The notes beneath the pieces are model-generated. The model made no database searches. It worked only from the letters and a program-made list of their open reading frames with translations, and was not told where the DNA came from. Source: Desulfococcus multivorans (GTDB lineage: Bacteria > Desulfobacterota > Desulfobacteria > Desulfobacterales > Desulfococcaceae). Taken from it: a DNA stretch of 64,000 nucleotides. This document shows, piece by piece, positions 1-64,000 of the stretch (position 1 is the first letter of the stretch; each line of letters starts with the position of its first letter). Where the stretch lies: positions 2,019,001 to 2,083,000 of the forward strand of contig NZ_CP015381.1 of assembly GCF_001854245.1 (NCBI RefSeq). The letters are read 5' to 3'. The position numbers and the translations under genes are program-made.

Positions 1-2181
1 GTCTACAATTTTGATGAAGCCCACAAGCCCAGACACCTGGTCATTCCGCCGGGAAAAGGCAAGAGCCTTGCCCGGGACATGGAGCAGCTGGTGGAGGAGG
101 TTCGAAACGCCCTTCGCGCCGCCTTTGAAAGCGAAGAGTATCAGAACCGTCAGCAGAGCATCAGTCAGGAGCTTCAGGAACAACAGGAGAAGGCTTTCGG
201 TGAGCTGCAGAAAAAAGGTGAAGCTTACAATCTCGCCCCGCTGAGAACCCCTGCGGGTCTTGTCTTCGCTCCGGTTCGCGACGGAGAAGTGATGCCGCCG
301 GACGAGTTCAAGAAGTTACCCGATGCCGAGCGGAAAAAGATCGAGGAAAAGGCCGAGGAACTTCAGCAGGAGGCCATGAAGATCTTTCAGAAGATCCCTC
401 AGTGGGAGCGGAAGATGCGGGAAAAACGGCGCAACCTCAACCGGGAGATCACGGGGTTCACCGTCGGGCCGGTCATCGACGAACTTCGTCGGAAATACGA
501 GGATATCGCGGATGTTCTGAGTTATCTGGATGCTGTTGAAAAGGACATCATTCGAAACGTGCGGAACTTTTTTCAGCCCGATGCGGGACAGCAGAAGGAG
601 GAGGCATCGATGCCGGTGCCGTCGTCCGGCACGGTCGGCCCGGACGGACGGGGAGAAAACCCGGCGCTGAGGCGTTACAAATTGAACATTCTGGTGGAAA
701 ACAGCGGATCGGAGGGTGCCCCCGTCGTTTTCGAGCAGAACCCGTCCTATCAGAATCTCGTGGGACGCGTGGAGCACATGGCCCACATGGGTGCGCTGGT
801 GACCGATTTCAATATGATCCGACCCGGGGCGCTGCACAAAGCCAGCGGCGGCTATCTGATTCTCGACGGCTTGAAGCTGCTTCAGCAGCCCTTTGCATGG
901 GAAGGGCTCAAACAAGCCTTGAAAACCCGTCAAATCCGAATCGAATCCCTCGGTCAGATGTACGGATTTATTTCCACCGTATCCCTCGAGCCCCAACCCC
1001 TGCCGCTGAATGTCAAGGTGGTCCTTCTGGGCAGCCCCATGCTCTATTACCTGATACGCCATTATGATCCGGAATTCGGAGAACTCTTCAAGGTGGCCGC
1101 CGATTTCGATTATCGTATGGATCGGACGCCTGAAAACGAGCAAGCCTACACACGCCTGATCGCCACCATGGCCCGAAAGCACAGGCTGCGCCCCTTCGAT
1201 CGGACCGGCGTGGCCCGGATCATCGAGCAGGGATCTCGAATGGTGGAGGACGGTCGGAAGCTTTCCGTTCTGATGCGCGTGATCTGCGATCTGTTGAAAG
1301 AGGCGGATTATTGGGCCGGCAAGAACGGCAGCGGGACGGTCGGCGCCGCCGAAGTCCAGAAGGCCGTCGATACGGCCATCCATCGTTCGGACCGCCTCCG
1401 GGAGATGGTGCATGAGCAGATCCTGCGGGATATCGTTCTCATCGACAGCACGGGAGACAAGGTGGGGCAAGTCAACGGACTGTCGGTGATCCAACTGGGG
1501 GATTTCGCTTTTGGACGGCCCAGCCGGATCACCGCCCGGATACACCTGGGCAAGGGCGACGTCGTGGATATCGAAAGGGAAGTGGCTATGGGCGGTCCCA
1601 TCCATTCCAAGGGGGTCCTGATTCTGGCGGGTTTTCTCAACGGTCGCTTCGCCGTGGATCACCCCCTTTCCCTTTCCGCAAGCCTCGTTTTTGAACAGTC
1701 CTACAGTGGTGTGGAAGGGGACAGCGCGTCGTCGGCGGAGTTGTATGCGCTCCTGTCGGCCATCGCCGACGTGCCCATCAAGCAATCCCTGGCGGTGACG
1801 GGCTCCGTGAATCAGCACGGGGTCATTCAACCCATCGGGGGCGTCAACGAGAAGATCGAAGGCTTTTTCGACGTCTGCCGATCGAGGGGGCTCACGGGAG
1901 ACCAGGGTGTTCTGATCCCGTCATCCAACGTGGATCACCTCATGCTGCGGCGGGATGTGATCGATGCTGCGGCGGATGGGAAATTCCGGATCTATGCCGT
2001 GGAAACCATAGACCAGGGCATCGAAATCCTGACGGGCATTTCTGCCGGCACCGCCGACGCCGAGGGCAACTATCCTGCCGAAAGTGTAAACGGCAAGGTC
2101 CATGCGCGGTTGAAGGAGATGGCTGAAAAACGAATCGCTTTTGGACGAAAAATGCAAGGGGAGAAGAAGGAGGATGCGTAA
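1..2181 (+). CDS. Lon-family ATP-dependent protease (LonB/YcbZ-like), 5' end outside the window
   Basis: The frame is open to base 1, so the gene starts upstream and only about 726 codons are seen. Visible are a charged, coiled-coil-rich middle region, a Walker-B-like segment (KASGGYLILDG near bases 835-870) and a C-terminal Lon protease domain. The catalytic dyad is intact: Ser in GDSASS (codon 1723-1725) and Lys in VNEKIEG (codon 1852-1854), 43 residues apart as in Lon. The Walker A P-loop expected near the N-terminus of this family must lie outside the window. The family degrades unfolded or regulatory proteins in the cytoplasm using ATP; the substrate here is unknown. The stop overlaps the next start by one base (TAATG), so the two genes are probably co-translated. 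Confidence 0.93.
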   Translation, partial: VYNFDEAHKPRHLVIPPGKGKSLARDMEQLVEEVRNALRAAFESEEYQNRQQSISQELQEQQEKAFGELQKKGEAYNLAPLRTPAGLVFAPVRDGEVMPPDEFKKLPDAERKKIEEKAEELQQEAMKIFQKIPQWERKMREKRRNLNREITGFTVGPVIDELRRKYEDIADVLSYLDAVEKDIIRNVRNFFQPDAGQQKEEASMPVPSSGTVGPDGRGENPALRRYKLNILVENSGSEGAPVVFEQNPSYQNLVGRVEHMAHMGALVTDFNMIRPGALHKASGGYLILDGLKLLQQPFAWEGLKQALKTRQIRIESLGQMYGFISTVSLEPQPLPLNVKVVLLGSPMLYYLIRHYDPEFGELFKVAADFDYRMDRTPENEQAYTRLIATMARKHRLRPFDRTGVARIIEQGSRMVEDGRKLSVLMRVICDLLKEADYWAGKNGSGTVGAAEVQKAVDTAIHRSDRLREMVHEQILRDIVLIDSTGDKVGQVNGLSVIQLGDFAFGRPSRITARIHLGKGDVVDIEREVAMGGPIHSKGVLILAGFLNGRFAVDHPLSLSASLVFEQSYSGVEGDSASSAELYALLSAIADVPIKQSLAVTGSVNQHGVIQPIGGVNEKIEGFFDVCRSRGLTGDQGVLIPSSNVDHLMLRRDVIDAAADGKFRIYAVETIDQGIEILTGISAGTADAEGNYPAESVNGKVHARLKEMAEKRIAFGRKMQGEKKEDA

Positions 2182-3017
2182 TGAAAGAGGTTTCCATTCG
2201 ACGGATTCTGGTGGCGTTGGATGCCTCTTCGTCCTGCGTCGAAGGGCTTAAAATCGCCGCAGAAATGGCCGCGCGTCTGGGTGCGGAACTGGCAGGAGTG
2301 TTTATTGAGGACATCGATCTGATCCGGGCCGTGGAGTTTCCGTTTACCCGCGAGTGCGGATATTTCGGGGCCGAGGTTCGCCGTGTTGAACCTTATCAGT
2401 TGGAAGAACAGCTTCGGGCCCAGGCGGGTCGGATGCGGAAAATTCTCGAGGCCATCGCCACCCAACGGCAGTTGAACTGGAACTTTACCATTATCCGCGG
2501 GTCCGTGGCCCGGGAATTGCTGTCACTGGGTACCGATGCGGACCTCATTATCATGGGGCGATCAGGACGCTCTCTGCTGGGATCCAAGCGGTTGGGCTCC
2601 ACCGTGAAAGAAGTGATCACCCGGAGGAGCGGCTTGACCCTCATTCTTCACCAGAAGACGGCCAAGCCCGATCATCCGATGGTGATTTACGACGGCACGC
2701 CGTCCGCCCTAAAAGCCCTGGATGCCGTCACCGTTTTTTTGACGGACGACGAGATGGAAGTATGTGTCTTTCTCCTGGCCGACACCAAGGAACAGGCCCA
2801 AAAATACCGAAAGGCGGTTGACGATGCCATGGGGCCTGCGGGGCGTCGGGTAAAGTTTCGACTCCTGATCAGCTCAGATCCGGCGGTGATTGCCCATTTC
2901 GCCAATCTTGAAAGCAGCGGCCCGCTGCTGCTTCCGGGAGAACGCTGGCGCACGAAAGCGGAAGAATTGATCGAACTGGTGAAGGCTCTCGATGGGCCGG
3001 TTCTGGTGGTAAAATGA
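2181..3017 (+). CDS. Universal stress protein, two-domain size
   Basis: A 278-residue protein opening with a UspA fold (RRILVALDASSSCVEGLKIA) and carrying the ATP-binding-type signature GRSGRSLLGSKRLGSTVKEV near residues 128-147. The C-terminal 120 residues look like a second, degenerate Usp half without a clear nucleotide loop. The start codon overlaps the stop of the Lon-like protease, and a GGAGGA sequence inside that gene serves as ribosome site. The pairing of a stress-type protease with a Usp suggests a shared protein-damage response, but the specific role is not known. Confidence 0.85.
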   Translation: MKEVSIRRILVALDASSSCVEGLKIAAEMAARLGAELAGVFIEDIDLIRAVEFPFTRECGYFGAEVRRVEPYQLEEQLRAQAGRMRKILEAIATQRQLNWNFTIIRGSVARELLSLGTDADLIIMGRSGRSLLGSKRLGSTVKEVITRRSGLTLILHQKTAKPDHPMVIYDGTPSALKALDAVTVFLTDDEMEVCVFLLADTKEQAQKYRKAVDDAMGPAGRRVKFRLLISSDPAVIAHFANLESSGPLLLPGERWRTKAEELIELVKALDGPVLVVK

Positions 3018-3259
3018 TTCGGAGACGGGGACATCGGGCGGAGTAGGGACGTTTGGGGCATTCATACATAGCCTGAGCCGCATCGTATACATCCATTCCC
3101 CCATGGAAAGCCTCTCCAGATCTGCGCTAATATGAAATCGTATCTGAGAGAAGGGATTCCGACGATCGGTGCGCTGAATGCCTTGAGGCGTAGATAGACC
3201 GGTCGTCGACCTCATGATTCGGATGAAGCCTTTGGCGCAGACTGAAAATGGAGGAAATG

Positions 3260-3550
3260 ATGAAAGCGATCGCGGTCTACCTTGATGACACGCCCGTTCG
3301 CTTCACCGATGACGGACGGGTTTTTGTAATCGATGCCATCGCCGTCGTCGCCGAGGGGTTGATCGACAATGCCGAAGCGACGGCTGCGGGCCCTTTGTGG
3401 GATGATCTGGTCCGCCGCAATCCGGAACTGATGACATATTGTCGCGAGATTGACGACATGGGAGAGGGGTCGATTCCGGTGGCCGACAGCGGCGGATGGG
3501 ACAAAATCCACGAAAAGCTTTTCGAGCTTCTGCTGGAGCAGCTGGAATGA
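3260..3550 (+). CDS. Small hypothetical protein
   Basis: A 96-residue acidic protein beginning MKAIAVYLDD. The ATG at 3260 is chosen because GGAGG lies at 3250-3254 with five bases of spacing; the ATGs at 3248 and 3257 overlap or crowd that site. It has no membrane segment, no cysteine motif and no domain that I recognise; the C-terminus is a Leu/Glu-rich helix. It is convergent with the NarL-type regulator, whose stop is only nine bases away. Confidence 0.6.
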   Translation: MKAIAVYLDDTPVRFTDDGRVFVIDAIAVVAEGLIDNAEATAAGPLWDDLVRRNPELMTYCREIDDMGEGSIPVADSGGWDKIHEKLFELLLEQLE

Positions 3551-3558
3551 GGGCCGCA

Positions 3559-4215
3559 TCAATTCCTGGCCACCAGCCCTTTTTCGATGGCGTAGGCGGT
3601 CAAGGCCGACGCGTTGTGGATATTGAGCTTTTGCATGATGTTCGATCGATGCTTTTCAACCGTTTTCGGGCTGATGAAGAGAAACCGGGCAATCTCCTTG
3701 CTCGTGTAACCCTCCCCCACGAGCTTGAGAACCTCCCGCTCCCGCTGGGTCAGCGTGTCCCACGGCGTTTCGGACTTGAGTGTTTTTCGACTTTCGATGT
3801 ATCCTTCCAGGACCTTGCCGGCGATACCCGGGCTGATGAAATTTTTGCCTGAGAGCACGACGTGTATGGCCCTGAGGAGTTCCTCCTGGGTGGAATCCTT
3901 GAGACAATACCCTTCCGCCCCCGAGCGAAAGACCTCGAGGATATATTCTTCCGAGTCGTGAATGGTGAGTGCCAGTATCTTGGTCTTCGGCGAAAGGCGC
4001 TTGATCTCTTTGAGGGCGGCGATGCCGTTCATTTTCGGCATGGACAGATCGAGCAGGACGAGATCATGACTGCACTTGGACACACACCGTACGGCGGAGA
4101 GCCCGTCTTCGGCCTCTCCGGCGATTTCCAGGGCGTCGTCGGACTCAATCATGAGCCGAATGCCTTCTCTGAGAAGCGTGTTGTCTTCAGCGATAATGAT
4201 GCGCTTTTTTTCCAT
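3559..4215 (-). CDS. NarL/FixJ-family response regulator
   Basis: A 218-residue protein with an N-terminal receiver (acidic pair in IIIAEDN, phospho-acceptor Asp in LVLLDLSMPKMNG, Lys in YCLKDST) and a C-terminal LuxR-type helix-turn-helix (TLTQREREVLKLVGEGYTSK, followed by KTVEKHRSNI). Such proteins bind DNA as phosphorylated dimers. It is divergent from a receiver gene and a HisKA_3-type kinase at 4429-6624; kinases of that type normally phosphorylate NarL-type regulators, so that kinase is the likely partner. The pairing is inferred from family and location. Confidence 0.92.
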   Translation of the reverse strand: MEKKRIIIAEDNTLLREGIRLMIESDDALEIAGEAEDGLSAVRCVSKCSHDLVLLDLSMPKMNGIAALKEIKRLSPKTKILALTIHDSEEYILEVFRSGAEGYCLKDSTQEELLRAIHVVLSGKNFISPGIAGKVLEGYIESRKTLKSETPWDTLTQREREVLKLVGEGYTSKEIARFLFISPKTVEKHRSNIMQKLNIHNASALTAYAIEKGLVARN

Positions 4216-4292
4216 TTCGAGTCCGTCGTGGTCGGTTTGAATGAGAAAAACGATATAGAGGCTTTAGCAAATCCGGCGAGCAAAGTAAAACG

Positions 4293-4351
4293 CAACTTTC
4301 GACTTTCAGAGGCCGTATCTTTCCGGTCATCGTCATGAAAGTCGAAAGTTG
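4293..4351. repeat. Family A palindromic repeat, copy A1
   Basis: Two perfect 16-nt inverted arms, CAACTTTCGACTTTCA at 4293-4308 and its complement at 4336-4351, surround a 27-nt asymmetric centre. The centre matches that of copy A4 in reverse orientation (GATACGGCCT block). It sits between the divergent regulator and receiver genes. Further copies are at 27616, 39658, 41666 and 54936. Confidence 0.85.
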
Positions 4352-4428
4352 AATTTCGGTTTTGAAGATGCCGGATGGGAAGAGACTGTAGTCAGATATT
4401 CCAGAAAACCCATAAGGGCGGCTGCGCA

Positions 4429-4827
4429 ATGATGTCCGGTTCGACTTCACGTGAAAGCGGTGTTTCATGCATCCTGGTCGTTGAGGATAACGATCAGCTT
4501 CGAAAAACGCTCTGCGAGGTGCTGGCGGAAAACCTGTCGGGGGTCGCCGTCGTGGCGGCGTCGAGTTGCGAAGAGGCTGTAGCGCGTATTTTCAGGTCGG
4601 TCCCGGATGTCATTATTACCGACATTCACCTGCCCGGGAAGAGCGGCCTCGTTTTGACGGAGAAAGTCAAGGCGCAATATCCTTGTCTTCCGGTGATCAT
4701 CCACACGCAATACACCCTGCCCGAATATCGGGAGGCCGCCGAAGCATTGGGCGCCGATCTTTTTCTTGTCAAGGGGAAAATTCAACTGAATCGACTCTGC
4801 CGGCTTATCGGCGGATTTTTGGATTGA
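4429..4827 (+). CDS. Stand-alone receiver-domain protein
   Basis: About 132 residues from ATG 4429 (a second ATG follows at 4432; the upstream in-frame ATG at 4375 lacks a ribosome site). It is a single receiver domain: acidic pair in LVVEDND, phospho-acceptor in IITDIHLPGKSG, conserved Lys in FLVKGK. There is no output domain, so it probably acts by protein contact or as a phosphate sink. It precedes the PAS histidine kinase on the same strand and most likely works in that pathway with the divergent NarL-type regulator. Confidence 0.85.
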   Translation: MMSGSTSRESGVSCILVVEDNDQLRKTLCEVLAENLSGVAVVAASSCEEAVARIFRSVPDVIITDIHLPGKSGLVLTEKVKAQYPCLPVIIHTQYTLPEYREAAEALGADLFLVKGKIQLNRLCRLIGGFLD

Positions 4828-4884
4828 TAATTCAGCCGACGTCGGTTAAGGTACCAGAACGCCAATGTATCACGCCGAAGCGAA

Positions 4885-6624
4885 ATGCCGATGACCTCAA
4901 AAAGCCGATCCCATCAGCTCAGAGCACGCGCCGAAGAACTCCTGAATGACCGATTGTCATGGTCCTCCCGGAATTCAGGGACGGATTCCGACGCCGTGCA
5001 GCGTGAACTCCTGCTTTGTCAGATTGAGTTGGAACTCCGGAATAGCGAGCTTACAGCGCGTCATCAGACGCTCGAAAGGCTTCAAGATCATTATCACGCC
5101 CTGTTTGATTATGCACCCGTCGCCGCAATGACACTCACCGCCGACGGTGAACTCATAGAAGCCAACCACGCTGCGGCCGATCTGCTGCAGGCTGAAAAGG
5201 GATCCCTTTCCGGGGGGCGGTTTGAGCGCTTTATCCGACCGGGGGATCGTCGCCGCTTTCGCCTGCATCTGGAACGGGTATTTGGGGGTGGCGGGCGTCG
5301 GATCTGCGAACTGGAGATGAGAAAGACCGACGGCACCGTCTTTTTCGGGCAGATTATCAGCCTGCGTTACGACAGCGGGGGTGAATCGCAATGCCAGACC
5401 CTCGTCATCGACATCTCCTACCGGAAGCGCTTCGAAGCGGAAATGGAGGATCGCATTGACGGGCGCACACGGGAGTTGAACGCCCTGAACATGCAACTGG
5501 AACAGGAGATCGAGTGGCGCAAGCAGACCGAGGAGCGGCTCGATTCGGAACTCAATTTCCGCACCATCATCGAAGAGAGCATACCTGTGGGAATCTGCGT
5601 TTTCGATACCAACGGTCGTCTGATCCACGCCAACAGCCATCTGTGTGATATGCTGGGCTTCTCCCGGGATGAGCTCATCAACATCTATCCGCCGTATCCC
5701 TTCTGGCCGGAAGACGATATGCTGTCCCGGATGGAAGAACTGAAGAATTTTATCGAAAGGGATGATGTTTCCGAAAATGTCATTCGGGAATACCGGAAAA
5801 AAAACGGCGAACGGCTATGGGGATTGACCTCCCGGATAAAAATGAAGGATTATCACGGAAAGCGTTATGGTATCCTGGGATCGGTCTTCGATATTACGCC
5901 GCGGAAAAAAATCGAGGAGGAGCTGAGACTTTCAGAGCGAAAGCTCCGGGCGCTTTCCGTTAAGCTGATGGAAGCCGGAGAATCTGAACGGAAGCGAATC
6001 TCCAAGGAGCTTCACGACAGTGTTGGATCCGCTCTTACCGCCGTTCAGTTTGCCATGGAGAGAAAAGTCGGCGAGATGGATGGACGTCCCTGCGAAAAGA
6101 AAACCTGCCTCGAGGATATCCTTCTGATGATCCACACCATCGCAGACGAAGTCCGCAGAATATCCAAAAATCTTCATCCGTCGGTCCTGGAAGATCTCGG
6201 CATCAAGGCGGCCTTACGAGCCTATGGACGTCAGTTTCAAAAGCTTTATAGAAATATCGCCCTCGACCAGATTGTCGACATGGATGAATCTGCGGTACCC
6301 GGCTACCTGAAACTCCTGATCTACCGAATCGTTCAGGAGTCCCTGAACAACGCCGTCAAGCACGGCGGTGCCGACCATGTTCGTCTTGAGCTGAGGCAGA
6401 ATGACAACACCCTTGATCTGGTCGTCCGGGACAACGGTCGGGGGTTTGATCTTCAGGAGATTCAGAAACGGAATCTGGGCATCGGCGGGCTCGGGCTGGA
6501 AAGCATGAAAGAGCGAACGGAGCATGCCGGGGGAATGTTCGAGGTGTCGTCCGCCCCCGGTGTCGGCACCCGGATTCGAGCGGCCTGGACTCTGGATCCG
6601 CCCGAAGCTTCAGGAGATCCATAA
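4885..6624 (+). CDS. PAS-domain sensor histidine kinase, NarX/DegS type (HisKA_3)
   Basis: A 579-residue soluble kinase. Order: N-terminal helix, PAS near residues 65-185, short coiled coil (about 190-225), a second PAS with PAC (about 225-345), a HisKA_3 dimerisation helix with phospho-acceptor His in ISKELHDSVGSA (about 378), and an HATPase_c domain (VVRDNGRGFDL and IGGLGLESMKER). No membrane segments are apparent, so it senses a cytoplasmic signal through PAS. Its start codon has only a weak ribosome site. It belongs with the receiver at 4429 and the divergent NarL-type regulator. Confidence 0.92.
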   Translation: MPMTSKSRSHQLRARAEELLNDRLSWSSRNSGTDSDAVQRELLLCQIELELRNSELTARHQTLERLQDHYHALFDYAPVAAMTLTADGELIEANHAAADLLQAEKGSLSGGRFERFIRPGDRRRFRLHLERVFGGGGRRICELEMRKTDGTVFFGQIISLRYDSGGESQCQTLVIDISYRKRFEAEMEDRIDGRTRELNALNMQLEQEIEWRKQTEERLDSELNFRTIIEESIPVGICVFDTNGRLIHANSHLCDMLGFSRDELINIYPPYPFWPEDDMLSRMEELKNFIERDDVSENVIREYRKKNGERLWGLTSRIKMKDYHGKRYGILGSVFDITPRKKIEEELRLSERKLRALSVKLMEAGESERKRISKELHDSVGSALTAVQFAMERKVGEMDGRPCEKKTCLEDILLMIHTIADEVRRISKNLHPSVLEDLGIKAALRAYGRQFQKLYRNIALDQIVDMDESAVPGYLKLLIYRIVQESLNNAVKHGGADHVRLELRQNDNTLDLVVRDNGRGFDLQEIQKRNLGIGGLGLESMKERTEHAGGMFEVSSAPGVGTRIRAAWTLDPPEASGDP

Positions 6625-6667
6625 CGTCATTACGGGAGAATATCGCGAAAATCATTAGGGAATGGTG

Positions 6668-6910
6668 TCAATCCAGGATTTCCTTGACCCTGCCGACGTC
6701 GCCGCTTTCGAGGCGCACCTTGATGCCGTGGGGGTGTGTCGCCGATCGTGTCAGGATTGCCTTCACGATGCCGCGGGTCAGTTTTCCGGATCGCTGATCC
6801 TTTTTCAGGACGATCAGGACCGATCGGCCCGGAGCGATATCGGCGCGGCGGGTGCCGTCCACGGGGTTGGACGCCTGATGTCCGTCAACCATCGGGGATC
6901 GTGACGGCAT
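6668..6910 (-). CDS. YwbE family protein (DUF2196)
   Basis: An 80-residue basic protein whose residues 25-80 carry the YwbE pattern: DIAPGRSVLIVLKKDQRSGK, then LTRGIVK, HPHGIKVRLESGDVGRV. The family is small, conserved and of unknown function. Its ATG is three bases after the stop of the 6914-7285 gene and has no obvious ribosome site, which suggests translational coupling; an internal ATG at residue 7 is an alternative start. Confidence 0.88.
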   Translation of the reverse strand: MPSRSPMVDGHQASNPVDGTRRADIAPGRSVLIVLKKDQRSGKLTRGIVKAILTRSATHPHGIKVRLESGDVGRVKEILD

Positions 6911-6913
6911 GCG

Positions 6914-7285
6914 CTATCGACCGTCCGAAAAGCCGGGAACGATGATGCGATTTTCCCGCTTTTCGTTCATTTGCTCTCGCTGCATCTGTTTGACGTGTTC
7001 GACCATATCGGCCAGGGCCTGGTTCATGGCATCCGGAAAAACGTCCATGGCCTGTTTGAAGGTGTCGGCTTCAAGGCGGGCCTGAAGCGGGACCGGCCCC
7101 TCAGGGGACATCAGCTCCGTATGCCCGATGAAGATTGGGGAGCGGCTGGGATCTTCAGTGCCGTCCGCGTGAATGGGGACCAGCCTCCGGATGGATGCCA
7201 CCTTGAAATCGGTGATGGCCTCTTCCCGATAAAGGTTCCGGGTGTCCACCGTAAAATCAATACCGTGTGCTTCTGTTGTGCTCAT
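6914..7285 (-). CDS. Conserved-looking hypothetical protein
   Basis: A 123-residue soluble protein with GGAGAT upstream of the ATG. It has a mixed alpha/beta pattern in the first 90 residues (FTVDTRNLYREEAITDFKVA, then RRLVPIHADGTED) and a helical, Met/Gln-rich segment (ALADMVEHVKQMQREQMNEK) near the C-terminus. I do not recognise a family. It is the first gene of a two-gene unit with the YwbE homologue. Confidence 0.7.
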   Translation of the reverse strand: MSTTEAHGIDFTVDTRNLYREEAITDFKVASIRRLVPIHADGTEDPSRSPIFIGHTELMSPEGPVPLQARLEADTFKQAMDVFPDAMNQALADMVEHVKQMQREQMNEKRENRIIVPGFSDGR

Positions 7286-7582
7286 AGTAATATCTCCAGT
7301 GCTTCTTCAAATATAGCGGCGTCCGGCGTCCATGGGGATGACCGGGTTTGCCGCAAGTGAGGCGAAAAAACAACGAACCCCTACGCCCGTCCCCGGTTTT
7401 TTGACAACGGGGGCGATGTCGGAGCGGTCCGTTTCAGATGCCGTGGATCCTGATGTCGCCGCCGGCCGGATCCTGTAAGGCCTGAAAGGATCATACACAC
7501 AAATCCGCCGACTGGCCATACCTATTTTTGGCCTCGACTTTCGAATATCACCCAACTTCCTGAAATTTAAGATTCAACATAT

Positions 7583-7746
7583 AGGCTGAAGGCTGAAGAC
7601 TGAAGGCTGAAGGGGCACAAGGGCGTCGTTTGGCACAGGTTCATCCCATCGGCTTTTGTAGGCTGAAGGCTGAAGGGGGGATAAGCGTCCAGTTCGGCAT
7701 AGGCTTACCGCTTCAGCCTTCAGCCTTCAGCCTATTCTTCAGCCTT
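7583..7746. repeat. Family B heptamer repeat, locus B1 (two cores)
   Basis: AGGCTGA-type heptamers run from 7583 to 7610 (one unit is AGACTGA), then a 36-nt core at 7612-7647; a second pair of heptamers at 7660-7673 leads into a second core at 7675-7710, closed by inverted TCAGCCT units at 7711-7733 and 7738-7746. The locus lies in the otherwise gene-free stretch 7286-7992, just upstream of the nuo promoter. I see no convincing gene in the remainder of that stretch. Confidence 0.85.
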
Positions 7747-7806
7747 CCGAAAGTTGAAGCCTTATAATGCCTTGGAAAACGGGGCTTGAGCCGAAAAAAG
7801 AAGGGG

Positions 7807-7835
7807 TTGACATCGGCAGACCCTCAGTTTATAAG
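7807..7835 (+). promoter_or_regulatory. Sigma-70-type promoter of the nuo operon
   Basis: TTGACA (7807-7812), a 17-base spacer and TATAAG (7830-7835). This predicts transcription from about 7842 and a leader of about 150 nt before nuoA. It is one of the closest matches to the -35/-10 consensus in the window and is correctly placed and oriented for the nuo operon. Confidence 0.75.
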
Positions 7836-7992
7836 TTTAACCTCATTAAGGAAAGTTTCCCGATTGAAAACCGTCGCCGGAAGCGGTCCCCCGCGATGGC
7901 GCACGATACATGCCGTGCATGGCACCACCATCCCTCGTTGATTTGGGATCGGCTGAAGATCATCGGCCGGTCCGGCGGCTATTGGAGGACGC

Positions 7993-8397
7993 ATGCAACC
8001 CATTCTAGATTCCGATATGATGTCTTCCTGGGCGCCGGGCGTTTTCAGCCTTGTCTGTTTCAGCACGGCTGTTCTGGTTCTGGTGGCGGTGCTGCTGTTT
8101 ATTTCCGCCTGGCTCGGCGAAAAACGTCCCAACCCCGAAAAATTGAGACCTTATGAAAGCGGGATCATTCCGACGGGTACGGCACGACTGCGATATCCCG
8201 TCCCCTTTTTTCTGGTGGCGATCTTCTTTCTCATTTTCGACGTCGAGGGTGCCTACATCTTTTCCTGGGCGGCGGCCTGTGAAAGCATCGGATGGGCGGG
8301 ATGGATACAGATGTCCTTTTTCATCATCGTTCTGCTGCTGGGTCTGATCTATATCTGGCGGAAAGGAGGGCTGGAGTGGGGTCCGGAAAAACACTAG
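7993..8397 (+). CDS. nuoA: NADH-quinone oxidoreductase subunit A
   Basis: A 134-residue membrane protein with three hydrophobic helices (about residues 10-35, 72-95 and 103-123). The family segment [20 protein letters not shown] includes the conserved E-S-G loop, and [17 protein letters not shown] carries the acidic residues of helix 2. It is part of the proton-translocating arm of complex I. TGGAGGA precedes the ATG by six bases. It is the first gene of the operon, and its 3' end overlaps the nuoBCD start by 22 bases. Confidence 0.96.
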
Positions 8398-10763
8398 CCG
8401 CTCTGGAGCCGCTGTTTCGACCGGCGGATGCCGTCATCAACTGGGCGCGATCGAGAAGCCTCTGGCCCATGTTTTTCGGTCTTTCCTGTTGTTTCGTAGA
8501 GGAGGCGACGGTCATCACATCCCGTTACGACATCGCCCGTTTCGGCGCCGAGGTCTTCCGCCCCTCGCCTCGTCAGGCCGATCTTCTCATCGTATCGGGC
8601 ACCGTCTTCAAGAAGATCGCTCCCGTGGTGCTGCGTCTCTATGAGCAGATGCCCGAGCCCAAATGGGTCATCTCCATGGGATCCTGTTCGAACACCGGGG
8701 GGATGTACGATGTCTACTCGGTGGTTCAGGGCGTCAACCAGATCCTGCCGGTGGACGTCTATATCCCGGGATGTCCGCCGCGTCCCGAGGCTGTCCTTCA
8801 GGGGCTGACCCTTCTCCAGAAAAAGATCGAAGAGACCGAACGTCCCAGCCGACCCGTTTTTCATCTGGGCGGAGGGCGCCAGGGCACCCAGGCACCCGTT
8901 CTCGTGGACGGCGTGACCAAGTCCCGTGATCCAAGAGGACCGGGCATGACGGGAACCGTCATCCGCGGTTCGTCGGTGACACCCCCCGGGTTTCCGGAAA
9001 GCCGGTCGGATCTCATGTGGACCCCGGAGCCGAACCGCATCGTCCTCGGTGAACACGAAAAGTCACTCTCCGAAACGCTTTCAGCGCGATTCGGGAGAGG
9101 CGTCAAAGCACGGCCGACGACCTCGGACATCCTGACCCTCGACGTCGACAAAGATCAGATCAAGCCGCTGCTCAGATATCTGAAAACCGAATCCCCCGTG
9201 CGGTTCGAGCGGCTCGACGACCTTACAATCATCGACGAGTCGGCCCGCCGCGATCCTTCGGCATATCCCGATTTCACCCTGGTGTACCATCTCCTGGCCT
9301 TCGACCCCGCCACCCGGGTCCGCATCAAGGTTCCGCTGTACGGCGACATCCCCTTCACCGAGACCGTCACCGACATCTGGCCGTCAGCCGACTGGTACGA
9401 ACGGGAGGCCTTCGACATGTTCGGGGTTCGCTTCGAGGGCCATCCCAATCTTACGCGCATCCTCATGCCGCCGGACTGGGAGGGACACCCCCTTCGAAAG
9501 ACCCATCCCGGCAGGGCCACCGACATGGCGCCTTACACCCGCGAAGACGCTGCGACAAAACAACCGCTTGACGGCGGTTTCTACATCCGGCAACCGGGAG
9601 CCGGGGAATTGATTCTCAACGTCGGTCCCCACCATGTCAGCACCCATGGACTCCTGCGCTACATCCTCTCTCTCGACGGGGAAGAGATCACCCGCCTCAA
9701 GATGGAAATCGGCTATCACCACCGGGGCGTGGAAAAGATCGGCGAACGACAGACATGGCATCAGTTCATCCCCTACACCGACCGGGTCGACTACCTGGCC
9801 GGCGCCGCCAACAACCTTCCCTACGTCATGGCGGTCGAGCAGCTGGCGGGCATCCGCGTACCGGATCGGGCCCAGTGCATCCGGGTGCTTCTGAGTGAGC
9901 TTTTCCGGCTGAGCAATCACCTTGTTTTCGTGGGCACCTTCGCCCATGATCTCGGCGCCATGACGCCGACGTTCTACTGTTTTCGCGAACGGGAGATGAT
10001 CCTCGACATCGTCGAACTCATCACCGGCGGCAGGCTCCATCCCTCATGGTTCCGCATCGGCGGTACGGCCGCCGACCTGCCTTCGGGGTGGAAGGAGAAG
10101 GTCGACGAATTCGTGCGGATCTTCCCCGGAATGATCGATGAATACGAAGCCCTGATCACCCGGAACCCCATTATTCGCGCCAGAACCGTGGGCGTCGGGC
10201 GGATCTCCCTGGCCGACGCCAAGGACTGGGGGGTCAGCGGACCGAATCTCAGGGCCTGCGGTCTGGCATGGGACCTTCGCAAGCAGTTTCCTTATTCGGG
10301 GTACGAAAACTACGATTTCGAGGTTCCAACGGCCGTGGGCGGCGACTGCTTTGACCGTTACGTGGTGCGTATCGAAGAGATGCGCCAGAGTCTCTCCATC
10401 ATTCGTCAGGCCGCGGCCAACATGCCCGAAGGCCGGTGCGTCACCGACGACTATCGGTATGTGGTTCCGAAACGGGCTGACATGTTGAAGGATATCGAAA
10501 GCCTGATTCACCATTTCGTCAACGTTACCCGGGGCCCTAAAATTCCCGGAGGCGAGGCCTACGTCTGCTGTGAAATCCCGCGGGGGGAGCAGGGGTATTA
10601 CGCGGTAAGCGACGGGTTGGGGTATGCCTACCGGATGCGCATTCGAAGCCCCGGTTTCGCCAACGTACAAGTGTTGCCCATGATGGCCGAGGGGTGGTCC
10701 GTTTCGGATCTCATTGCCATCATCGGGTCGGTGGATTACATTTTACCCGACATCGACCGTTAG
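8376..10763 (+). CDS. nuoBCD: NADH-quinone oxidoreductase subunits B, C and D fused in one protein
   Basis: A 795-residue fusion. The GTG at 8376 is chosen because GGAGGG lies at 8365-8370; ORF extension further upstream is out-of-frame nuoA. NuoB (about residues 1-190) keeps the N2-cluster cysteines: tandem Cys in GLSCCFVEE, then [10 protein letters not shown] and [10 protein letters not shown]. NuoC (about 240-400) includes [20 protein letters not shown] and LRKTHP. NuoD (about 420-795) includes [27 protein letters not shown] and a C-terminal DIDR. Linkers are about 50 and 20 residues. Together they form the quinone-reducing Q-module of complex I. NuoCD fusions are common, a B-C-D fusion much less so. 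Confidence 0.95.
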
Positions 10764-10811
10764 AATCATTCAATCAACCTTCAATCTTACGGAGTGTACA
10801 AGGACGAACGG

Positions 10812-11321
10812 ATGCCGACCGATGCCCAGAAAGACTCTCTGGAAAGAGAAATCCAGGCCGCCGACCACCCCCGGGAACTGGCCGTGGACGTTATGGCCGC
10901 CCTCCAGGACCGGGATGGATACCTGAGCGATGCGGCCGTGATGGAGACGGCGCGTCTCCTCGGCATGGATCCCGTCGAGGTGGAGGAGTTGGCCACCTTC
11001 TACACCTTCATCTATCGCGAACCCGTGGGCCGTTACGTCATTCACGTATGCGACAGCGTCGTCTGCTGGATGGAAGGATCGGAGACGATCGGTGGGCACC
11101 TGATGGGGACGCTCGGCATCGGCATGGGCGAGACCACGCCCGACGGCCTCTTCACCCTCCTGCCGGTCTGCTGCATCGGCTATTGTGATCGCGCCCCCGC
11201 GATCCTGGTCAACAGAAAAGCTTACGGGCCCCTGACCATTGCCGATCTCGACGCACTCATCGACAGGCTCAGGAACGCGGCGGATGCCCCGGGAGGGGAA
11301 AACCCAGGAGAGGAAGAATAG
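10812..11321 (+). CDS. nuoE: NADH-quinone oxidoreductase subunit E
   Basis: About 169 residues from ATG 10812 (a GTG at 10794 would add six residues; AAGGA lies before 10812). It has the thioredoxin-like [2Fe-2S] fold: Cys pair in HVCDSVVCWMEG (C-x4-C) and second pair in PVCCIGYCDRAP (C-x3-C). It binds cluster N1a beside the NADH/FMN subunit NuoF. It lies between nuoBCD and nuoF in the operon. Confidence 0.95.
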   Translation: MPTDAQKDSLEREIQAADHPRELAVDVMAALQDRDGYLSDAAVMETARLLGMDPVEVEELATFYTFIYREPVGRYVIHVCDSVVCWMEGSETIGGHLMGTLGIGMGETTPDGLFTLLPVCCIGYCDRAPAILVNRKAYGPLTIADLDALIDRLRNAADAPGGENPGEEE

Positions 11322-11326
11322 ACGCC

Positions 11327-12598
11327 ATGTATCCCCAGATTCTCCTCCGGAACCGAAAGCCCGACCGGATAGCCACGCTTGCGGAATACCGTGCCGGCGG
11401 CGGCTATGAAGGGCTCGTCCGTGTGCTCCAGCAGCGATCCCCCGCCGAGGTGCGGCAGGTGCTTCTGGACGCGATCCTCCTGGGCCGCGGAGGAGCGGCC
11501 TTTCCCGCGGGCATGAAGATGATGACCGTGGCCGAGGATGCGCCTTTTCCCAGGTATCTCGTCTGCAACGCCGACGAGATGGAGCCGGGAACCTTCAAGG
11601 ATCGGGTGCTCATCCATGCCGATCCGCACCAGCTTATCGAGGGGATGATCCTGGCGGCCTATGCTATTTCGGCGGAGAAGGGGATCATTTTCATCCGGCC
11701 GGAATACGAGAGCGCCGCCCGGATTCTCGAACGGGAGATCGGGATTGCCCGGGAGGCCGGATTCCTCGGCCGGAACATACTGGGCAGCGGCATCGATGTC
11801 GAGATTGTGGTTCATCGCAGCGGCGGGCGCTACATCTGCGGCGAGGTGACCGCGCAGATCAATGCTCTGGAGGGTCGGCGGCCCAACCCCAAACAGCCGC
11901 CGCCCTATCCGACGGAAAAAGGGTTGTGGGGAAAACCCACCGTTCTTCAGAACGTGGAAACCCTTTGCTGTATTCCGCACATCCTCAGAAACGGCGCCCA
12001 GTGGTTCAAGGATCTGGCTTTGACGGAAAGCGGCGCCGGAACGAAGATCTTCGGGATCAGCGGCAAAGTGAATCGGCCCGGTTGCTACGAATTGCCCATG
12101 GGGGTTCGCCTCAGCGAGATCATCGAGGACTACGCCGGGGGCATGAAGAACGGCGGCGAGTTCAAGGCCTGCCTGCCCGGCGGCGCGTCCACGGGCTTTC
12201 TCACCCGGGAACACTATCATATCGAGATGGACTTCGACGCGCTCAAATCGGTCGGCAACCGACTGGGGACCGGTGCCGTCATGGTCTTTGACCGGGATAC
12301 CTGCCTGGTGGCCGCCACCCTCAATCTTATCGAGTTTTTTGCCCGGGAGTCCTGCGGATGGTGCACGCCCTGCCGCGAAGGGCTCCCCTATATCCGCGAA
12401 ATCCTGTGGCGTATCGAAACCGGAAAAGGCACGGCTGAAGACATTCCGGCGCTGAAGAAAATCTGTAAACATCTCTGGTATTCGTACTGTGCTTTCGCGC
12501 CGGGCGCCGTCTCGCCGGTGGAAGGGTTGCTGACCCACTTCGAGGGTGAGGTGGCGGCCCACATCAACCAGAAGAAATGCCCTTTTAGGAACAGCTGA
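11327..12598 (+). CDS. nuoF: NADH-quinone oxidoreductase subunit F (NADH/FMN-binding)
   Basis: A 423-residue soluble subunit oxidising NADH. The FMN-binding glycine loop reads LLGRGGAAFPAGMKM near residue 55, followed by CNADEMEPGTFKDR for NADH/FMN, an SLBB region (GKVNRPGCYELPMG) and the cluster N3 motif ESCGWCTPCREGLPY near residue 345. A further Cys in the YSYCAF region completes N3. Compared with common NuoF, the glycine loop has AAF for AGF. It is spaced five bases after nuoE. Confidence 0.95.
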   Translation: MYPQILLRNRKPDRIATLAEYRAGGGYEGLVRVLQQRSPAEVRQVLLDAILLGRGGAAFPAGMKMMTVAEDAPFPRYLVCNADEMEPGTFKDRVLIHADPHQLIEGMILAAYAISAEKGIIFIRPEYESAARILEREIGIAREAGFLGRNILGSGIDVEIVVHRSGGRYICGEVTAQINALEGRRPNPKQPPPYPTEKGLWGKPTVLQNVETLCCIPHILRNGAQWFKDLALTESGAGTKIFGISGKVNRPGCYELPMGVRLSEIIEDYAGGMKNGGEFKACLPGGASTGFLTREHYHIEMDFDALKSVGNRLGTGAVMVFDRDTCLVAATLNLIEFFARESCGWCTPCREGLPYIREILWRIETGKGTAEDIPALKKICKHLWYSYCAFAPGAVSPVEGLLTHFEGEVAAHINQKKCPFRNS

Positions 12599-12604
12599 CC
12601 ATCC

Positions 12605-15010
12605 ATGCCGAAACTGACCATCGACAACAGGGAAGTGACCGTCGAACCGGGAACCAAGGTCATCGAGGCCGCGGCGCAACTGGGGATCATGATTCCCCGG
12701 TTCTGTTACCACCCCGCTCTGGGCGCCGTAGGTGCCTGCCGCGTCTGTGCCGTGAAGGTGCTCGCGGGACCGCCCCGGACGACGGGGATCCAGATGAGCT
12801 GCATGCTCGAGGCCCGGGACGACATGGTGGTGTCGACCACCGACGCGGAGGCCGTCGATTTCCGACGGCATATCATCGAATTCCTCATGCTCAACCATCC
12901 CCACGACTGCCCGGTGTGCGACGAAGGGGGCCACTGTCTCCTTCAGGACATGACGGTTTCGGGTGGACACGGCATTCGGCGATACAAAGGCAGGAAACGC
13001 ACGCATGCGGACCAATACCTGGGGCCGCTGATTCAGCACGAGATGAACCGCTGCATCCAGTGCTACCGCTGCGTCCGTTTCTACCGGGAATATGCCGGCT
13101 ACACGGATCTGGGCGTCATGGGCATCGGCTCGAGGGTCTATTACGGCCGGTACGAAGAGGGCGTTCTTGAAAACCCGTTCGCCGGCAATCTTGTCGACAT
13201 CTGTCCTACAGGGGTCTTTACGGACAAACCCTCCCGTTACAGGGGACGCCGATGGGATTTCGAACGATCGCTTTCGGTCTGTATCAACTGCTCCCTGGGA
13301 TGCCGTACGATCGTCTGTTCCCGCTACCGCGAAGTGGTCCGCCAGGAGGCCGGATTCAACCCCGACGTCAACGGCTATTTCATCTGCGACCGGGGGCGGC
13401 ACGGCTTCTATTACGCGTCCGCGAAGGATCGACCCCGCAAGGCCGTGGTTGACGGGAATGCCGTACCCGCGGCGTCGGCCGCCGAGGAGGCCGGAAGACG
13501 CATCGACCGGGTTCGCAACATCCACGGCGGGCAGGCTGTTGCCTGTGTGGGGTCTCTCCGGAACAGCCTGGAAAGCCAGGGCACGCTGAAAGCCGTCTGC
13601 AAGGCCCGGGGCTGGCAAGGGCCGGTTTTCTTTGACACGGCAGATGCAGCGGCGTGCACGGCGGCCGCCGTTGCCGGTCTGAATCGGCGCACCGCCGTTG
13701 CCATGCCCCGGTTGGCGGAAGCAGACCTCATCGTGGTCCTGGGCGCCGATCCCGTGAACGAGGCCCCCATGGCGGCGTTGGCCATGCGACAGGCCGCAAG
13801 GGCCGGCGCGGCCGTCATCGTCCTTGACCCGCGGCCGACAGTGTTGCCCATGCCGTTCACACACATACCGCTGCGGCCGGAGGAGATCGGCCCTGTCTTC
13901 GCATCGGCCGTCGGTATGGGTGAGGATGCCGAACCTTTGCCGTTGGCGGCTGTTGAAAAACTGCGGGCGCTCGTGGCCGAGAGCCGGCGGCCCGTCATCG
14001 TCTGTGGAGCGGATGTTGTTCCCCCAACGCTGCCGACCATTGCCGCCGACGGCGTGTCGCACCTTCAGGATTCCGGAAAATCCGCGGGTCTGTTCTACCT
14101 GCTTTCCGGACCCAACGCCATAGGAGCGGCGCTGTTCACCGACGGTGTTCCCTCGGTGGACGACGTGGTGGCCGACATCGAAGCCGGCCGGGTTCATGCG
14201 CTGGTGGCGGTGGAGAACGATCTTTTTCACCGATATCCGGATCACCACCGCCTGAAAAAGGCCCTGGACGCTCTGGATGTTCTTGTGGTTGCAGACTACC
14301 TCGACCATCCGTTGTCGCATCGCGCCGATATTTTTCTGCCGTCGGCCACCGTTTTCGAAGCCGGCGGCATCTTCGTGAATCAGGAAGGGCGGGCTCAGCG
14401 GATTTCACCGGCATTCAAGGGGGGCACACCCCTCTCTCAAATCACCGGCGGCGCTCATCCCCCCCGGGAATTCACAGCGGACATCCCCGGCAGCGACGCC
14501 GCTCCGGCATGGGCGATCATCGCAAAACTGGCCGGCGACGCCTCCCTGGACCCGGCATCCCCGGGTGACCGCTATCCGTCCCTGACCGTTCTGGACGATT
14601 GCCGACCGTTTCCCGAGGACGGCATCCTGCTCGACAGGACCCTCGGTCTGTCGACGCAAATCCCGCCGTCGGCTGCGTCCGGCACCATTGCCGGGGGAGA
14701 CGACATCCTTGTCATTACCACGGACCTGACCTTCGGCACCGAGACGCTCTCCGCCAGATCCGCCTGCCTGAATGCGGCGGCATCGGCGCCAAGCGCCGTG
14801 ATGCACGACGCCGATGCCGGCGAGATGGGACTTTCGAGCGGCGATATCGTCATTATCCAAGGCACATCGGGGCGGCTGTCCATCCCCCTGCGGACGACCG
14901 CCGAGATGGCCCGCGGCGTCCTGGTGATTCCGCGGCATCACCGCGTTTCCTGGCAGGTGCTGGGAAAAAACATGGCGGGCATCGACAGAAAGCGGATTCA
15001 GAAAGGCTGA
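12605..15010 (+). CDS. nuoG: NADH-quinone oxidoreductase subunit G
   Basis: An 801-residue multi-cluster electron wire. The N-terminus is a plant-type [2Fe-2S] ferredoxin (FCYHPALGAVGACRVCAVKV), followed by the His-Cys [4Fe-4S] motif (HPHDCPVCDEGGHCLLQD), two more four-Cys sites (RCIQCYRCVRFYREY with a distal ICPTGVF), then a molybdopterin-oxidoreductase-like region (CINCSLGCRT onward) with no need to bind molybdenum in complex I. A C-terminal MopB-binding-type barrel is visible (GLSSGDIVIIQGTSGRL). Start eight bases after the nuoF stop. Confidence 0.95.
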   Translation: MPKLTIDNREVTVEPGTKVIEAAAQLGIMIPRFCYHPALGAVGACRVCAVKVLAGPPRTTGIQMSCMLEARDDMVVSTTDAEAVDFRRHIIEFLMLNHPHDCPVCDEGGHCLLQDMTVSGGHGIRRYKGRKRTHADQYLGPLIQHEMNRCIQCYRCVRFYREYAGYTDLGVMGIGSRVYYGRYEEGVLENPFAGNLVDICPTGVFTDKPSRYRGRRWDFERSLSVCINCSLGCRTIVCSRYREVVRQEAGFNPDVNGYFICDRGRHGFYYASAKDRPRKAVVDGNAVPAASAAEEAGRRIDRVRNIHGGQAVACVGSLRNSLESQGTLKAVCKARGWQGPVFFDTADAAACTAAAVAGLNRRTAVAMPRLAEADLIVVLGADPVNEAPMAALAMRQAARAGAAVIVLDPRPTVLPMPFTHIPLRPEEIGPVFASAVGMGEDAEPLPLAAVEKLRALVAESRRPVIVCGADVVPPTLPTIAADGVSHLQDSGKSAGLFYLLSGPNAIGAALFTDGVPSVDDVVADIEAGRVHALVAVENDLFHRYPDHHRLKKALDALDVLVVADYLDHPLSHRADIFLPSATVFEAGGIFVNQEGRAQRISPAFKGGTPLSQITGGAHPPREFTADIPGSDAAPAWAIIAKLAGDASLDPASPGDRYPSLTVLDDCRPFPEDGILLDRTLGLSTQIPPSAASGTIAGGDDILVITTDLTFGTETLSARSACLNAAASAPSAVMHDADAGEMGLSSGDIVIIQGTSGRLSIPLRTTAEMARGVLVIPRHHRVSWQVLGKNMAGIDRKRIQKG

Positions 15011-15142
15011 AGAAGACGCGATGACGATCGCTTCCGAGATGCGGCATCGGGACATGGAGAATAATCAGGACGCAAAGGCCCGGTGGGGGCTCAGCCCGAA
15101 GCCTTCGGCCCGATAACATTATACTTTTGGACCGTTAAACCT

Positions 15143-16129
15143 ATGTTGAACTGGATCGCCGGATTTATCGTTTTGTGGGTTAAGATCACAGTGGTGCTGA
15201 CCGTGCTGTTGCTGTCGGCGGCCTATCTCGTATGGGCCGAGCGGAAACTCCTGGGACGGCTTCAGGTCCGGCTGGGGCCGAACCGGGCAGGAAAATTCGG
15301 TCTTCTCCAGCCCATTGCCGATGCGCTCAAGATGCTCTGTAAGGAGGATATCGTCCCTTCGGCGGCCGACCGCGTGATCTTTCTGCTGGCGCCTGCGGTG
15401 GTGGCCCTGACGGCCTTGCTGATGTTCGCCGTCGTGCCCTTCGGCCCGCCCGTGGTAATGTGGGGCCGGGAAATTCCGCTGGTGGTTTCCGACATCAACG
15501 TGGCGCTCCTCTACGTCTTCGCGCTTTCGACCCTCGGGGTCTACGGCGTGGCGTTGGGCGGGTGGGCTTCCAATTCCAAGTTCGCGCTGTTGGGGGGTAT
15601 TCGCGGGGCGGCCCAGATGATCAGCTATGAACTGGCTCTGGGGCTCTCCCTCATCCCCGTGGTCATGACCGCGGGCTCCTTCAGTCTGGTGGAGATCGTC
15701 AACGCTCAGGCGGATATGCCGTTCATTGTCTTCCAGCCCATTTCCTTTATTATTTTTTTCATTGCCGCCATGGCCGAGAGCAAACGGATCCCGTTTGATC
15801 TTCCCGAGGCGGAAAATGAGCTGGGGGCGGGGTTTCACACGGAGTACAGCGGGATGCGCTTCGGTCTCTTTTTCATCGGCGAGTATGTACACATCCAGGT
15901 GCTTGGGGCGCTCACCGCCGTCTTTTTTCTCGGCGGCTGGCGCGGTCCCTTCTTTCCGGGGCCGGTCTGGCTCTTCATCAAGATCATTTTTATCGCCTTG
16001 GTAATGATCTGGATCCGGGGGACGCTTCCACGGCTTCGATACGACCAGCTCATGGCCCTGGGCTGGAAGGTGCTGATCCCGGTCGCCCTCCTCAATATCC
16101 TGGTCACCGGCGCCTTTGTGCTGATCTGA
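15143..16129 (+). CDS. nuoH: NADH-quinone oxidoreductase subunit H
   Basis: A 328-residue, eight-helix membrane protein that forms the quinone chamber. Family motifs: VWAERKLLGRLQVRLGPNRA in the first loop, then PFDLPEAENELGAGFHTEYS, the conserved acidic loop. ATG 15143 is preferred over the GTG at 15083, which would add a 20-residue non-hydrophobic extension; neither has a strong ribosome site. It follows nuoG after about 130 bases with no visible terminator. Confidence 0.95.
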   Translation: MLNWIAGFIVLWVKITVVLTVLLLSAAYLVWAERKLLGRLQVRLGPNRAGKFGLLQPIADALKMLCKEDIVPSAADRVIFLLAPAVVALTALLMFAVVPFGPPVVMWGREIPLVVSDINVALLYVFALSTLGVYGVALGGWASNSKFALLGGIRGAAQMISYELALGLSLIPVVMTAGSFSLVEIVNAQADMPFIVFQPISFIIFFIAAMAESKRIPFDLPEAENELGAGFHTEYSGMRFGLFFIGEYVHIQVLGALTAVFFLGGWRGPFFPGPVWLFIKIIFIALVMIWIRGTLPRLRYDQLMALGWKVLIPVALLNILVTGAFVLI

Positions 16130-16167
16130 GGAAACAGGAAGAGAAGCACAGGAAGAGAAGCATAGAC

Positions 16168-16704
16168 ATGACAGATGTTTTCGATGCCATTAAAGCGATC
16201 GGCAGCGGGTTCGCCACCACCTTCCGGCACCTCTTCCGGCGCCCCATAACCGAAGGGTATCCGGAATACAAGCGGCCTTTGCCTGAACGATCCCGGGCCC
16301 GAATCATTCTCACCCGTGACCCGGACGGAGGGGAGCGGTGCGTGGCCTGCTATCTCTGCTCGGCGGTGTGTCCGGTGAGCTGCATTTCGATGCAGTCCGC
16401 CGAAAAAAGTGACGGACGGCGGTACGCTCGATGGTTCCGCATCAATTTCGGACGGTGTATCTATTGCGGGCTCTGCGAGGAGGCCTGCCCGACCTCGGCC
16501 ATTCAGTTGACGCCGGATTTCGAGAACTGCCGGCAGGACATCCTTACGCTCGTCTATGAGAAGGAAGACCTTCTCGTGGACCACTGCGGCAAGGATCCGG
16601 CGTACAATTTCTACCGGCACGCCGGTATTGTCACCCGTGAAGCGGCCAAAGGCGAACACATCGGGGAGGACCCGCCGGTCAACATCAAAAGCAATTTGCC
16701 GTAA
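16168..16704 (+). CDS. nuoI: NADH-quinone oxidoreductase subunit I
   Basis: A 178-residue peripheral subunit with two [4Fe-4S] clusters (N6a, N6b): CVACYLCSAVCPVSCI near residue 55 and CIYCGLCEEACPTSAI near residue 96. It conducts electrons from NuoG to NuoB. The N-terminal amphipathic helix that lies on the membrane is present (ATTFRHLFRRP). The start is preceded by GGAAGAGAAG repeats. Confidence 0.96.
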   Translation: MTDVFDAIKAIGSGFATTFRHLFRRPITEGYPEYKRPLPERSRARIILTRDPDGGERCVACYLCSAVCPVSCISMQSAEKSDGRRYARWFRINFGRCIYCGLCEEACPTSAIQLTPDFENCRQDILTLVYEKEDLLVDHCGKDPAYNFYRHAGIVTREAAKGEHIGEDPPVNIKSNLP

Positions 16705-16713
16705 AGGGATCAC

Positions 16714-17241
16714 ATGACGATATATTCAACCCTATTTTATATCCTGGCGGCGGTTATCCTGGCTTCGACGGCCATGGCCGTCAGTCGTCGCAATCTGGTT
16801 CATGCGGTCATCTACCTGGTCTTTTCGTTCTTTGGGAGCGCGCTCCTCTTTTATCTCTTCGGAGCGCCGCTTCTGGCCGCCCTTGAAGTCATTATCTATG
16901 CCGGGGCCATCATGATCCTTTTCCTGTTTATCGTGATGATGCTTCGAATGGAGGGGATTGAGGAACGGTTGTTTCCACTCAGGCAGTGGCTTCCGGCCAT
17001 GGGAGTCTGTTTCGTCTACGGGCTGGTTCTGGTGCTGCTCATCACCGCCGACACGACGGGAACAGCACCCATGACAGCCGCCGCCGTCGACCCGTCAACC
17101 TTCGGTCAGTTTTTGTTTCAGCGCCACTGGCTGGCCGTCGAGATCGTCTCCATGCTGCTGCTGATCGCCCTGGTAGGCGTACTGAGACTGGGCAAAGACG
17201 CCGGAAAGAAGCCGGAGCGGGAAGGGGAGGTGAGGCCATGA
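16714..17241 (+). CDS. nuoJ: NADH-quinone oxidoreductase subunit J
   Basis: A 175-residue membrane protein with five helices. Helix 3 carries the family segment LEVIIYAGAIMILFLFIVMM, in which the Tyr and Gly make the pi-bulge used in coupling. It overlaps nuoK by four bases (ATGA at 17238-17241), the usual arrangement for this pair. Confidence 0.95.
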   Translation: MTIYSTLFYILAAVILASTAMAVSRRNLVHAVIYLVFSFFGSALLFYLFGAPLLAALEVIIYAGAIMILFLFIVMMLRMEGIEERLFPLRQWLPAMGVCFVYGLVLVLLITADTTGTAPMTAAAVDPSTFGQFLFQRHWLAVEIVSMLLLIALVGVLRLGKDAGKKPEREGEVRP

Positions 17242-17552
17242 TCGTACCGTATCATCATGTTCTGATTCTGGCCGGCCTCCTTTTTCTCACAGGGATGTTC
17301 TGCCTGGTGACCCGACGCAACCTGATCATGATGGTGCTCGGGCTCGAGATTATGCTGAATGCTTCGGCCGTGGCTTTTGTGGGGTCCGCCCTCCAGTGGC
17401 GGCACCTGGACGGTCAGGCCATGGCGATTTTCATCATCGCGGTGGCCGCTGCCGAGGTTTCAATCGGACTGGGGCTCATTGTCTGGATCTATCGGCGGAC
17501 GGGCACCGTGGATGCCGGATGCATCGAAACCGATGCCTGCCGGATCGACTGA
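17238..17552 (+). CDS. nuoK: NADH-quinone oxidoreductase subunit K
   Basis: A 104-residue, three-helix membrane protein. The start is the ATG of the ATGA overlap with nuoJ, with GGGAGG at 17225-17230. Helix 2 has GLEIMLNASAVAFVG and helix 3 AAAEVSIGLGLIVWI; the two buried glutamates needed for proton transfer are present. Confidence 0.96.
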   Translation: MIVPYHHVLILAGLLFLTGMFCLVTRRNLIMMVLGLEIMLNASAVAFVGSALQWRHLDGQAMAIFIIAVAAAEVSIGLGLIVWIYRRTGTVDAGCIETDACRID

Positions 17553-17588
17553 CCCCAGGTAATGCATGAAATGACCGGAGCGCCTATC

Positions 17589-19469
17589 ATGATGACTGCC
17601 ATACAGACCGCAAACACCCTGTCCACCACCGCCTTCTGGGCGGCAGCGACAGCGTCCCTTTTGCCGCTTCTCGCTTTCGGAACGATCATGGTTTTTTTCC
17701 TCAAAAAACCGAAATGGGCGGCGTGCATCTCCATTGCCGCCGTTTCCGGATCCCTGGTCGCCGGCGGGATCCTTGTGGTGCGCCATTGGGGTATGACGGC
17801 GCCGGTCGAGTGGTCCGTATCCTGGGCGGTGTCCGGCGACGTGTCGGTCCCATTCGGTTTTCTGATCGATCCCCTGAGCCTGCTGATGCTGGTCATTGTC
17901 ACCGTCATCTGCTTTCTGGTACAAATCTATTCGCTGGGGTACATGGCCGGAGATCCCGGATTCGGACGGTATTACGGGTGCATGTCCCTCTTTGCCTGGG
18001 CCATGATCACCCTCACCCTCTCCGCGACCCTGCTGCAGCTCTATATCTTCTGGGAACTGGTGGGACTGGCCTCGTACCTGCTGATCGGGTTCTGGTTCGA
18101 AAAGTTCAGCGCGAGCACGGCCGGCAAGAAGGCCTTCGTCATGACGCGGCTGGGCGACGTGGCCCTTTTCATGGGCATCATCCTGATCCTGCTCCACCTG
18201 GGCAACGTCAATATCCGCCAGATCAACGGTCCGGAGGCGGCCGCGGCCATGTCGCCGGCCATGATCACCACGGCGGCGCTCCTGGTCTTCGGAGGGGTGA
18301 TCGGCAAAAGCGCCCAGTTTCCGCTGCTGACGTGGCTGCCGGACGCCATGGAGGGTCCGACCCCGGTAAGCGCGCTGCTTCACTCGGCGACGATGGTGGC
18401 CGCCGGTGTCTTCCTCTTCGCGCGGATCCATCCCTTCTTCAGCCTGTCGCCCACGGCCATGACCGTCTGCCTCCTGGTCGGAACCGTGAGCATGCTGCTG
18501 TCGTCGACCATGGCCATGGTCAGCCGGGACATCAAGCAGGTGTGGGCCTATTCCACCATCAGTCAACTGGGTTTCATGATCATGGGCCTTGGGGCCGGGG
18601 GGTATTTCGCCGGCGTCTTCCACCTCGCCACCCACGCGGGATTCAAAGCCCTGCTCTTCCTCTGCTCGGGCGTTTTTATCCACGCCTTTCACACCAACGA
18701 CATGTTCGAGATCGGAGAGGCCGGCGGCCGGTCCCTCCGGGTGCCTATGCTCTGCATGGTGATCGCCGCCGCTGCGCTGTCGGGTCTCCCGCCGTTTTCG
18801 GGCTTTTTCAGCAAGGAGGCGATTATGAGCGCTCTGGCGGCCCACAGCAATCCCGTATGGCTGTGGATGGGGCTTTTCGGTGCATTCCTGACCGCCTATT
18901 ACACCTTTCGCCTGATATTCGTCATTCTCTCCCCCCGGAACGCGTCCCGGAAAGCCCGCGGAGAAGATTCCGCCGAACACCGGTTCATGGCGGGGCCGTT
19001 GCTGATCCTGGCTGCCGTCACCGTTGTCCTGGGCTTTTTCAACCTCGAACTGGCGCGCTTTCTTGGCTACGGCAAGGTCCACGTGGAAGCCCACCACGGC
19101 CGGCTTCTCTACGCCGCCCTGGGCGCCGCCTTCTCGGGTCTTGCTCTCGCCTGGATCGAGTTTGGTCGGCGGGGCGCGGCTCAGGAGGGTTTTGTCGAAC
19201 GGATTCCACCGCTTTTTGAGCTCTTCGCCGAGCGATGGTATATCGATCGGTTCTACCGAAAATTCCTGGATACCGTCATTTACGCCGGCATCTCGAGGAA
19301 CTGCACCGAGAACGACCGGCGGGTGATCGACGGCGTCGTCGACGGTATCGGAAAGAGCGCTGCGGCAGGCGGACGTCTTCTGGCCGGCCTTCACCTGGGT
19401 ATGATCCAGTACAAACTGATGGTGATGTTCGCCGTGATATTCATGCTGGCAATTTACTTCTTCTTTTAG
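17589..19469 (+). CDS. nuoL: NADH-quinone oxidoreductase subunit L
   Basis: An antiporter-like subunit of about 626 residues with 15-16 helices and the long lateral helix at the C-terminus. Key segments: YIFWELVGLASYLLIGFWFE (Glu of helix 5), LLTWLPDAMEGPTPVSALLH (Lys and His environment) and KALLFLCSGVFIHAFHTND. ATG 17589 is chosen for GGAG at 17577-17580; ATGs at 17562 and 17571 are in-frame alternatives. It starts the distal proton-pumping trio L-M-N. Confidence 0.94.
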   Translation: MMTAIQTANTLSTTAFWAAATASLLPLLAFGTIMVFFLKKPKWAACISIAAVSGSLVAGGILVVRHWGMTAPVEWSVSWAVSGDVSVPFGFLIDPLSLLMLVIVTVICFLVQIYSLGYMAGDPGFGRYYGCMSLFAWAMITLTLSATLLQLYIFWELVGLASYLLIGFWFEKFSASTAGKKAFVMTRLGDVALFMGIILILLHLGNVNIRQINGPEAAAAMSPAMITTAALLVFGGVIGKSAQFPLLTWLPDAMEGPTPVSALLHSATMVAAGVFLFARIHPFFSLSPTAMTVCLLVGTVSMLLSSTMAMVSRDIKQVWAYSTISQLGFMIMGLGAGGYFAGVFHLATHAGFKALLFLCSGVFIHAFHTNDMFEIGEAGGRSLRVPMLCMVIAAAALSGLPPFSGFFSKEAIMSALAAHSNPVWLWMGLFGAFLTAYYTFRLIFVILSPRNASRKARGEDSAEHRFMAGPLLILAAVTVVLGFFNLELARFLGYGKVHVEAHHGRLLYAALGAAFSGLALAWIEFGRRGAAQEGFVERIPPLFELFAERWYIDRFYRKFLDTVIYAGISRNCTENDRRVIDGVVDGIGKSAAAGGRLLAGLHLGMIQYKLMVMFAVIFMLAIYFFF

Positions 19470-19481
19470 GGTGATGATCTG

Positions 19482-20960
19482 ATGCATACGGAGTTAGCCG
19501 AATTTCCATTTCTCTCCGCCATCCTCACGAGCTGCCTGGTGGGGCTCCTCGTGATCATGGTGCTGCCCGGACACCGGACCCGCGAGATCAAGTGGGTCAG
19601 CGCGGGCTTTTCCGGCGTGACCCTGATCCTCTCGGTCTACCTGTTCGCGGCCTACGATCAGGACCTGGGCGGTTTCCAGTTCGTCGAGCGTATGGCGTGG
19701 ATTCCCCGGCTGGGCATCTCCTACTATAACGGCGCCGACGGATTCAGTCTGCCGATGCTGCTTCTGACCGGCATCGTCTTCTTTACAGGCGTTCTGACCA
19801 TGTGGGAGCTGGAGCACCGGGTCAAGGAGTTTTTCGCCCTTGTGTTTCTCCTGGTGACGGGTGTCTTCGGCATGTTCATGGCCCTCGATCTCTTTTTTAT
19901 CTTCGTCTGGTTCGATGTCTCCCTTTTTCCCATGTATCTCCTGATCGCGGTATGGGGCAGCACCCGCAAGGAATACGCCGCCATGAAGCTGACCCTCTAT
20001 CTCCTGGCCGGAAGCGCCCTGATCCTGCCGGCCATCGTTTACCTGGTGGTTCAGGCGGGAATGGGAACCTTCGACCTGGTGGCATTGAGCGCCGAAGGGA
20101 CCCTCGGCCCGGGGGTTCAGAAGTTCGCCTTTCTGCTGCTCTACATCGGATTCGGGATCCTGGCGGGCGTATGGCCGTTCCATACCTGGTCGCCGGTGGG
20201 TCACGTGGCCGCGCCCACGGCGGTGAGCATGATCCATGCCGGGGTGCTCATGAAGATCGGCGCTTTCGGCGTGCTTCGGGTGGGGATGTTCCTGTGCCCC
20301 GAGGGGTGGCAGTTCTGGGCGCCGCTCATGGCGCTGCTGGCCACCGTGGGGATCGTCTACGGCGCCTTTGTGGGCCTCAGCCAGACCGACCTCAAGTACT
20401 GCATCGGCTACTCCAGCGTTTCCCACATGGGGATTGTGGGGTTGGGCCTCGCCACCATGACCGCTGACGGCATCAACGGCGCGGTGTTCCAGATGTTCGC
20501 CCACGGGGTGATGACGGCGCTCTTCTTCTCGTCGGTCGGGTATATCTACGACCGGACCCACACCAAGATCATCGCGGAACTCGGGGGGCTGGGGCGGGTG
20601 ATGCCCGTGGCGACCACCTATTTCATCATCGCGGCCCTGACGGGCATCGGGGTGCCCTGTCTGGCCAGCTTCTGGGCCGAACTTCTGGTCTTTATCTCGT
20701 CGTTCAAGGTCTACCCCGTGTACGGTATCCTCGCCGTTTCGGGGCTGGTGGTGAGCGCGCTCTTCATGCTCCGCGTCGTTCAGCGAACCTGCTACGGCCC
20801 GAAGAACGAAAAATTCGCCCATCTGACGGACGTATCCTTCACTCTGGGCATTCCCCGGATGATCCTGGTGTCGGTCATCGTGCTCTTCGGCCTTTTCCCG
20901 TCCCTCATGCTTGACGTGATCCGGACGGCGACAATCCCATTTCTTCATAGGTTGCCATAA
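19482..20960 (+). CDS. nuoM: NADH-quinone oxidoreductase subunit M
   Basis: A 492-residue antiporter-like membrane subunit. Signature segments include IFVWFDVSLFPMYLLIAVWG, with Asp at the place of the usual helix-5 Glu, and PFHTWSPVGHVAAPTAVSMI, plus KYCIGYSSVSHMGIV. The normal coupling residue here is Glu (WEL or FEL), so FDV is a conservative but noticeable change. The last base overlaps the nuoN start (TAATG). Confidence 0.94.
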   Translation: MHTELAEFPFLSAILTSCLVGLLVIMVLPGHRTREIKWVSAGFSGVTLILSVYLFAAYDQDLGGFQFVERMAWIPRLGISYYNGADGFSLPMLLLTGIVFFTGVLTMWELEHRVKEFFALVFLLVTGVFGMFMALDLFFIFVWFDVSLFPMYLLIAVWGSTRKEYAAMKLTLYLLAGSALILPAIVYLVVQAGMGTFDLVALSAEGTLGPGVQKFAFLLLYIGFGILAGVWPFHTWSPVGHVAAPTAVSMIHAGVLMKIGAFGVLRVGMFLCPEGWQFWAPLMALLATVGIVYGAFVGLSQTDLKYCIGYSSVSHMGIVGLGLATMTADGINGAVFQMFAHGVMTALFFSSVGYIYDRTHTKIIAELGGLGRVMPVATTYFIIAALTGIGVPCLASFWAELLVFISSFKVYPVYGILAVSGLVVSALFMLRVVQRTCYGPKNEKFAHLTDVSFTLGIPRMILVSVIVLFGLFPSLMLDVIRTATIPFLHRLP

Positions 20961-22375
20961 TGAACTGGATGATTTTCAGCCCTGAAATCTGCTGCCTGGT
21001 AACGGCGCTGGTGTTCCTGTTTCTGGCCATGGCGCCGACGGATGCCCGGCGGGATTACATCGTGGCGGTCGCCCTGACCGGCCTGGCCGTGTGCATCTCC
21101 CTTGCCGGGCTATATGCGGCGGGCGAGCTGTTTCACGGCACCTACCGTGTCGATCTCTTCTCCCAGGTCTTCAAGTCCCTGCTGCTCATGGGGCTTTTCC
21201 TCGTGGTCTTTATCAGCTCGGGCCTTTCCGGCATCGAACACCGGTATCATCCGGAATACTACATGCTCCTCAGCATCTGCACCCTGGCCATGATGATGCT
21301 GGTGAGCGCCGTCCATATATTGACACTTTACGTGGCCCTGGAACTGTCGAGTTACAGTCTGTATATCCTTGTTTTTCTGAGAAAAGGGCGTGATCAGGGT
21401 GTGGCCTCGGGCATGAAGTTCTTCCTCATCGGGGCGTCGGCATCGGCCACCATGCTTCTGGGTCTGGCCCTGCTCTACGGGGCGACCAACGCCGCTTACT
21501 TCCGGGTCATGGTAGAGGTCATTCCCGGCGTGATCCATCAGCCGGAGGTCATTCTGGGGCTCGCTCTTTCGCTTTCGGGATTCCTCTTCAAGATGGCGGT
21601 CTTTCCGTTTCATTTCTGGGCGCCGGACGTCTACGAGGGCGCGGCCCACCAGGTGGCGGCCTATATCTCCACCGCCTCGAAGGTCGCCGTAATCGCCGTA
21701 CTGCTCCGAATGGTTGCCCTCAGCGGAGGAGAGAGTACCCACCTCGTACATTTCCTGGCCGTCCTGGCCATCATCTCCATGACCGTGGGAAACCTCACCG
21801 CGATCGCCCAGAAGGATCTCAAACGCCTTCTCGCATTTTCCAGCATCGCCCATGCCGGCTATGTACTGGTGGGGATTCTCTGCATCAGTCCGGAAGGCAA
21901 CGTCAGTGCCATGTTCTACGCGGTCACGGTACTGCTCCTCAAATTCACCTGTTTTCTGGTGGTGATCCAGACGGCCTTTGACGGCGAAAACATTGATATC
22001 GACCGCCTTGCCGGACTTCACCGCCGGTCCCCGATCATGGCCCTGGCGCTCATGACGGCGCTGTTCGGGTTGGCCGGCATTCCGCCGACCATCGGGTTCA
22101 CGGGCAAGCTCCTCATCTTTGTGGCGGCAATGGAGAAAGGCTATTTCGCCCTGGTCCTCATCGCCATGTTCAACGTCGTGATCTCTCTGTACTATTATCT
22201 CCTCGTCGTCCGGGCGGCCTATCTCCTCGATCCCCCGGAAGGAGCGGGCCCGCTTCCCGCCATGCCCGGCGCCAAAATCCTTGCCGGCACCCTTGTCGCC
22301 GCCATTGTGATCCTGGGCATCTACCCCACGCCCCTCCTGGATCTCATCCAGGCTGCGGCCACGGCGCTGGGGTAG
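20960..22375 (+). CDS. nuoN: NADH-quinone oxidoreductase subunit N
   Basis: A 471-residue antiporter-like membrane subunit and last gene of the operon. It has YVALELSSYSLYILVFLRKG (helix 5 Glu), FPFHFWAPDVYEGAAHQVAA and KRLLAFSSIAHAGYVLVG, all typical of NuoN. No strong intrinsic terminator follows in 22376-22501; the DAHP synthase gene converges on it. Confidence 0.95.
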   Translation: MNWMIFSPEICCLVTALVFLFLAMAPTDARRDYIVAVALTGLAVCISLAGLYAAGELFHGTYRVDLFSQVFKSLLLMGLFLVVFISSGLSGIEHRYHPEYYMLLSICTLAMMMLVSAVHILTLYVALELSSYSLYILVFLRKGRDQGVASGMKFFLIGASASATMLLGLALLYGATNAAYFRVMVEVIPGVIHQPEVILGLALSLSGFLFKMAVFPFHFWAPDVYEGAAHQVAAYISTASKVAVIAVLLRMVALSGGESTHLVHFLAVLAIISMTVGNLTAIAQKDLKRLLAFSSIAHAGYVLVGILCISPEGNVSAMFYAVTVLLLKFTCFLVVIQTAFDGENIDIDRLAGLHRRSPIMALALMTALFGLAGIPPTIGFTGKLLIFVAAMEKGYFALVLIAMFNVVISLYYYLLVVRAAYLLDPPEGAGPLPAMPGAKILAGTLVAAIVILGIYPTPLLDLIQAAATALG

Positions 22376-22501
22376 ACGTTGCCCGAAGTATTCATGTTTT
22401 TTTCAATACAGGCCTTGAACGGCCGTGAATTACGATTGGCTTCAGTGCCCTTCCCCAACGCGAGAGGGTAGGGCCGGGAGTGGAAAAAACAGGTTGGCGG
22501 T

Positions 22502-23524
22502 TCAAATCGCATCCGTGCCGTTTTGGAGGATCCTGAAGATGGCGTCGACCTGCCGGCAGAGCGATACGAACTGCTCGGGATAGAGAGACTGGGCCCCGTC
22601 GCTCATCGCCTTGTCCGGTTCATGGTGGACCTCCACCATGAGGCCGTGGGCGCCTACGGCCACCGCCGCCCGGCTGAGCGGGATGACCTGGTCGCGGCGG
22701 CCTCCGGCGTGGCTGGGATCGATGATGATGGGTAGGTGGCTTTCCTTTCTCACCACGGGCACGGCCGAGACGTCCAGCGTATTCCGGCTGTGGTTGACAA
22801 AGGTGCGCACCCCCCGCTCGCAGAGAATGACCTGCGTATTTCCGCCTTCGAGGATGTATTCCGCGGCCATGAGCCATTCGTCGATGGTGGCGGCGAGGCC
22901 GCGCTTCAGGAAAATTGGCTTCCGGGACCGACCGGCCCGCTTGAGGAGGCTGAAATTCTGCATGTTCCGGGTGCCGATCTGGATGATGTCGGCATAGGCC
23001 TCCACGAGATCGAAGGTCTGATCATCCATCACCTCCGTGACGATGGGCATGCCGGTGACTTCGCGCACCCTGGCCATGATCTTGAGGCCTTCCTCGCCCA
23101 TGCCCTGGAAGGCGTAGGGAGATGTCCGGGGTTTGAAGGCGCCGCCCCGGAAGATGTGAGCGCCGGCGGCCTTGACCTTTTCGGCGATGGTGAGGGCCTG
23201 CAGCTCGCTTTCGATGGCGCAGGGGCCTGCCATGAGTGTGAGCCGGCCGTTGCCGATCGCGACATCACCAACGGTGACGATGGTGTCTTCGGGCTGGGTT
23301 TCCCGACTGACGAGCTTATAGGGGCGCGTGATGGGGACGGTGTCCTTCACGCCGGGAATTCCCAGAAACAGCGCGGCATCCACCGGCCCCTTGTTTCGAA
23401 GCACGCCGATGGCCACCCGCTCACCCCCGGGAATCGGTCGGGGGGTGTATCCTTTTTGTTCAATGATGCTGACGACATTTTCGATCTGCTCCGGTGTCGC
23501 GGTTTTTTCCATTACAATCAACAT
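22502..23524 (-). CDS. aroF: 3-deoxy-7-phosphoheptulonate (DAHP) synthase, type I-beta
   Basis: A 340-residue enzyme condensing phosphoenolpyruvate and erythrose 4-phosphate at the entry of the aromatic pathway. An N-terminal ferredoxin-like regulatory domain (about residues 1-70) precedes the TIM barrel with LMAGPCAIES, FRGGAFKPRTSPYAFQG, PIFLKRGL, ILCERGVRTF and IIDPSHAGGRRDQV, which include the PEP and metal ligands (Cys, His, Glu, Asp). GGGAGGAAA precedes the ATG. Upstream are a promoter, a Trp-rich leader peptide and a terminator, so expression is probably controlled by tryptophan through attenuation in addition to allosteric control. Confidence 0.95.
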   Translation of the reverse strand: MLIVMEKTATPEQIENVVSIIEQKGYTPRPIPGGERVAIGVLRNKGPVDAALFLGIPGVKDTVPITRPYKLVSRETQPEDTIVTVGDVAIGNGRLTLMAGPCAIESELQALTIAEKVKAAGAHIFRGGAFKPRTSPYAFQGMGEEGLKIMARVREVTGMPIVTEVMDDQTFDLVEAYADIIQIGTRNMQNFSLLKRAGRSRKPIFLKRGLAATIDEWLMAAEYILEGGNTQVILCERGVRTFVNHSRNTLDVSAVPVVRKESHLPIIIDPSHAGGRRDQVIPLSRAAVAVGAHGLMVEVHHEPDKAMSDGAQSLYPEQFVSLCRQVDAIFRILQNGTDAI

Positions 23525-23551
23525 GCCGGTTTCCTCCCTGGTTTGTCAAAG

Positions 23552-23589
23552 AAAAAAAGGGCTGCGGTGGTGTTATCCCGCAGCCCTTT
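23552..23589 (-). terminator. Intrinsic terminator of the aroF attenuator
   Basis: On the minus strand a perfect 12-bp stem (arms 23578-23589 and 23556-23567, AAAGGGCTGCGG in the 5' arm) has a 10-nt loop and runs into a seven-T tract at 23552-23558. It lies between the leader peptide and the aroF start, where it can only act as a conditional terminator. Confidence 0.85.
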
Positions 23590-23599
23590 CTATACAGAA

Positions 23600-23627
23600 G
23601 AACCGCAGGCCGGGCGGCCTGCGGTTC
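23600..23627 (-). promoter_or_regulatory. Perfect 12-bp hairpin within the aroF leader
   Basis: Arms GAACCGCAGGCC (23600-23611) and its complement (23616-23627) enclose a four-base loop. It lies between the leader-peptide stop and the terminator. Its CCGCAG segment could pair with CTGCGG of the terminator 5' arm, offering an antiterminator alternative; this competing pairing is inferred, not shown. Confidence 0.55.
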
Positions 23628-23652
23628 ATGGAATCTTATGGTACGTTCGGTG

Positions 23653-23742
23653 TCAGATGCTCGTGAATCGGTCGGCCCACCCTCGGGGGTTGTTGAGCCG
23701 CCACCACCAGTGTATTTGTCTGTCGGTCCTTATCACGATCAT
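23653..23742 (-). CDS. Trp-rich leader peptide of the aroF attenuator
   Basis: A 29-residue ORF with three consecutive Trp codons (TGGTGGTGG at 23701-23709), preceded by IleHis and followed by ArgLeuAsnAsn, and a fourth Trp eight codons after the triplet. AGGTGA lies just upstream of the ATG. Tandem Trp codons followed by hairpins and a T-tract terminator is the classic layout of ribosome-mediated attenuation: ribosome stalling when charged tRNA-Trp is scarce would favour transcription into aroF. It sits about 29 nt after the predicted transcription start. Confidence 0.82.
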   Translation of the reverse strand: MIVIRTDRQIHWWWRLNNPRGWADRFTSI

Positions 23743-23777
23743 CACTCACCTGTCTAATCATCTAAAAATGATCATCC

Positions 23778-23806
23778 TTCATATCGGATCTTTGGAACGG
23801 CGTCAA
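23778..23806 (-). promoter_or_regulatory. Sigma-70-type promoter of the aroF attenuator and gene
   Basis: On the minus strand TTGACG (23801-23806), a 17-base spacer and TATGAA (23778-23783). Transcription would begin near 23771. The -35 hexamer overlaps the stop codon region of the upstream hybrid kinase gene, so the two genes are close but aroF has its own promoter. Confidence 0.65.
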
Positions 23807-26800
23807 GGCCTTTTTGACGCCGGGTTGTTGAGGACGTTGTCAAGCACATGGCTCAGGGTCTGGAATTCAAAAGGCTTGGGCATCATTCCCACAAAGCCGT
23901 AATCCCGAAAGTTCGACAAGACCGGGTCGTCGGAATAGCCGCTGAAAACTATGGCTTTGACGCCGGGATCCATCTCCAGCAACCGCCTGACGGCTTCCTT
24001 TCCACCCATGCCGCCGGGTATGGTCATGTCGAGGATAACGGCATCATAAGGGGATTCGGATGCCATGGCCGTTTGATATTTTCCGATCACTTCGGCGCCG
24101 TCCGTGGCGAAGTCCGGCTCGTACCCCAATCTTTGCAGCATTCGACCGATTATTTTCCGGAGAGCGGCTTCATCGTCCATGATCAGAATTTTTCCCTGGT
24201 TTCTGAGCAGCGCGAAAGGGGTCTTTGAGGGGATCGATTTGTCCGAAGCCGGTAAATAGATATGGAAGGTACTCCCTTTCCCCAGTTCGGATTCGGCGGT
24301 GATGTATCCGCCGTGCTTTTTGACGACGGCGTAACTCGTGGCCAGGCCCAGGCCGCTGCCTTCATGCTTCGTGGTAAAATAGGGATCAAATATTTTGAAA
24401 AGGTGCTTTTCGGCGATACCGACGCCCTGATCCGAGATGGATATCCGGATATACCGGCCCGGCAGTACCGGCAGTCCATCCTTCTCGCCGATCATAAGAT
24501 TTTCGGCCCTGACATGAAGGATCCCGCCGTCCGGCATGGCCTGGTTGGCATTGATGACGATATTGTGAATGACCTGGTTCATCTGCCCGACGTCGATCTC
24601 GACCGGCCAGAGGTCCTTGGCGATGAAATACTCACATAATGTTTTTGAGCCGCGCAGCACAAAGGCGGCGGATTCCCGAATGAGCTCCTTGATGGAGACG
24701 GTATCCTTTACCGGCGCGCCCCCCTTGGCAAAGGTCAGCAATTGCCGGGTGAGTGTCCGGGCGCGGGTCGAGGTCGTCTCGATTTCATTGAGCAGATCAA
24801 AGAGTTCGCTCTCCGGCGCGGCGTGGTCCTTGGCCAGGGCGGTGTTTCCGATGATGGTCGTCAGAATGTTGTTGAAATCGTGCGCGATGCCGCCGGCAAG
24901 CATTCCCACGGATTCCAGTTTCTGCGTTTTTAAAAGCTCTTCCTCCATTCTTTTCCGTTCGGTGATGTCTCGCCAGATGCAGTGGTAAACAGGACGTCCC
25001 CCCACCTCGATCACCTGGGCCGTTACATGAACGTTCCTGAGTTCACCCTGTTTGGTGCGCTGGAGGGTGTCGAAATCGTCATGTCCCTTGTCCATCACAT
25101 TACGGATGCGTTTCCGGGTGTCGTCCCGGGTCTCGATGCCGTCGATGTCATGGAGCGTCAGCATCGCGAACTCCTTCCGCGAATACCCCAGCTGGCGACA
25201 GACCTGATCATTGAAGTCAATGGGCCCGGCGACATCAGGATCGATGATCACCACGCCGTCAGGCCCCTTTTCGAAAAAGGCGCGATACCGCTCCTCGCTT
25301 TCCCGTAAAGCTTCGCCGGCCCGGACCTGTTCGGTCACATCCACCAGGGTGAACACCAGTCCGGTCGTGTTCTCGTTGTCGTCTTTTACGGGGATCAGGC
25401 TCCAGTCCCAATAGGTCACCCCGCGGTCGGGTTGTCCCGGATATTCAAAGGGCCTGGCCGTCGTGAAGAAAGCGGTTCCGGTATCCACGACGCTCTGGAA
25501 TATCCGTTGGTTCTCCTCGTGAGGATAAAGATCGAAATGGTTTCTGCCCGGATAAAACGCGGCATCCCGGCGGTCCTTTTCAGCGTATGCCGAGTTGACC
25601 CATATGAAATTGAACCGGGTGTCCAGCATCGCGGCCATGATGTGGGTGTGGTCGAGAACGGCGGAAAGGATCTGATTGCGTTCCCTCAATTTCGAGGCGG
25701 TAATGCGGTGTGAGATCCCGATGGCAAGGCTTGAGGCCAACCGTTCAAACAATCGGATCTGCTTTTCGTTGAATTTATTTGGATGCCTGTCGTTGAATTG
25801 GAGCAGCCCCAGGCTCTGGTTTCCCGCCCGCAGGGGAATCAAGGCCACCGATTCGTATCCCTCCCCATTGCATCGGTTTCGTGTTCGGCTTTGCCGTTCC
25901 GCTTCAGTAGAGGATGCCAGAAGCGCCGTGGTGCTGTTGGTCCAGAAACTGCCGTTCGGAGTGAAAAAGGGCAGCGCCGGATCGAACCGGCCGTGGATGA
26001 CGTTTCCGCACATGCATTCCAGCAGGGGATTTCCCGAGCCGTCGAGGATCGGTTTTCCGTTTGCATCCAATCGGCAAAGCCGTGATTCAGCTTCGACGAA
26101 ATCCGGAAGGAACCCTCTGGTTTCAAAATAGGGGTAATCATCGCCTTTTCGAATGCGAATCCCCACGGCATCGCAGCCCGACCCATCGGCCATCAGGGTG
26201 ATGACGTTCCGAATGAGCGTTTCCAGGCTGTTGTCCTGATGCAGGGCCTGGAGCAGGTGAAGCGTGATCTCCTGTTCGGATTCATGCTGCTTCTGATGGG
26301 TGATGTCCCGGATGAATGAAAAGAAGATGCCGCCGTTTTTTTCCGAAAAGGTGGTGCTGGTTTCGACGTCGAGGATCCGGCCGCTCTTGCAGCGATGCCG
26401 CGTTTCGAACCTGCCGCGGCCGAGTGCCGTGATCTCTTTGATGCGTCGCTCTACATCCGACGCGGATTCCATCGCCTCGATCCGGTCGACAGACATCTTC
26501 AGCATCGCGTTCCGGTCGTATCCGACGAGCTTGCAGTAGGCGTCGTTGACATCGAGGATGTACCCGTCCTGATCGACGATCATGAAGCCGTCAATGGAGC
26601 TCTCGATTATCTGCCTGTAGTATTCTTCGTTCTTTTTGCGATCAGATATGTCGCTGACGTTGCCTTCGTAGAGAAGGATATGCCCGTCCGGCCCGTAAAT
26701 CGCGCGACTGCTGTCGGACAGCCAGATCTCCGAACCGTCCTTGCGTTTCGCTCTGAACTCGAAATTTTCGATTTTTCCGTTTTTCGTCATCTCCCGCTGC

Positions 26801-27597
26801 CATCGACGGCGTTCCTCGGGATCGATGTAACACTGACGCGATATATCGGAGATGTCGGCAATCATGGCTTCGGGGGATTCGTATCCGAACATCCGGGAAA
26901 AGGACGGGTTGACCGCCAGAAACCGGCCCTCAGGGGTGCTTTGAAAAAAACCCTCCACGGCATTTTCCAGGATATCCCGGTATTTCGCCTCGCTCAGTTC
27001 CAGGGCACTGGCCGCCTGGATGCGGTCGAGGCGGTTGATCAACAGCCTCCCCATGAGAACGGCGCCCAAAGGCAGCACCAGCATCACCGGCAGGCTGATT
27101 CTGGAGATAACGTCGAATGCGACCGCCTGGGGCAGGGTCAACATGCACACCAGCATCAGAATATGGGTTACGATACCCAGGAGATAGAGTTCCCTGACCG
27201 ATGCATTTTTCAGATTCCCTTTTCGACATTGCCGCCACGTCAATCCGACCGCCCCGGAGGTGATGATGACCGCGATGCCGGTCCATGTTCCCGTGCCCCC
27301 GAGAACCACCCGGTATCCCCCGGTTATCGAGACGGCGATCACCGTCGGGACCGTTCCAAAGAAAAACCCTGTGATGCACAGCAGTACCGATCGGGTGTCA
27401 AAAATGATTCCGGGAAGAAATTCCACCGGATTCATCATGATGCCGACACCGATGACCCCAAGAATGGCGCCGAGAAAAACTTGTTTCGGAAAGGATTCAG
27501 ATTGGATATGTCTTAAAAAAACGATGTCGTAAATCAGAATCATTGCCAGGAGCAATGCGACATTGTTGACGAGCCCGGCAGTGGATAACGATGTCAT
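23803..27597 (-). CDS. Hybrid sensor histidine kinase, 5TMR-LYT/PAS/GAF type
   Basis: A 1264-residue protein. The N-terminal 190 residues form about five to six membrane helices with the NPVEFLPGIIFDTRSVLLCI segment typical of 5TMR-LYT sensor regions. Then follow two PAS domains (about 205-450), a GAF domain (about 455-640, with LLQALHQDNSLETLIRNVI at its start), two more PAS domains (about 650-895), a HisKA domain with phospho-acceptor in AGGIAHDFNNILTTIIGN (about 915), HATPase_c (SDQGVGI, GSGLGLATSYAVVKKHGG) and a C-terminal receiver (IMDDEAALRK, AVILDMTIPGGMGG). The signal and partner are unknown. No dedicated regulator gene is adjacent. Confidence 0.93.
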   Translation of the reverse strand: MTSLSTAGLVNNVALLLAMILIYDIVFLRHIQSESFPKQVFLGAILGVIGVGIMMNPVEFLPGIIFDTRSVLLCITGFFFGTVPTVIAVSITGGYRVVLGGTGTWTGIAVIITSGAVGLTWRQCRKGNLKNASVRELYLLGIVTHILMLVCMLTLPQAVAFDVISRISLPVMLVLPLGAVLMGRLLINRLDRIQAASALELSEAKYRDILENAVEGFFQSTPEGRFLAVNPSFSRMFGYESPEAMIADISDISRQCYIDPEERRRWQREMTKNGKIENFEFRAKRKDGSEIWLSDSSRAIYGPDGHILLYEGNVSDISDRKKNEEYYRQIIESSIDGFMIVDQDGYILDVNDAYCKLVGYDRNAMLKMSVDRIEAMESASDVERRIKEITALGRGRFETRHRCKSGRILDVETSTTFSEKNGGIFFSFIRDITHQKQHESEQEITLHLLQALHQDNSLETLIRNVITLMADGSGCDAVGIRIRKGDDYPYFETRGFLPDFVEAESRLCRLDANGKPILDGSGNPLLECMCGNVIHGRFDPALPFFTPNGSFWTNSTTALLASSTEAERQSRTRNRCNGEGYESVALIPLRAGNQSLGLLQFNDRHPNKFNEKQIRLFERLASSLAIGISHRITASKLRERNQILSAVLDHTHIMAAMLDTRFNFIWVNSAYAEKDRRDAAFYPGRNHFDLYPHEENQRIFQSVVDTGTAFFTTARPFEYPGQPDRGVTYWDWSLIPVKDDNENTTGLVFTLVDVTEQVRAGEALRESEERYRAFFEKGPDGVVIIDPDVAGPIDFNDQVCRQLGYSRKEFAMLTLHDIDGIETRDDTRKRIRNVMDKGHDDFDTLQRTKQGELRNVHVTAQVIEVGGRPVYHCIWRDITERKRMEEELLKTQKLESVGMLAGGIAHDFNNILTTIIGNTALAKDHAAPESELFDLLNEIETTSTRARTLTRQLLTFAKGGAPVKDTVSIKELIRESAAFVLRGSKTLCEYFIAKDLWPVEIDVGQMNQVIHNIVINANQAMPDGGILHVRAENLMIGEKDGLPVLPGRYIRISISDQGVGIAEKHLFKIFDPYFTTKHEGSGLGLATSYAVVKKHGGYITAESELGKGSTFHIYLPASDKSIPSKTPFALLRNQGKILIMDDEAALRKIIGRMLQRLGYEPDFATDGAEVIGKYQTAMASESPYDAVILDMTIPGGMGGKEAVRRLLEMDPGVKAIVFSGYSDDPVLSNFRDYGFVGMMPKPFEFQTLSHVLDNVLNNPASKRP

Positions 27598-27615
27598 TGC
27601 AACTCACTTCATAAA

Positions 27616-27679
27616 ACTCAACCTTCGACTTTCATCGGCACCGCTTTCCGGTCACCGTCATGAGAGTCGAAGGTTGAGT
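27616..27679. repeat. Family A palindromic repeat, copy A2
   Basis: Arms of 19 nt at 27616-27634 and 27661-27679 surround a 26-nt centre. Relative to other copies the left arm has CCTTCG and the right arm CGAAGG, a compensating change that keeps the stem paired; one other position is a T-G mismatch. It lies between the divergent hybrid kinase and THUMP methyltransferase genes. Confidence 0.85.
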
Positions 27680-27759
27680 CATAATAAAAATAAATGCCTG
27701 CGATGTGTTCAAATCGGGGGATGGGAGGATAATTGGCATCAAAATCAGGAGGTGTCAAG

Positions 27760-27831
27760 ATGGATGTTGCTGAAATTCATGTTGGTGTTCCGGGTAAACC
27801 GGTTGCATCGGGCGGTGGGGAGCGCTTGTGA
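27760..27831 (+). CDS. Possible 23-residue micro-ORF
   Basis: ATG at 27760 follows AGGAGGTG with six bases of spacing, one of the best ribosome sites in the window, yet the frame encodes only 23 residues (MDVAEIHVGVPGKP, then a Gly-rich end). It lies in the 330-base gap before the TTG-started methyltransferase gene. No membrane segment, attenuator-type codon run or known family is visible. It may be a chance ORF. Confidence 0.3.
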   Translation: MDVAEIHVGVPGKPVASGGGERL

Positions 27832-27927
27832 ATCTAATGCTTGGGCTTGACCCGATCTTTTGATATAAAACGGCTTCAGGAGATTGAGGGGTGAATCCCT
27901 GAGGCAGATAAAAAGATAGGATGTGTT

Positions 27928-29070
27928 TTGTTTGAATACCAGAAAAACAGGCGCTATTTCGCCCAGGTTGCCGGCGGAATCGAGGCCCTCGCGGCAAGGG
28001 AGCTGACGGCGCTCGGCGCCTCATCCGCCGAGATCGGGTACCGGGGCGTTCATTTCAACGCCGACCCGGCAGTGCTCTACCACATCAACTACAATGCCAG
28101 GCTCGTGTCGCGAATCCTGGCGCCTCTCGTTTCTTTTCGTTGCCGGGACCGTGAGGACCTATATCGGGCCGGGCGGTCCGTCGACTGGGGCGTTTTTTTT
28201 CCCCTGGAGGAGACCTTCGGGATATTTGCCAACGTCTCCGGAAACGAACGGCTCCGTCACTCCAGGTTCGCGGCTCTCTGCCTGAAGGACGCGGTGGCCG
28301 ACGGCTTCCGAAGCCGGACCGGCAAACGTCCCAACGTCGATCCCTTAAACCCCGGGGTGTGGCTCAACCTGTTTGTCGAGGGGGAGAAGGGGATCATCAG
28401 CCTCGACACCTCGGGGGGATCGCTGCATCGGCGGGGATATCGGCGGGAAACCGTGGAGGCCCCGATGCGGGAAACCCTTGCCGCTGCAATGGCGGCGCTC
28501 TCCGAATGGCGGGGTGAACGGCCGCTTCACGACCCCATGTGCGGCTCCGGCACCCTCCTTTGCGAGGCCATGATGGCGATCTGCAGGATCCCCTCGGGAT
28601 TTCTGAGACCCCGTTTCGGGTTTCAGTATCTGCCTGATTTCAAGGCCTCCCTTTGGAACCGGGTCAAGCGTGCCGCCGATGACGGCATGATTCCCCTGAA
28701 GGAGGGTCTCGTCAGCGGCGGCGACAATGACAAATCCGCCGTCAGGGCCGCCCGGATCAATTGCAGCCTCTTGCCCGGCGGCGACAGAATCCGTGTCCAT
28801 CACCGGGATTACAACGATCTTTCCAGCCTCGAAAACCGAACCATCCTCTGCAACCCTCCCTACGGCATCCGCATGAAGCCGGAGGCCGACCTCGGCCTTT
28901 TCTTCAAGGCATTCGGAGATTTTTTGAAGCAACGCTGCAAAGGATCGACGGCGCTCATCTATTTCGGCAACCGGGAGATGATCAAGAAGATCGGGCTCAA
29001 GCCCACCTGGAAAAAGCCCATGCGCAACGCCGGTCTCGACGGTCGGGCCGCCCGGTACGACCTTTATTGA
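27928..29070 (+). CDS. THUMP-domain class I SAM-dependent RNA methyltransferase (RlmL-N/YpsC-like)
   Basis: A 380-residue protein starting at TTG 27928 (an in-frame stop at 27892 excludes much extension; AGATAGGA lies upstream). Residues 1-150 form the THUMP RNA-binding region (FAQVAGGIEALAARELTALG). The methyltransferase part has HDPMCGSGTLLCEAMMAI (SAM-binding, PMCGSGT) and ILCNPPYGIRM (NPPY catalytic motif), as in enzymes making m2G in 23S rRNA. The exact target base is not deducible. Confidence 0.92.
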   Translation: MFEYQKNRRYFAQVAGGIEALAARELTALGASSAEIGYRGVHFNADPAVLYHINYNARLVSRILAPLVSFRCRDREDLYRAGRSVDWGVFFPLEETFGIFANVSGNERLRHSRFAALCLKDAVADGFRSRTGKRPNVDPLNPGVWLNLFVEGEKGIISLDTSGGSLHRRGYRRETVEAPMRETLAAAMAALSEWRGERPLHDPMCGSGTLLCEAMMAICRIPSGFLRPRFGFQYLPDFKASLWNRVKRAADDGMIPLKEGLVSGGDNDKSAVRAARINCSLLPGGDRIRVHHRDYNDLSSLENRTILCNPPYGIRMKPEADLGLFFKAFGDFLKQRCKGSTALIYFGNREMIKKIGLKPTWKKPMRNAGLDGRAARYDLY

Positions 29071-29194
29071 ACCGCAGCACCAAACATCCTCCGGCGAAGG
29101 GTTCGGAAGAGACCCGCAAGACCGCGGCCGTGCTTTCGAACCGGCGGGAATGCGGGAAAAGCGCCGGCTGTTTTGAAATGGTTTCGCATTCCGG

Positions 29195-29222
29195 CACCGC
29201 AGGCGGATATCCGCCTGCGGTG
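29195..29222. terminator. Perfect 28-nt palindrome between convergent genes
   Basis: A perfect inverted repeat with arms CACCGCAGGCGGAT (29195-29208) and its complement (29209-29222); flanking GCAT and ATGC bases can extend the stem with a small mismatch. It lies between the convergent methyltransferase and cytochrome b genes, where it could end transcription in both directions. There is no T-tract, so this role is inferred. Confidence 0.5.
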
Positions 29223-29244
29223 GGATGCCTTTGACGGTTGGCGG

Positions 29245-29892
29245 TTAAACGGCCTTTTTTTCCCATTCCTCCACATGTTCGTCTTCCGGCACGGTCTCCC
29301 AGCCCGTGATCATGGCTTTGGTGTGGGCCAGTATGGTGTGTCCGGTGGTGGTCATGTAGACGTGGACGATGAAAAACGACAGAATGGCAAAGGCCAGGGC
29401 CGTGTGGACCAGGGCTACCGAAGAAAGGCTCAGGCCGCCCAGACCGTATTCGGCCCAGGAATTATAAGACCAGTATAGAATTCCCGTCAACATCTGGAGG
29501 GGGAGCAGCAGGGCCGCCAGAGAGAGGTAGGTCAGTCGCTGCAAGGGGTTGTGCTTGGCCTCCTTCCGCTTGGGAACCGGATGGGATTCCCCCCGGAAGA
29601 TGCCGTAGCCGTAATACCGGACGACGGCGATCATCTTTCGGGTGGTGGGGATATACTGTTTCCATTCCCCGGTGGTAAACACCCAGAAGGCAAAGAAGGC
29701 AAAGGCGATCAACCAGGTGATGCCGGTGACGTTATGGATGCGGACGGCGGTCTCGAACCCCAGAAGGGAGATCGTTCCGTTGACCTCGAAGCCCGTGACC
29801 AGAAGGATCAGGATCAACGTCGCCTGAAGCCAGTGCCAGAAGCGTTCGTAGCGGGTATAGAGATAGATGTTTTTTAACGGGGTATCGCTCAT
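29245..29892 (-). CDS. Membrane cytochrome b (b561/thiosulfate-reductase type)
   Basis: About 215 residues from ATG 29892, chosen for AAAGGAGAG upstream; an ATG at 29916 lies before that site. Four hydrophobic helices are seen. Heme-ligand histidines are plausible in YERFWHWLQATLI (helix 1), AVRIHNVTG (helix 2), ALVHTALAFA and FFIVHVYMTTTGH (last helices). It should carry electrons between membrane quinone and the octaheme cytochrome encoded just upstream (30-base gap). The direction of electron flow is not known. Confidence 0.88.
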   Translation of the reverse strand: MSDTPLKNIYLYTRYERFWHWLQATLILILLVTGFEVNGTISLLGFETAVRIHNVTGITWLIAFAFFAFWVFTTGEWKQYIPTTRKMIAVVRYYGYGIFRGESHPVPKRKEAKHNPLQRLTYLSLAALLLPLQMLTGILYWSYNSWAEYGLGGLSLSSVALVHTALAFAILSFFIVHVYMTTTGHTILAHTKAMITGWETVPEDEHVEEWEKKAV

Positions 29893-29922
29893 GTCTCGTC
29901 TCTCCTTTTCGTGCAAAGGGGC

Positions 29923-31602
29923 CTATTTCGAATTCGGTCGGCGTTTTGCGTGAGTGAAGACCCTGCCGAAACCGTGAAGCATCACACCGATGAGGGAAAC
30001 CAGAACCACCCCCCATCCCACGGTGTCAATCACTCTGAACGTGTCCCGCGCGGGCATGTGGAAGCCGGAAAGATTTGCAAGCCGGCTGCCTTCCCGGACG
30101 TGGCATTCCCTGCAGGATACGGTTTCGCTCCTGGGCGCCACCATGTGGGTGGTTGGATAGACATAGCTGGTTTCGACGAAGTCGAATTCACCGCTGTAGG
30201 GCAAGCCTGCGTGGCGCATGCCGCTTTCGAGAGCGCGTTTCCAGTCGTAGGCGGCCCAGTAAGCGTCGCTGCCCGGTTTCCCGAAAAGATGCGGAATCAA
30301 AAGGGTTTTATTGACCTTGTCATAGGGCTGCTTCCCCTGGTGAACCTTGAAGGGGAATATCCGGGCATTGGCATCCTCCCTGCTTCCCACGGGCCAGTTG
30401 ATTTGAACCGTTCGACTCGGGTCGATCATGTCCCTGGCCGTGATGGAACTGATGGAGCCGTTGAACCAGAAATATTCGGGGACGACATTTTTGGCCCACA
30501 CGAAATCACCCTTCTTTGTGTCGTAGGCCGCTTTCCCAAGGGGACCCTTCTCCTTGTAGGGTTTGCCCTCTTTTTTCCTGCCGGCCGTGGACCAGTCCCA
30601 GAACATTTTGGTGGGATTGACCCGTGCGAACTCGGGGATATGGCAGCTCTGGCAGGCGACCTTGTCGGTGTGGTCGTTGGGCTTGGATCCGGCGGCGTGG
30701 GGTGTGTCGGTATGGCAGGACTCGCACGTGATCTTGGACGTCAGGTCGTCCTCCACCAGGCTTTTACGGTCCCTGGCCGCCGGAGTCGCATAGGTGCGCC
30801 CGGCGATGTTGTGCAGGATCGTGGTGTGGCATCGGACGCAGTCGAAATTCTGCCCGTCGAGACCCATGTGGACATCGAGGGCCTTGTTGGGCTTGATGAG
30901 AGAGGTGTCGAGGTCGCCGTGCTTGACGCCGTCCCCGCCGCCGCCCGTGAAATGACAGGTACCGCAGTTTTTTCGGGTGGGGCGTCCCACGCTCTGGGCG
31001 ACCTTGTTCCAGTCGGGCGGCAGGTAGGTTTTTCCGTTTTCCTTGAAAACGGTGGCCTCGGCAACTACGTTGCCGGCGGCGGTCGGAAATTTCTCGTAGG
31101 TTCCGGTCTGTTCGTGGCAGACCAGGCAGTCGACCTTGGTCTGGTCCGTGAAATCGAAAGTCTTGTCCTTCCATCCATACCCGGCATGGCACGACGTGCA
31201 GCGGGGTTCGTTGCCGTGTATGCTGATGCAGAAATTGTTGATGGAGTGACCGGCCTTGCCGATCTGCTGCGCCTTGGGGACGTTGGGATCGAGCCATGTC
31301 CAGTGGATGGTTTTATGGAACTGGGATGCCGCTTCCGAGTGACAGGTGAGGCATGCCTGCGTCACCTCCTCGCCGGAATGAAATTCCTGTTTTAGAATAT
31401 CATGCTTGGTGTGGTCCGCCGTGATCCATATCTCCTGGTGAGACAGGGCCTGCCGGGCCATAGTCCTTCCCGGCGCCCGGTCTTTCCCGGCGCCGATATC
31501 AGCGTAGCCGACCGTCGCGACGGCGAGGAATGCCAGGCCGATCCATGCGATTGTCAGCCGCCGGTTCAAAGGGCTGAAAGAGTTCATGTATTTGTGGGTC
31601 AT
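29923..31602 (-). CDS. Octaheme c-type cytochrome, tetrathionate reductase family
   Basis: About 559 residues from ATG 31602, chosen for GGAGGTGGAG. A signal peptide follows (RRLTIAWIGLAFLAVATVGY). Eight CxxCH sites are present: CLTCH, CTSCH (in CTSCHAGYGWKD), CLVCH, CGTCH, CVRCH, CESCH, CQSCH and CRECH. A C-terminal membrane helix (VGWGVVLVSLIGVMLHGFG) anchors it to the periplasmic face. In the Shewanella OTR relative one site is CxxCK; here all eight end in His, so the catalytic heme may differ and the substrate (tetrathionate, nitrite, hydroxylamine or other) is open. Co-transcribed with the cytochrome b and preceded by a sigma-54-type promoter. Confidence 0.92.
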   Translation of the reverse strand: MTHKYMNSFSPLNRRLTIAWIGLAFLAVATVGYADIGAGKDRAPGRTMARQALSHQEIWITADHTKHDILKQEFHSGEEVTQACLTCHSEAASQFHKTIHWTWLDPNVPKAQQIGKAGHSINNFCISIHGNEPRCTSCHAGYGWKDKTFDFTDQTKVDCLVCHEQTGTYEKFPTAAGNVVAEATVFKENGKTYLPPDWNKVAQSVGRPTRKNCGTCHFTGGGGDGVKHGDLDTSLIKPNKALDVHMGLDGQNFDCVRCHTTILHNIAGRTYATPAARDRKSLVEDDLTSKITCESCHTDTPHAAGSKPNDHTDKVACQSCHIPEFARVNPTKMFWDWSTAGRKKEGKPYKEKGPLGKAAYDTKKGDFVWAKNVVPEYFWFNGSISSITARDMIDPSRTVQINWPVGSREDANARIFPFKVHQGKQPYDKVNKTLLIPHLFGKPGSDAYWAAYDWKRALESGMRHAGLPYSGEFDFVETSYVYPTTHMVAPRSETVSCRECHVREGSRLANLSGFHMPARDTFRVIDTVGWGVVLVSLIGVMLHGFGRVFTHAKRRPNSK

Positions 31603-31645
31603 CTCCACCTCCATCGGGTTTCTGGTCTGTATCAACCTGGGTTAA

Positions 31646-31787
31646 AGGCTGAAGGCTATAGGCTGAAGGCTGAAGGGGTGCGCCCGGGGCGAACGGAGTG
31701 TTTATGCCTTTTCAGTCTCCAATGGCTATATATCGCCTGAAGGGGTGCGTTTGTGACGAACGGGGTACTTATCCCCCTTCAGCCTCC
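31646..31787. repeat. Family B heptamer repeat, locus B2 (two cores)
   Basis: Four AGGCTGA-type heptamers (31646-31673) lead to a 36-nt core at 31675-31710 closed by a degenerate TTCAGTCT. A second core at 31742-31777 is flanked by single inverted units (CCTGAA and TTCAGCCT). The locus falls between the sigma-54 promoter and the octaheme cytochrome start, so it would be transcribed in the 5' leader of that mRNA. Confidence 0.82.
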
Positions 31788-31809
31788 AATCCTGTCACAT
31801 TTGATTAAA

Positions 31810-31823
31810 GCAACAATCATGCC
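31810..31823 (-). promoter_or_regulatory. Sigma-54 promoter for the octaheme cytochrome operon
   Basis: On the minus strand CGGCATGATTGTTGCTT: GG at 31822-31823 and GC at 31810-31811 with exactly ten bases between, matching the -24/-12 pattern GGCA-N7-TTGC. It lies about 210 bases before the cytochrome start codon. A sigma-54 activator gene is encoded divergently at 32052, which supports the assignment. Confidence 0.7.
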
Positions 31824-31920
31824 GTTTTATATCGCTTTTTCCGGTTTTCAAGTTGTTAAATTCACCACAAAAAAAAAATGAAGGTTGACATCTATCAAAG
31901 GATTATTAATGAATGTTAAT

Positions 31921-31937
31921 AGTGTTAACTTAACACT
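31921..31937. promoter_or_regulatory. Candidate upstream activator site
   Basis: AGTGTTAACTTAACACT is a perfect 8-1-8 palindrome about 100 bases upstream of the sigma-54 -24 element, the usual distance for an enhancer bound by a Fis-type activator. It is also about 115 bases before the activator gene at 32052, so it could serve autoregulation. Binding by that protein is inferred. Confidence 0.55.
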
Positions 31938-32051
31938 TCAACGCTGCTGTCGTCATGGGGAGCGGAAAACGGTGTCGACAAAGGACGGACATGCTCTCTC
32001 GGCACCGGCCGCTGAAATCCGGAGATTGAATCAACAGCTTTATCGTATCGT

Positions 32052-33449
32052 ATGGGGGAAAATGGGATGGACCTGTCAAAACACTGGAAGACGGTGGTGG
32101 AGACGCTTCAGGACGGCCTTATCGTCGTGGATCCCGGGGGAACGATCGTATTCGTCAATCCCGCCGCAGCGGATCTGACGGGGTATGCCCCCGAAGAGCT
32201 CGTAGGCCGGTCGTGCCGGATACTCGGGTGCACGGGGTGCGAAATCAAGGGCCGTGGTGCGGGGGAAACGTGGTGCGGGCTCTTCGACCGCGGGCAGGTC
32301 TCCATCAAACAGTGTACGATAACCGACCGGAGCCGGAGATCCGTCCACATCCTCAAGAGCGCCAGGGTTCTCAAGGATGCGGACGGCCGCGTGATCGGCG
32401 CTGTGGAAACCCTCAAGGACATGAGCCGTTTCATCCGGCAGCAGCAGGAGATCGCCGCCCTTCGCAAGAGCTGCCGCCTGGACGCGGGCTATCACGGTAT
32501 CATCGGGGAGTCGCTGAAGATTCAGCGCCTCTTCGAACTCATCGAGAGCGTGGCCCGGTCGGACGCTCCCGTACTCGTTTTGGGAGAGAGCGGTACGGGA
32601 AAGGAACTCGTGGCGCGGGCCATCCACGACACCAGCGTCAGAAAAGAGGGGCCTTTCATCAAGGTCAACTGCGCGGCCCTTAATGAGAATCTGCTCGAAA
32701 GCGAGCTTTTCGGTCACGTCAAGGGGGCATACACGGGAGCGGAGCGATCCCGAATCGGCCGATTCGAGGCTGCCCACGGCGGAACGATCCTGTTGGACGA
32801 AATCGGCGATATTCCGTTGACCACCCAGGTAAAGCTGCTGAGGGTTCTGGAAGAACGCGAGATCGAACGCGTGGGGGATCACCAGCCTATTCCCGTCGAC
32901 GTCCGCATCATCACCGCAACCAACAGGGACCTGGAGGAATTGATTCGGCAGGGGGCGTTTCGGGAGGACCTTTTTTTCCGCATCAATGTGTTTCCCATTC
33001 ACTGTCCATCCCTGGCCGAACGACCGGATGACATCCCCCTGATTGTCAAGAGCTTCATCGACCAGCAGGGTGCGAAAGCCGGGAAAAGGATATCGGGCCT
33101 TACACCCGGGGCCATGGAAGCCCTGTTGGCGTATTCGTGGCCGGGAAACGTCCGGGAACTCCGCAATGCCGTGGAATATGCATATGTGCTCTGTCCCGGG
33201 GAGTGGATCGGGCGTGAGCATCTGCCGCCAAAAATATCCCGGATGAACGGTCTTTCGGCGGTCCGGGACGATGACGCAACGGCCACGACGGCAGACGCCG
33301 CGGCGCGGGAGCTGCTGGTGCATACCCTCAGAATGACCGGGGGCAACCAGTCGGAGGCGGCCAGACGGCTGAAGGTCAGCCGGGTAACAATCTGGAAACG
33401 TATCAAAAAATACGGCATCGACCTGGATGCCGAGATTCGACAACAGTAA
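32052..33449 (+). CDS. Sigma-54-dependent activator with Cys-rich PAS domain
   Basis: A 465-residue regulator: PAS (about residues 8-120), AAA+ domain (about 150-390) with [15 protein letters not shown] (Walker A), the sigma-54 contact loop as GAYTGA, and [11 protein letters not shown] (Walker B), then a Fis-type helix-turn-helix ([20 protein letters not shown]). The PAS contains a cysteine cluster ([10 protein letters not shown] and GETWCGLF), suggesting a redox, metal or heme-type signal. ATG 32067 is an alternative start. It is divergent from the octaheme cytochrome operon, whose promoter it probably activates. Confidence 0.93.
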
Positions 33450-33570
33450 CGGCCCAATTTTTCGCTGTACAATCTGAAAAACGGTCTTAATTTTTTCATA
33501 AGTTGAGGTTACATGTCTGATAACCCCAAAGGTACCGAAATTTAAAGAACAAAACAGAAGAAAGGAGCTG

Positions 33571-33675
33571 ATGATGGAAACAATAATGCTGATGATGCTG
33601 GTGGCGATGACAGGGCTCCTTTTCCGGGAGTCGCCTATACCGCGACGGGTAAGGGTAATGTTGAAGCGACGGTAG
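33571..33675 (+). CDS. Possible 34-residue hydrophobic small protein
   Basis: ATG 33571 (or 33574) follows AAAGGAG. The peptide has a short Met/Leu-rich hydrophobic segment (TIMLMMLVAMTGLLF) and a basic end (PRRVRVMLKRR), like a single-span membrane peptide. It lies in the 515-base gap between the sigma-54 activator and nifJ. An overlapping 96-codon open frame (33546-33836) has no start codon before 33684. No homologue is recognised; it may be spurious or a gene remnant. Confidence 0.3.
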   Translation: MMETIMLMMLVAMTGLLFRESPIPRRVRVMLKRR

Positions 33676-33863
33676 AAAATTACATGGACAGCACCCTTTC
33701 TTCAACACCTGGAGCAGGGGATCCAATGAAAAAACGCGGCCGGAACTCGGGGATGCCCGAGGAATGCCGGTCTTGGGGGTTGAGAGAGGATCTCGTCGAC
33801 GAATGTAATACCGCGAAAATAAAGGCCGCCGGATAGGATAAGACCTGTTCGGCTGCCAAAGCA

Positions 33864-33899
33864 GGCAACGGCCGTCCCTGCAGGGGGACGGCCGTTGCC
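33864..33899 (-). terminator. Hairpin downstream of nifJ
   Basis: Perfect 15-bp stem, arms GGCAACGGCCGTCCC (33864-33878) and its complement (33885-33899), with a six-base loop. It is about 65 bases after the nifJ stop on the minus strand. The following sequence has only a short T run (TGCTTT), so termination is likely but not certain. Confidence 0.6.
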
Positions 33900-33964
33900 G
33901 TCAGTTCGGAATGCTGCGATTCCCCGTTCGGAATATCGAGCGGGGAATCATTGAGAAGACTGGA

Positions 33965-37696
<3,732 letters not shown>

Positions 37697-37701
37697 TCAA
37701 A

Positions 37702-37730
37702 TAGTTATTCCAATACAATGGAATTGTAAA
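37702..37730 (-). promoter_or_regulatory. nifJ promoter with palindromic operator in the spacer
   Basis: On the minus strand TTTACA (37725-37730), 17 bases, TAACTA (37702-37707). The spacer is almost entirely filled by the 6-6-6 inverted repeat ATTCCATTGTATTGGAAT (37707-37724), placed where a repressor would block polymerase. A second inverted repeat, GATAACCTTGTTATC, is at 37805-37819 about 80 bases upstream. The rest of the 378-base gap is AT-rich with no gene. Confidence 0.5.
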
Positions 37731-37951
37731 GAAAAAAGTTTACTGATAAGCTGGAAAAGTGCATGTTAATCAAAATAAATAAAGAGAAATTAAAATGTTA
37801 TATTGATAACCTTGTTATCCAATCACTGCTTCGACAAGCCTGTGGGTTTTTTTCACCCGGCGAAGGCGATCACCGGCCTGATGGCAGGTGCCAGCGGTAA
37901 TGCCGGCCTTTCGGGCAAATCAGATATTGAAAGGGACGGGTGAAAAGGCGC

Positions 37952-37978
37952 CCGTTCCCGCGGCAAACGCGGGAACGG
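37952..37978 (-). terminator. Hairpin downstream of the fumarase gene
   Basis: An 11-bp perfect stem (CCGTTCCCGCG at 37952-37962, complement 37968-37978) with loop GCAAA. It lies 13 bases after the fumarase stop; on the minus strand it is followed by GCGCCTTTTC, a weak T tract. Confidence 0.6.
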
Positions 37979-37990
37979 TGAGTAACATTA

Positions 37991-39598
37991 TTACAGAAGG
38001 CCGTCAAAGAAATCGTTACCCTTGTCGTCCACGAGAATGAATGCGGGGAAGTCCTTGACGGTGATCATGTATATCGCCTCCATGCCCAACTCGGGATATT
38101 CGATGAGTTCCACATGGGTGATGCATTCCTTGCCCAGGCGGGCTGCCGGGCCGCCGATGGAGCCGAGATAAAACCCGCCGTATTTCTTGCAGGATTCGGT
38201 TACGACCCGGGAGCGGTTCCCCTTGGCCAGCATGACCATCGATCCGCCCCGTTCCTGAAAAATGGGGACATATGGATCCATTCGTGCGGCCGTCGTCGGT
38301 CCGAAGGATCCGGAGGCATACCCGTCCGGAGTCTTGGCCGGTCCGGCGTAATAGATGATGTGATCCCTGATGTACTGGGGCAGATCTTCACCCCTGTCGA
38401 TGCGTTCCTTGAGTTTGGCGTGGGCGATATCCCGGGCAACGACGATTTTCCCGGTAAGGAGCAAGGGGGTGGATACGGGATGCCGGCTGAGAACGGCGCG
38501 GATCTCGTCCATGGGCTGGTTCAGGTCGATGCGAACCGCATCCGACGCCTCGTGGGTGATCTCGGGGAGGAACCGGGCCGGATGCGTTTCCAGTTTTTCC
38601 AGAAAAATACCGTCCCGGGTGATTTTGCCCCGGATGTTGCGGTCTGCGCTGCAGCTGACGCCCATGCCGATAGGGCAGGACGCGCCGTGTCTCGGAAGCC
38701 GAACGACGCGAACATCCAGGCAGAAATGCTTGCCGCCGAACTGCGCGCCAAGCCCCAGCGCCTGAGCGGCCTCGAGGAGGCGTTCCTCGAGCTCGAGATC
38801 CCGGAAGGCTTGCCCGCCTTCATTGCCCTGGGTCGGCAGTTCGTCCAGGTATTTGGCGCTGGCCAGCTTGACCGTTTTGAGGTTGAGTTCGGCCGAGGTT
38901 CCACCGATCACGAAGGCGAGGTGGTACGGCGGGCAGGCTGCGGTGCCGAGGGTCTTCATTTTGGCCGTGAGATACGCCGACAGGGTGTCGGGATGGAGTA
39001 CGGCCTTGGTCTCCTGATAAAGATAGGTTTTGTTGGCCGAACCGCCGCCCTTGGCAATGAACAGGAACTTGTAGGCATCTCCCTTGACGGCGTGAATGTC
39101 GATCTGGGCCGGGAGATTGCAACCGGTGTTCTTTTCGGTGTACATGTCGAGGGGGGCATTCTGAGAGTATCTCAGGCTTGTTTGGGTGTAGGTGTTGAAA
39201 ACGCCCCGGCTGAGGGCTTCCTCTTCGTTGAAGTCGGTCCAGACCTGCTGGCCTTTCTTGCCCATGATGACGGCGGTGCCGGTATCCTGACAGAGGGGAA
39301 AAGCCATCTCGGCCGATATGACGGCGTTTTTCAGCATTTCCAGCGCAACAAACCGGTCGTTTTTCGAGGCCTCGGGGTCGTCCAGGATGGCGGCTACTTG
39401 TTCGAGGTGGCTCGGTCGCAAGAGGTGGGAAACATCCCTGAAGGCCTGTTCTGCCAGCAAGGTCAACCCTTCGGGTTCGACAATGAGCATGGGCTTGCCT
39501 TCGAAGGACTTCACGCTGATATGGTCCCGGGTCAACAGGCGGTATTCCGTTGGATCCTCTCCTAGAGGAAACATCTCCTGAAATTTGAAAGCTACCAT
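37991..39598 (-). CDS. Fumarate hydratase, class I (iron-sulfur)
   Basis: A 535-residue single-chain class I fumarase (FumA/B type). The alpha half ([43 protein letters not shown]) supplies cysteines for the [4Fe-4S] cluster; the beta half ([48 protein letters not shown]) is the swivelling domain. It interconverts fumarate and malate. AAAAGGAG precedes the ATG. The oxygen-sensitive class fits an anaerobe. A promoter is not obvious; family A repeat A3 lies just upstream. Confidence 0.95.
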
Positions 39599-39657
39599 AA
39601 GACGACTCCTTTTGTGGCGCGGCTGCAGAAACGCACTTGCGGATGTAAATATGGGTA

Positions 39658-39716
39658 CTCAACTGTCGACTTTCATGATGGTGACCGGCACCGGCCTATG
39701 CAAGTCGAAAGTTGAG
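39658..39716. repeat. Family A palindromic repeat, copy A3
   Basis: Arms CTCAACTGTCGACTTTCA (39658-39675) and TGCAAGTCGAAAGTTGAG (39699-39716) with a 23-nt centre containing GGTGACCGGCACCGGCC. Two positions in the arms are unpaired. It lies between the fumarase start and the cyclophilin stop, both on the minus strand. Confidence 0.82.
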
Positions 39717-39759
39717 CGGGCAAAAAGAAGAGGACCCGGAAAAGGATCCTGTTCCGACA

Positions 39760-40284
39760 TTATCTCCGGATGGTGACCTTTTTCATGACGACGGCCTCGA
39801 GGGGCTTGTCCATGTGATTGGTTTTTACCCGTCCGATATTCTGAACAACGTCGAGGCCGCTCGTTACCTTGCCGAAAACCGTATGACGGCCGTCAAGATG
39901 CGGCGTGGCGTCCAGGGTGATGAAAAACTGGCTCCCATTGGTTCCCGGGCCGGCGTTTGCCATGGACAGGACGCCGGGACCGTCATGTTTGAGCCCGGGC
40001 CTGAACTCGTCCTTGAACTGGTACCCGGGACCGCCGTTGCCCATGCCGAAAGGGCAGCCGCCCTGGATCATAAAGCCTTCGATAACACGGTGAAAGGAGA
40101 GGCCGTCGTAAAAATTACCGCCCCGTTGGGTATCCTGTCGTCCTTCGGCGAGATTGACGAAATTCCATACGGTTTCCGGGCACTCCCCGGCAAACAGTTC
40201 AATCTCGAAATCGCCCATGTTCGTTTCGAAAACCGCCGTCAGGCGATCTGTTTTCTCTTTATAGTCACTTTTTTTCCCAATCAT
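39760..40284 (-). CDS. Peptidyl-prolyl cis-trans isomerase, cyclophilin type
   Basis: About 174 residues from ATG 40284 (AGGAGA upstream). Cyclophilin motifs: [60 protein letters not shown]; the catalytic Arg is in FHRV. A charged N-terminal extension of about 20 residues has no signal peptide, so the protein is cytoplasmic. It assists protein folding. Confidence 0.94.
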
Positions 40285-40439
40285 GATATTCTCCTGATAA
40301 TGAATGATGATGCATTTGTACAACGTCGGTTTTCAGACGGTTTCGTCCATCGATTCGTTGCTTCAATCGGGCGCAGGCGTTGTCGGCGGAACGCTCACGG
40401 CAACGGAACCCCACCGAATCCAAACCGAAGTTGTAAATT

Positions 40440-40458
40440 GATAATGATAAACGATAGC
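40440..40458. promoter_or_regulatory. Fur-box-like site
   Basis: GATAATGATAAACGATAGC agrees with the 19-base Fur consensus at 15 positions, including the first 11 in a row. It lies between the divergent cyclophilin and universal stress protein genes. No iron-uptake gene is adjacent, and AT-rich intergenic DNA can match by chance, so this is tentative. Confidence 0.35.
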
Positions 40459-40573
40459 ATTTTAAGGTGTCAATAATAAACAACGACATTTCGGACGAAC
40501 GGCAGTATTCCATTTAACGCCGCTACGCGTCTTCGGATGCCGTTTCATGAACCGCTGCCAAAGGAGGCCCTGC

Positions 40574-40999
40574 ATGAAGCTCAAGAAAATTCTGGTGCCT
40601 GTTGACGGGTCGGAGAGTGCCGGAAGGGCGCTTGAATACGCGATCGAGCTGGTTAAACTGGTCGGAGACGCCGAGGTGCTCCTGGTTCATTGCCACAAAC
40701 CCTTTCCCAGGCTGTTAGGGGAACCCTATCTCCAGGAGGCGATCAACAGGATTCAGGAGGACGCCGACCGGATTATCGATCCCTGCCGGGAGGTGCTCGG
40801 AAAAGCGGGAGTCGGATTCAAGGAACGCGTTCTGGAGGGTGCACCGTGGGAGAAGATCACCGAGGCGGCCGACATCGAAGCGTGCGATATGATCATCATG
40901 GGATCCCGGGGGTGCACTGATTTTCAAGGGCTGTTCCTGGGCAGCGTGACCCATCGCGTGCTTCATACCACCCCCTGTCCGGTGCTTGTCATACGGTAG
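40574..40999 (+). CDS. Universal stress protein, single domain
   Basis: A 141-residue UspA protein from ATG 40574 (AAAGGAGG upstream). It starts LKKILVPVDGSESAGRALEY and ends with the nucleotide loop MGSRGCTDFQGLFLGSVTH and TTPCPVLVIR, the ATP-binding type. Its stop codon directly abuts the family B repeat at 41000. Confidence 0.93.
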   Translation: MKLKKILVPVDGSESAGRALEYAIELVKLVGDAEVLLVHCHKPFPRLLGEPYLQEAINRIQEDADRIIDPCREVLGKAGVGFKERVLEGAPWEKITEAADIEACDMIIMGSRGCTDFQGLFLGSVTHRVLHTTPCPVLVIR

Positions 41000-41128
41000 A
41001 GGTGCAGGCTGAAAGACTGAAAGGCTGAAGACTGAAGGCTGAAGGGGCATCATCGCCCCATCCGTCGCACAGGCACCCCTTCAGCCTTCAGCCTTCAGCC
41101 TTCAGCCTATAGTCTTCAGCCTGCACCT
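41000..41128. repeat. Family B heptamer repeat, locus B3
   Basis: The most symmetric copy. Outer arms AGGTGCAGGCTGAA (41000-41013) and its complement (41115-41128) enclose AGGCTGA-type units on the left and TCAGCCT units on the right, around a 36-nt core at 41044-41079. It begins at the base after the universal stress protein stop and ends five bases before the end of the convergent ABM gene, so it fills the whole intergenic space. Confidence 0.88.
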
Positions 41129-41133
41129 TCGGG

Positions 41134-41430
41134 TCAATCGGTAACGCCGTATTGGAAGAGTTCGTATTCCGTTTTCCCACCGAGCAGGGCATCGATTTTG
41201 GCCTGAACATCCTGTCGCGTCTTGCTTAACAGCCATTTCTCCCAATCCTCGGCGGACTGCCACGTGCTGATCACCAGGAACACGTCCAGGCGGTCCATGC
41301 TTTTCAAGGTTTCTCCAGAGATATAACCCGGCTGCTGGGTGGCCAGCTGCCGCATTTGCCTGAAAAGCGGTATCATCTCTTTTGCCTTATCCCTGGGAAC
41401 AACGCGTTTGATGAGAACTTTGACGGTCAT
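41134..41430 (-). CDS. Antibiotic biosynthesis monooxygenase (ABM) domain protein
   Basis: A 98-residue ferredoxin-like-fold protein from ATG 41430 (AAAGGAGG upstream). The pattern TVKVLIKRVVP, LATQQPGYISGETL, VFLVISTWQSAEDWEKWL matches the ABM superfamily, which includes small heme-degrading and quinol oxygenases as well as proteins of unknown role. No catalytic residue can be named. It converges on the universal stress protein. Confidence 0.85.
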   Translation of the reverse strand: MTVKVLIKRVVPRDKAKEMIPLFRQMRQLATQQPGYISGETLKSMDRLDVFLVISTWQSAEDWEKWLLSKTRQDVQAKIDALLGGKTEYELFQYGVTD

Positions 41431-41665
41431 CTCGGCCTCCTTTGGTTGTGTTCCGGGTATCTTTTCCTGCAACTTTCCTCGATCGGCCAAAAACTGAGGG
41501 TGAGACTAACATACGCCTGTTTCCGGAAATCATCAAGGCGTAACTTATAACTTTCGTGAGATCGACCGGAAAGGGGCGTGTCACGGCATTTGACATCTCT
41601 TTCGATATGAAATATGGTTCGTTTCTGAAAACGATCGTGTGCTTCGCGAATGCATCTATAAAGGG

Positions 41666-41728
41666 CTCAACTTTCGACTTTCATGAGCGTGATCGTAAAG
41701 ATACGGCCTATCAAAGTCGAACGTTGAG
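41666..41728. repeat. Family A palindromic repeat, copy A4
   Basis: Arms CTCAACTTTCGACTTTCA (41666-41683) and TCAAAGTCGAACGTTGAG (41711-41728) with a 27-nt centre (GATACGGCCTA block shared with A1). It ends 15 bases before the cNMP-binding gene start, so its stem would lie in or beside that gene's ribosome region. Confidence 0.85.
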
Positions 41729-41743
41729 TAAAGGGAAATACCC

Positions 41744-42211
41744 ATGGAAAAATCGATGATTGTCGACGCGTTGGAGAAATGTGAGTTTTTTGATGGATTG
41801 AACAGGGCGGATATCCAGAGAATTGCAGGCATTTGCCGGTTCAAACCGTATGCCGCCGGAGAGACGATTTTCGAGCAGGGGGATTCCGGTGAGAATCTTT
41901 ACGTTATCCTGGACGGCCTCGTGTTTCTGGAACGGTCCCTGGACCTGGGAAGCCGGAAGGGTCGGATCACGATTGAGAGCCTGGGAAAAGGCCGGGTCCT
42001 GGGCTGCTGGTCGACTTTGCTGAACGAAACCCATGTGATGATGTCCACGGCCACCTGCCGGGAGGCGACTGGAATCCTGGTGCTCAAGGGATCGGAATTG
42101 AGAGGGATAATGACGGAAAACGTGGCCTTTGGTTTCAATATCATGGAAAAATTCTGTCATATCCTGTTGGAGCGAATTCAGGCGGCCTACGGGGCCATGG
42201 AGAAGATCTGA
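41744..42211 (+). CDS. Cyclic-nucleotide-binding-domain protein without DNA-binding domain
   Basis: A 155-residue protein made of one cNMP-binding beta-roll (LEKCEFFDGLNRADIQRIAG, AAGETIFEQGDSGENLYVIL) with a C-terminal helix. The phosphate-binding R/E motif of cAMP receptors is not clear, so the ligand is uncertain. It lacks a helix-turn-helix, so it is not a Crp regulator. It lies 30 bases before the NuoE-like gene in the same direction, which suggests a regulatory role for the NADH module. Confidence 0.85.
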   Translation: MEKSMIVDALEKCEFFDGLNRADIQRIAGICRFKPYAAGETIFEQGDSGENLYVILDGLVFLERSLDLGSRKGRITIESLGKGRVLGCWSTLLNETHVMMSTATCREATGILVLKGSELRGIMTENVAFGFNIMEKFCHILLERIQAAYGAMEKI

Positions 42212-42241
42212 TCGGGGATCTCGATGGATGAGGAGTTGTCA

Positions 42242-42772
42242 ATGGAAGACGAGATTCTTGCAAAGGAAGCGACCCTGATTGCGGAATTGCGCGCACGGAT
42301 CGCCCGGGACTATACAAAGCAACGGGGAAATCTCATCCCCATGCTGCAACTGATGCAGGCCAAGCTGGCCTACCTCCCACCCGCAGCCATCGAAATCGTT
42401 GCCGAATATCTCGAGATTCCGCCATCCGAGGTTTTCGGCGTCGCCACCTTTTACAATCAGTTTCGATTCAATCCGCCGGGGAAATACCCCGTAAAGGTTT
42501 GCATGGGAACCGCATGCCATGTCAAGGGCGGCGACATCATCCTCGAAAATTTCGAGCGGCGGCTGGGCATCAAGGAAGGGGAAACCACCGAAGACCGGGA
42601 ATTCAGCATCGAACGCGTTGCGTGTGTCGGTTGCTGTGCTCTTGCACCCGTAGCCTTGATCGGAGATGATGTCCATGCCCATATGGCCCCCAGCAAGGTC
42701 GAGGGTCTGTTTTCGCGAATTCAGATCCAAAAAGAGATCGCGGAGAGAAACAAACATGAATCCGGAAATTAA
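42242..42772 (+). CDS. NuoE/HndA-like [2Fe-2S] subunit of an NADH-oxidising module
   Basis: A 176-residue thioredoxin-like protein from ATG 42242 (GAGGAG upstream; ATG 42224 is an alternative). The cluster ligands are in KVCMGTACHVKGG (C-x4-C) and ACVGCCALAPV (C-x3-C). It resembles HndA, HydC and HoxE as well as NuoE. It overlaps the next gene by 17 bases. It is separate from the nuoE of the complex I operon. Confidence 0.92.
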   Translation: MEDEILAKEATLIAELRARIARDYTKQRGNLIPMLQLMQAKLAYLPPAAIEIVAEYLEIPPSEVFGVATFYNQFRFNPPGKYPVKVCMGTACHVKGGDIILENFERRLGIKEGETTEDREFSIERVACVGCCALAPVALIGDDVHAHMAPSKVEGLFSRIQIQKEIAERNKHESGN

Positions 42773-44771
42773 AGAGACTATCAAGACGAAATTTGACGCG
42801 CTCCGCCGGGAAGCCGTTCGACGGCAGGATCTGTTTCGTCTGTCGGCGGCACCGAAGATCCATATCGGCATGGCTACCTGCGGTATCGCCGCCGGCGCCC
42901 TCGAAACCAAGGCCGCCTTCGAAGAGACCCTCAAGGAACGGAATATCGAGGCGCATGTACACACCGTAGGCTGTCTGGGGCATTGTTACGCCGAGCCGGT
43001 GGTCATCATCGAACATCCGGATGCCGGGTTTCCCCCCATTTTTTACCATGAGGTGACCCCGGGCAAGGCAAAGATGCTGACGAAAATGTACATCGAGGGC
43101 GGAGACCCGCGATTCGAGCATGTTTATGGTGCCACCGAGGTGAACGACATGATCCCGTCGGTCATGGATTTTTCCCGGTTCAGCATGGAAAAACGGGTTG
43201 TCATGGATAAATGCGGGAAAATCGATCCCGACGACATCTACGAGTACATTGCAGCCGACGGATACGCCGCCCTGTTCCGAGCGCTTCAGATGCCGCCCGA
43301 AGAGATTGTCGACATGATCAAACAGTCCGGACTTCGAGGACGCGGCGGCGCCGGCTTTCCGACAGGCGTCAAGTGGGAAATGGCGTTTCGGGTCGAGCAT
43401 GAAAACAAGATCGTCATCTGCAATGCGGACGAAGGGGATCCCGGCGCCTATATGGACCGAACCCTCCTCGAAAGCAACCCCCATCAGGTCCTGGAAGGGA
43501 TGATGATCTGCGCATTGGCGGTGGGTGCCGATGCGGCTATCATCTATGTTCGTGCCGAATATCCCCTGGCGGTGAAAACCCTTGCCCGGGCGATTCGCCA
43601 GGCTCATGAACTCAATCTCCTGGGAGAAGGAATTCTGGGCAGCGAATTCAACCTCGAAATCGACATCTTCGAGGGATCGGGGGCGTTTGTCTGCGGCGAG
43701 GAGACGGGTTTGATTCAATCCATCGAGGGCTATCGCGGCATGCCCAGACATCGGCCGCCGTATCCGGTGAAAAGCGGCTTGTACGGTCGTCCGACCGTCA
43801 TCAACAATGTCAAGACTCTCGCCCTGGTGCCGCCCATCGTGACTCAGGGCGCTGCCTGGTTCAGAGGCATCGGCACCGAAGGCAGCCCTGGAACGGCGGT
43901 TTTTTCCGTCGTTGGCGATGTGGTGCATCCGGGGCTGGTCGAGATTCCCATGGGGGTAACCCTGCGAACCCTCATTTTTGACATCTGCGGCGGCATCCCC
44001 AACCACAAGGGGTTTAAGGCGGTGCAGATCGGCGGACCCTCCGGCGGTTGCCTGCCGGAGTCGTTTCTGGACACGCCCATTGATTTCGATTCGCTCACCG
44101 GGGCCGGCGCCATGATGGGTTCGGGCGGAATGGTGGTCATGAATGAGGATACCTGCGTCGTGAATGTTTCACGGTATTTTCTGGATTTCACCCAGAAGGA
44201 ATCCTGCGGTAAATGCACCTTTTGCCGCATCGGCACCCGGCATCTGCTGAGCATTCTCGACCGACTCACCTGCGGTACGGCGCACGAGGGCGACCTGGAT
44301 TTGTTGGCGTCGCTTGCCGGGGATGTCAAGGCCGGGTCGCTCTGCGGTCTGGGAAAGACCGCGCCCAATCCAGTGCTGACCTCCTTGAAATACTTTCGGG
44401 ACGAATACGAGGCCCACCTGAAAGAGGGGCGATGCCCGGGAATGATGTGCAGACCGCTCACGGCCTTCTATATCGATCTGGATGCCTGCGCCCGGGGATG
44501 CGATGCCTGTGCCCTCGTCTGCCCGACGGATGCCGTTTTTACCACCAGCACCCGAAAGAAAGGGATCGACCAGAGTCTCTGCGTCAAATGTGGGGAGTGC
44601 GTGGTGGCCTGTCCGCCTGAATACGATGCCGTGCGAAAGGTCTCTCCGCCGTCGCTGGCTCCCGTCATTCAAAGACCCGAGACGCCCCCGACGCCGGATG
44701 CCCGGGAAAGCGGGGATCCGATTGAGGATGAGAACCCGGAGACCTCGACCGACGCTTCCAAAGAGGGCTGA
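42756..44771 (+). CDS. NuoF/HndC-like NAD(H)- and FMN-binding subunit with ferredoxin domains
   Basis: A 671-residue subunit from ATG 42756 (GGAGAG upstream). Order: N-terminal thioredoxin-like [2Fe-2S] domain (MATCGIAAGALE, TVGCLGHCYAEP), FMN/NADH domain (GLRGRGGAGFPTGVKWEMAF, CNADEGDPGAYMDR), SLBB, [4Fe-4S] site ESCGKCTFCRIGTRHLL (about 490), and two C-terminal ferredoxin sites (CARGCDACALVCP with an extra residue between the first two cysteines, and CVKCGECVVACP). This layout is that of HndC/HydB in electron-bifurcating hydrogenases and NADH-linked formate dehydrogenases. The last 45 residues are acidic and Pro-rich. Confidence 0.93.
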   Translation: MNPEIKETIKTKFDALRREAVRRQDLFRLSAAPKIHIGMATCGIAAGALETKAAFEETLKERNIEAHVHTVGCLGHCYAEPVVIIEHPDAGFPPIFYHEVTPGKAKMLTKMYIEGGDPRFEHVYGATEVNDMIPSVMDFSRFSMEKRVVMDKCGKIDPDDIYEYIAADGYAALFRALQMPPEEIVDMIKQSGLRGRGGAGFPTGVKWEMAFRVEHENKIVICNADEGDPGAYMDRTLLESNPHQVLEGMMICALAVGADAAIIYVRAEYPLAVKTLARAIRQAHELNLLGEGILGSEFNLEIDIFEGSGAFVCGEETGLIQSIEGYRGMPRHRPPYPVKSGLYGRPTVINNVKTLALVPPIVTQGAAWFRGIGTEGSPGTAVFSVVGDVVHPGLVEIPMGVTLRTLIFDICGGIPNHKGFKAVQIGGPSGGCLPESFLDTPIDFDSLTGAGAMMGSGGMVVMNEDTCVVNVSRYFLDFTQKESCGKCTFCRIGTRHLLSILDRLTCGTAHEGDLDLLASLAGDVKAGSLCGLGKTAPNPVLTSLKYFRDEYEAHLKEGRCPGMMCRPLTAFYIDLDACARGCDACALVCPTDAVFTTSTRKKGIDQSLCVKCGECVVACPPEYDAVRKVSPPSLAPVIQRPETPPTPDARESGDPIEDENPETSTDASKEG

Positions 44772-44827
44772 TATACCCCATGGATGCGTTTTTTGCTTAT
44801 GATCAAGAACCCTGAGGATATGGGGAC

Positions 44828-45478
44828 ATGGTTAACATTATAGTGGACAATCGAGAAATTTCGGTGGAAGAGGGGGTGCCCCTTCTGGCGGCCTGCCTGG
44901 AAAACGGTATCGACATTCCAAATCTTTGCTGGATGGAGGGCATGGGTGAACCCTGGGCGGCCTGTCGCCTCTGTTTTGTCGAGATCGAAGGCGAAAAACA
45001 GCCCGTTACGTCCTGTACGGTCCTCACCCGAAGCGACATGGTCGTCCGCACCGATACGCCCGCCGTGAGAGCCTTGCAGCAATCGGCCCTGGCACTGCTG
45101 CTCTCCGTGCATCATGTGGATTGCAAAAACTGTCATGCCAACAGGAAATGCGCGCTTCAGGATCTTGCCCGGCGTCTCAAGGTCAGCCTGAAGCCGAAGC
45201 ATCTCGAGAATTACCTCAAACCTGTGGAAAGGGATGAAACCCACCCCAGCCTCGTCTATTTCCCCAATCGATGTGTGTTGTGCGGGAAGTGCATCCATGT
45301 CTGCCGCAACCTTCACGGGCAGCCGCTCATTTCATTCGCCAGGCGTGGGTTCGATACGATCGTCAGCTTTCAGGGCGATGATACGGTTTTCAACGCCGAA
45401 TGCACATCCTGCGGCGCTTGTGCCGCCGTTTGCCCTGTCGGTGCCCTGGCAACGAAAGAAATGCTCAACGGCCTGTAG
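44828..45478 (+). CDS. HoxU/NuoG-N-like multi-cluster iron-sulfur subunit
   Basis: A 216-residue protein: plant-type [2Fe-2S] domain (NLCWMEGMGEPWAACRLCFV), His-Cys cluster (HHVDCKNCHANRKCALQD), and two [4Fe-4S] sites (CVLCGKCIHVCRNLHG; CTSCGACAAVCPVGAL). It ends there: the H-cluster domain of HndD/HydA and the molybdopterin domain of NuoG or FdhA are absent. It is thus the electron-delivery subunit of a three-part NADH module whose terminal enzyme must be encoded elsewhere or be a soluble carrier. Confidence 0.92.
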   Translation: MVNIIVDNREISVEEGVPLLAACLENGIDIPNLCWMEGMGEPWAACRLCFVEIEGEKQPVTSCTVLTRSDMVVRTDTPAVRALQQSALALLLSVHHVDCKNCHANRKCALQDLARRLKVSLKPKHLENYLKPVERDETHPSLVYFPNRCVLCGKCIHVCRNLHGQPLISFARRGFDTIVSFQGDDTVFNAECTSCGACAAVCPVGALATKEMLNGL

Positions 45479-45543
45479 ACTCCCGATTCAACGGCTTCGG
45501 TCTTCAGCGGATTTCACCGGATGCACTTCCCTGGAGATGATGA

Positions 45544-45987
45544 TCAATTCGACCGGATGATGAGCAACGGCCGGTCGATACGGTTCAGGACGCCCGACGC
45601 CACGCTGCCGTAAAAGGCTCGGGCCAGTCCGCTCCGTCCGTGGCTGGCGATGGCGATCAGGTCTGCTTCCTCCTTCTCCGCCGTGTTCAGAATGGATTGT
45701 ACCACCGAATCGTAGGAGATGATGGATTTGTTGTTGATCCCTTTTTCAGTGAAACGCCGGGTGATGTCTTCCAGATAGGTCTCAACCTCTTTTTTGCGCC
45801 GGGCGTATTCCTCCTCGTAGCCGCTGATATCGACAACCTCCTGGTAACCGGGAACAAAATAATCACCCTCCACGACACGCATGAAAATGATCTGGGAATC
45901 ATAGCGTTTCGCCAACTCTTCGACATGCGGCAAAATGGCTTCCGCCCGATCGGACCCATCCAATGGAACCAGGATCTTGTTGTACAT
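45544..45987 (-). CDS. Universal stress protein, single domain
   Basis: A 147-residue UspA protein: YNKILVPLDGSDRAEAILPH at the start and ASHGRSGLARAFYGSVASGV with RPLLIIRSN at the end, the ATP-binding form. AAAGGAGG precedes the ATG. It is convergent with the NADH module and is the third Usp in the window. Confidence 0.94.
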   Translation of the reverse strand: MYNKILVPLDGSDRAEAILPHVEELAKRYDSQIIFMRVVEGDYFVPGYQEVVDISGYEEEYARRKKEVETYLEDITRRFTEKGINNKSIISYDSVVQSILNTAEKEEADLIAIASHGRSGLARAFYGSVASGVLNRIDRPLLIIRSN

Positions 45988-46206
45988 ACGAACCTCCTTT
46001 GGTGTTGGGGTTATGGTATCGCTGCCGTTCTATGATGATGGTAATAAAACGCTTTCAGACATTTTGATCATGTCGGTCGCGGCATGTTTTGTTCGCCCGC
46101 TGTTTCGGTGCCGGCGTTACCGATTTCAAAGGACGCGGGGACGATCGCGTGGAGGCGCAGGGTGCCGGAACCATAGCTGAAATCGATCCGTGAGGTGTCG
46201 CGCGTC

Positions 46207-46244
46207 TGTGTGTTTGCGCCTGTGTGTTTGCGCCTGTTTGCGCT
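46207..46244. repeat. Short tandem repeat, 14-nt unit
   Basis: Two exact copies of TGTGTGTTTGCGCC (46207-46220, 46221-46234) and a partial third. It lies in the 400-base gene-free stretch 45988-46387 between the Usp and DUF2400 genes, in which I see no gene or clear regulatory site. Confidence 0.7.
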
Positions 46245-46387
46245 TTATTTCAATCCAAATGGCGAATGTACGGCATGCCGGAGCGGTGGAGATTGTATTA
46301 TCTTATCAAAAGATATCATTAATATAACGCCTTTTGTCCCGAAATGCAATGGATTTTATCTCGATTCCCCCAACCGGATTCACCGCG

Positions 46388-47224
46388 TCACAGGCCAAAA
46401 TCCGTTATCGACAAATCGTCTCGGATTCCCAATCGGGTGAGCGCGAAATCGTAGCGAACCGGATCCGCCGGTGCATACCGTGCAAATCCCGCGGTAACCT
46501 CCAGAGCGGTGGCCATGCTGCAGGACTTCCGCTGCGTGAGTCCGAGATGAAGGGCAATGCGGTGCATGTGGACATCCAGAGGAACGATGAGGCTGGAAGG
46601 GGGAATTCCTGCCCATCCACCCGGATCGACGTCATCCGTCCGGACCATCCATCTCAAAAAAAGGTTGATGCGTTTACAGGCGCTCCCTCTGCCGGGAAGC
46701 GGCACGAGATGACCGGGATCCCCCATGGCGCAAAGCTCGCGACAGAATCCGTCCAACGCAGGAGCCACGGATGGGTCCGAGGCGTTAAAATGTTTCATGA
46801 AGGATTGCCGCAGAGATCCGTCATGGCGGATCATCGCCTTGACACCCATGAGCAGATCCCGGATATGGGCACCTCCTGCAAAGCGATGTTTGAATCCCCT
46901 GAATCGGTGGTCGAGGGTTCCGGTGTCGGCTTTTTCCAGAAACGTCGCCGGCGAAGGCCCCATAACCGAGAGGATCTTCCCGACGCTGTTCAGGATCTGG
47001 GTGACGCGTCCATAGGCAAGGGACGCGGCGACGATCCCGACGATTTCGCGGTCGCGGAGGGATTCATATCGGTACAGGAACTCCAATGGATCGGGATGAA
47101 CGAAATTGCGTCGGTTAATGGACCGGTAGAGTGCTTCCAGCTTTGTGGAAAGTTCTGAGTTTTCAGGATTCACGCTCATGTTCTGGATGTCATCCGCGTC
47201 CTCAGCCCCAGTATTTACGGACAT
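46388..47224 (-). CDS. DUF2400 (TIGR02757) family protein
   Basis: A 278-residue protein with the family pattern DREIVGIVAASLAYGRVTQI, HRFAGGAHI, PLPGRGSACKRINLFLRWM and LIVPLDVHMHRIALHLGL. The VPLDxHxxR segment resembles the HhH-GPD DNA glycosylase fold (helix-hairpin-helix and catalytic Asp area), but the family's activity is not established. ATG 47224 has AGGAAT upstream; an ATG at residue 16 has none. Confidence 0.88.
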   Translation of the reverse strand: MSVNTGAEDADDIQNMSVNPENSELSTKLEALYRSINRRNFVHPDPLEFLYRYESLRDREIVGIVAASLAYGRVTQILNSVGKILSVMGPSPATFLEKADTGTLDHRFRGFKHRFAGGAHIRDLLMGVKAMIRHDGSLRQSFMKHFNASDPSVAPALDGFCRELCAMGDPGHLVPLPGRGSACKRINLFLRWMVRTDDVDPGGWAGIPPSSLIVPLDVHMHRIALHLGLTQRKSCSMATALEVTAGFARYAPADPVRYDFALTRLGIRDDLSITDFGL

Positions 47225-47366
47225 TTCATCGGTATTCCTGTTGACGGAACAGCCTCGATATCCTATACACGTCTTGAATAGGGATCATGTCTATGGAGGG
47301 ACAGGACCCGTGATCCTCCTGATAAATGAAACATAACCAGCGGGCATCCGAAGGAAACTCACCGGA

Positions 47367-48047
47367 ATGACAAACGAAAATACCCGAATTCGGGAAACCG
47401 TATGGATTATCGGCGCCGGGCGATTCGGTATGATCGCCCTCGAGCGTTTGTCCCGGATCAAGGCATCCGCGCGGTTCGTCGTGGTGGATCCGGACGAGCA
47501 CCGGTTTTTTCCGGTGGAACACCCCCGGTGCGCCTTCGAGAACATGGACGGGGTTCGCTTTATCCTTCAACATCTCGGAGCGGGAGATCCACCGGATTGG
47601 ATCATACCTGCCGTGCCCGTTCACCTGGCATCCGAGTGGTGTCTTGGGAGATTAGCCCATCGCGCACGCCGTATTCCCCTGCCCGTGGAATTGAACAGCC
47701 TGCTTCGCAACCCCGTTCGGGGCGCCGGCGGTGATATCTACGTTACCCACGCCGATTTTCTTTGTCCGGACGACTGTCCGGAGCCGGCCGGGATCTGCAC
47801 GGTCACCGGCGCACCCCGGGAGCCCGATATGTTTCGTCTCCTTGCGGAGATTCGCTTCGAGGATTTCGACCCCCTGGTGATCCGGAGCCGGCAGTTGTGT
47901 CCCGGCGTCGGTGGATATCGGCCGGATGCGCTTTTTGCGCTGCTTAGCAGACTGGAGGCGGCCGAAGGCCGATTCCTGGTGTCCACCGCGTGTCGGTGCC
48001 ACGGCGTCATCACCGGGATCGCGGTGGATCCACCGATCGTCCCATGA
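47367..48047 (+). CDS. Rossmann-fold protein of unknown function
   Basis: A 226-residue protein with an N-terminal nucleotide-binding loop (VWIIGAGRFGMIALERL) and a beta-alpha-beta continuation (ARFVVVDPDEHRF), like TrkA-N or dehydrogenase NAD-binding domains. The C-terminal half has several cysteines (FLCPDDCPEPAGICTV, SRQLCPGVGG, TACRCHG) that could bind a metal or cluster. I do not recognise the family; it is not a typical TrkA because there is no TrkA-C domain. Confidence 0.75.
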   Translation: MTNENTRIRETVWIIGAGRFGMIALERLSRIKASARFVVVDPDEHRFFPVEHPRCAFENMDGVRFILQHLGAGDPPDWIIPAVPVHLASEWCLGRLAHRARRIPLPVELNSLLRNPVRGAGGDIYVTHADFLCPDDCPEPAGICTVTGAPREPDMFRLLAEIRFEDFDPLVIRSRQLCPGVGGYRPDALFALLSRLEAAEGRFLVSTACRCHGVITGIAVDPPIVP

Positions 48048-48083
48048 ATCTCCTCCTGCCGATCTCCGCGGCATTGAAAGCCG

Positions 48084-48494
48084 CTACAGGTAGCGTGATT
48101 CATCCCTGTCGAGAAACAGCTTGAACGCATCGTCCGAATTTTCAAACTCGAGGGAGTGTCCTTTACATCCGTTGCGGGTACAGAAATTGACGCTTCCACC
48201 CAATGCCAGGTTCACACTGGCCACGGGGGCCTTGCAGGTACAGGTTTTCACGATGGGGAGAAGGTCGTGGCAGAACGGGCAGGCGCATTGCACCACAGCG
48301 TCGGGGATGTCGTCCACCCCTTCGAAGACCTTGTTGTAACTGCCATAGATCTGGCTCAGGTAGATACGTCCCTTTTTGTTCTCGATGACGGCTTCCAGCT
48401 CGATGGAAGGCAGATTGTCCACCTGAACCGAGGGATTCATCAGGCTTTTTCCGCAATTGGGGCATTTGACGATGACTTCGATTTGATGGGTCAT
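48084..48494 (-). CDS. Zinc-ribbon hypothetical protein
   Basis: A 136-residue protein from ATG 48494 (AAGGAGG upstream). It has four Cys groups: KCPNCGKSL, CACPFCHDLL, KTCTCKAP and FCTRNGCKGHS, consistent with two metal sites. The mid part (SIELEAVIENKKGRIYLSQI) is beta-rich. Function unknown; a zinc-binding cytoplasmic protein is the most that can be said. Confidence 0.7.
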   Translation of the reverse strand: MTHQIEVIVKCPNCGKSLMNPSVQVDNLPSIELEAVIENKKGRIYLSQIYGSYNKVFEGVDDIPDAVVQCACPFCHDLLPIVKTCTCKAPVASVNLALGGSVNFCTRNGCKGHSLEFENSDDAFKLFLDRDESRYL

Positions 48495-48681
48495 ACGGGC
48501 CTCCTTGTGTTTGGGTGTCGGTGTCTCGGAGGAAGATGCCGTTTTGACGGGGATCTGAAACGCTGTCATGATGGGTTCGTCAGGCTCGGAACCCACGGAT
48601 TATCCAATCCTATATCTGAAATGTTTCAAAAAAGCAATGGCGCCCTGATGCCTGACGCCCGGCTTCGGCCGATAATGCCCG

Positions 48682-49455
48682 TCAGATCGACTTCCGGGAA
48701 AAGACCCACCGGTCTTCAGAGGAGAGCCCCGGATCGAACCCATAACCCGCCACCCGGAAGGTTTTGAGATCAGTGGATTTATCGATCCGGTTTCGAATAG
48801 CGAACCGCGCCATCATCCCCCGGGCCTTTTTGGCATAGAAGCTGATCACCTTGTATTTCCCGCCCTTGAAATCCATAAAGACCGGTGTAACGATCCCGGC
48901 GGACAAACCCTTTTGGACGACGGCCTTGAAATATTCGTTGGATGCCAGGTTGACGAGAATCTTTTCGTCGTGGTCGTCGACAGCCTCGTTCAGGGCATCC
49001 GTGATCCGATTACCCCAGAAGCGATAGAGATCCTTTCCCCTTTTGGTGGGCACTCGGGTTCCCATCTCCAGCCGGTAGGCCTGGATGAGATCCAGGGGAC
49101 GGAGCAGGCCGTAGAGACCGGAAAGGATCCGGAGGTGGTTCTGTGCAAATTGAAACGCCGTATCCGAAAAATCATCCGCCTGAAGTCCCTCGTACACGTC
49201 GCCTTTAAACGCCAGAACAGCCGGCTTGGCGTTTTCGGTGGAAAAGGGGCGGCTCCAGCAGGCAAAACGGCGATGGTTCAACTCTGCCAGTCCGGGGCTG
49301 ATCCCCATCAGTTGGGCCAGGCCCTCCGGGGTATAACCCCTGAGGATTTTTATCAGGATTTCCGACTGATCCAGAAACGCCGGCAGCGAATGGCCCGCTG
49401 CCGCAGGCGGCGTTTCGAAATCGAGCGTTTTGGCAGGCGACAGTATCATCAGCAT
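48682..49455 (-). CDS. yaaA: YaaA family peroxide-stress protein (DUF328/UPF0246)
   Basis: A 257-residue protein with the family start [12 protein letters not shown] and the segments [38 protein letters not shown] and EMGTRVP. In E. coli YaaA lowers free iron and protects DNA and proteins under peroxide. The C-terminal [17 protein letters not shown] segment is also typical. The gene lies 28 bases downstream of the DUF2156 gene on the same strand. Confidence 0.93.
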
Positions 49456-49483
49456 GATCGGATCCCCACGGTGTCCGCTCGAC

Positions 49484-50362
49484 TCAAGCGAAGGTTACCT
49501 TGTATTTTCGCACGAAATCGACCGGATGGTAGGACCGTTTGGATTTTCTGAGTCCTTCCTCACCCATATCCTGTTCACGGTTCACCCGCTGGAGGTGAGG
49601 GTTGTGGGCGAGAAACATCTGGTTGACGGCCTGGTAGATGCCCTTGTACTCGGCAATCCCCTTCTCGAAGTGGATCAGAACGGTCTCGTCGTTCATCTGT
49701 TCCGCCACGGTGAAGGCGGCCATTTCATCCTCTACCATAACGGCGCCGCCGAAAATCCCGTCAAGATCGTCCCAGTAGGCCATAACGCGCGAAATGGCAC
49801 GATTTTCCGAGGCGAGAGTCTCGTCGGATTCGCAGTCCCGCCATACGCACCAGTCTTCCTGCATCTCCAGGGCGTGATGGATGAGATCGGGGGTCAGCGT
49901 CTGATAAGCGTGGTCGTACTTTCGCAGGAACTGGTTCAACAGATTTTTCTTCTTGTGATATCGATTTCCCTTGAGCTCGATGAGATCCTGAACCGAATAG
50001 AGATAGTCCCAGTGTTCTTCCGTGGCCGTGACGGCGATACGGTCCTTCAAAGCGTGTTTCCAGTGCCGGATCAGGGGTTCGGGAACCCGCATGACGATCG
50101 AATTTTCCGAAAATCGATCCCTGAGACGATCGGCCCAGTCCGCCTGTTCCCACTTTCCGACGGGAGCCCAGAACAATTCGGTGGGCCATGACTGACGAAT
50201 CCAGACCAGATCGTCGTCCCATGCCCACTCAAGTCCGTATTCCCGCGCCCACCCCCACAGGTTGATGAAGCTGTAATCCGAAGCCTCCCACAGGGAATTC
50301 TTCAGACGTTCACGGTACGGCTGCTGTTTCTCCAGGGAGATGGGCTCAAACGCCAATGTCAT
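49484..50362 (-). CDS. DUF2156 (phosphatidylglycerol lysyltransferase C-domain-like) protein
   Basis: A 292-residue soluble GNAT-like protein. Features: [60 protein letters not shown] and [20 protein letters not shown]. The family shares the aminoacyl-tRNA-dependent transferase fold of MprF, but this short form lacks membrane helices and its substrate is unknown. GGAGGA precedes the ATG. It is probably co-transcribed with yaaA. Confidence 0.88.
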
Positions 50363-50535
50363 TCTGTCCTCCGATTGGGTTGATAATGGACCGCTTGTAC
50401 GGCGGGTTGTCTTTGGTCGTCAGCGTGATTAATTTAGTTGCAATTGCCTATCGTGTCAAAACTTTTCACAAAAAAACAGACAGCCCCGCCAACATCCGTC
50501 GTTTTTAAAACGTGATACGGGCAAGGGAGGGCGAC

Positions 50536-51483
50536 ATGAATGCACACCGGTTTTTCCAGACGTTTATATCCGAAAAGATCGACCGAAGGTCCTTCATCCG
50601 TCAGCAGTTCCACCTCGCCATGCTCCTTGCCGGCGGAATGGTTCTTCCCCGATCGATCTCGGGCGCCGGGGCGCCTGATATCGCCGTTGCCAGGGGTGCC
50701 CCGGGAGCGGCCGCCCGAAAAGCCGTCGCACTGCTTGGCGGCATCGACAAATTTGTAAAACCCGGTCAGAAGGTGGTCATCAAACCCAATATGAGCTTCG
50801 CCCACGATCCGGAGCGGGGAACCAACACCCATCCCGAAATCGTCAGAGAACTGGTGGCCATGTGTAAGGCGGCCGGCGCCGGGAGGGTGAGGGTGCTGGA
50901 CCACCCGCTGCGGAAGCAGGAGCTTTGTATCGAAGGGATCAAAAAAGCCTGTGCCGTTTTCGATGAGGAGATGGTCTATGGTCTGACCAACAGCGAATTT
51001 TTTGCAAAGGTGCCGATTCCCCGCGGGGTCGAGATGAAAGAAACCGATGTCGTGCGGGATGTTCTGGAGTCGGACGTTCTCATCGCGGCGCCGGTGGCCA
51101 AGTCCCACGGCAGTGCGGGGGTCAGCCTCTCCATGAAGGGCATGATGGGATTGATATGGGATCGCTGGGTCATGCATGTCCGCCATGATCTCCACTCATC
51201 CATCGTCGACCTGGCCGGCCTTCTGAAACCCGGTCTGGTGGTGGTGGACGCCACGCGGGTGCTTTCCACGGACGGACCTGCGGGCCCTGGGAAGGTGCTC
51301 AGAATGGATACGGTGATCGCATCGGCGGACATGGTGGCTGCCGACGCCCAGACCGTTCGCATGTTCGAATGGTACGGCCGCCGGTTCGAACCCCGCCAGG
51401 TCAAGCATATCCGCATCGCCCATGAACGGGGTCTGGGCCGCATGGACGTGGAAAACCTGATCGTTGCGGAAGCGGAAGCCTGA
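50536..51483 (+). CDS. DUF362 protein with Tat signal
   Basis: A 315-residue protein from ATG 50536 (GGGAGGG upstream). The N-terminus has a twin-arginine signal (KIDRRSFIRQQFHLAMLLAG). The DUF362 core shows KVVIKPNMSFAHDPERG, THPEIVRELVAMCKAAG, VAKSHGSAGVSLSMKGMMG and VVVDATRVL. No cysteine cluster is present in this member. Tat export suggests a folded, possibly cofactor-bearing periplasmic protein. The next gene downstream encodes a membrane polyferredoxin, a likely partner. Confidence 0.9.
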   Translation: MNAHRFFQTFISEKIDRRSFIRQQFHLAMLLAGGMVLPRSISGAGAPDIAVARGAPGAAARKAVALLGGIDKFVKPGQKVVIKPNMSFAHDPERGTNTHPEIVRELVAMCKAAGAGRVRVLDHPLRKQELCIEGIKKACAVFDEEMVYGLTNSEFFAKVPIPRGVEMKETDVVRDVLESDVLIAAPVAKSHGSAGVSLSMKGMMGLIWDRWVMHVRHDLHSSIVDLAGLLKPGLVVVDATRVLSTDGPAGPGKVLRMDTVIASADMVAADAQTVRMFEWYGRRFEPRQVKHIRIAHERGLGRMDVENLIVAEAEA

Positions 51484-51570
51484 ATCCATGGGTGTGGGGG
51501 GCGTCTCCAAAGGATGTAAATGCCGAATGATTATTGACCGCCCCGGCTGCGGCCGTATATAGTGCGGATA

Positions 51571-51673
51571 AAGGCTGAAGACTGAAGACTGAAGACTGAA
51601 GGGGAATAACCGCTCCGTTCGTTACTGGCGCACCCCTTCAGCCTTCAGCCTTCAGCCTTCAGCCTTCAGTCTA
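51571..51673. repeat. Family B heptamer repeat, locus B4
   Basis: Left array 51572-51599 (AGGCTGA then three AGACTGA), a 36-nt core at 51601-51636 and a right array of TCAGCCT units to 51673, last unit TCAGTCT. It lies between the DUF362 and polyferredoxin genes, which share a strand and probably a transcript, so the long stem would be in the mRNA. Confidence 0.88.
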
Positions 51674-51699
51674 CCAAGCCTTCAACCCTATGGATCGTC

Positions 51700-53337
51700 A
51701 TGAGACCGTCTTTACAGAGAATCCTGCAAACGCTCAGCTTTCTCCTGTTTGCAGCTCTGATCACCCTGGCCGCTTTTCCGATGGTTTCCCCGCTGCCGGT
51801 GGACACTTTTCTGCGGATGGACCCCGTGGTTGCCCTCGCAAGCTGTCTGAGTGCGCGGACACTGATCGTCGTCCTGTGGCCGGCCGCGGCCTTCCTGTTG
51901 ACGGCTCTGGTGCTTGGGCGTGTTTTCTGCGGCTATGTATGTCCGCTGGGCGCCCTCATCGATGCCTCGGATGGGCTCATTCGTCACGGCCGGGAACGCC
52001 GTCCCGGTGGGGAAACGGAACGGTTTGTCGCCTGGGGGCGGCTCAAATACCTGCTCCTCTTCTCGATCTCCGGCGCCGCTGTTGCGGGGGTGTCGCCGGC
52101 CGTCCTTGCTTCGCCAATTGTCCTCGTAACGCGCTTTTTCGGGCTGCTGATCTATCCGGCGGCCGCCTTGATCTGCAGTGCCGCGCTGACGCTCGTACGC
52201 CCTGCAGCCGATGCGCTGGGGTTGAGCGGCCTCGCTTATCTGCAGATCGACATTCCCCGATATGCATTCCAATGGTTTACGCTGACGACGGTGGGCGGGA
52301 TCCTTGCCGCAGGGTGGCTGGCCCCGAGATTCTGGTGCCGGTATGTCTGTCCTGCAGGCGCCGCTTTCGCACTCTTTTCCGCGAAGCCGCTGATGCGGCG
52401 AAACGTCTCCGACGCCTGCGTGGCATGTGGCGGGTGCCGCAAGGCCTGCCCAATGGCGGCGATTCCTTCGAACCCCTTCGAGACGGCGTTCATGGCGTGT
52501 ATCACCTGCCGTGCCTGTGAGCGGATGTGCCCGACCGGGGCGATTTCTTTCGCTGCGGGCGGGCCTGCATCGACGACGCCCCCCGCGCTTCCGAAACGCC
52601 GGGAGATGCTGCTGGCGGGTCTCGCCGGCGTCGGCACGGCGATGGTGGTCCTGACGGGATTGGGATATCGGCGAAACGAGATTGTCCCAGGCCGGATCCA
52701 TCCCGCAGACCTGATCCGGCCGCCGGGGGCCGTTCCTGAAAACGATTTTCTTGCCCGCTGCGTTCGGTGCGGGGTCTGCATGAAGGCCTGCCCCACCAAC
52801 ACCCTTCAACCCATGGGGATGGGTGCCGGGCTTGAGTCTTTTTTTACCCCGCGGGTCACGCCTCGCCGGGGCGCCTGCGAACCCCTCTGCAACGTCTGCG
52901 GCCATGTCTGTCCCACCGGCGCCATACGGGCCCTGTCGCCGGAGGAGAAAATCTGGGCCAAGATCGGTACGGCCCAGATCCTGCGGCAGAAATGTCTGGC
53001 ATGGGAATTCGACCGTGGATGCCTGGTCTGCGACGAGGTCTGTCCCTATGACGCCATCTCCCTCAGAACGGTTCCCGAGGCATCGGTTTCCGTGCCCTTT
53101 GTGGATGAATCCCGGTGCAGCGGATGCGGGTTCTGCGAACATTACTGCCCCGTTCAGGCCAGGCCTGCCGTCATCGTCGAACCCATGGAGGCGATGCGTC
53201 TTTCAGTGGGATCCTTCCGTGAACGGGGACGCGCGGCCGGGCTCGATCTCGCTATTGGCCGGCATCGGACGCCGGAAAGGACGCCGACCGTCAAAGGGGA
53301 TGCTTCGGACGGCCTTCCGCCCGGATTCACCGATTAG
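51700..53337 (+). CDS. NapH/NapG-like membrane polyferredoxin
   Basis: A 545-residue protein. The N-terminal half has about five membrane helices with two CxxxCP motifs (GYVCPLGALID and RYVCPAGAAFA) as in NapH/RdxA. Then follow ferredoxin sites CVACGGCRKACP and CITCRACERMCP, one more helix (MLLAGLAGVGTAMVVLTG), and CVRCGVCMKACP, CNVCGHVCP, CLVCDEVCP and CSGCGFCEHYCP in a NapG-like half. It looks like a NapH-NapG fusion that passes electrons from quinol to a periplasmic acceptor, perhaps the DUF362 protein. ATG 51700 lacks a strong ribosome site. Confidence 0.9.
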   Translation: MRPSLQRILQTLSFLLFAALITLAAFPMVSPLPVDTFLRMDPVVALASCLSARTLIVVLWPAAAFLLTALVLGRVFCGYVCPLGALIDASDGLIRHGRERRPGGETERFVAWGRLKYLLLFSISGAAVAGVSPAVLASPIVLVTRFFGLLIYPAAALICSAALTLVRPAADALGLSGLAYLQIDIPRYAFQWFTLTTVGGILAAGWLAPRFWCRYVCPAGAAFALFSAKPLMRRNVSDACVACGGCRKACPMAAIPSNPFETAFMACITCRACERMCPTGAISFAAGGPASTTPPALPKRREMLLAGLAGVGTAMVVLTGLGYRRNEIVPGRIHPADLIRPPGAVPENDFLARCVRCGVCMKACPTNTLQPMGMGAGLESFFTPRVTPRRGACEPLCNVCGHVCPTGAIRALSPEEKIWAKIGTAQILRQKCLAWEFDRGCLVCDEVCPYDAISLRTVPEASVSVPFVDESRCSGCGFCEHYCPVQARPAVIVEPMEAMRLSVGSFRERGRAAGLDLAIGRHRTPERTPTVKGDASDGLPPGFTD

Positions 53338-53365
53338 GATCGTCGTCCGCTGAAGAGACCCGCCG

Positions 53366-54110
53366 CTAGGGCTGCTCCGGCACTGTCCCGGAGACCGGCA
53401 CCGTCTTGACGTTGATGCCGATCAGGCCGCCCTTCAGTGTCATCCGATGCGGGGTCCCGTCCCGGACCACCACCATTTCAATGGTGTCCGCATCCGCCTT
53501 CTCCTTCACGATGGAAACCAACTGCTGGGTGTTTTCGATGCGGATGCCGTCATATTCGATCACCAGATCGCCTTCGCGAAGATCGAGGTCTTCCGCCTGA
53601 GTCCCGGTGTTGACGTTGCTCACCTGGACCGCCTTTTCCGACGCATCCTGAGGACTCGGCGCCGCTTCGCCGGCTTCGGGTCCGATTTCCGGAACAGCAG
53701 CCGCCAGAGGCGGGCGTGGCGCCCGTCCTGGCCTTCGGTACGACGGAAACCCGGTGCAACTGGGTCTGGTTGTAGAAAAACGCGTAGTTCGTTTCATCCA
53801 GGTTGCGGAGAAGACGCTTGATGGCGACCTCCGCGGACTCGTCCGCCGCCGAGAAGCTGATCGACTCCCCCAGGCGGGCATCGAGTCCCGTCACCTCGAC
53901 GCTGCATTCGCGTTGAATGGCGGCGAGAATTTCTCCCAAAGGCCGGTTCGCCGCTTCAAGGGTGATCTGCTGATTATCGGGCGGAACCGGCGGCAAGGCC
54001 GCTTCCGAAAGGAGGGTCGCACCTTGTGCCGGCATCACCCCCGCTGCGAGAATCCAAAACCATATCATGCATGAAAGGCCGCTTCGGAAGAAGCGGAAAA
54101 TCGTGTTCAT
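53366..54110 (-). pseudogene. Frameshifted STN-plus-PDZ protein gene
   Basis: Reading from ATG 54110 the protein has a signal peptide (LSCMIWFWILAAGVMPAQG) and an STN-type secretin/TonB short domain (ITLEAANRPLGEILAAIQRE), then after VSVVPKARTGA it continues in an Arg/Ser/Gly-rich nonsense frame to 53550. The coherent continuation is in another frame: AAAVPEIGPEAGEAAPSPQD, then a PDZ-like end (LREGDLVIEYDGIRIENTQQ) to 53366. The switch is within about 53700-53760, in GC-rich sequence. Either a real frameshift or a sequencing error; joined, it would be about 248 residues. Confidence 0.75.
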
Positions 54111-54336
54111 ATCGTCACTCCATACCCGACCGGATCATTTGCTTGAACGGCCCCGACACTTTTCGGGGCAGCGTCGCAAACCATCAGTGGATCGTTGAGA
54201 TCAAGCGAATTATTTGTTACAGTATATCCGTTCAGGTCCAATGAATCAAGGCCGGAAACCGATGGCGTGAGGCCGGACCTTTCAGGATCGCGTCTTTTTG
54301 GATCTTCATTCGCAATGCAGGGGAGAGGGAGTGCTC

Positions 54337-54861
54337 ATGGTCAATATTCCGGGAACCGTCGTCGGTATTATGATTCTCTTTATCGGACGAAAGCTTTTCT
54401 GGCTCTTCGTGGGCAGCCTTGGGCTCATGGCTGGACTGACCTATACCGAAAGGTTTTTAGGGCCCCAGGAGGAGTACGTCATCCTGGGCATTGCCGTATT
54501 GATCGGCCTCCTTTTTGCCGTGTCCGCTTTCCTCCTGAAGAAGATCGCCGTCGGTGTGGCGGGCTTTATGGTCGGCGCCTACGTCACGTTCTATTTCCTC
54601 AAGGTGTTCGGTTATCACGAAACCCAGTTCGTCTGGCTGATATGCCTCCTTGGAGGGATCGTGGGAATCGCTCTCATGGCCTTTCTGTTTGATTGGGCCA
54701 TTATATTTCTGTCTTCCGTTTTCGGAGCGGTTCTGGTGATTCAGTCCATCGCTCTCGAGCCCCACATCACCCCGTGGGCGTTTTTCGGCATGGTCATCCT
54801 CGGCTGCGCCGCTCAAGCGAAAATCATGTATTCGGAGCCGGGGATGCGGGGGCGTCGGTGA
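54337..54861 (+). CDS. Small multi-span membrane protein (DUF4203/TMEM198-like)
   Basis: A 174-residue protein from ATG 54337 (GGGAG upstream) with six or seven helices and many glycines: GTVVGIMILFIGRKLFWLFV, AVGVAGFMVGAYVTFYFL, LLGGIVGIALMAFLFDWAII. The repeating G-x3-G pattern resembles DUF4203/TMEM198 proteins. Function unknown; no charged residues suggest a catalytic site. Confidence 0.75.
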   Translation: MVNIPGTVVGIMILFIGRKLFWLFVGSLGLMAGLTYTERFLGPQEEYVILGIAVLIGLLFAVSAFLLKKIAVGVAGFMVGAYVTFYFLKVFGYHETQFVWLICLLGGIVGIALMAFLFDWAIIFLSSVFGAVLVIQSIALEPHITPWAFFGMVILGCAAQAKIMYSEPGMRGRR

Positions 54862-54935
54862 CGACTTTCCGGGCCGCCCGGAGCAAGCTTTGGCGGCACT
54901 TGAACTAAACCGCGCAGGGCGCGGGCCGTATCCTC

Positions 54936-54967
54936 CCGGCACCGGCCTGTGAGAGTCGAAAGTTGAG
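54936..54967. repeat. Family A repeat, half copy A5
   Basis: The right arm TGAGAGTCGAAAGTTGAG (54950-54967) with the adjoining centre CCGGCACCGGCC (compare A3), but no recognisable left arm upstream. It lies between the membrane protein and M20 amidohydrolase genes. It is probably a truncated element. Confidence 0.75.
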
Positions 54968-55024
54968 AAGAGATACTGAATCCGGTATGACTTGCCGCCG
55001 CAGCGGCGCGTGAAGGAAGACGAG

Positions 55025-56275
55025 ATGAATCGGTTTTTGACGGATGCAAAGATTATCCAGGCAGAGCTCGGCGAGATCCGAAGGGATCTCCATCGGCACC
55101 CTGAAACCGGGATGACCGAAACGCGGACGGCCCGGATTGTCGCCGATTATCTGAAGGGGTTGGGTCTTTCGGTTCGGGAAGGGGTCGGCGGCACCGGAGT
55201 GGTGGGCTTGCTGTATGGGCAAAGAAAGACCCGAACGGTCGCCTTTCGAGCGGATATGGACGCCCTGCCGATGACGGATCGCACAGCGGGCGAACATCGC
55301 TCGCGCATCGACGGCAAAGCCCATGCCTGCGGCCATGACGGCCATACCGCCATGTTGCTGGGAGCGGCGGCGCTCCTCCGCCGTGGTGCCGAAACCCTCG
55401 AGGGCAACGTCAAATTCATCTTCCAGCCCAGCGAAGAGCGGTTGCCCGGCGGGGCGCTGCCCATGATCCGCGACGGTGTTCTCGACACCCCCCGGGTGGA
55501 CGGGCTTTTCACCTGTCACGTCCATCCCGGTGTCCCCCAGGGGTCTGTGATGGTGACGCCAGGGTATTGCACGGTGTCATCGGCGGGGTTCACCCTCGAG
55601 GTGATCGGAAAGGGCGGGCATGTGGCTCTTCCCCATCAGGCGGTGGACCCCATCGTCATGGCCGCGGATTGTATCAATGCCGCCCAGACCATCATATCCC
55701 GGAGAACCGACCCGCTGGATTCGATTATCCTCGCATTCGGGACGATCCACGGCGGGACCGCCAACAACATCATCCCGGACACCGTGACGCTTGAAGGCAC
55801 CATCCGGGCTTTGAGCCCGAAGCAGCGGGATCGTGTCGTTGCCATGTTCCGGGAGACCGTCGAAGCGACCGCCCGAAAGCACGGCGGGGATTTCCGTCTC
55901 GATGTCAGGATGGAGTATCCGTCCGTTTACAACGCCCTCGGCATGGTCTCCATTCTTCGGGAGGCGGCTGCAAAGGTCGTGGGGGCATCCCGGGTGATCT
56001 GTACCGAGCGGCCGTTCATGGGGGGCGAGGATGTCGCCTATTTTCACGAGCGGATTCCGGGCGCCTTCTGGTTCATGGGGACGGGTAACCCGGACATGGG
56101 TTTCGATCACCCCCTTCACAGTCCTCTGTTCGATTTCGACGAGACAGTGCTTTCCCTGGGGGCGGCCATCCATGCCCAATGTGCGGCGGACTTCCTGTCG
56201 GCGACCGTCGTGCCCCGGGTTCCGGGCGCGGAGACCCGCCGGCAGGGGTGCGAGGCATCCCGGAACCGGCCATGA
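55025..56275 (+). CDS. M20D-family amidohydrolase (N-acyl amino acid type)
   Basis: A 416-residue cytoplasmic metallo-hydrolase from ATG 55025 (GAAGGA upstream). Metal and catalytic residues: RADMDALPM, HACGHDGHTAMLLGAAALL, FQPSEERLPGGALPMI (catalytic Glu pair), FTCHVHPGVPQGS and a late DHPLHSP. It has the lid-domain HxGT-type segment GTIHGGTANNIIPDTVTLEG. Such enzymes cleave N-acyl or N-carbamoyl groups from amino acids or indole conjugates; the substrate cannot be told. A C-terminal 20-residue tail is polar. Confidence 0.92.
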   Translation: MNRFLTDAKIIQAELGEIRRDLHRHPETGMTETRTARIVADYLKGLGLSVREGVGGTGVVGLLYGQRKTRTVAFRADMDALPMTDRTAGEHRSRIDGKAHACGHDGHTAMLLGAAALLRRGAETLEGNVKFIFQPSEERLPGGALPMIRDGVLDTPRVDGLFTCHVHPGVPQGSVMVTPGYCTVSSAGFTLEVIGKGGHVALPHQAVDPIVMAADCINAAQTIISRRTDPLDSIILAFGTIHGGTANNIIPDTVTLEGTIRALSPKQRDRVVAMFRETVEATARKHGGDFRLDVRMEYPSVYNALGMVSILREAAAKVVGASRVICTERPFMGGEDVAYFHERIPGAFWFMGTGNPDMGFDHPLHSPLFDFDETVLSLGAAIHAQCAADFLSATVVPRVPGAETRRQGCEASRNRP

Positions 56276-56384
56276 AGCGTCCTCCGGGTCATCTCTCCGG
56301 GCTTTTCACCGACGGCCTGGAATGTCGGCAGTCGGTTCTCCAGCCGGATGTTCGACATGAATCCGGCCGCCTGCCGACCCCGGT

Positions 56385-57287
56385 TCAGATGTCGGTTTCA
56401 GACGGCCACGGCCCGACTTTACGCTTCAGCAGCATCCAGTCTTCGTCCACCATCCCCTGAATTGTATCGTAATCGACCTCGGATAAATGGCTGAAGCGTC
56501 CTTGGACCTGAAGATAATCCCTGACCGGGCGGGGGGAGGCATCCTGATTGAGGGTATAGTGAATGCCGTCAGTCACTTCGTAAAGGGGAAAAATACGGGT
56601 CTGCACCGCCAGTCGGGCGATCTTGATGCACTGATCGGTGGGGACCCGCCACCCTGTGGGACAGGTGGCGAAAACATGGATGAAGCGGCTGCCGCCCTTG
56701 AGCATCCGTGCTCGCTGGAATTTCCGGATCATGTCTTCGGGAAAAGCGATACTGGCGGTTGCGGCGTAAGGGATGCGGTGGGCCGCCAGGGCCTCCACGA
56801 TATTTTTTTTCCGGGTCTGCTTCCAGTTCGAACCGGGCGTCGTGGTGGTGCGCGTCCCGAAGGGCGTTGACGAACTGCGCTGGACGCCGGTGTTCATATA
56901 GGCCTCATTGTCGTAACAGACATAGATGAAATCCTCGTTGCGCTCCACTGCACCGGAGAGGGCCTGGAAACCGATGTCAAAGGTGCCGCCGTCGCCGGCC
57001 CAGGCCACCACGACGGTGTCGGTGTCGCCTTTCATGTCGAGCGCTGCCCGAAGACCGCTGGCCGCTGCGCCGGCCGTCGCAAAAGCGGTGTGCAGGATCG
57101 GGACCTTGAGGGAGGACTGAGGATGAGAACCGGCGATGATGGCCCAGCAGCAGGCGGGAATCACCATCATGGTTTTTTCGCCCAGGGCGCGGAGGGCGAA
57201 TTTCATGGCTACCGTGGCGCCGCAGCCGGGACAGCCCACGTGTCCGGAGGTCATGTAATCGGTCTGGGGGAGTGGCGATCTGATCAT
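56385..57287 (-). CDS. porB: 2-oxoacid:ferredoxin oxidoreductase, beta (TPP) subunit
   Basis: A 300-residue TPP-binding subunit: SGHVGCPGCGATVAMKFALR at the N-terminus, VVVAWAGDGGTFDIGFQALS (GDG TPP motif) and CYDNEAYMNTGVQRSSSTPF. The residues match PorB-like subunits of pyruvate or related 2-oxoacid oxidoreductases; the exact substrate is not certain. It is the last gene of the operon and is separated from porA by 257 bases that contain family B repeat B5. Confidence 0.93.
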   Translation of the reverse strand: MIRSPLPQTDYMTSGHVGCPGCGATVAMKFALRALGEKTMMVIPACCWAIIAGSHPQSSLKVPILHTAFATAGAAASGLRAALDMKGDTDTVVVAWAGDGGTFDIGFQALSGAVERNEDFIYVCYDNEAYMNTGVQRSSSTPFGTRTTTTPGSNWKQTRKKNIVEALAAHRIPYAATASIAFPEDMIRKFQRARMLKGGSRFIHVFATCPTGWRVPTDQCIKIARLAVQTRIFPLYEVTDGIHYTLNQDASPRPVRDYLQVQGRFSHLSEVDYDTIQGMVDEDWMLLKRKVGPWPSETDI

Positions 57288-57452
57288 GATTGAAACCCTT
57301 TTTCCTTAAAATGTTCAATTTCCGGTATTCAGAGGCCGGTGGCGACAGAGGACGACCCACGCTCCCTGCGGATTCGTTCACGTGCCGCTGAAGCTTGCTC
57401 CGGTCGGTCCGGAAACCCGCCGGCGCTCAAACAGTCCGGGCCGCTCTACTAC

Positions 57453-57524
57453 AGACTGAAGGCTACAGGGGGATGCCTGCGGCGAAAGGGGCGTTGATGC
57501 CTATTCAGTCTTCAGCCTTGAGTC
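57453..57524. repeat. Family B heptamer repeat, locus B5 (inside an operon)
   Basis: A short copy: AGACTGA and a degenerate unit on the left, a core from about 57468 to 57502, and TTCAGTCTTCAGCCTT with AGTCT on the right. It lies between porA and porB of one operon, in the only long gap (257 bases) of that operon. The rest of the gap shows no gene. Confidence 0.75.
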
Positions 57525-57544
57525 TCTATCCGTCAGGCGGTCCG

Positions 57545-58714
57545 TCACACCGGGCATATCCCGGGGTCCAGCCCGACCCAGACGCTTTCAATCTCCGGAT
57601 GATCCGCCGATTTGGAACGACGGTAAATCTCCTCGATGATCTCGGGTGTGACGTCCCGACCACCCAGACCGGAAATGTAGCTGAAAACCGACGGCTGCCG
57701 TTCGCCGTGATAGAGAGCGGCCCTTATTTCCTGGGCGAAGATGCCGCCCAGGCCGAAACAGAAATTCCGGTCGAGCACGGCGATTTTTTGTGCGTTGCCG
57801 ACCAGACGCCTCAGAAGATCCGTCGGGAAAGGTCGAAACATCCGGATTTTCAGGAGACCGACCTTTTCGCCGCGATCCCTCAGATCGTCCACCACCTGGC
57901 GGCTGGTGCTGACGGCCGTTCCGGCCATTGCCAGGATGATCTCCGCGTCCTCGCATCGATAGGCCTCGAGCATGCCGTAGCGTCTGCCGAAAATATCTTC
58001 GAAATCGTTTTCGGCCGTCGTGTAAAGGTCGGGTACCCGTCGCATGCCCGCCTGAATGTCGTATCGCATCTCCATGTAACATCCGGGAGGGGCCATCTGG
58101 CTGAGGGCGCAAGGCTCCCGGGTGTCGAGTTGAATCCTGGGGCGGTATGCCGGCAGGAATCGGTCCGCCGTCGCCTGATCGGGGATGTCCACCGGCTCGT
58201 AGGTGTGGGAGAGGAAGAATGCGTCCAACACCACCATGACCGGAAGGTCGGCGGATTCGGCCAGACGGAAGGCGAGGAGGGTCGTGTCCAGTGCCTCCTG
58301 ACCGTCTTCGCAATACAGCTGAATCCACCCGGTATCCCGCTGGGCCAAACTGTCGGTCTGGTCCATCCAGATGTTCCATCCCGGCCCCAACGCCCGGTTG
58401 ACCTCGGCCATGACGATGGGGAGACGGGCGGCCGAGGCCCAATGGAGCAGTTCATGCATCAGCGCCAGGCCGTGGGATGAGGTGGCCGTGAAGGTCCGGG
58501 CGCCGCCGCTGGCGGCCCCGATGACCGCCGCCATGGCTGAATGCTCGCTTTCCACGCAGATGAACCGGCCCGCCATCCGGCCCTGGGCGCAGTATTCCGA
58601 CAGGGCCTCCACGATATGGGTCTGGGGGGTGATGGGATAGGCCGACATCACCTGAACTCTCGCCAATCGGACCGCTTCGGAAACGGCATGGCTGCCTTCC
58701 ACCACTTCTTTCAT
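57545..58714 (-). CDS. porA: 2-oxoacid:ferredoxin oxidoreductase, alpha subunit
   Basis: A 389-residue subunit: VEGSHAVSEAVRLARVQVMS, AYPITPQTHIVEALSEYC, ESEHSAMAAVIGAASGGART, the pyrimidine-binding domain pattern of PorA. It then has the transketolase-C-like segment (VSTSRQVVDDLRDRGEKVGL, KIRMFRPFP). The ATG overlaps the upstream flavoprotein gene by four bases. With PorB, PorG and a ferredoxin domain it makes the usual four-part enzyme. Confidence 0.93.
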   Translation of the reverse strand: MKEVVEGSHAVSEAVRLARVQVMSAYPITPQTHIVEALSEYCAQGRMAGRFICVESEHSAMAAVIGAASGGARTFTATSSHGLALMHELLHWASAARLPIVMAEVNRALGPGWNIWMDQTDSLAQRDTGWIQLYCEDGQEALDTTLLAFRLAESADLPVMVVLDAFFLSHTYEPVDIPDQATADRFLPAYRPRIQLDTREPCALSQMAPPGCYMEMRYDIQAGMRRVPDLYTTAENDFEDIFGRRYGMLEAYRCEDAEIILAMAGTAVSTSRQVVDDLRDRGEKVGLLKIRMFRPFPTDLLRRLVGNAQKIAVLDRNFCFGLGGIFAQEIRAALYHGERQPSVFSYISGLGGRDVTPEIIEEIYRRSKSADHPEIESVWVGLDPGICPV

Positions 58715-60486
58715 GACTGCTCCTCCTCAAGGGTCATGGCGTTCCTGGGGCATTCCACCACGCAGATGCCGCAGCCCTTGCAGTAATCCAGGTTGATGCA
58801 CCGGGTGCCGTCCATATAAATCGCCACTTCCGGGCAATAAAGGCGACAGTTGTCACAGTCGTTGCAGATGCCGCAATTGAAGCATCTCGTCGCCTCCCTG
58901 ACGGCTGTCTCCGGGCTGTAACCGCCTTCGACCTCCTCAAAGGCGGTTCGTCGTTCCAATGGGGAAAGGGTTGGCGGCACGGCGCGGTCGGCCGGCGTAA
59001 AGTAATCGGTGTTGATGGCGGTGTAGGGAACGATGGCGGGATTCCGGGATTTACGGCTTCCGGAAAGGTAGATCTCCATGGAGAGGGCCGGCCCGTCGCC
59101 GACACGGCATTGAGCGATCCGTTCCGGGATCCCCGCCTTCCCTTCCCGGAAGAGGGTGTCGAGCATCATGGCGGCCTGTTTCCCGGATGCCACGGCGTCG
59201 GTGACGCTCCTGACCGGGGCCGTCAGGTCTCCACCGAAAACCAGGGGCAGCCCGGACGCGGGATGCGCCCACAGGGTGCAGTGGCTCATCCTGAGCACAT
59301 CCGGCCGCTGTTCGGGAGGACGGTACCAGCTTTCCGAGGGCTCGGCACCGATGGCCGAATAGACCTGGTCGACCTTGAGAATGCGGGTTCGTTCACCGTC
59401 AGGCACCACGCGGCAGCGACCTCCGGCGGTTTCCATGTCGGTGATCCGCATCTCTTGAAGGGTGAGGGTCAACCGGTCGCCGTCGTTGTCGATTCGAACC
59501 GGCGCCGCAAGCTCCATAAGCCGGATGCCTTCGGCCAGCGCCATCCTGATTTCATGGTCGAAGGCGGGCATGTCCCGGCGCCGTCTGCGGTAGACGATAA
59601 CGGTATCCACTCCCAGGCGAATGAGAGATTGCGCCACGTCGACGGCCGTATTGCCGCCGCCGATGACGGCCGCGGTTCCACCGCTGCAGGTGTTTTCGCC
59701 GCGGCGGATGTCGTGGAGGTATCGGAGTCCGTCCTGAACCTTTTCCCCGCCGGGAATGCCCATCTGAAGGGAATGTCCGTGGCCGCACCCCAAAAAGACG
59801 GCGTCGTAGGATGCCGCCGCTCCCGCGAGGAATTCAGCGGTCACCGGCTTCCTGCAGTAGATGTTGACCCCCATGTCGACGATTCGGGAGATTTCGGCCT
59901 TGAGGGCGTCCTCGGGCAGCCGATACCAGGGGATGCCCCACCGCAGCACGCCGCCGGGCTCGCTGTCCGCGTCAAAAACATCGCAGGCATGTCCCAGGCG
60001 GGTCAGGAAATAGGCGGCGGAGAGTCCCGCCGGCCCGGCGCCGGCGATGGCGATTTTTTTCCCATGGATTGCCCGCCGGTCGGCTTCGGCCTCGTCTCCA
60101 TAAAACGGGTGGGGAACGGCATAGGCATTTTCAATGGCCAGGTCTCCGACGAACCGTTCCAGGTGATGGATGCCGACGGGGCTGTCCATCCGCCCGCGAT
60201 TGCAGACCCTCTCGCAGGGGTGAAAACAGACCCGTCCGCAGACGGCCGGAAAGGGGTTTTCTCTCAGGATCGTCTCCCATGCGGCCGGAAACATGCCTTG
60301 ACCCACCAGCATCTCGATGCGGGCGATGTCTTCTCCGACAGGGCAGGCACTGCTGCATGGAGCGGTTTTTTCGTCATAGCCCGGCCGTACGAAGCGCCAG
60401 GATCCGGTCTTGTTGATCTCGGTAGAGATGTTCGATCGCGATATCCGCATCGGCGTCTCTTTCATGATTTCCGGATCATACGTCAT
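58711..60486 (-). CDS. GltD-like FAD/NAD(P)-binding subunit fused to a ferredoxin domain
   Basis: A 591-residue protein from ATG 60486 (GGAGGCAGGGAA upstream; overlaps porG by 11 bases). N-terminal GltD-type iron-sulfur region (PCSSACPVGEDIARI; GRVCFHPCERVCNRG), FAD loop (IAIAGAGPAGLSAAYFLTRL), NAD(P) loop (AAVIGGGNTAVDVAQSLIRL), then a C-terminal cysteine-rich part (CFNCGICNDCDNCRLYCPEV and CKGCGICVVECPRNAM) that replaces the separate delta ferredoxin. It lies between porG and porA, so this 2-oxoacid oxidoreductase probably exchanges electrons with NAD(P)H as well as ferredoxin. The coupling is inferred. Confidence 0.93.
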   Translation of the reverse strand: MTYDPEIMKETPMRISRSNISTEINKTGSWRFVRPGYDEKTAPCSSACPVGEDIARIEMLVGQGMFPAAWETILRENPFPAVCGRVCFHPCERVCNRGRMDSPVGIHHLERFVGDLAIENAYAVPHPFYGDEAEADRRAIHGKKIAIAGAGPAGLSAAYFLTRLGHACDVFDADSEPGGVLRWGIPWYRLPEDALKAEISRIVDMGVNIYCRKPVTAEFLAGAAASYDAVFLGCGHGHSLQMGIPGGEKVQDGLRYLHDIRRGENTCSGGTAAVIGGGNTAVDVAQSLIRLGVDTVIVYRRRRRDMPAFDHEIRMALAEGIRLMELAAPVRIDNDGDRLTLTLQEMRITDMETAGGRCRVVPDGERTRILKVDQVYSAIGAEPSESWYRPPEQRPDVLRMSHCTLWAHPASGLPLVFGGDLTAPVRSVTDAVASGKQAAMMLDTLFREGKAGIPERIAQCRVGDGPALSMEIYLSGSRKSRNPAIVPYTAINTDYFTPADRAVPPTLSPLERRTAFEEVEGGYSPETAVREATRCFNCGICNDCDNCRLYCPEVAIYMDGTRCINLDYCKGCGICVVECPRNAMTLEEEQS

Positions 60487-61060
60487 CTTTATTCCCTGCC
60501 TCCGTTGTGGTGTTTGAAAAACGGACCTCCGCGTAGGCCTGTTTGGCGGCGGCGATATTTTCCTCCTGCTTGATGGGAATCTCCTGTCGGATCGCCTCTT
60601 CAACGGCGTCCATGGGGGGCATCCCGAGGATCCTGGCGAATGCGCCGATCATGGCCGTGTTGATGATGGGGTGGGTTCTCGTGCCCAGGTGATGGGTCGT
60701 GGCGATCCGTGCTGCGTCAACGGTCGCCGTCCGAAAACCGTTGAAGGCTCCGGCGGCCGTCGGTTCGGCTGTGTTGAGCAGTATCCATCCCCCGGGCTTG
60801 AGTCCGCGCGTGATGTCGACGCTCTCCAGAAGCTTCACGTCCTGAACCAGAACATGGTCCGGGGTGTAGATGTTGCTTCGAATCCGAATCTTCCGGTGAT
60901 CGAGACGAAGATAGGCCTCAACCGGCGCTCCTCGGCGCTCGACGCCGAATACCGGGAAGGTCTGAACATAATATCCCGCTTTGAAAAAGGCCTTGGCCAG
61001 GATGATGGACGCCACCACCGTCCCCTGCCCGCCGCGGCCGTGAAACCGTATTTCTTCCAT
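60476..61060 (-). CDS. porG: 2-oxoacid:ferredoxin oxidoreductase, gamma subunit
   Basis: A 194-residue subunit from the ATG at 61060. Family start EEIRFHGRGGQGTVVASIIL, then TFPVFGVERRGAPVEAYLRL and a Rossmann-like end (TAMIGAFARILGMPPMDAVE). It is the first gene of the operon porG, GltD-like subunit, porA, porB. No sigma-54 or strong sigma-70 promoter was found in the 250 bases upstream. Confidence 0.93.
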   Translation of the reverse strand: MEEIRFHGRGGQGTVVASIILAKAFFKAGYYVQTFPVFGVERRGAPVEAYLRLDHRKIRIRSNIYTPDHVLVQDVKLLESVDITRGLKPGGWILLNTAEPTAAGAFNGFRTATVDAARIATTHHLGTRTHPIINTAMIGAFARILGMPPMDAVEEAIRQEIPIKQEENIAAAKQAYAEVRFSNTTTEAGNKDDV

Positions 61061-61309
61061 GACGCACCCCCGCCTTCTGTTCTCTGCCGTTGTCTCGGAA
61101 TTTACGAGCCGTTTTGGAATTCGATGCTTCCCGGGATGCGGCGGCAAAGAACCCCCCCGCAACCGTGTCGGGTTTTCGGCCGAAAAAGGGGTCAGCATAC
61201 CCGAGATTCTCAACCTTTGCAAGACCGCGGTTGGATTGTCTCTTCCATTTTCGTGGTGATTGGGATATATCAGCCGAGGTCAAACCCAATATTCCTTCAA
61301 GGGGGCGCA

Positions 61310-61762
61310 ATGCGGTCTTTCATTCAATATGGAAATCAGCTCCGGGAGCTCTTCGCCGCCCAGCAGCTGGCGGTTCTGGCCACCGATGCGGGGGGTCGTC
61401 CCTATACCAGCCTCGTTGCCTTTGCGGCGACCGATGATCTCAAAACACTCGTCTTCGCCACGCTCCGGGAGACCCGCAAGTTTTCAAACATCACGCATAA
61501 CCCTCATGTTTCCCTCCTGATCGACAGCCGATCCAACCAGGTGACGGATTTCCAGGACGCCGTCGCCCTCACGGCCTTGGGGACCGGCGAGGAGGTCTCC
61601 GGCGAAGCCAGGGACACCCTGCTTTCCCTGTACCTGGCGCGGCACGCCCATCTGTCGACCTTTGTAAGAACCCCGTCCTGCGCTCTCGTGGCGGTCGCCG
61701 TTCGCGAGTACTGCCTGGTGAGCCGATTCCAGAATGTCGACGTATGGAAGATGTCACAGTGA
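61310..61762 (+). CDS. Pyridoxamine-5'-phosphate-oxidase-like (split-barrel) protein
   Basis: A 150-residue protein from ATG 61310 (GGGGG seven bases before the start). The split-barrel pattern LAVLATDAGGRPYTSLVAFA, TRKFSNITHNPHVSLLID is typical of small FMN- or F420- or heme-binding PNPOx-like proteins. The last 60 residues are DALTALGTGEEV-like beta strands with VAVREYCLVSRFQNV. The cofactor is unknown. Confidence 0.85.
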   Translation: MRSFIQYGNQLRELFAAQQLAVLATDAGGRPYTSLVAFAATDDLKTLVFATLRETRKFSNITHNPHVSLLIDSRSNQVTDFQDAVALTALGTGEEVSGEARDTLLSLYLARHAHLSTFVRTPSCALVAVAVREYCLVSRFQNVDVWKMSQ

Positions 61763-62046
61763 GGCGCGGGTTCGGCCCTGATGTGAACCGAACCGTCGAT
61801 GCAATATCCGTCTCTTATCCAATCCGTTCCCAATTCAATTCATCCCCATCCATTTGTTTCCTCAGTCGTTCGTAGAAATTTCCGCGCCGGAGGGAAGGCG
61901 ATCCGCCTGTCGATGACGGCTTCAGGATAGCCGGTTTTACACCCTGTAAAAAATGTCGACAGGGCCGTATGCCCCGGCCTGTGAAATATGAAATCACCAT
62001 GTCATAAAATATAACGAATTTAATATATTGGATCAATTATGGTGTG

Positions 62047-62062
62047 TGGCACAATGCTTGCT
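62047..62062 (+). promoter_or_regulatory. Sigma-54 promoter of the two-component operon
   Basis: TGGCACAATGCTTGCT matches the -24/-12 consensus: GG at 62048-62049 and GC at 62060-62061 with ten bases between. The start would be near 62074, about 64 bases before the kinase ATG at 62138. The rest of the 375-base gap 61763-62137 is AT-rich and has no gene. Confidence 0.72.
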
Positions 62063-62137
62063 GTAGATAGTTCGGCAACATCCATGTGCGATAGGGGACC
62101 GCCACTGTTCAATAAACGGTTCAAACGGAGACCTGTC

Positions 62138-63826
62138 ATGAAACCGAGCTATTATAAATCGATACAGAACAAGATCCTGATCAGTATGATCCTGGTCCCG
62201 GTCGTTTCGTTTGCCCTGAGCCTCCTGCTGGGATCCTATTATTTGACGAACTCTCTGCAGCGCTCCACCATCGCAAGTCTTCAACGGATTGTTTCCGATC
62301 ATCGCCATATGATCGAATCCTTTCTCACTGAGCGTGCCCACGACCTGCAATTCATCCTCAATACCTATTCCTATGATGACCTGAGCCAGGCGGATCATCT
62401 CGGCCGGGTGTTCAAAAACCTCCAGGAACAATCAGGGGCGTTCGTGGACCTGGGGGTGTTTGACCAGGACGGCAACCACGTGGCCTACAACGGGCCCTAC
62501 GAGCTGAAATGGAAGAACTACGGTTCGGAGAAATGGTTTCAGCGGGCCATGGGGGATGGGATCTACATCAGCGATATCTTTCTGGGGTACCGTCAGGTGC
62601 CGCACTTCATCATCGCCGTCAGCAAAAGTGACGGTGGTCGCAGGTGGACCGTCCGCGCCACCATCGACACCCAGTTTTTCACGCAGTTGGTGGAAAGGGT
62701 CCGTATCGGCAAGACCGGTGAGGCGTATCTCCTCAATTCCGACGGGGTCCTGCAGACCCGGCAGCGCTCCGGCAGGGATCTGATGGAGAATCCCCTGGAC
62801 CAGGTCGAATACCCCGGTGATCTCGACAACATTCATACGTACCTCGCGAAGGATATTACCGGAGAAGACTTTCTGTATGCCACCACCTGGCTGAAAGACA
62901 AGGAGTGGCTGCTGGTCGTCCGTCAGGAAAAAGCGGAATCCCTCCGGTCACTGATGGCCGCAACCTACGGCATCATTCTGATTTCGATCATCGCGCTTTC
63001 GGCCATCGTTGTCGTGGCGTTTTATATCACCGGCCGGATCATCCAGCGGATGAAGGAGATGGACACGGAAAAAGAGAGCCTCAACCAGCAATTGATCAGG
63101 GCGCAGCGATTGGCGGAGCTTGGAGAGATGGCGGCTGGGTTTGCCCACGAGATCAACAACCCGCTGCAGATCATTCGAAGCGAACAGGCCTTGATCGAGA
63201 TGAATTTTCAGGATCTCAAGGCGAGCGGTGCGCTTGAGCCGTCGGAAGCCTTGACGGAGCTCGATGATTCCATGGAGCAGATCAAACTCCAGATCGATCG
63301 GTGCGCCGGCATCACCCAAGCCATTCTCAAATTCGGCCGCCAGGGCGAACCCCGTATGCAGAACGTGGACCTCACCGTCTTCATTCCCCAGGTCACGGAC
63401 ATGGTGGCCAAAAAAGCGAGCGTCAACGGCATTGAAATCATCCAGGAGATTGCCGAAGACACCCCTCCGGTCCACGGGGACCCGGGGCAGCTTCAGCAGG
63501 TTCTGCTCAATCTCTTCAACAATGCCATGGATGCGGTCATTCATCGGCACGGCGCATCCGGAGGACAGCTCGCGATCCGGACATCGGCTGCCGAAGGCCG
63601 GCATACCCGAATCGTTGTCGGGGATAACGGGTGCGGGATCGACGCCGATAACATCAAAAAGATATTCAGCCCGTTTTTCACGACCAAGCCGCCGGGGAAG
63701 GGCACCGGTCTGGGTCTGTCGGTTTGCTACGGCATCATCAATACCATGGGCGGAACCATGGAGGTTGAGAGCAGTCCGGGTTCCGGCTCGACCTTTACCA
63801 TCCTTCTGCCTTCGGCGTCGATTTAG
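62138..63826 (+). CDS. Membrane sensor histidine kinase with Cache domain
   Basis: A 562-residue kinase from ATG 62138 (CGGAGA upstream; a 62039 start would include the sigma-54 promoter). Helix 1 ([20 protein letters not shown]) and helix 2 ([20 protein letters not shown]) flank a periplasmic dCache-type sensor (about residues 40-300; segment [20 protein letters not shown]). The cytoplasmic part has HisKA with phospho-acceptor in [20 protein letters not shown] and HATPase_c ([29 protein letters not shown]). The FAHEINNPL box is of the NtrB-like group that pairs with NtrC-type regulators. The response regulator starts 40 bases after. Confidence 0.93.
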
Positions 63827-63865
63827 GAAAATGATAAACCAATCAGACAGAATGGGGGAATCAGC

Positions 63866-64000
63866 ATGGAGCAAATGAAAATGATGTTGGTGGACGACGA
63901 GGAGCGTTTTCTAACGACGACCCAGAAATTGTTGAACAAGAAAGGCTATGATGTCCAGATCGCGTCGAGTGGCCAGGAAGCCTTGGAGATATTGGAAAGG
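63866..64000 (+). CDS. Response regulator, 3' end outside the window
   Basis: The first 45 codons of a receiver (MKMMLVDDEERFLTTTQKLL, then GYDVQIASSGQEALEILER) with the acidic triad start DDE. GGGGGA lies before the ATG. It is cut off by the window end, so the phospho-acceptor and output domain are not seen. Given the sigma-54 promoter and the NtrB-like kinase, an NtrC-type activator is expected but not shown. Confidence 0.85.
   Translation, partial: MEQMKMMLVDDEERFLTTTQKLLNKKGYDVQIASSGQEALEILER

Follow-up and report, generated by a model that had tools for sequence, protein, structure and literature searches.

Comparison with relatives and RNA folding indicate that aroF of Desulfococcus multivorans, which encodes a type I-beta DAHP synthase, is probably under the control of a ribosome-mediated transcription attenuator that senses Trp and contains two serial terminators, and that its leader very probably turns aroF off when tryptophan is plentiful. 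The element is located on the minus strand of the analysed window, i.e. the whole stretch of 64,000 nucleotides, and comprises the following parts:

23778..23806, minus strand: putative sigma-70 promoter TTGACG-17-TATGAA, matched by eye (-35 hexamer at 23806-23801, TATGAA at 23783-23778)
23745..23751, minus strand: AGGTGAG, putative ribosome-binding site for the leader ORF, at short spacing to the ATG, from the sequence
23653..23742, minus strand: leader ORF MIVIRTDRQIHWWWRLNNPRGWADRFTSI of 29 codons (ATG at 23742, TGA at 23653)
23701..23709, minus strand: three consecutive Trp codons, the presumed stall site, from the sequence
23695..23702, minus strand: region 1 (GGCGGCUC), the predicted partner of region 2 on ribosome-free RNA (nascent-RNA fold)
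23665..23682, minus strand: region 2 (GGGUGGGCCGACCGAUUC), which holds the fourth Trp codon and is the 5' strand of the putative antiterminator (duplex tests, nascent-RNA folds)
23616..23627, minus strand: region 3 (GAACCGCAGGCC), the 5' arm of hairpin T1 (hairpin finding, duplex tests)
23600..23611, minus strand: region 4 (GGCCTGCGGTTC), the 3' arm of T1, with 9 consecutive pairs to region 5, four of them G-U
23578..23591, minus strand: region 5, the 5' arm of hairpin T2 (hairpin and duplex analysis)
23547..23567, minus strand: region 6, the 3' arm of T2 with its U tract, the probable main terminator in D. multivorans (hairpin, U-tract measure)
23627-23600, minus strand: hairpin T1, 12 bp, -24.7 kcal/mol
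23591-23554, minus strand: hairpin T2 with the U tract behind it, -24.6 kcal/mol
22502..23524, minus strand: aroF, type I-beta DAHP synthase of 340 aa (NCBIfam)

All parts named in an earlier note on this DNA, that is the promoter hexamers, the 29-codon leader with WWW and a fourth Trp, two hairpins and aroF, are present on the minus strand, and assignment of the gene product to the type I-beta class is confirmed by NCBIfam scores of 492 bits (PRK08673) and 400 bits (TIGR01361). A consensus promoter scan returned 0 promoters at its threshold, and the aroF promoter is weak by consensus. A histidine kinase gene ends just upstream of the leader on the same strand, and an inverted repeat, GGCGTCA AAAAGGCCT TGACGCC at 23799-23821, overlaps both the end of this gene and the -35 hexamer; it is a possible operator. 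The leader peptide MIVIRTDRQIHWWWRLNNPRGWADRFTSI contains four Trp residues (WWW plus one more), one Phe and no Tyr. A short ORF with consecutive Trp codons precedes the gene, the intrinsic terminators T1 and T2 lie between leader and aroF, and, by computation, an exclusive antiterminator forms when the ribosome stalls at the Trp codons, as in a Trp attenuator.

We infer the transcription start, the actual stalling, termination, the Trp response and the relay itself, which would operate as follows. When tryptophan is plentiful, a ribosome at the leader stop codon would cover region 2; the pairings 3:4 and 5:6 would form and transcription would stop. When Trp-tRNA is scarce, a ribosome stalled on WWW would mask region 1, and region 2 would pair with region 3, blocking T1. 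Region 4, freed in this way, may in turn pair with region 5, which would disarm T2 and allow transcription of aroF. When the leader is not translated, 1:2 would form, as would T1 and T2. In D. multivorans, T1 probably serves mainly as a relay that leaves the decision to T2, because the U tract following T1 is degraded (GGTTCTTCTGTATA), whereas that of T2 is good. The anatomy, its recurrence in relatives, the 2:3 and 4:5 complementarity beyond controls and the dependence of 2:3 on ribosome position were computed.

The run of Trp codons by itself proves nothing, since TGGTGGTGG is frequent throughout the D. multivorans genome (96 sites on the plus and 95 on the minus strand; reversed-pattern control, 76 and 78). 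It is the position and the conservation of the run, not the run alone, that exceed chance. When leaders of relatives were compared, as the earlier note had proposed, Trp runs recurred before aroF: an ORF of 10-60 aa with at least 3 Trp in 12 residues, at most 450 nt upstream of the gene, is present in 43/71 Desulfobacterota loci (own locus included, close relatives counted separately), well above the controls (opposite strand, 2/71; shuffles, 11/355). Among aroF loci from other phyla, such a leader is found in 1/19, the same as on the opposite strand (1/19). The relatives were taken from 40 genomes including the own one (24 matching at E<=1e-80) and from 80 named contigs; contig repeats (L034, L040, L046, L049, L054, L065) and loci with less than 250 nt upstream (L015, L051, L067, L073) were excluded from the counts. 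In many Desulfobacterales and their relatives, the leaders ahead of aroF carry motifs such as WRWWW, WCWWW, WYWWW or WWWW. No window with at least 3 Trp in 12 residues occurs in the remaining 28 of the 71 upstream regions; nine of them carry a two-Trp leader together with hairpin T1 and are among the 72 leaders tested below, and no such leader was found in the others, which include L003 from the same family. Among the loci that lack the Trp run, aroF follows trpF in an operon in one case (L006) and trpA in another (L033). In two loci, L035 and L039, the final 130 nt ahead of aroF contain a terminator and no recognised leader ORF, which may represent an attenuator in decay.

The trpE operon of D. 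multivorans is preceded by a leader as well (MNKNMTMKNANWWWRHMQFGVPWVPL), followed by T1 and T2. Its trpE scores 505.8 bits against TIGR00564, slightly below the cut-off of 517.7, and the ORFs behind it were read by eye as trpG, trpD, trpC and trpF. At least 3 Trp in 12 residues occur upstream of trpE in 25/30 loci, own included, as compared to 0/30 on the opposite strand and 3/150 in shuffles. Gene order ties aroF to Trp synthesis in trpC-trpF-aroF (L006), trpB-trpA-aroF-aroB (L033) and aroF-trpE (L058).

For duplex tests, 79 leaders (51 aroF, 28 trpE; the trpE loci L121 and L123 had no leader) were reduced to 72 by dropping L070 (near-identical to L069) and L013 (the finder gave no T1) on the aroF side, and L122, L129, L132, L136 and L145, whose arms or spacing could not be identified cleanly, on the trpE side. 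T1 is the best supported helix: in 61 aligned leaders, 95.5% of cells are paired, and changes on both sides occur in 10/11 pairs, amounting to 79 such cells vs 18 in shuffles. For 2:3, mean duplex energies of the 72 leaders were -16.8 kcal/mol for the own arms, -14.3 for arms swapped between loci and -12.8 for shuffled arms (p 6e-13 vs shuffled, 8e-7 vs swapped), p-values that are optimistic as the loci are related. The control pairings 2:4, 2:5, 2:6, 1:3, 1:6 and 4:6 did not differ from shuffles in these aroF/trpE leaders. Pairing 3:5 exceeded shuffles weakly (p 0.009) and swaps not at all, 1:2 exceeded shuffles (p 1e-7) and failed to exceed swaps (p 0.07), and 3:6, the mirror of 4:5, was above shuffles (p 4e-5) and not above swaps. 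In a fixed-register alignment, 2:3 displays no compensatory excess (70.8% of cells paired vs 69.2% in shuffles); support for 2:3 rests on the register-free duplex tests.

The 2:3 pairing depends on where the ribosome stands. We simulated the nascent RNA up to the 5' arm of T1 with a ribosome stalled at the last Trp codon, at the stop codon, or absent. On average over the 72 leaders, the T1 5' arm contributed -9.6 kcal/mol with the ribosome stalled, -2.4 with the ribosome at the stop codon and -4.9 without a ribosome; -5 kcal/mol or better was reached in 65/72, 10/72 and 33/72 leaders, respectively. The last number means that protection by 1:2 is not general. For the aroF leader of D. multivorans, the values were -9.2 or -8.5 with a stalled ribosome, -0.3 with the ribosome at the stop codon and -1.3 without a ribosome, in which case its RNA folds into the 1:2 hairpin, taking in part of the last Trp codon. 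The same procedure applied to E. coli K-12 trpL gave -9.3, 0.0 and 0.0, respectively. The minimum-energy fold of the full aroF leader contains T1 and T2 in every state, even with the ribosome stalled; thus, the switch must be kinetic, and the order of synthesis decides. Trp-specific, ribosome-mediated attenuation of aroF, as the earlier note had proposed it, is therefore well supported by comparison and folding, but the mechanism given there was incomplete: in the antiterminator, region 2, the 3'-terminal part of the leader ORF, pairs with the T1 5' arm. Likewise, both hairpins described there exist, but in most relatives the first, the 'strong hairpin', is a terminator in its own right. A pairing that had been suggested between TGGTGGTG in the Trp codon run and CACCACC in the T2 loop was not borne out, as the Trp run and the T2 3' arm paired no better than shuffles (n=45) in a test (1:6) that spans 12 bases of this arm and not the loop itself.

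Two terminators in series are common among these leaders. T1 is followed by at least 7 T in the best 9 bases in 64/72 leaders, and a second terminator, T2, is present in 45/72. A poor U tract behind T1 (at most 6 T in the best 9) is found in 0/27 loci with T1 only vs 8/45 tandem loci (p 9e-6), and the aroF leader of D. multivorans is among these eight. In the tandem leaders, the 4:5 duplex averages -14.2 for the own arms as compared to -12.8 for swapped and -9.5 for shuffled arms (n=45; p 1e-11 vs shuffled, 5e-3 vs swapped); thus, among the alternative stems compared across relatives, both 2:3 and 4:5 exceed their controls. Pairing 4:5 is stronger than its mirror 3:6 in 40/45 aroF/trpE leaders and in 37/39 Phe/Tyr-type leaders, a separate set described below. 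An uninterrupted helix of at least 8 bp occurs for 4:5 in 33/45 vs 4/45 for 3:6 in the former, where the 4:5 helices contain 2.1 G-U pairs on average, and in 28/39 vs 12/39 in the latter. In the D. multivorans aroF leader, the nine consecutive 4:5 pairs compare with three for 3:6. Here, the weak point of the relay is that 3:5 (-15.5) and 4:6 (-13.8) are predicted to be stronger than 4:5 (-11.3).

Complementarity of arms 4 and 5 could also be a by-product of copying T1, in which case classic four-arm Trp attenuation would operate at T1 alone and T2 would be a leaky back-up. We consider this unlikely. The 27/72 leaders with T1 only, and the resemblance of the 5' arms of T1 and T2 (GGACCGTGG, AGGGCCGTGG), speak in its favour, but copying predicts 4:5 and 3:6 to be equally good, whereas 4:5 is far better, which argues for the relay. 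Moreover, it is T1 that has the poor U tract in D. multivorans and T2 the good one, and a T2 escaping regulation would block aroF and keep the gene silent, so that something must disarm it.

Two further explanations dispense with the switch at the terminators. The leader might act after transcription, through translational coupling or through its RNA or peptide in trans, with the terminators merely ending the leader RNA. Action in trans has been published for a Trp leader peptide of Sinorhizobium (in the part of PMC7298713 covered), but the conserved cis pairing 2:3 and its dependence on ribosome position make such a role very improbable here. Even less credible is the idea that T1 and T2 are ordinary terminators serving the upstream histidine kinase gene and that the Trp run arose by chance: the frequency of TGGTGGTGG in the genome and the position and strand of the kinase gene would fit, yet the element recurs before both aroF and trpE despite differing ORF layouts around them. 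We therefore retain the Trp-sensing attenuator with two serial terminators.

The earlier note had placed Trp in charge of entry to the whole aromatic pathway. This does not hold, as the genome encodes a second DAHP synthase, of type I-alpha (L187:200-1541; genome C1:2206099-2207440, plus strand; 475 bits to TIGR00034), with a leader of the same kind, MNPYAGSVYYFWFYFYGTARLPGVR (genome positions 2206123-2206239), which is rich in Tyr and Phe (YYFWFYFY) and followed by T1 and T2. Thus, the genome divides pathway entry between an isoenzyme with a Trp leader and one with a Tyr/Phe leader. The assumption that aroF is the sole DAHP synthase gene was given up when a covariance-model match led to the type I-alpha gene. 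A 33%-identical match to aroF (L002) was rejected as a DAHP synthase, being a KDO8P synthase by TIGR01362, and no type II DAHP synthase was found in the D. multivorans genome at E<=0.001. Suspected stops inside type I-alpha genes were dismissed, with none in frame in the four checked. The aroH enzyme of E. coli belongs to the type I-alpha class.

The covariance model, R1, was built from 61 leaders (D. multivorans aroF, 40 other aroF, 20 trpE). It finds the D. multivorans aroF leader, itself among the 61, as a full-length match of 68.6 bits (E 1.6e-14). In the own genome, R1 marks the aroF and trpE leaders, which are part of the model, and a third full-length match of 30.7 bits outside the model, which precedes the type I-alpha gene; the next match has an E of 0.06. 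Matches were obtained in 175/192 class-level genomes (E<=0.01), all of the same order or family and some of them contributors of model sequences, and in 78/297 phylum-level genomes (E<=1e-5), 68 of which lie outside the order.

The type I-alpha leader of D. multivorans is one of many that are tuned to other aromatic codons. Type I-alpha and ADTH synthase loci were taken as the best 30 of 48 and the best 30 of 61 positive genomes, respectively, out of 117. In these best-scoring sets, at least 6 Phe/Tyr/Trp in 12 residues were found in 28/30 type I-alpha upstream regions (opposite strand 2/30, shuffles 8/150) and in 29/30 ADTH synthase loci (L257-L286; opposite strand 3/30, shuffles 10/150), with maxima of 10/12 and 11/12 residues, respectively, whereas at least 3 Trp in 12 occurred in 2/30 and 0/30. 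The ADTH synthase leaders of this best-30-of-61 set contain 6 to 11 aromatic residues per 12, and many have tandem terminators. Leaders of DAHPS-prephenate dehydratase fusions carry at least 5 Phe in 12 in 6/8 cases (opposite strand 0/8, shuffles 3/40), and an ACT domain is present in three of four fusions scanned; fusion genes behind Phe-run leaders such as FFIFRRFFFSFRSVHPVV are seen in L024, L027, L028, L030 and L031, with the fusion scanned in L024, L030 and L031. Both synonymous codons are used in 57 Phe/Tyr windows (TTT 164, TTC 24, TAT 199, TAC 48), and aromatic codons are dense in the reading frame only (8.2 per 12 codons vs 2.4 and 2.9 in the other frames, in windows chosen for in-frame density), which together point to selection on the peptide.

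The same architecture recurs in this separate set, of whose 68 candidate loci (30 type I-alpha, 30 ADTH, 8 fusion) 62 were used, leaving out L229, L248, L268, L023, L026 and L029. Pairing 2:3 exceeded shuffles (p 9e-12) and swaps (p 1.5e-3; n=62), as did 4:5 (p 2e-10 and 3e-5, respectively; n=39). Among the controls, 2:4 and 3:5 were weakly above shuffles (p 0.016 and 0.001) and not above swaps (0.34 and 0.94), and 4:6 was worse than shuffles. On balance, the evidence leans slightly towards a general scheme in which Desulfobacteria regulate aromatic amino acid synthesis, at its entry as well as at its branch points, by dispersed relay attenuators of one leader architecture, often with two serial terminators, whose specificity is set by the codons of the leader alone. 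In this scheme, a stalled ribosome would flip 2:3 and free arm 4, which would disarm the second terminator; Trp runs would act on trpE, trpD and type I-beta genes, Phe runs on the DAHPS-prephenate dehydratase fusion, and type I-alpha DAHP synthase would come under Phe/Tyr runs, as would ADTH synthase, the entry to the alternative pathway.

This leader family, which is widespread in sulfate-reducing bacteria, has apparently not been described so far. Rfam yielded 0 matches of any family in the 64-kb window at gathering score, which excludes a match to Trp_leader, T-box or another riboswitch, and none for L001 and L116 at E up to 0.5. In nine related loci, the only matches were two below threshold, mir-6511 (L187) and anti-hemB near the L030 leader (29.8 bits vs a gathering score of 49.5). 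Rfam Trp_leader, RF00513, represents the E. coli trpL attenuator (PMC2659441 and PMC4046766, in the parts covered). The D. multivorans leader resembles trpL in its Trp codon run, in the alternative pairings 1:2, 2:3 and 3:4, in the dependence of 2:3 on ribosome position and in nearly identical computed energies. Unlike trpL, it has two serial terminators with 4:5 complementarity, controls a DAHP synthase, holds region 2 inside the leader ORF and gives no Rfam match at gathering score.

Attenuation of DAHP synthase genes is not new as a kind. In Corynebacterium glutamicum, aroF is subject to ribosome-mediated attenuation through the aroR leader, which carries Phe-Tyr-Phe and responds to Phe (Neshat et al. 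2014, as cited in the portions of PMC11802643 and PMC4046766 covered); it differs from the present case in sensing Phe and not Trp and in belonging to another phylum, and a tandem relay is not described in these portions. For Shewanella aroF, the rows covered of PMC2659441 Table 3 list an 'attenuator sensing tyr-tRNA', drawn from older E. coli work; here, the suggested attenuator on a DAHP synthase gene concerns Tyr, a Tyr-sensitive enzyme and a gammaproteobacterium, with no Trp leader. Trp control of one DAHP synthase isoenzyme is known from E. coli aroH, which is controlled via the repressor protein TrpR, with no leader peptide mentioned in the sections covered of PMC5343134. Attenuators ahead of operons with aroA-I-beta have been predicted in Thermus, Thermoanaerobacter and Bacteroides (Merino site, PMC1173090 Table 7); the rows covered list them for tyrA, state no Trp leader and contain no Desulfobacterium. 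The open-licence literature, to the extent that its texts were covered, contains neither a Trp attenuator of a DAHP synthase gene nor a tandem-terminator relay nor such leaders in Desulfobacteria, and the sections covered of the paper on Desulfococcus multivorans DSM 2059 (PMC5109826) do not mention tryptophan, attenuation, the shikimate pathway, aroF, aroG or trpE. If our reading is correct, DAHP synthase would be controlled isoenzyme by isoenzyme through the choice of leader codons alone, where E. coli uses repressor proteins, and the two-terminator relay would join the known attenuator designs. It would also allow the aromatic amino acid in control of each pathway-entry enzyme, the ADTH synthase route included, to be read genome-wide in a large group of sulfate reducers, most of them uncultured.

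The genes behind the matches were read for 40 R1 loci from genomes with at least two matches: 14 precede aroF, 18 trpE, 3 trpD (TIGR01245), 3 ADTH synthase (TIGR01949), 1 a type I-alpha DAHP synthase and 1 a TRAP transporter binding protein. In G037, G113, G123, G150 and G192, two R1 matches on opposite strands stand back to back, separated by a few hundred bases. Divergent aroF and trpE genes share one contig in L018/L132 (G009), L007/L122 (G025) and L013/L141 (G037). In L188 (G004:C163), the Trp leader is located ahead of an apparent shortened trpG remnant, which is followed by trpD. The TRAP transporter binding protein gene (DctP; L200:1143-2168, minus strand) lies behind a WYWWW leader and a terminator, and is a candidate for an aromatic amino acid uptake system.
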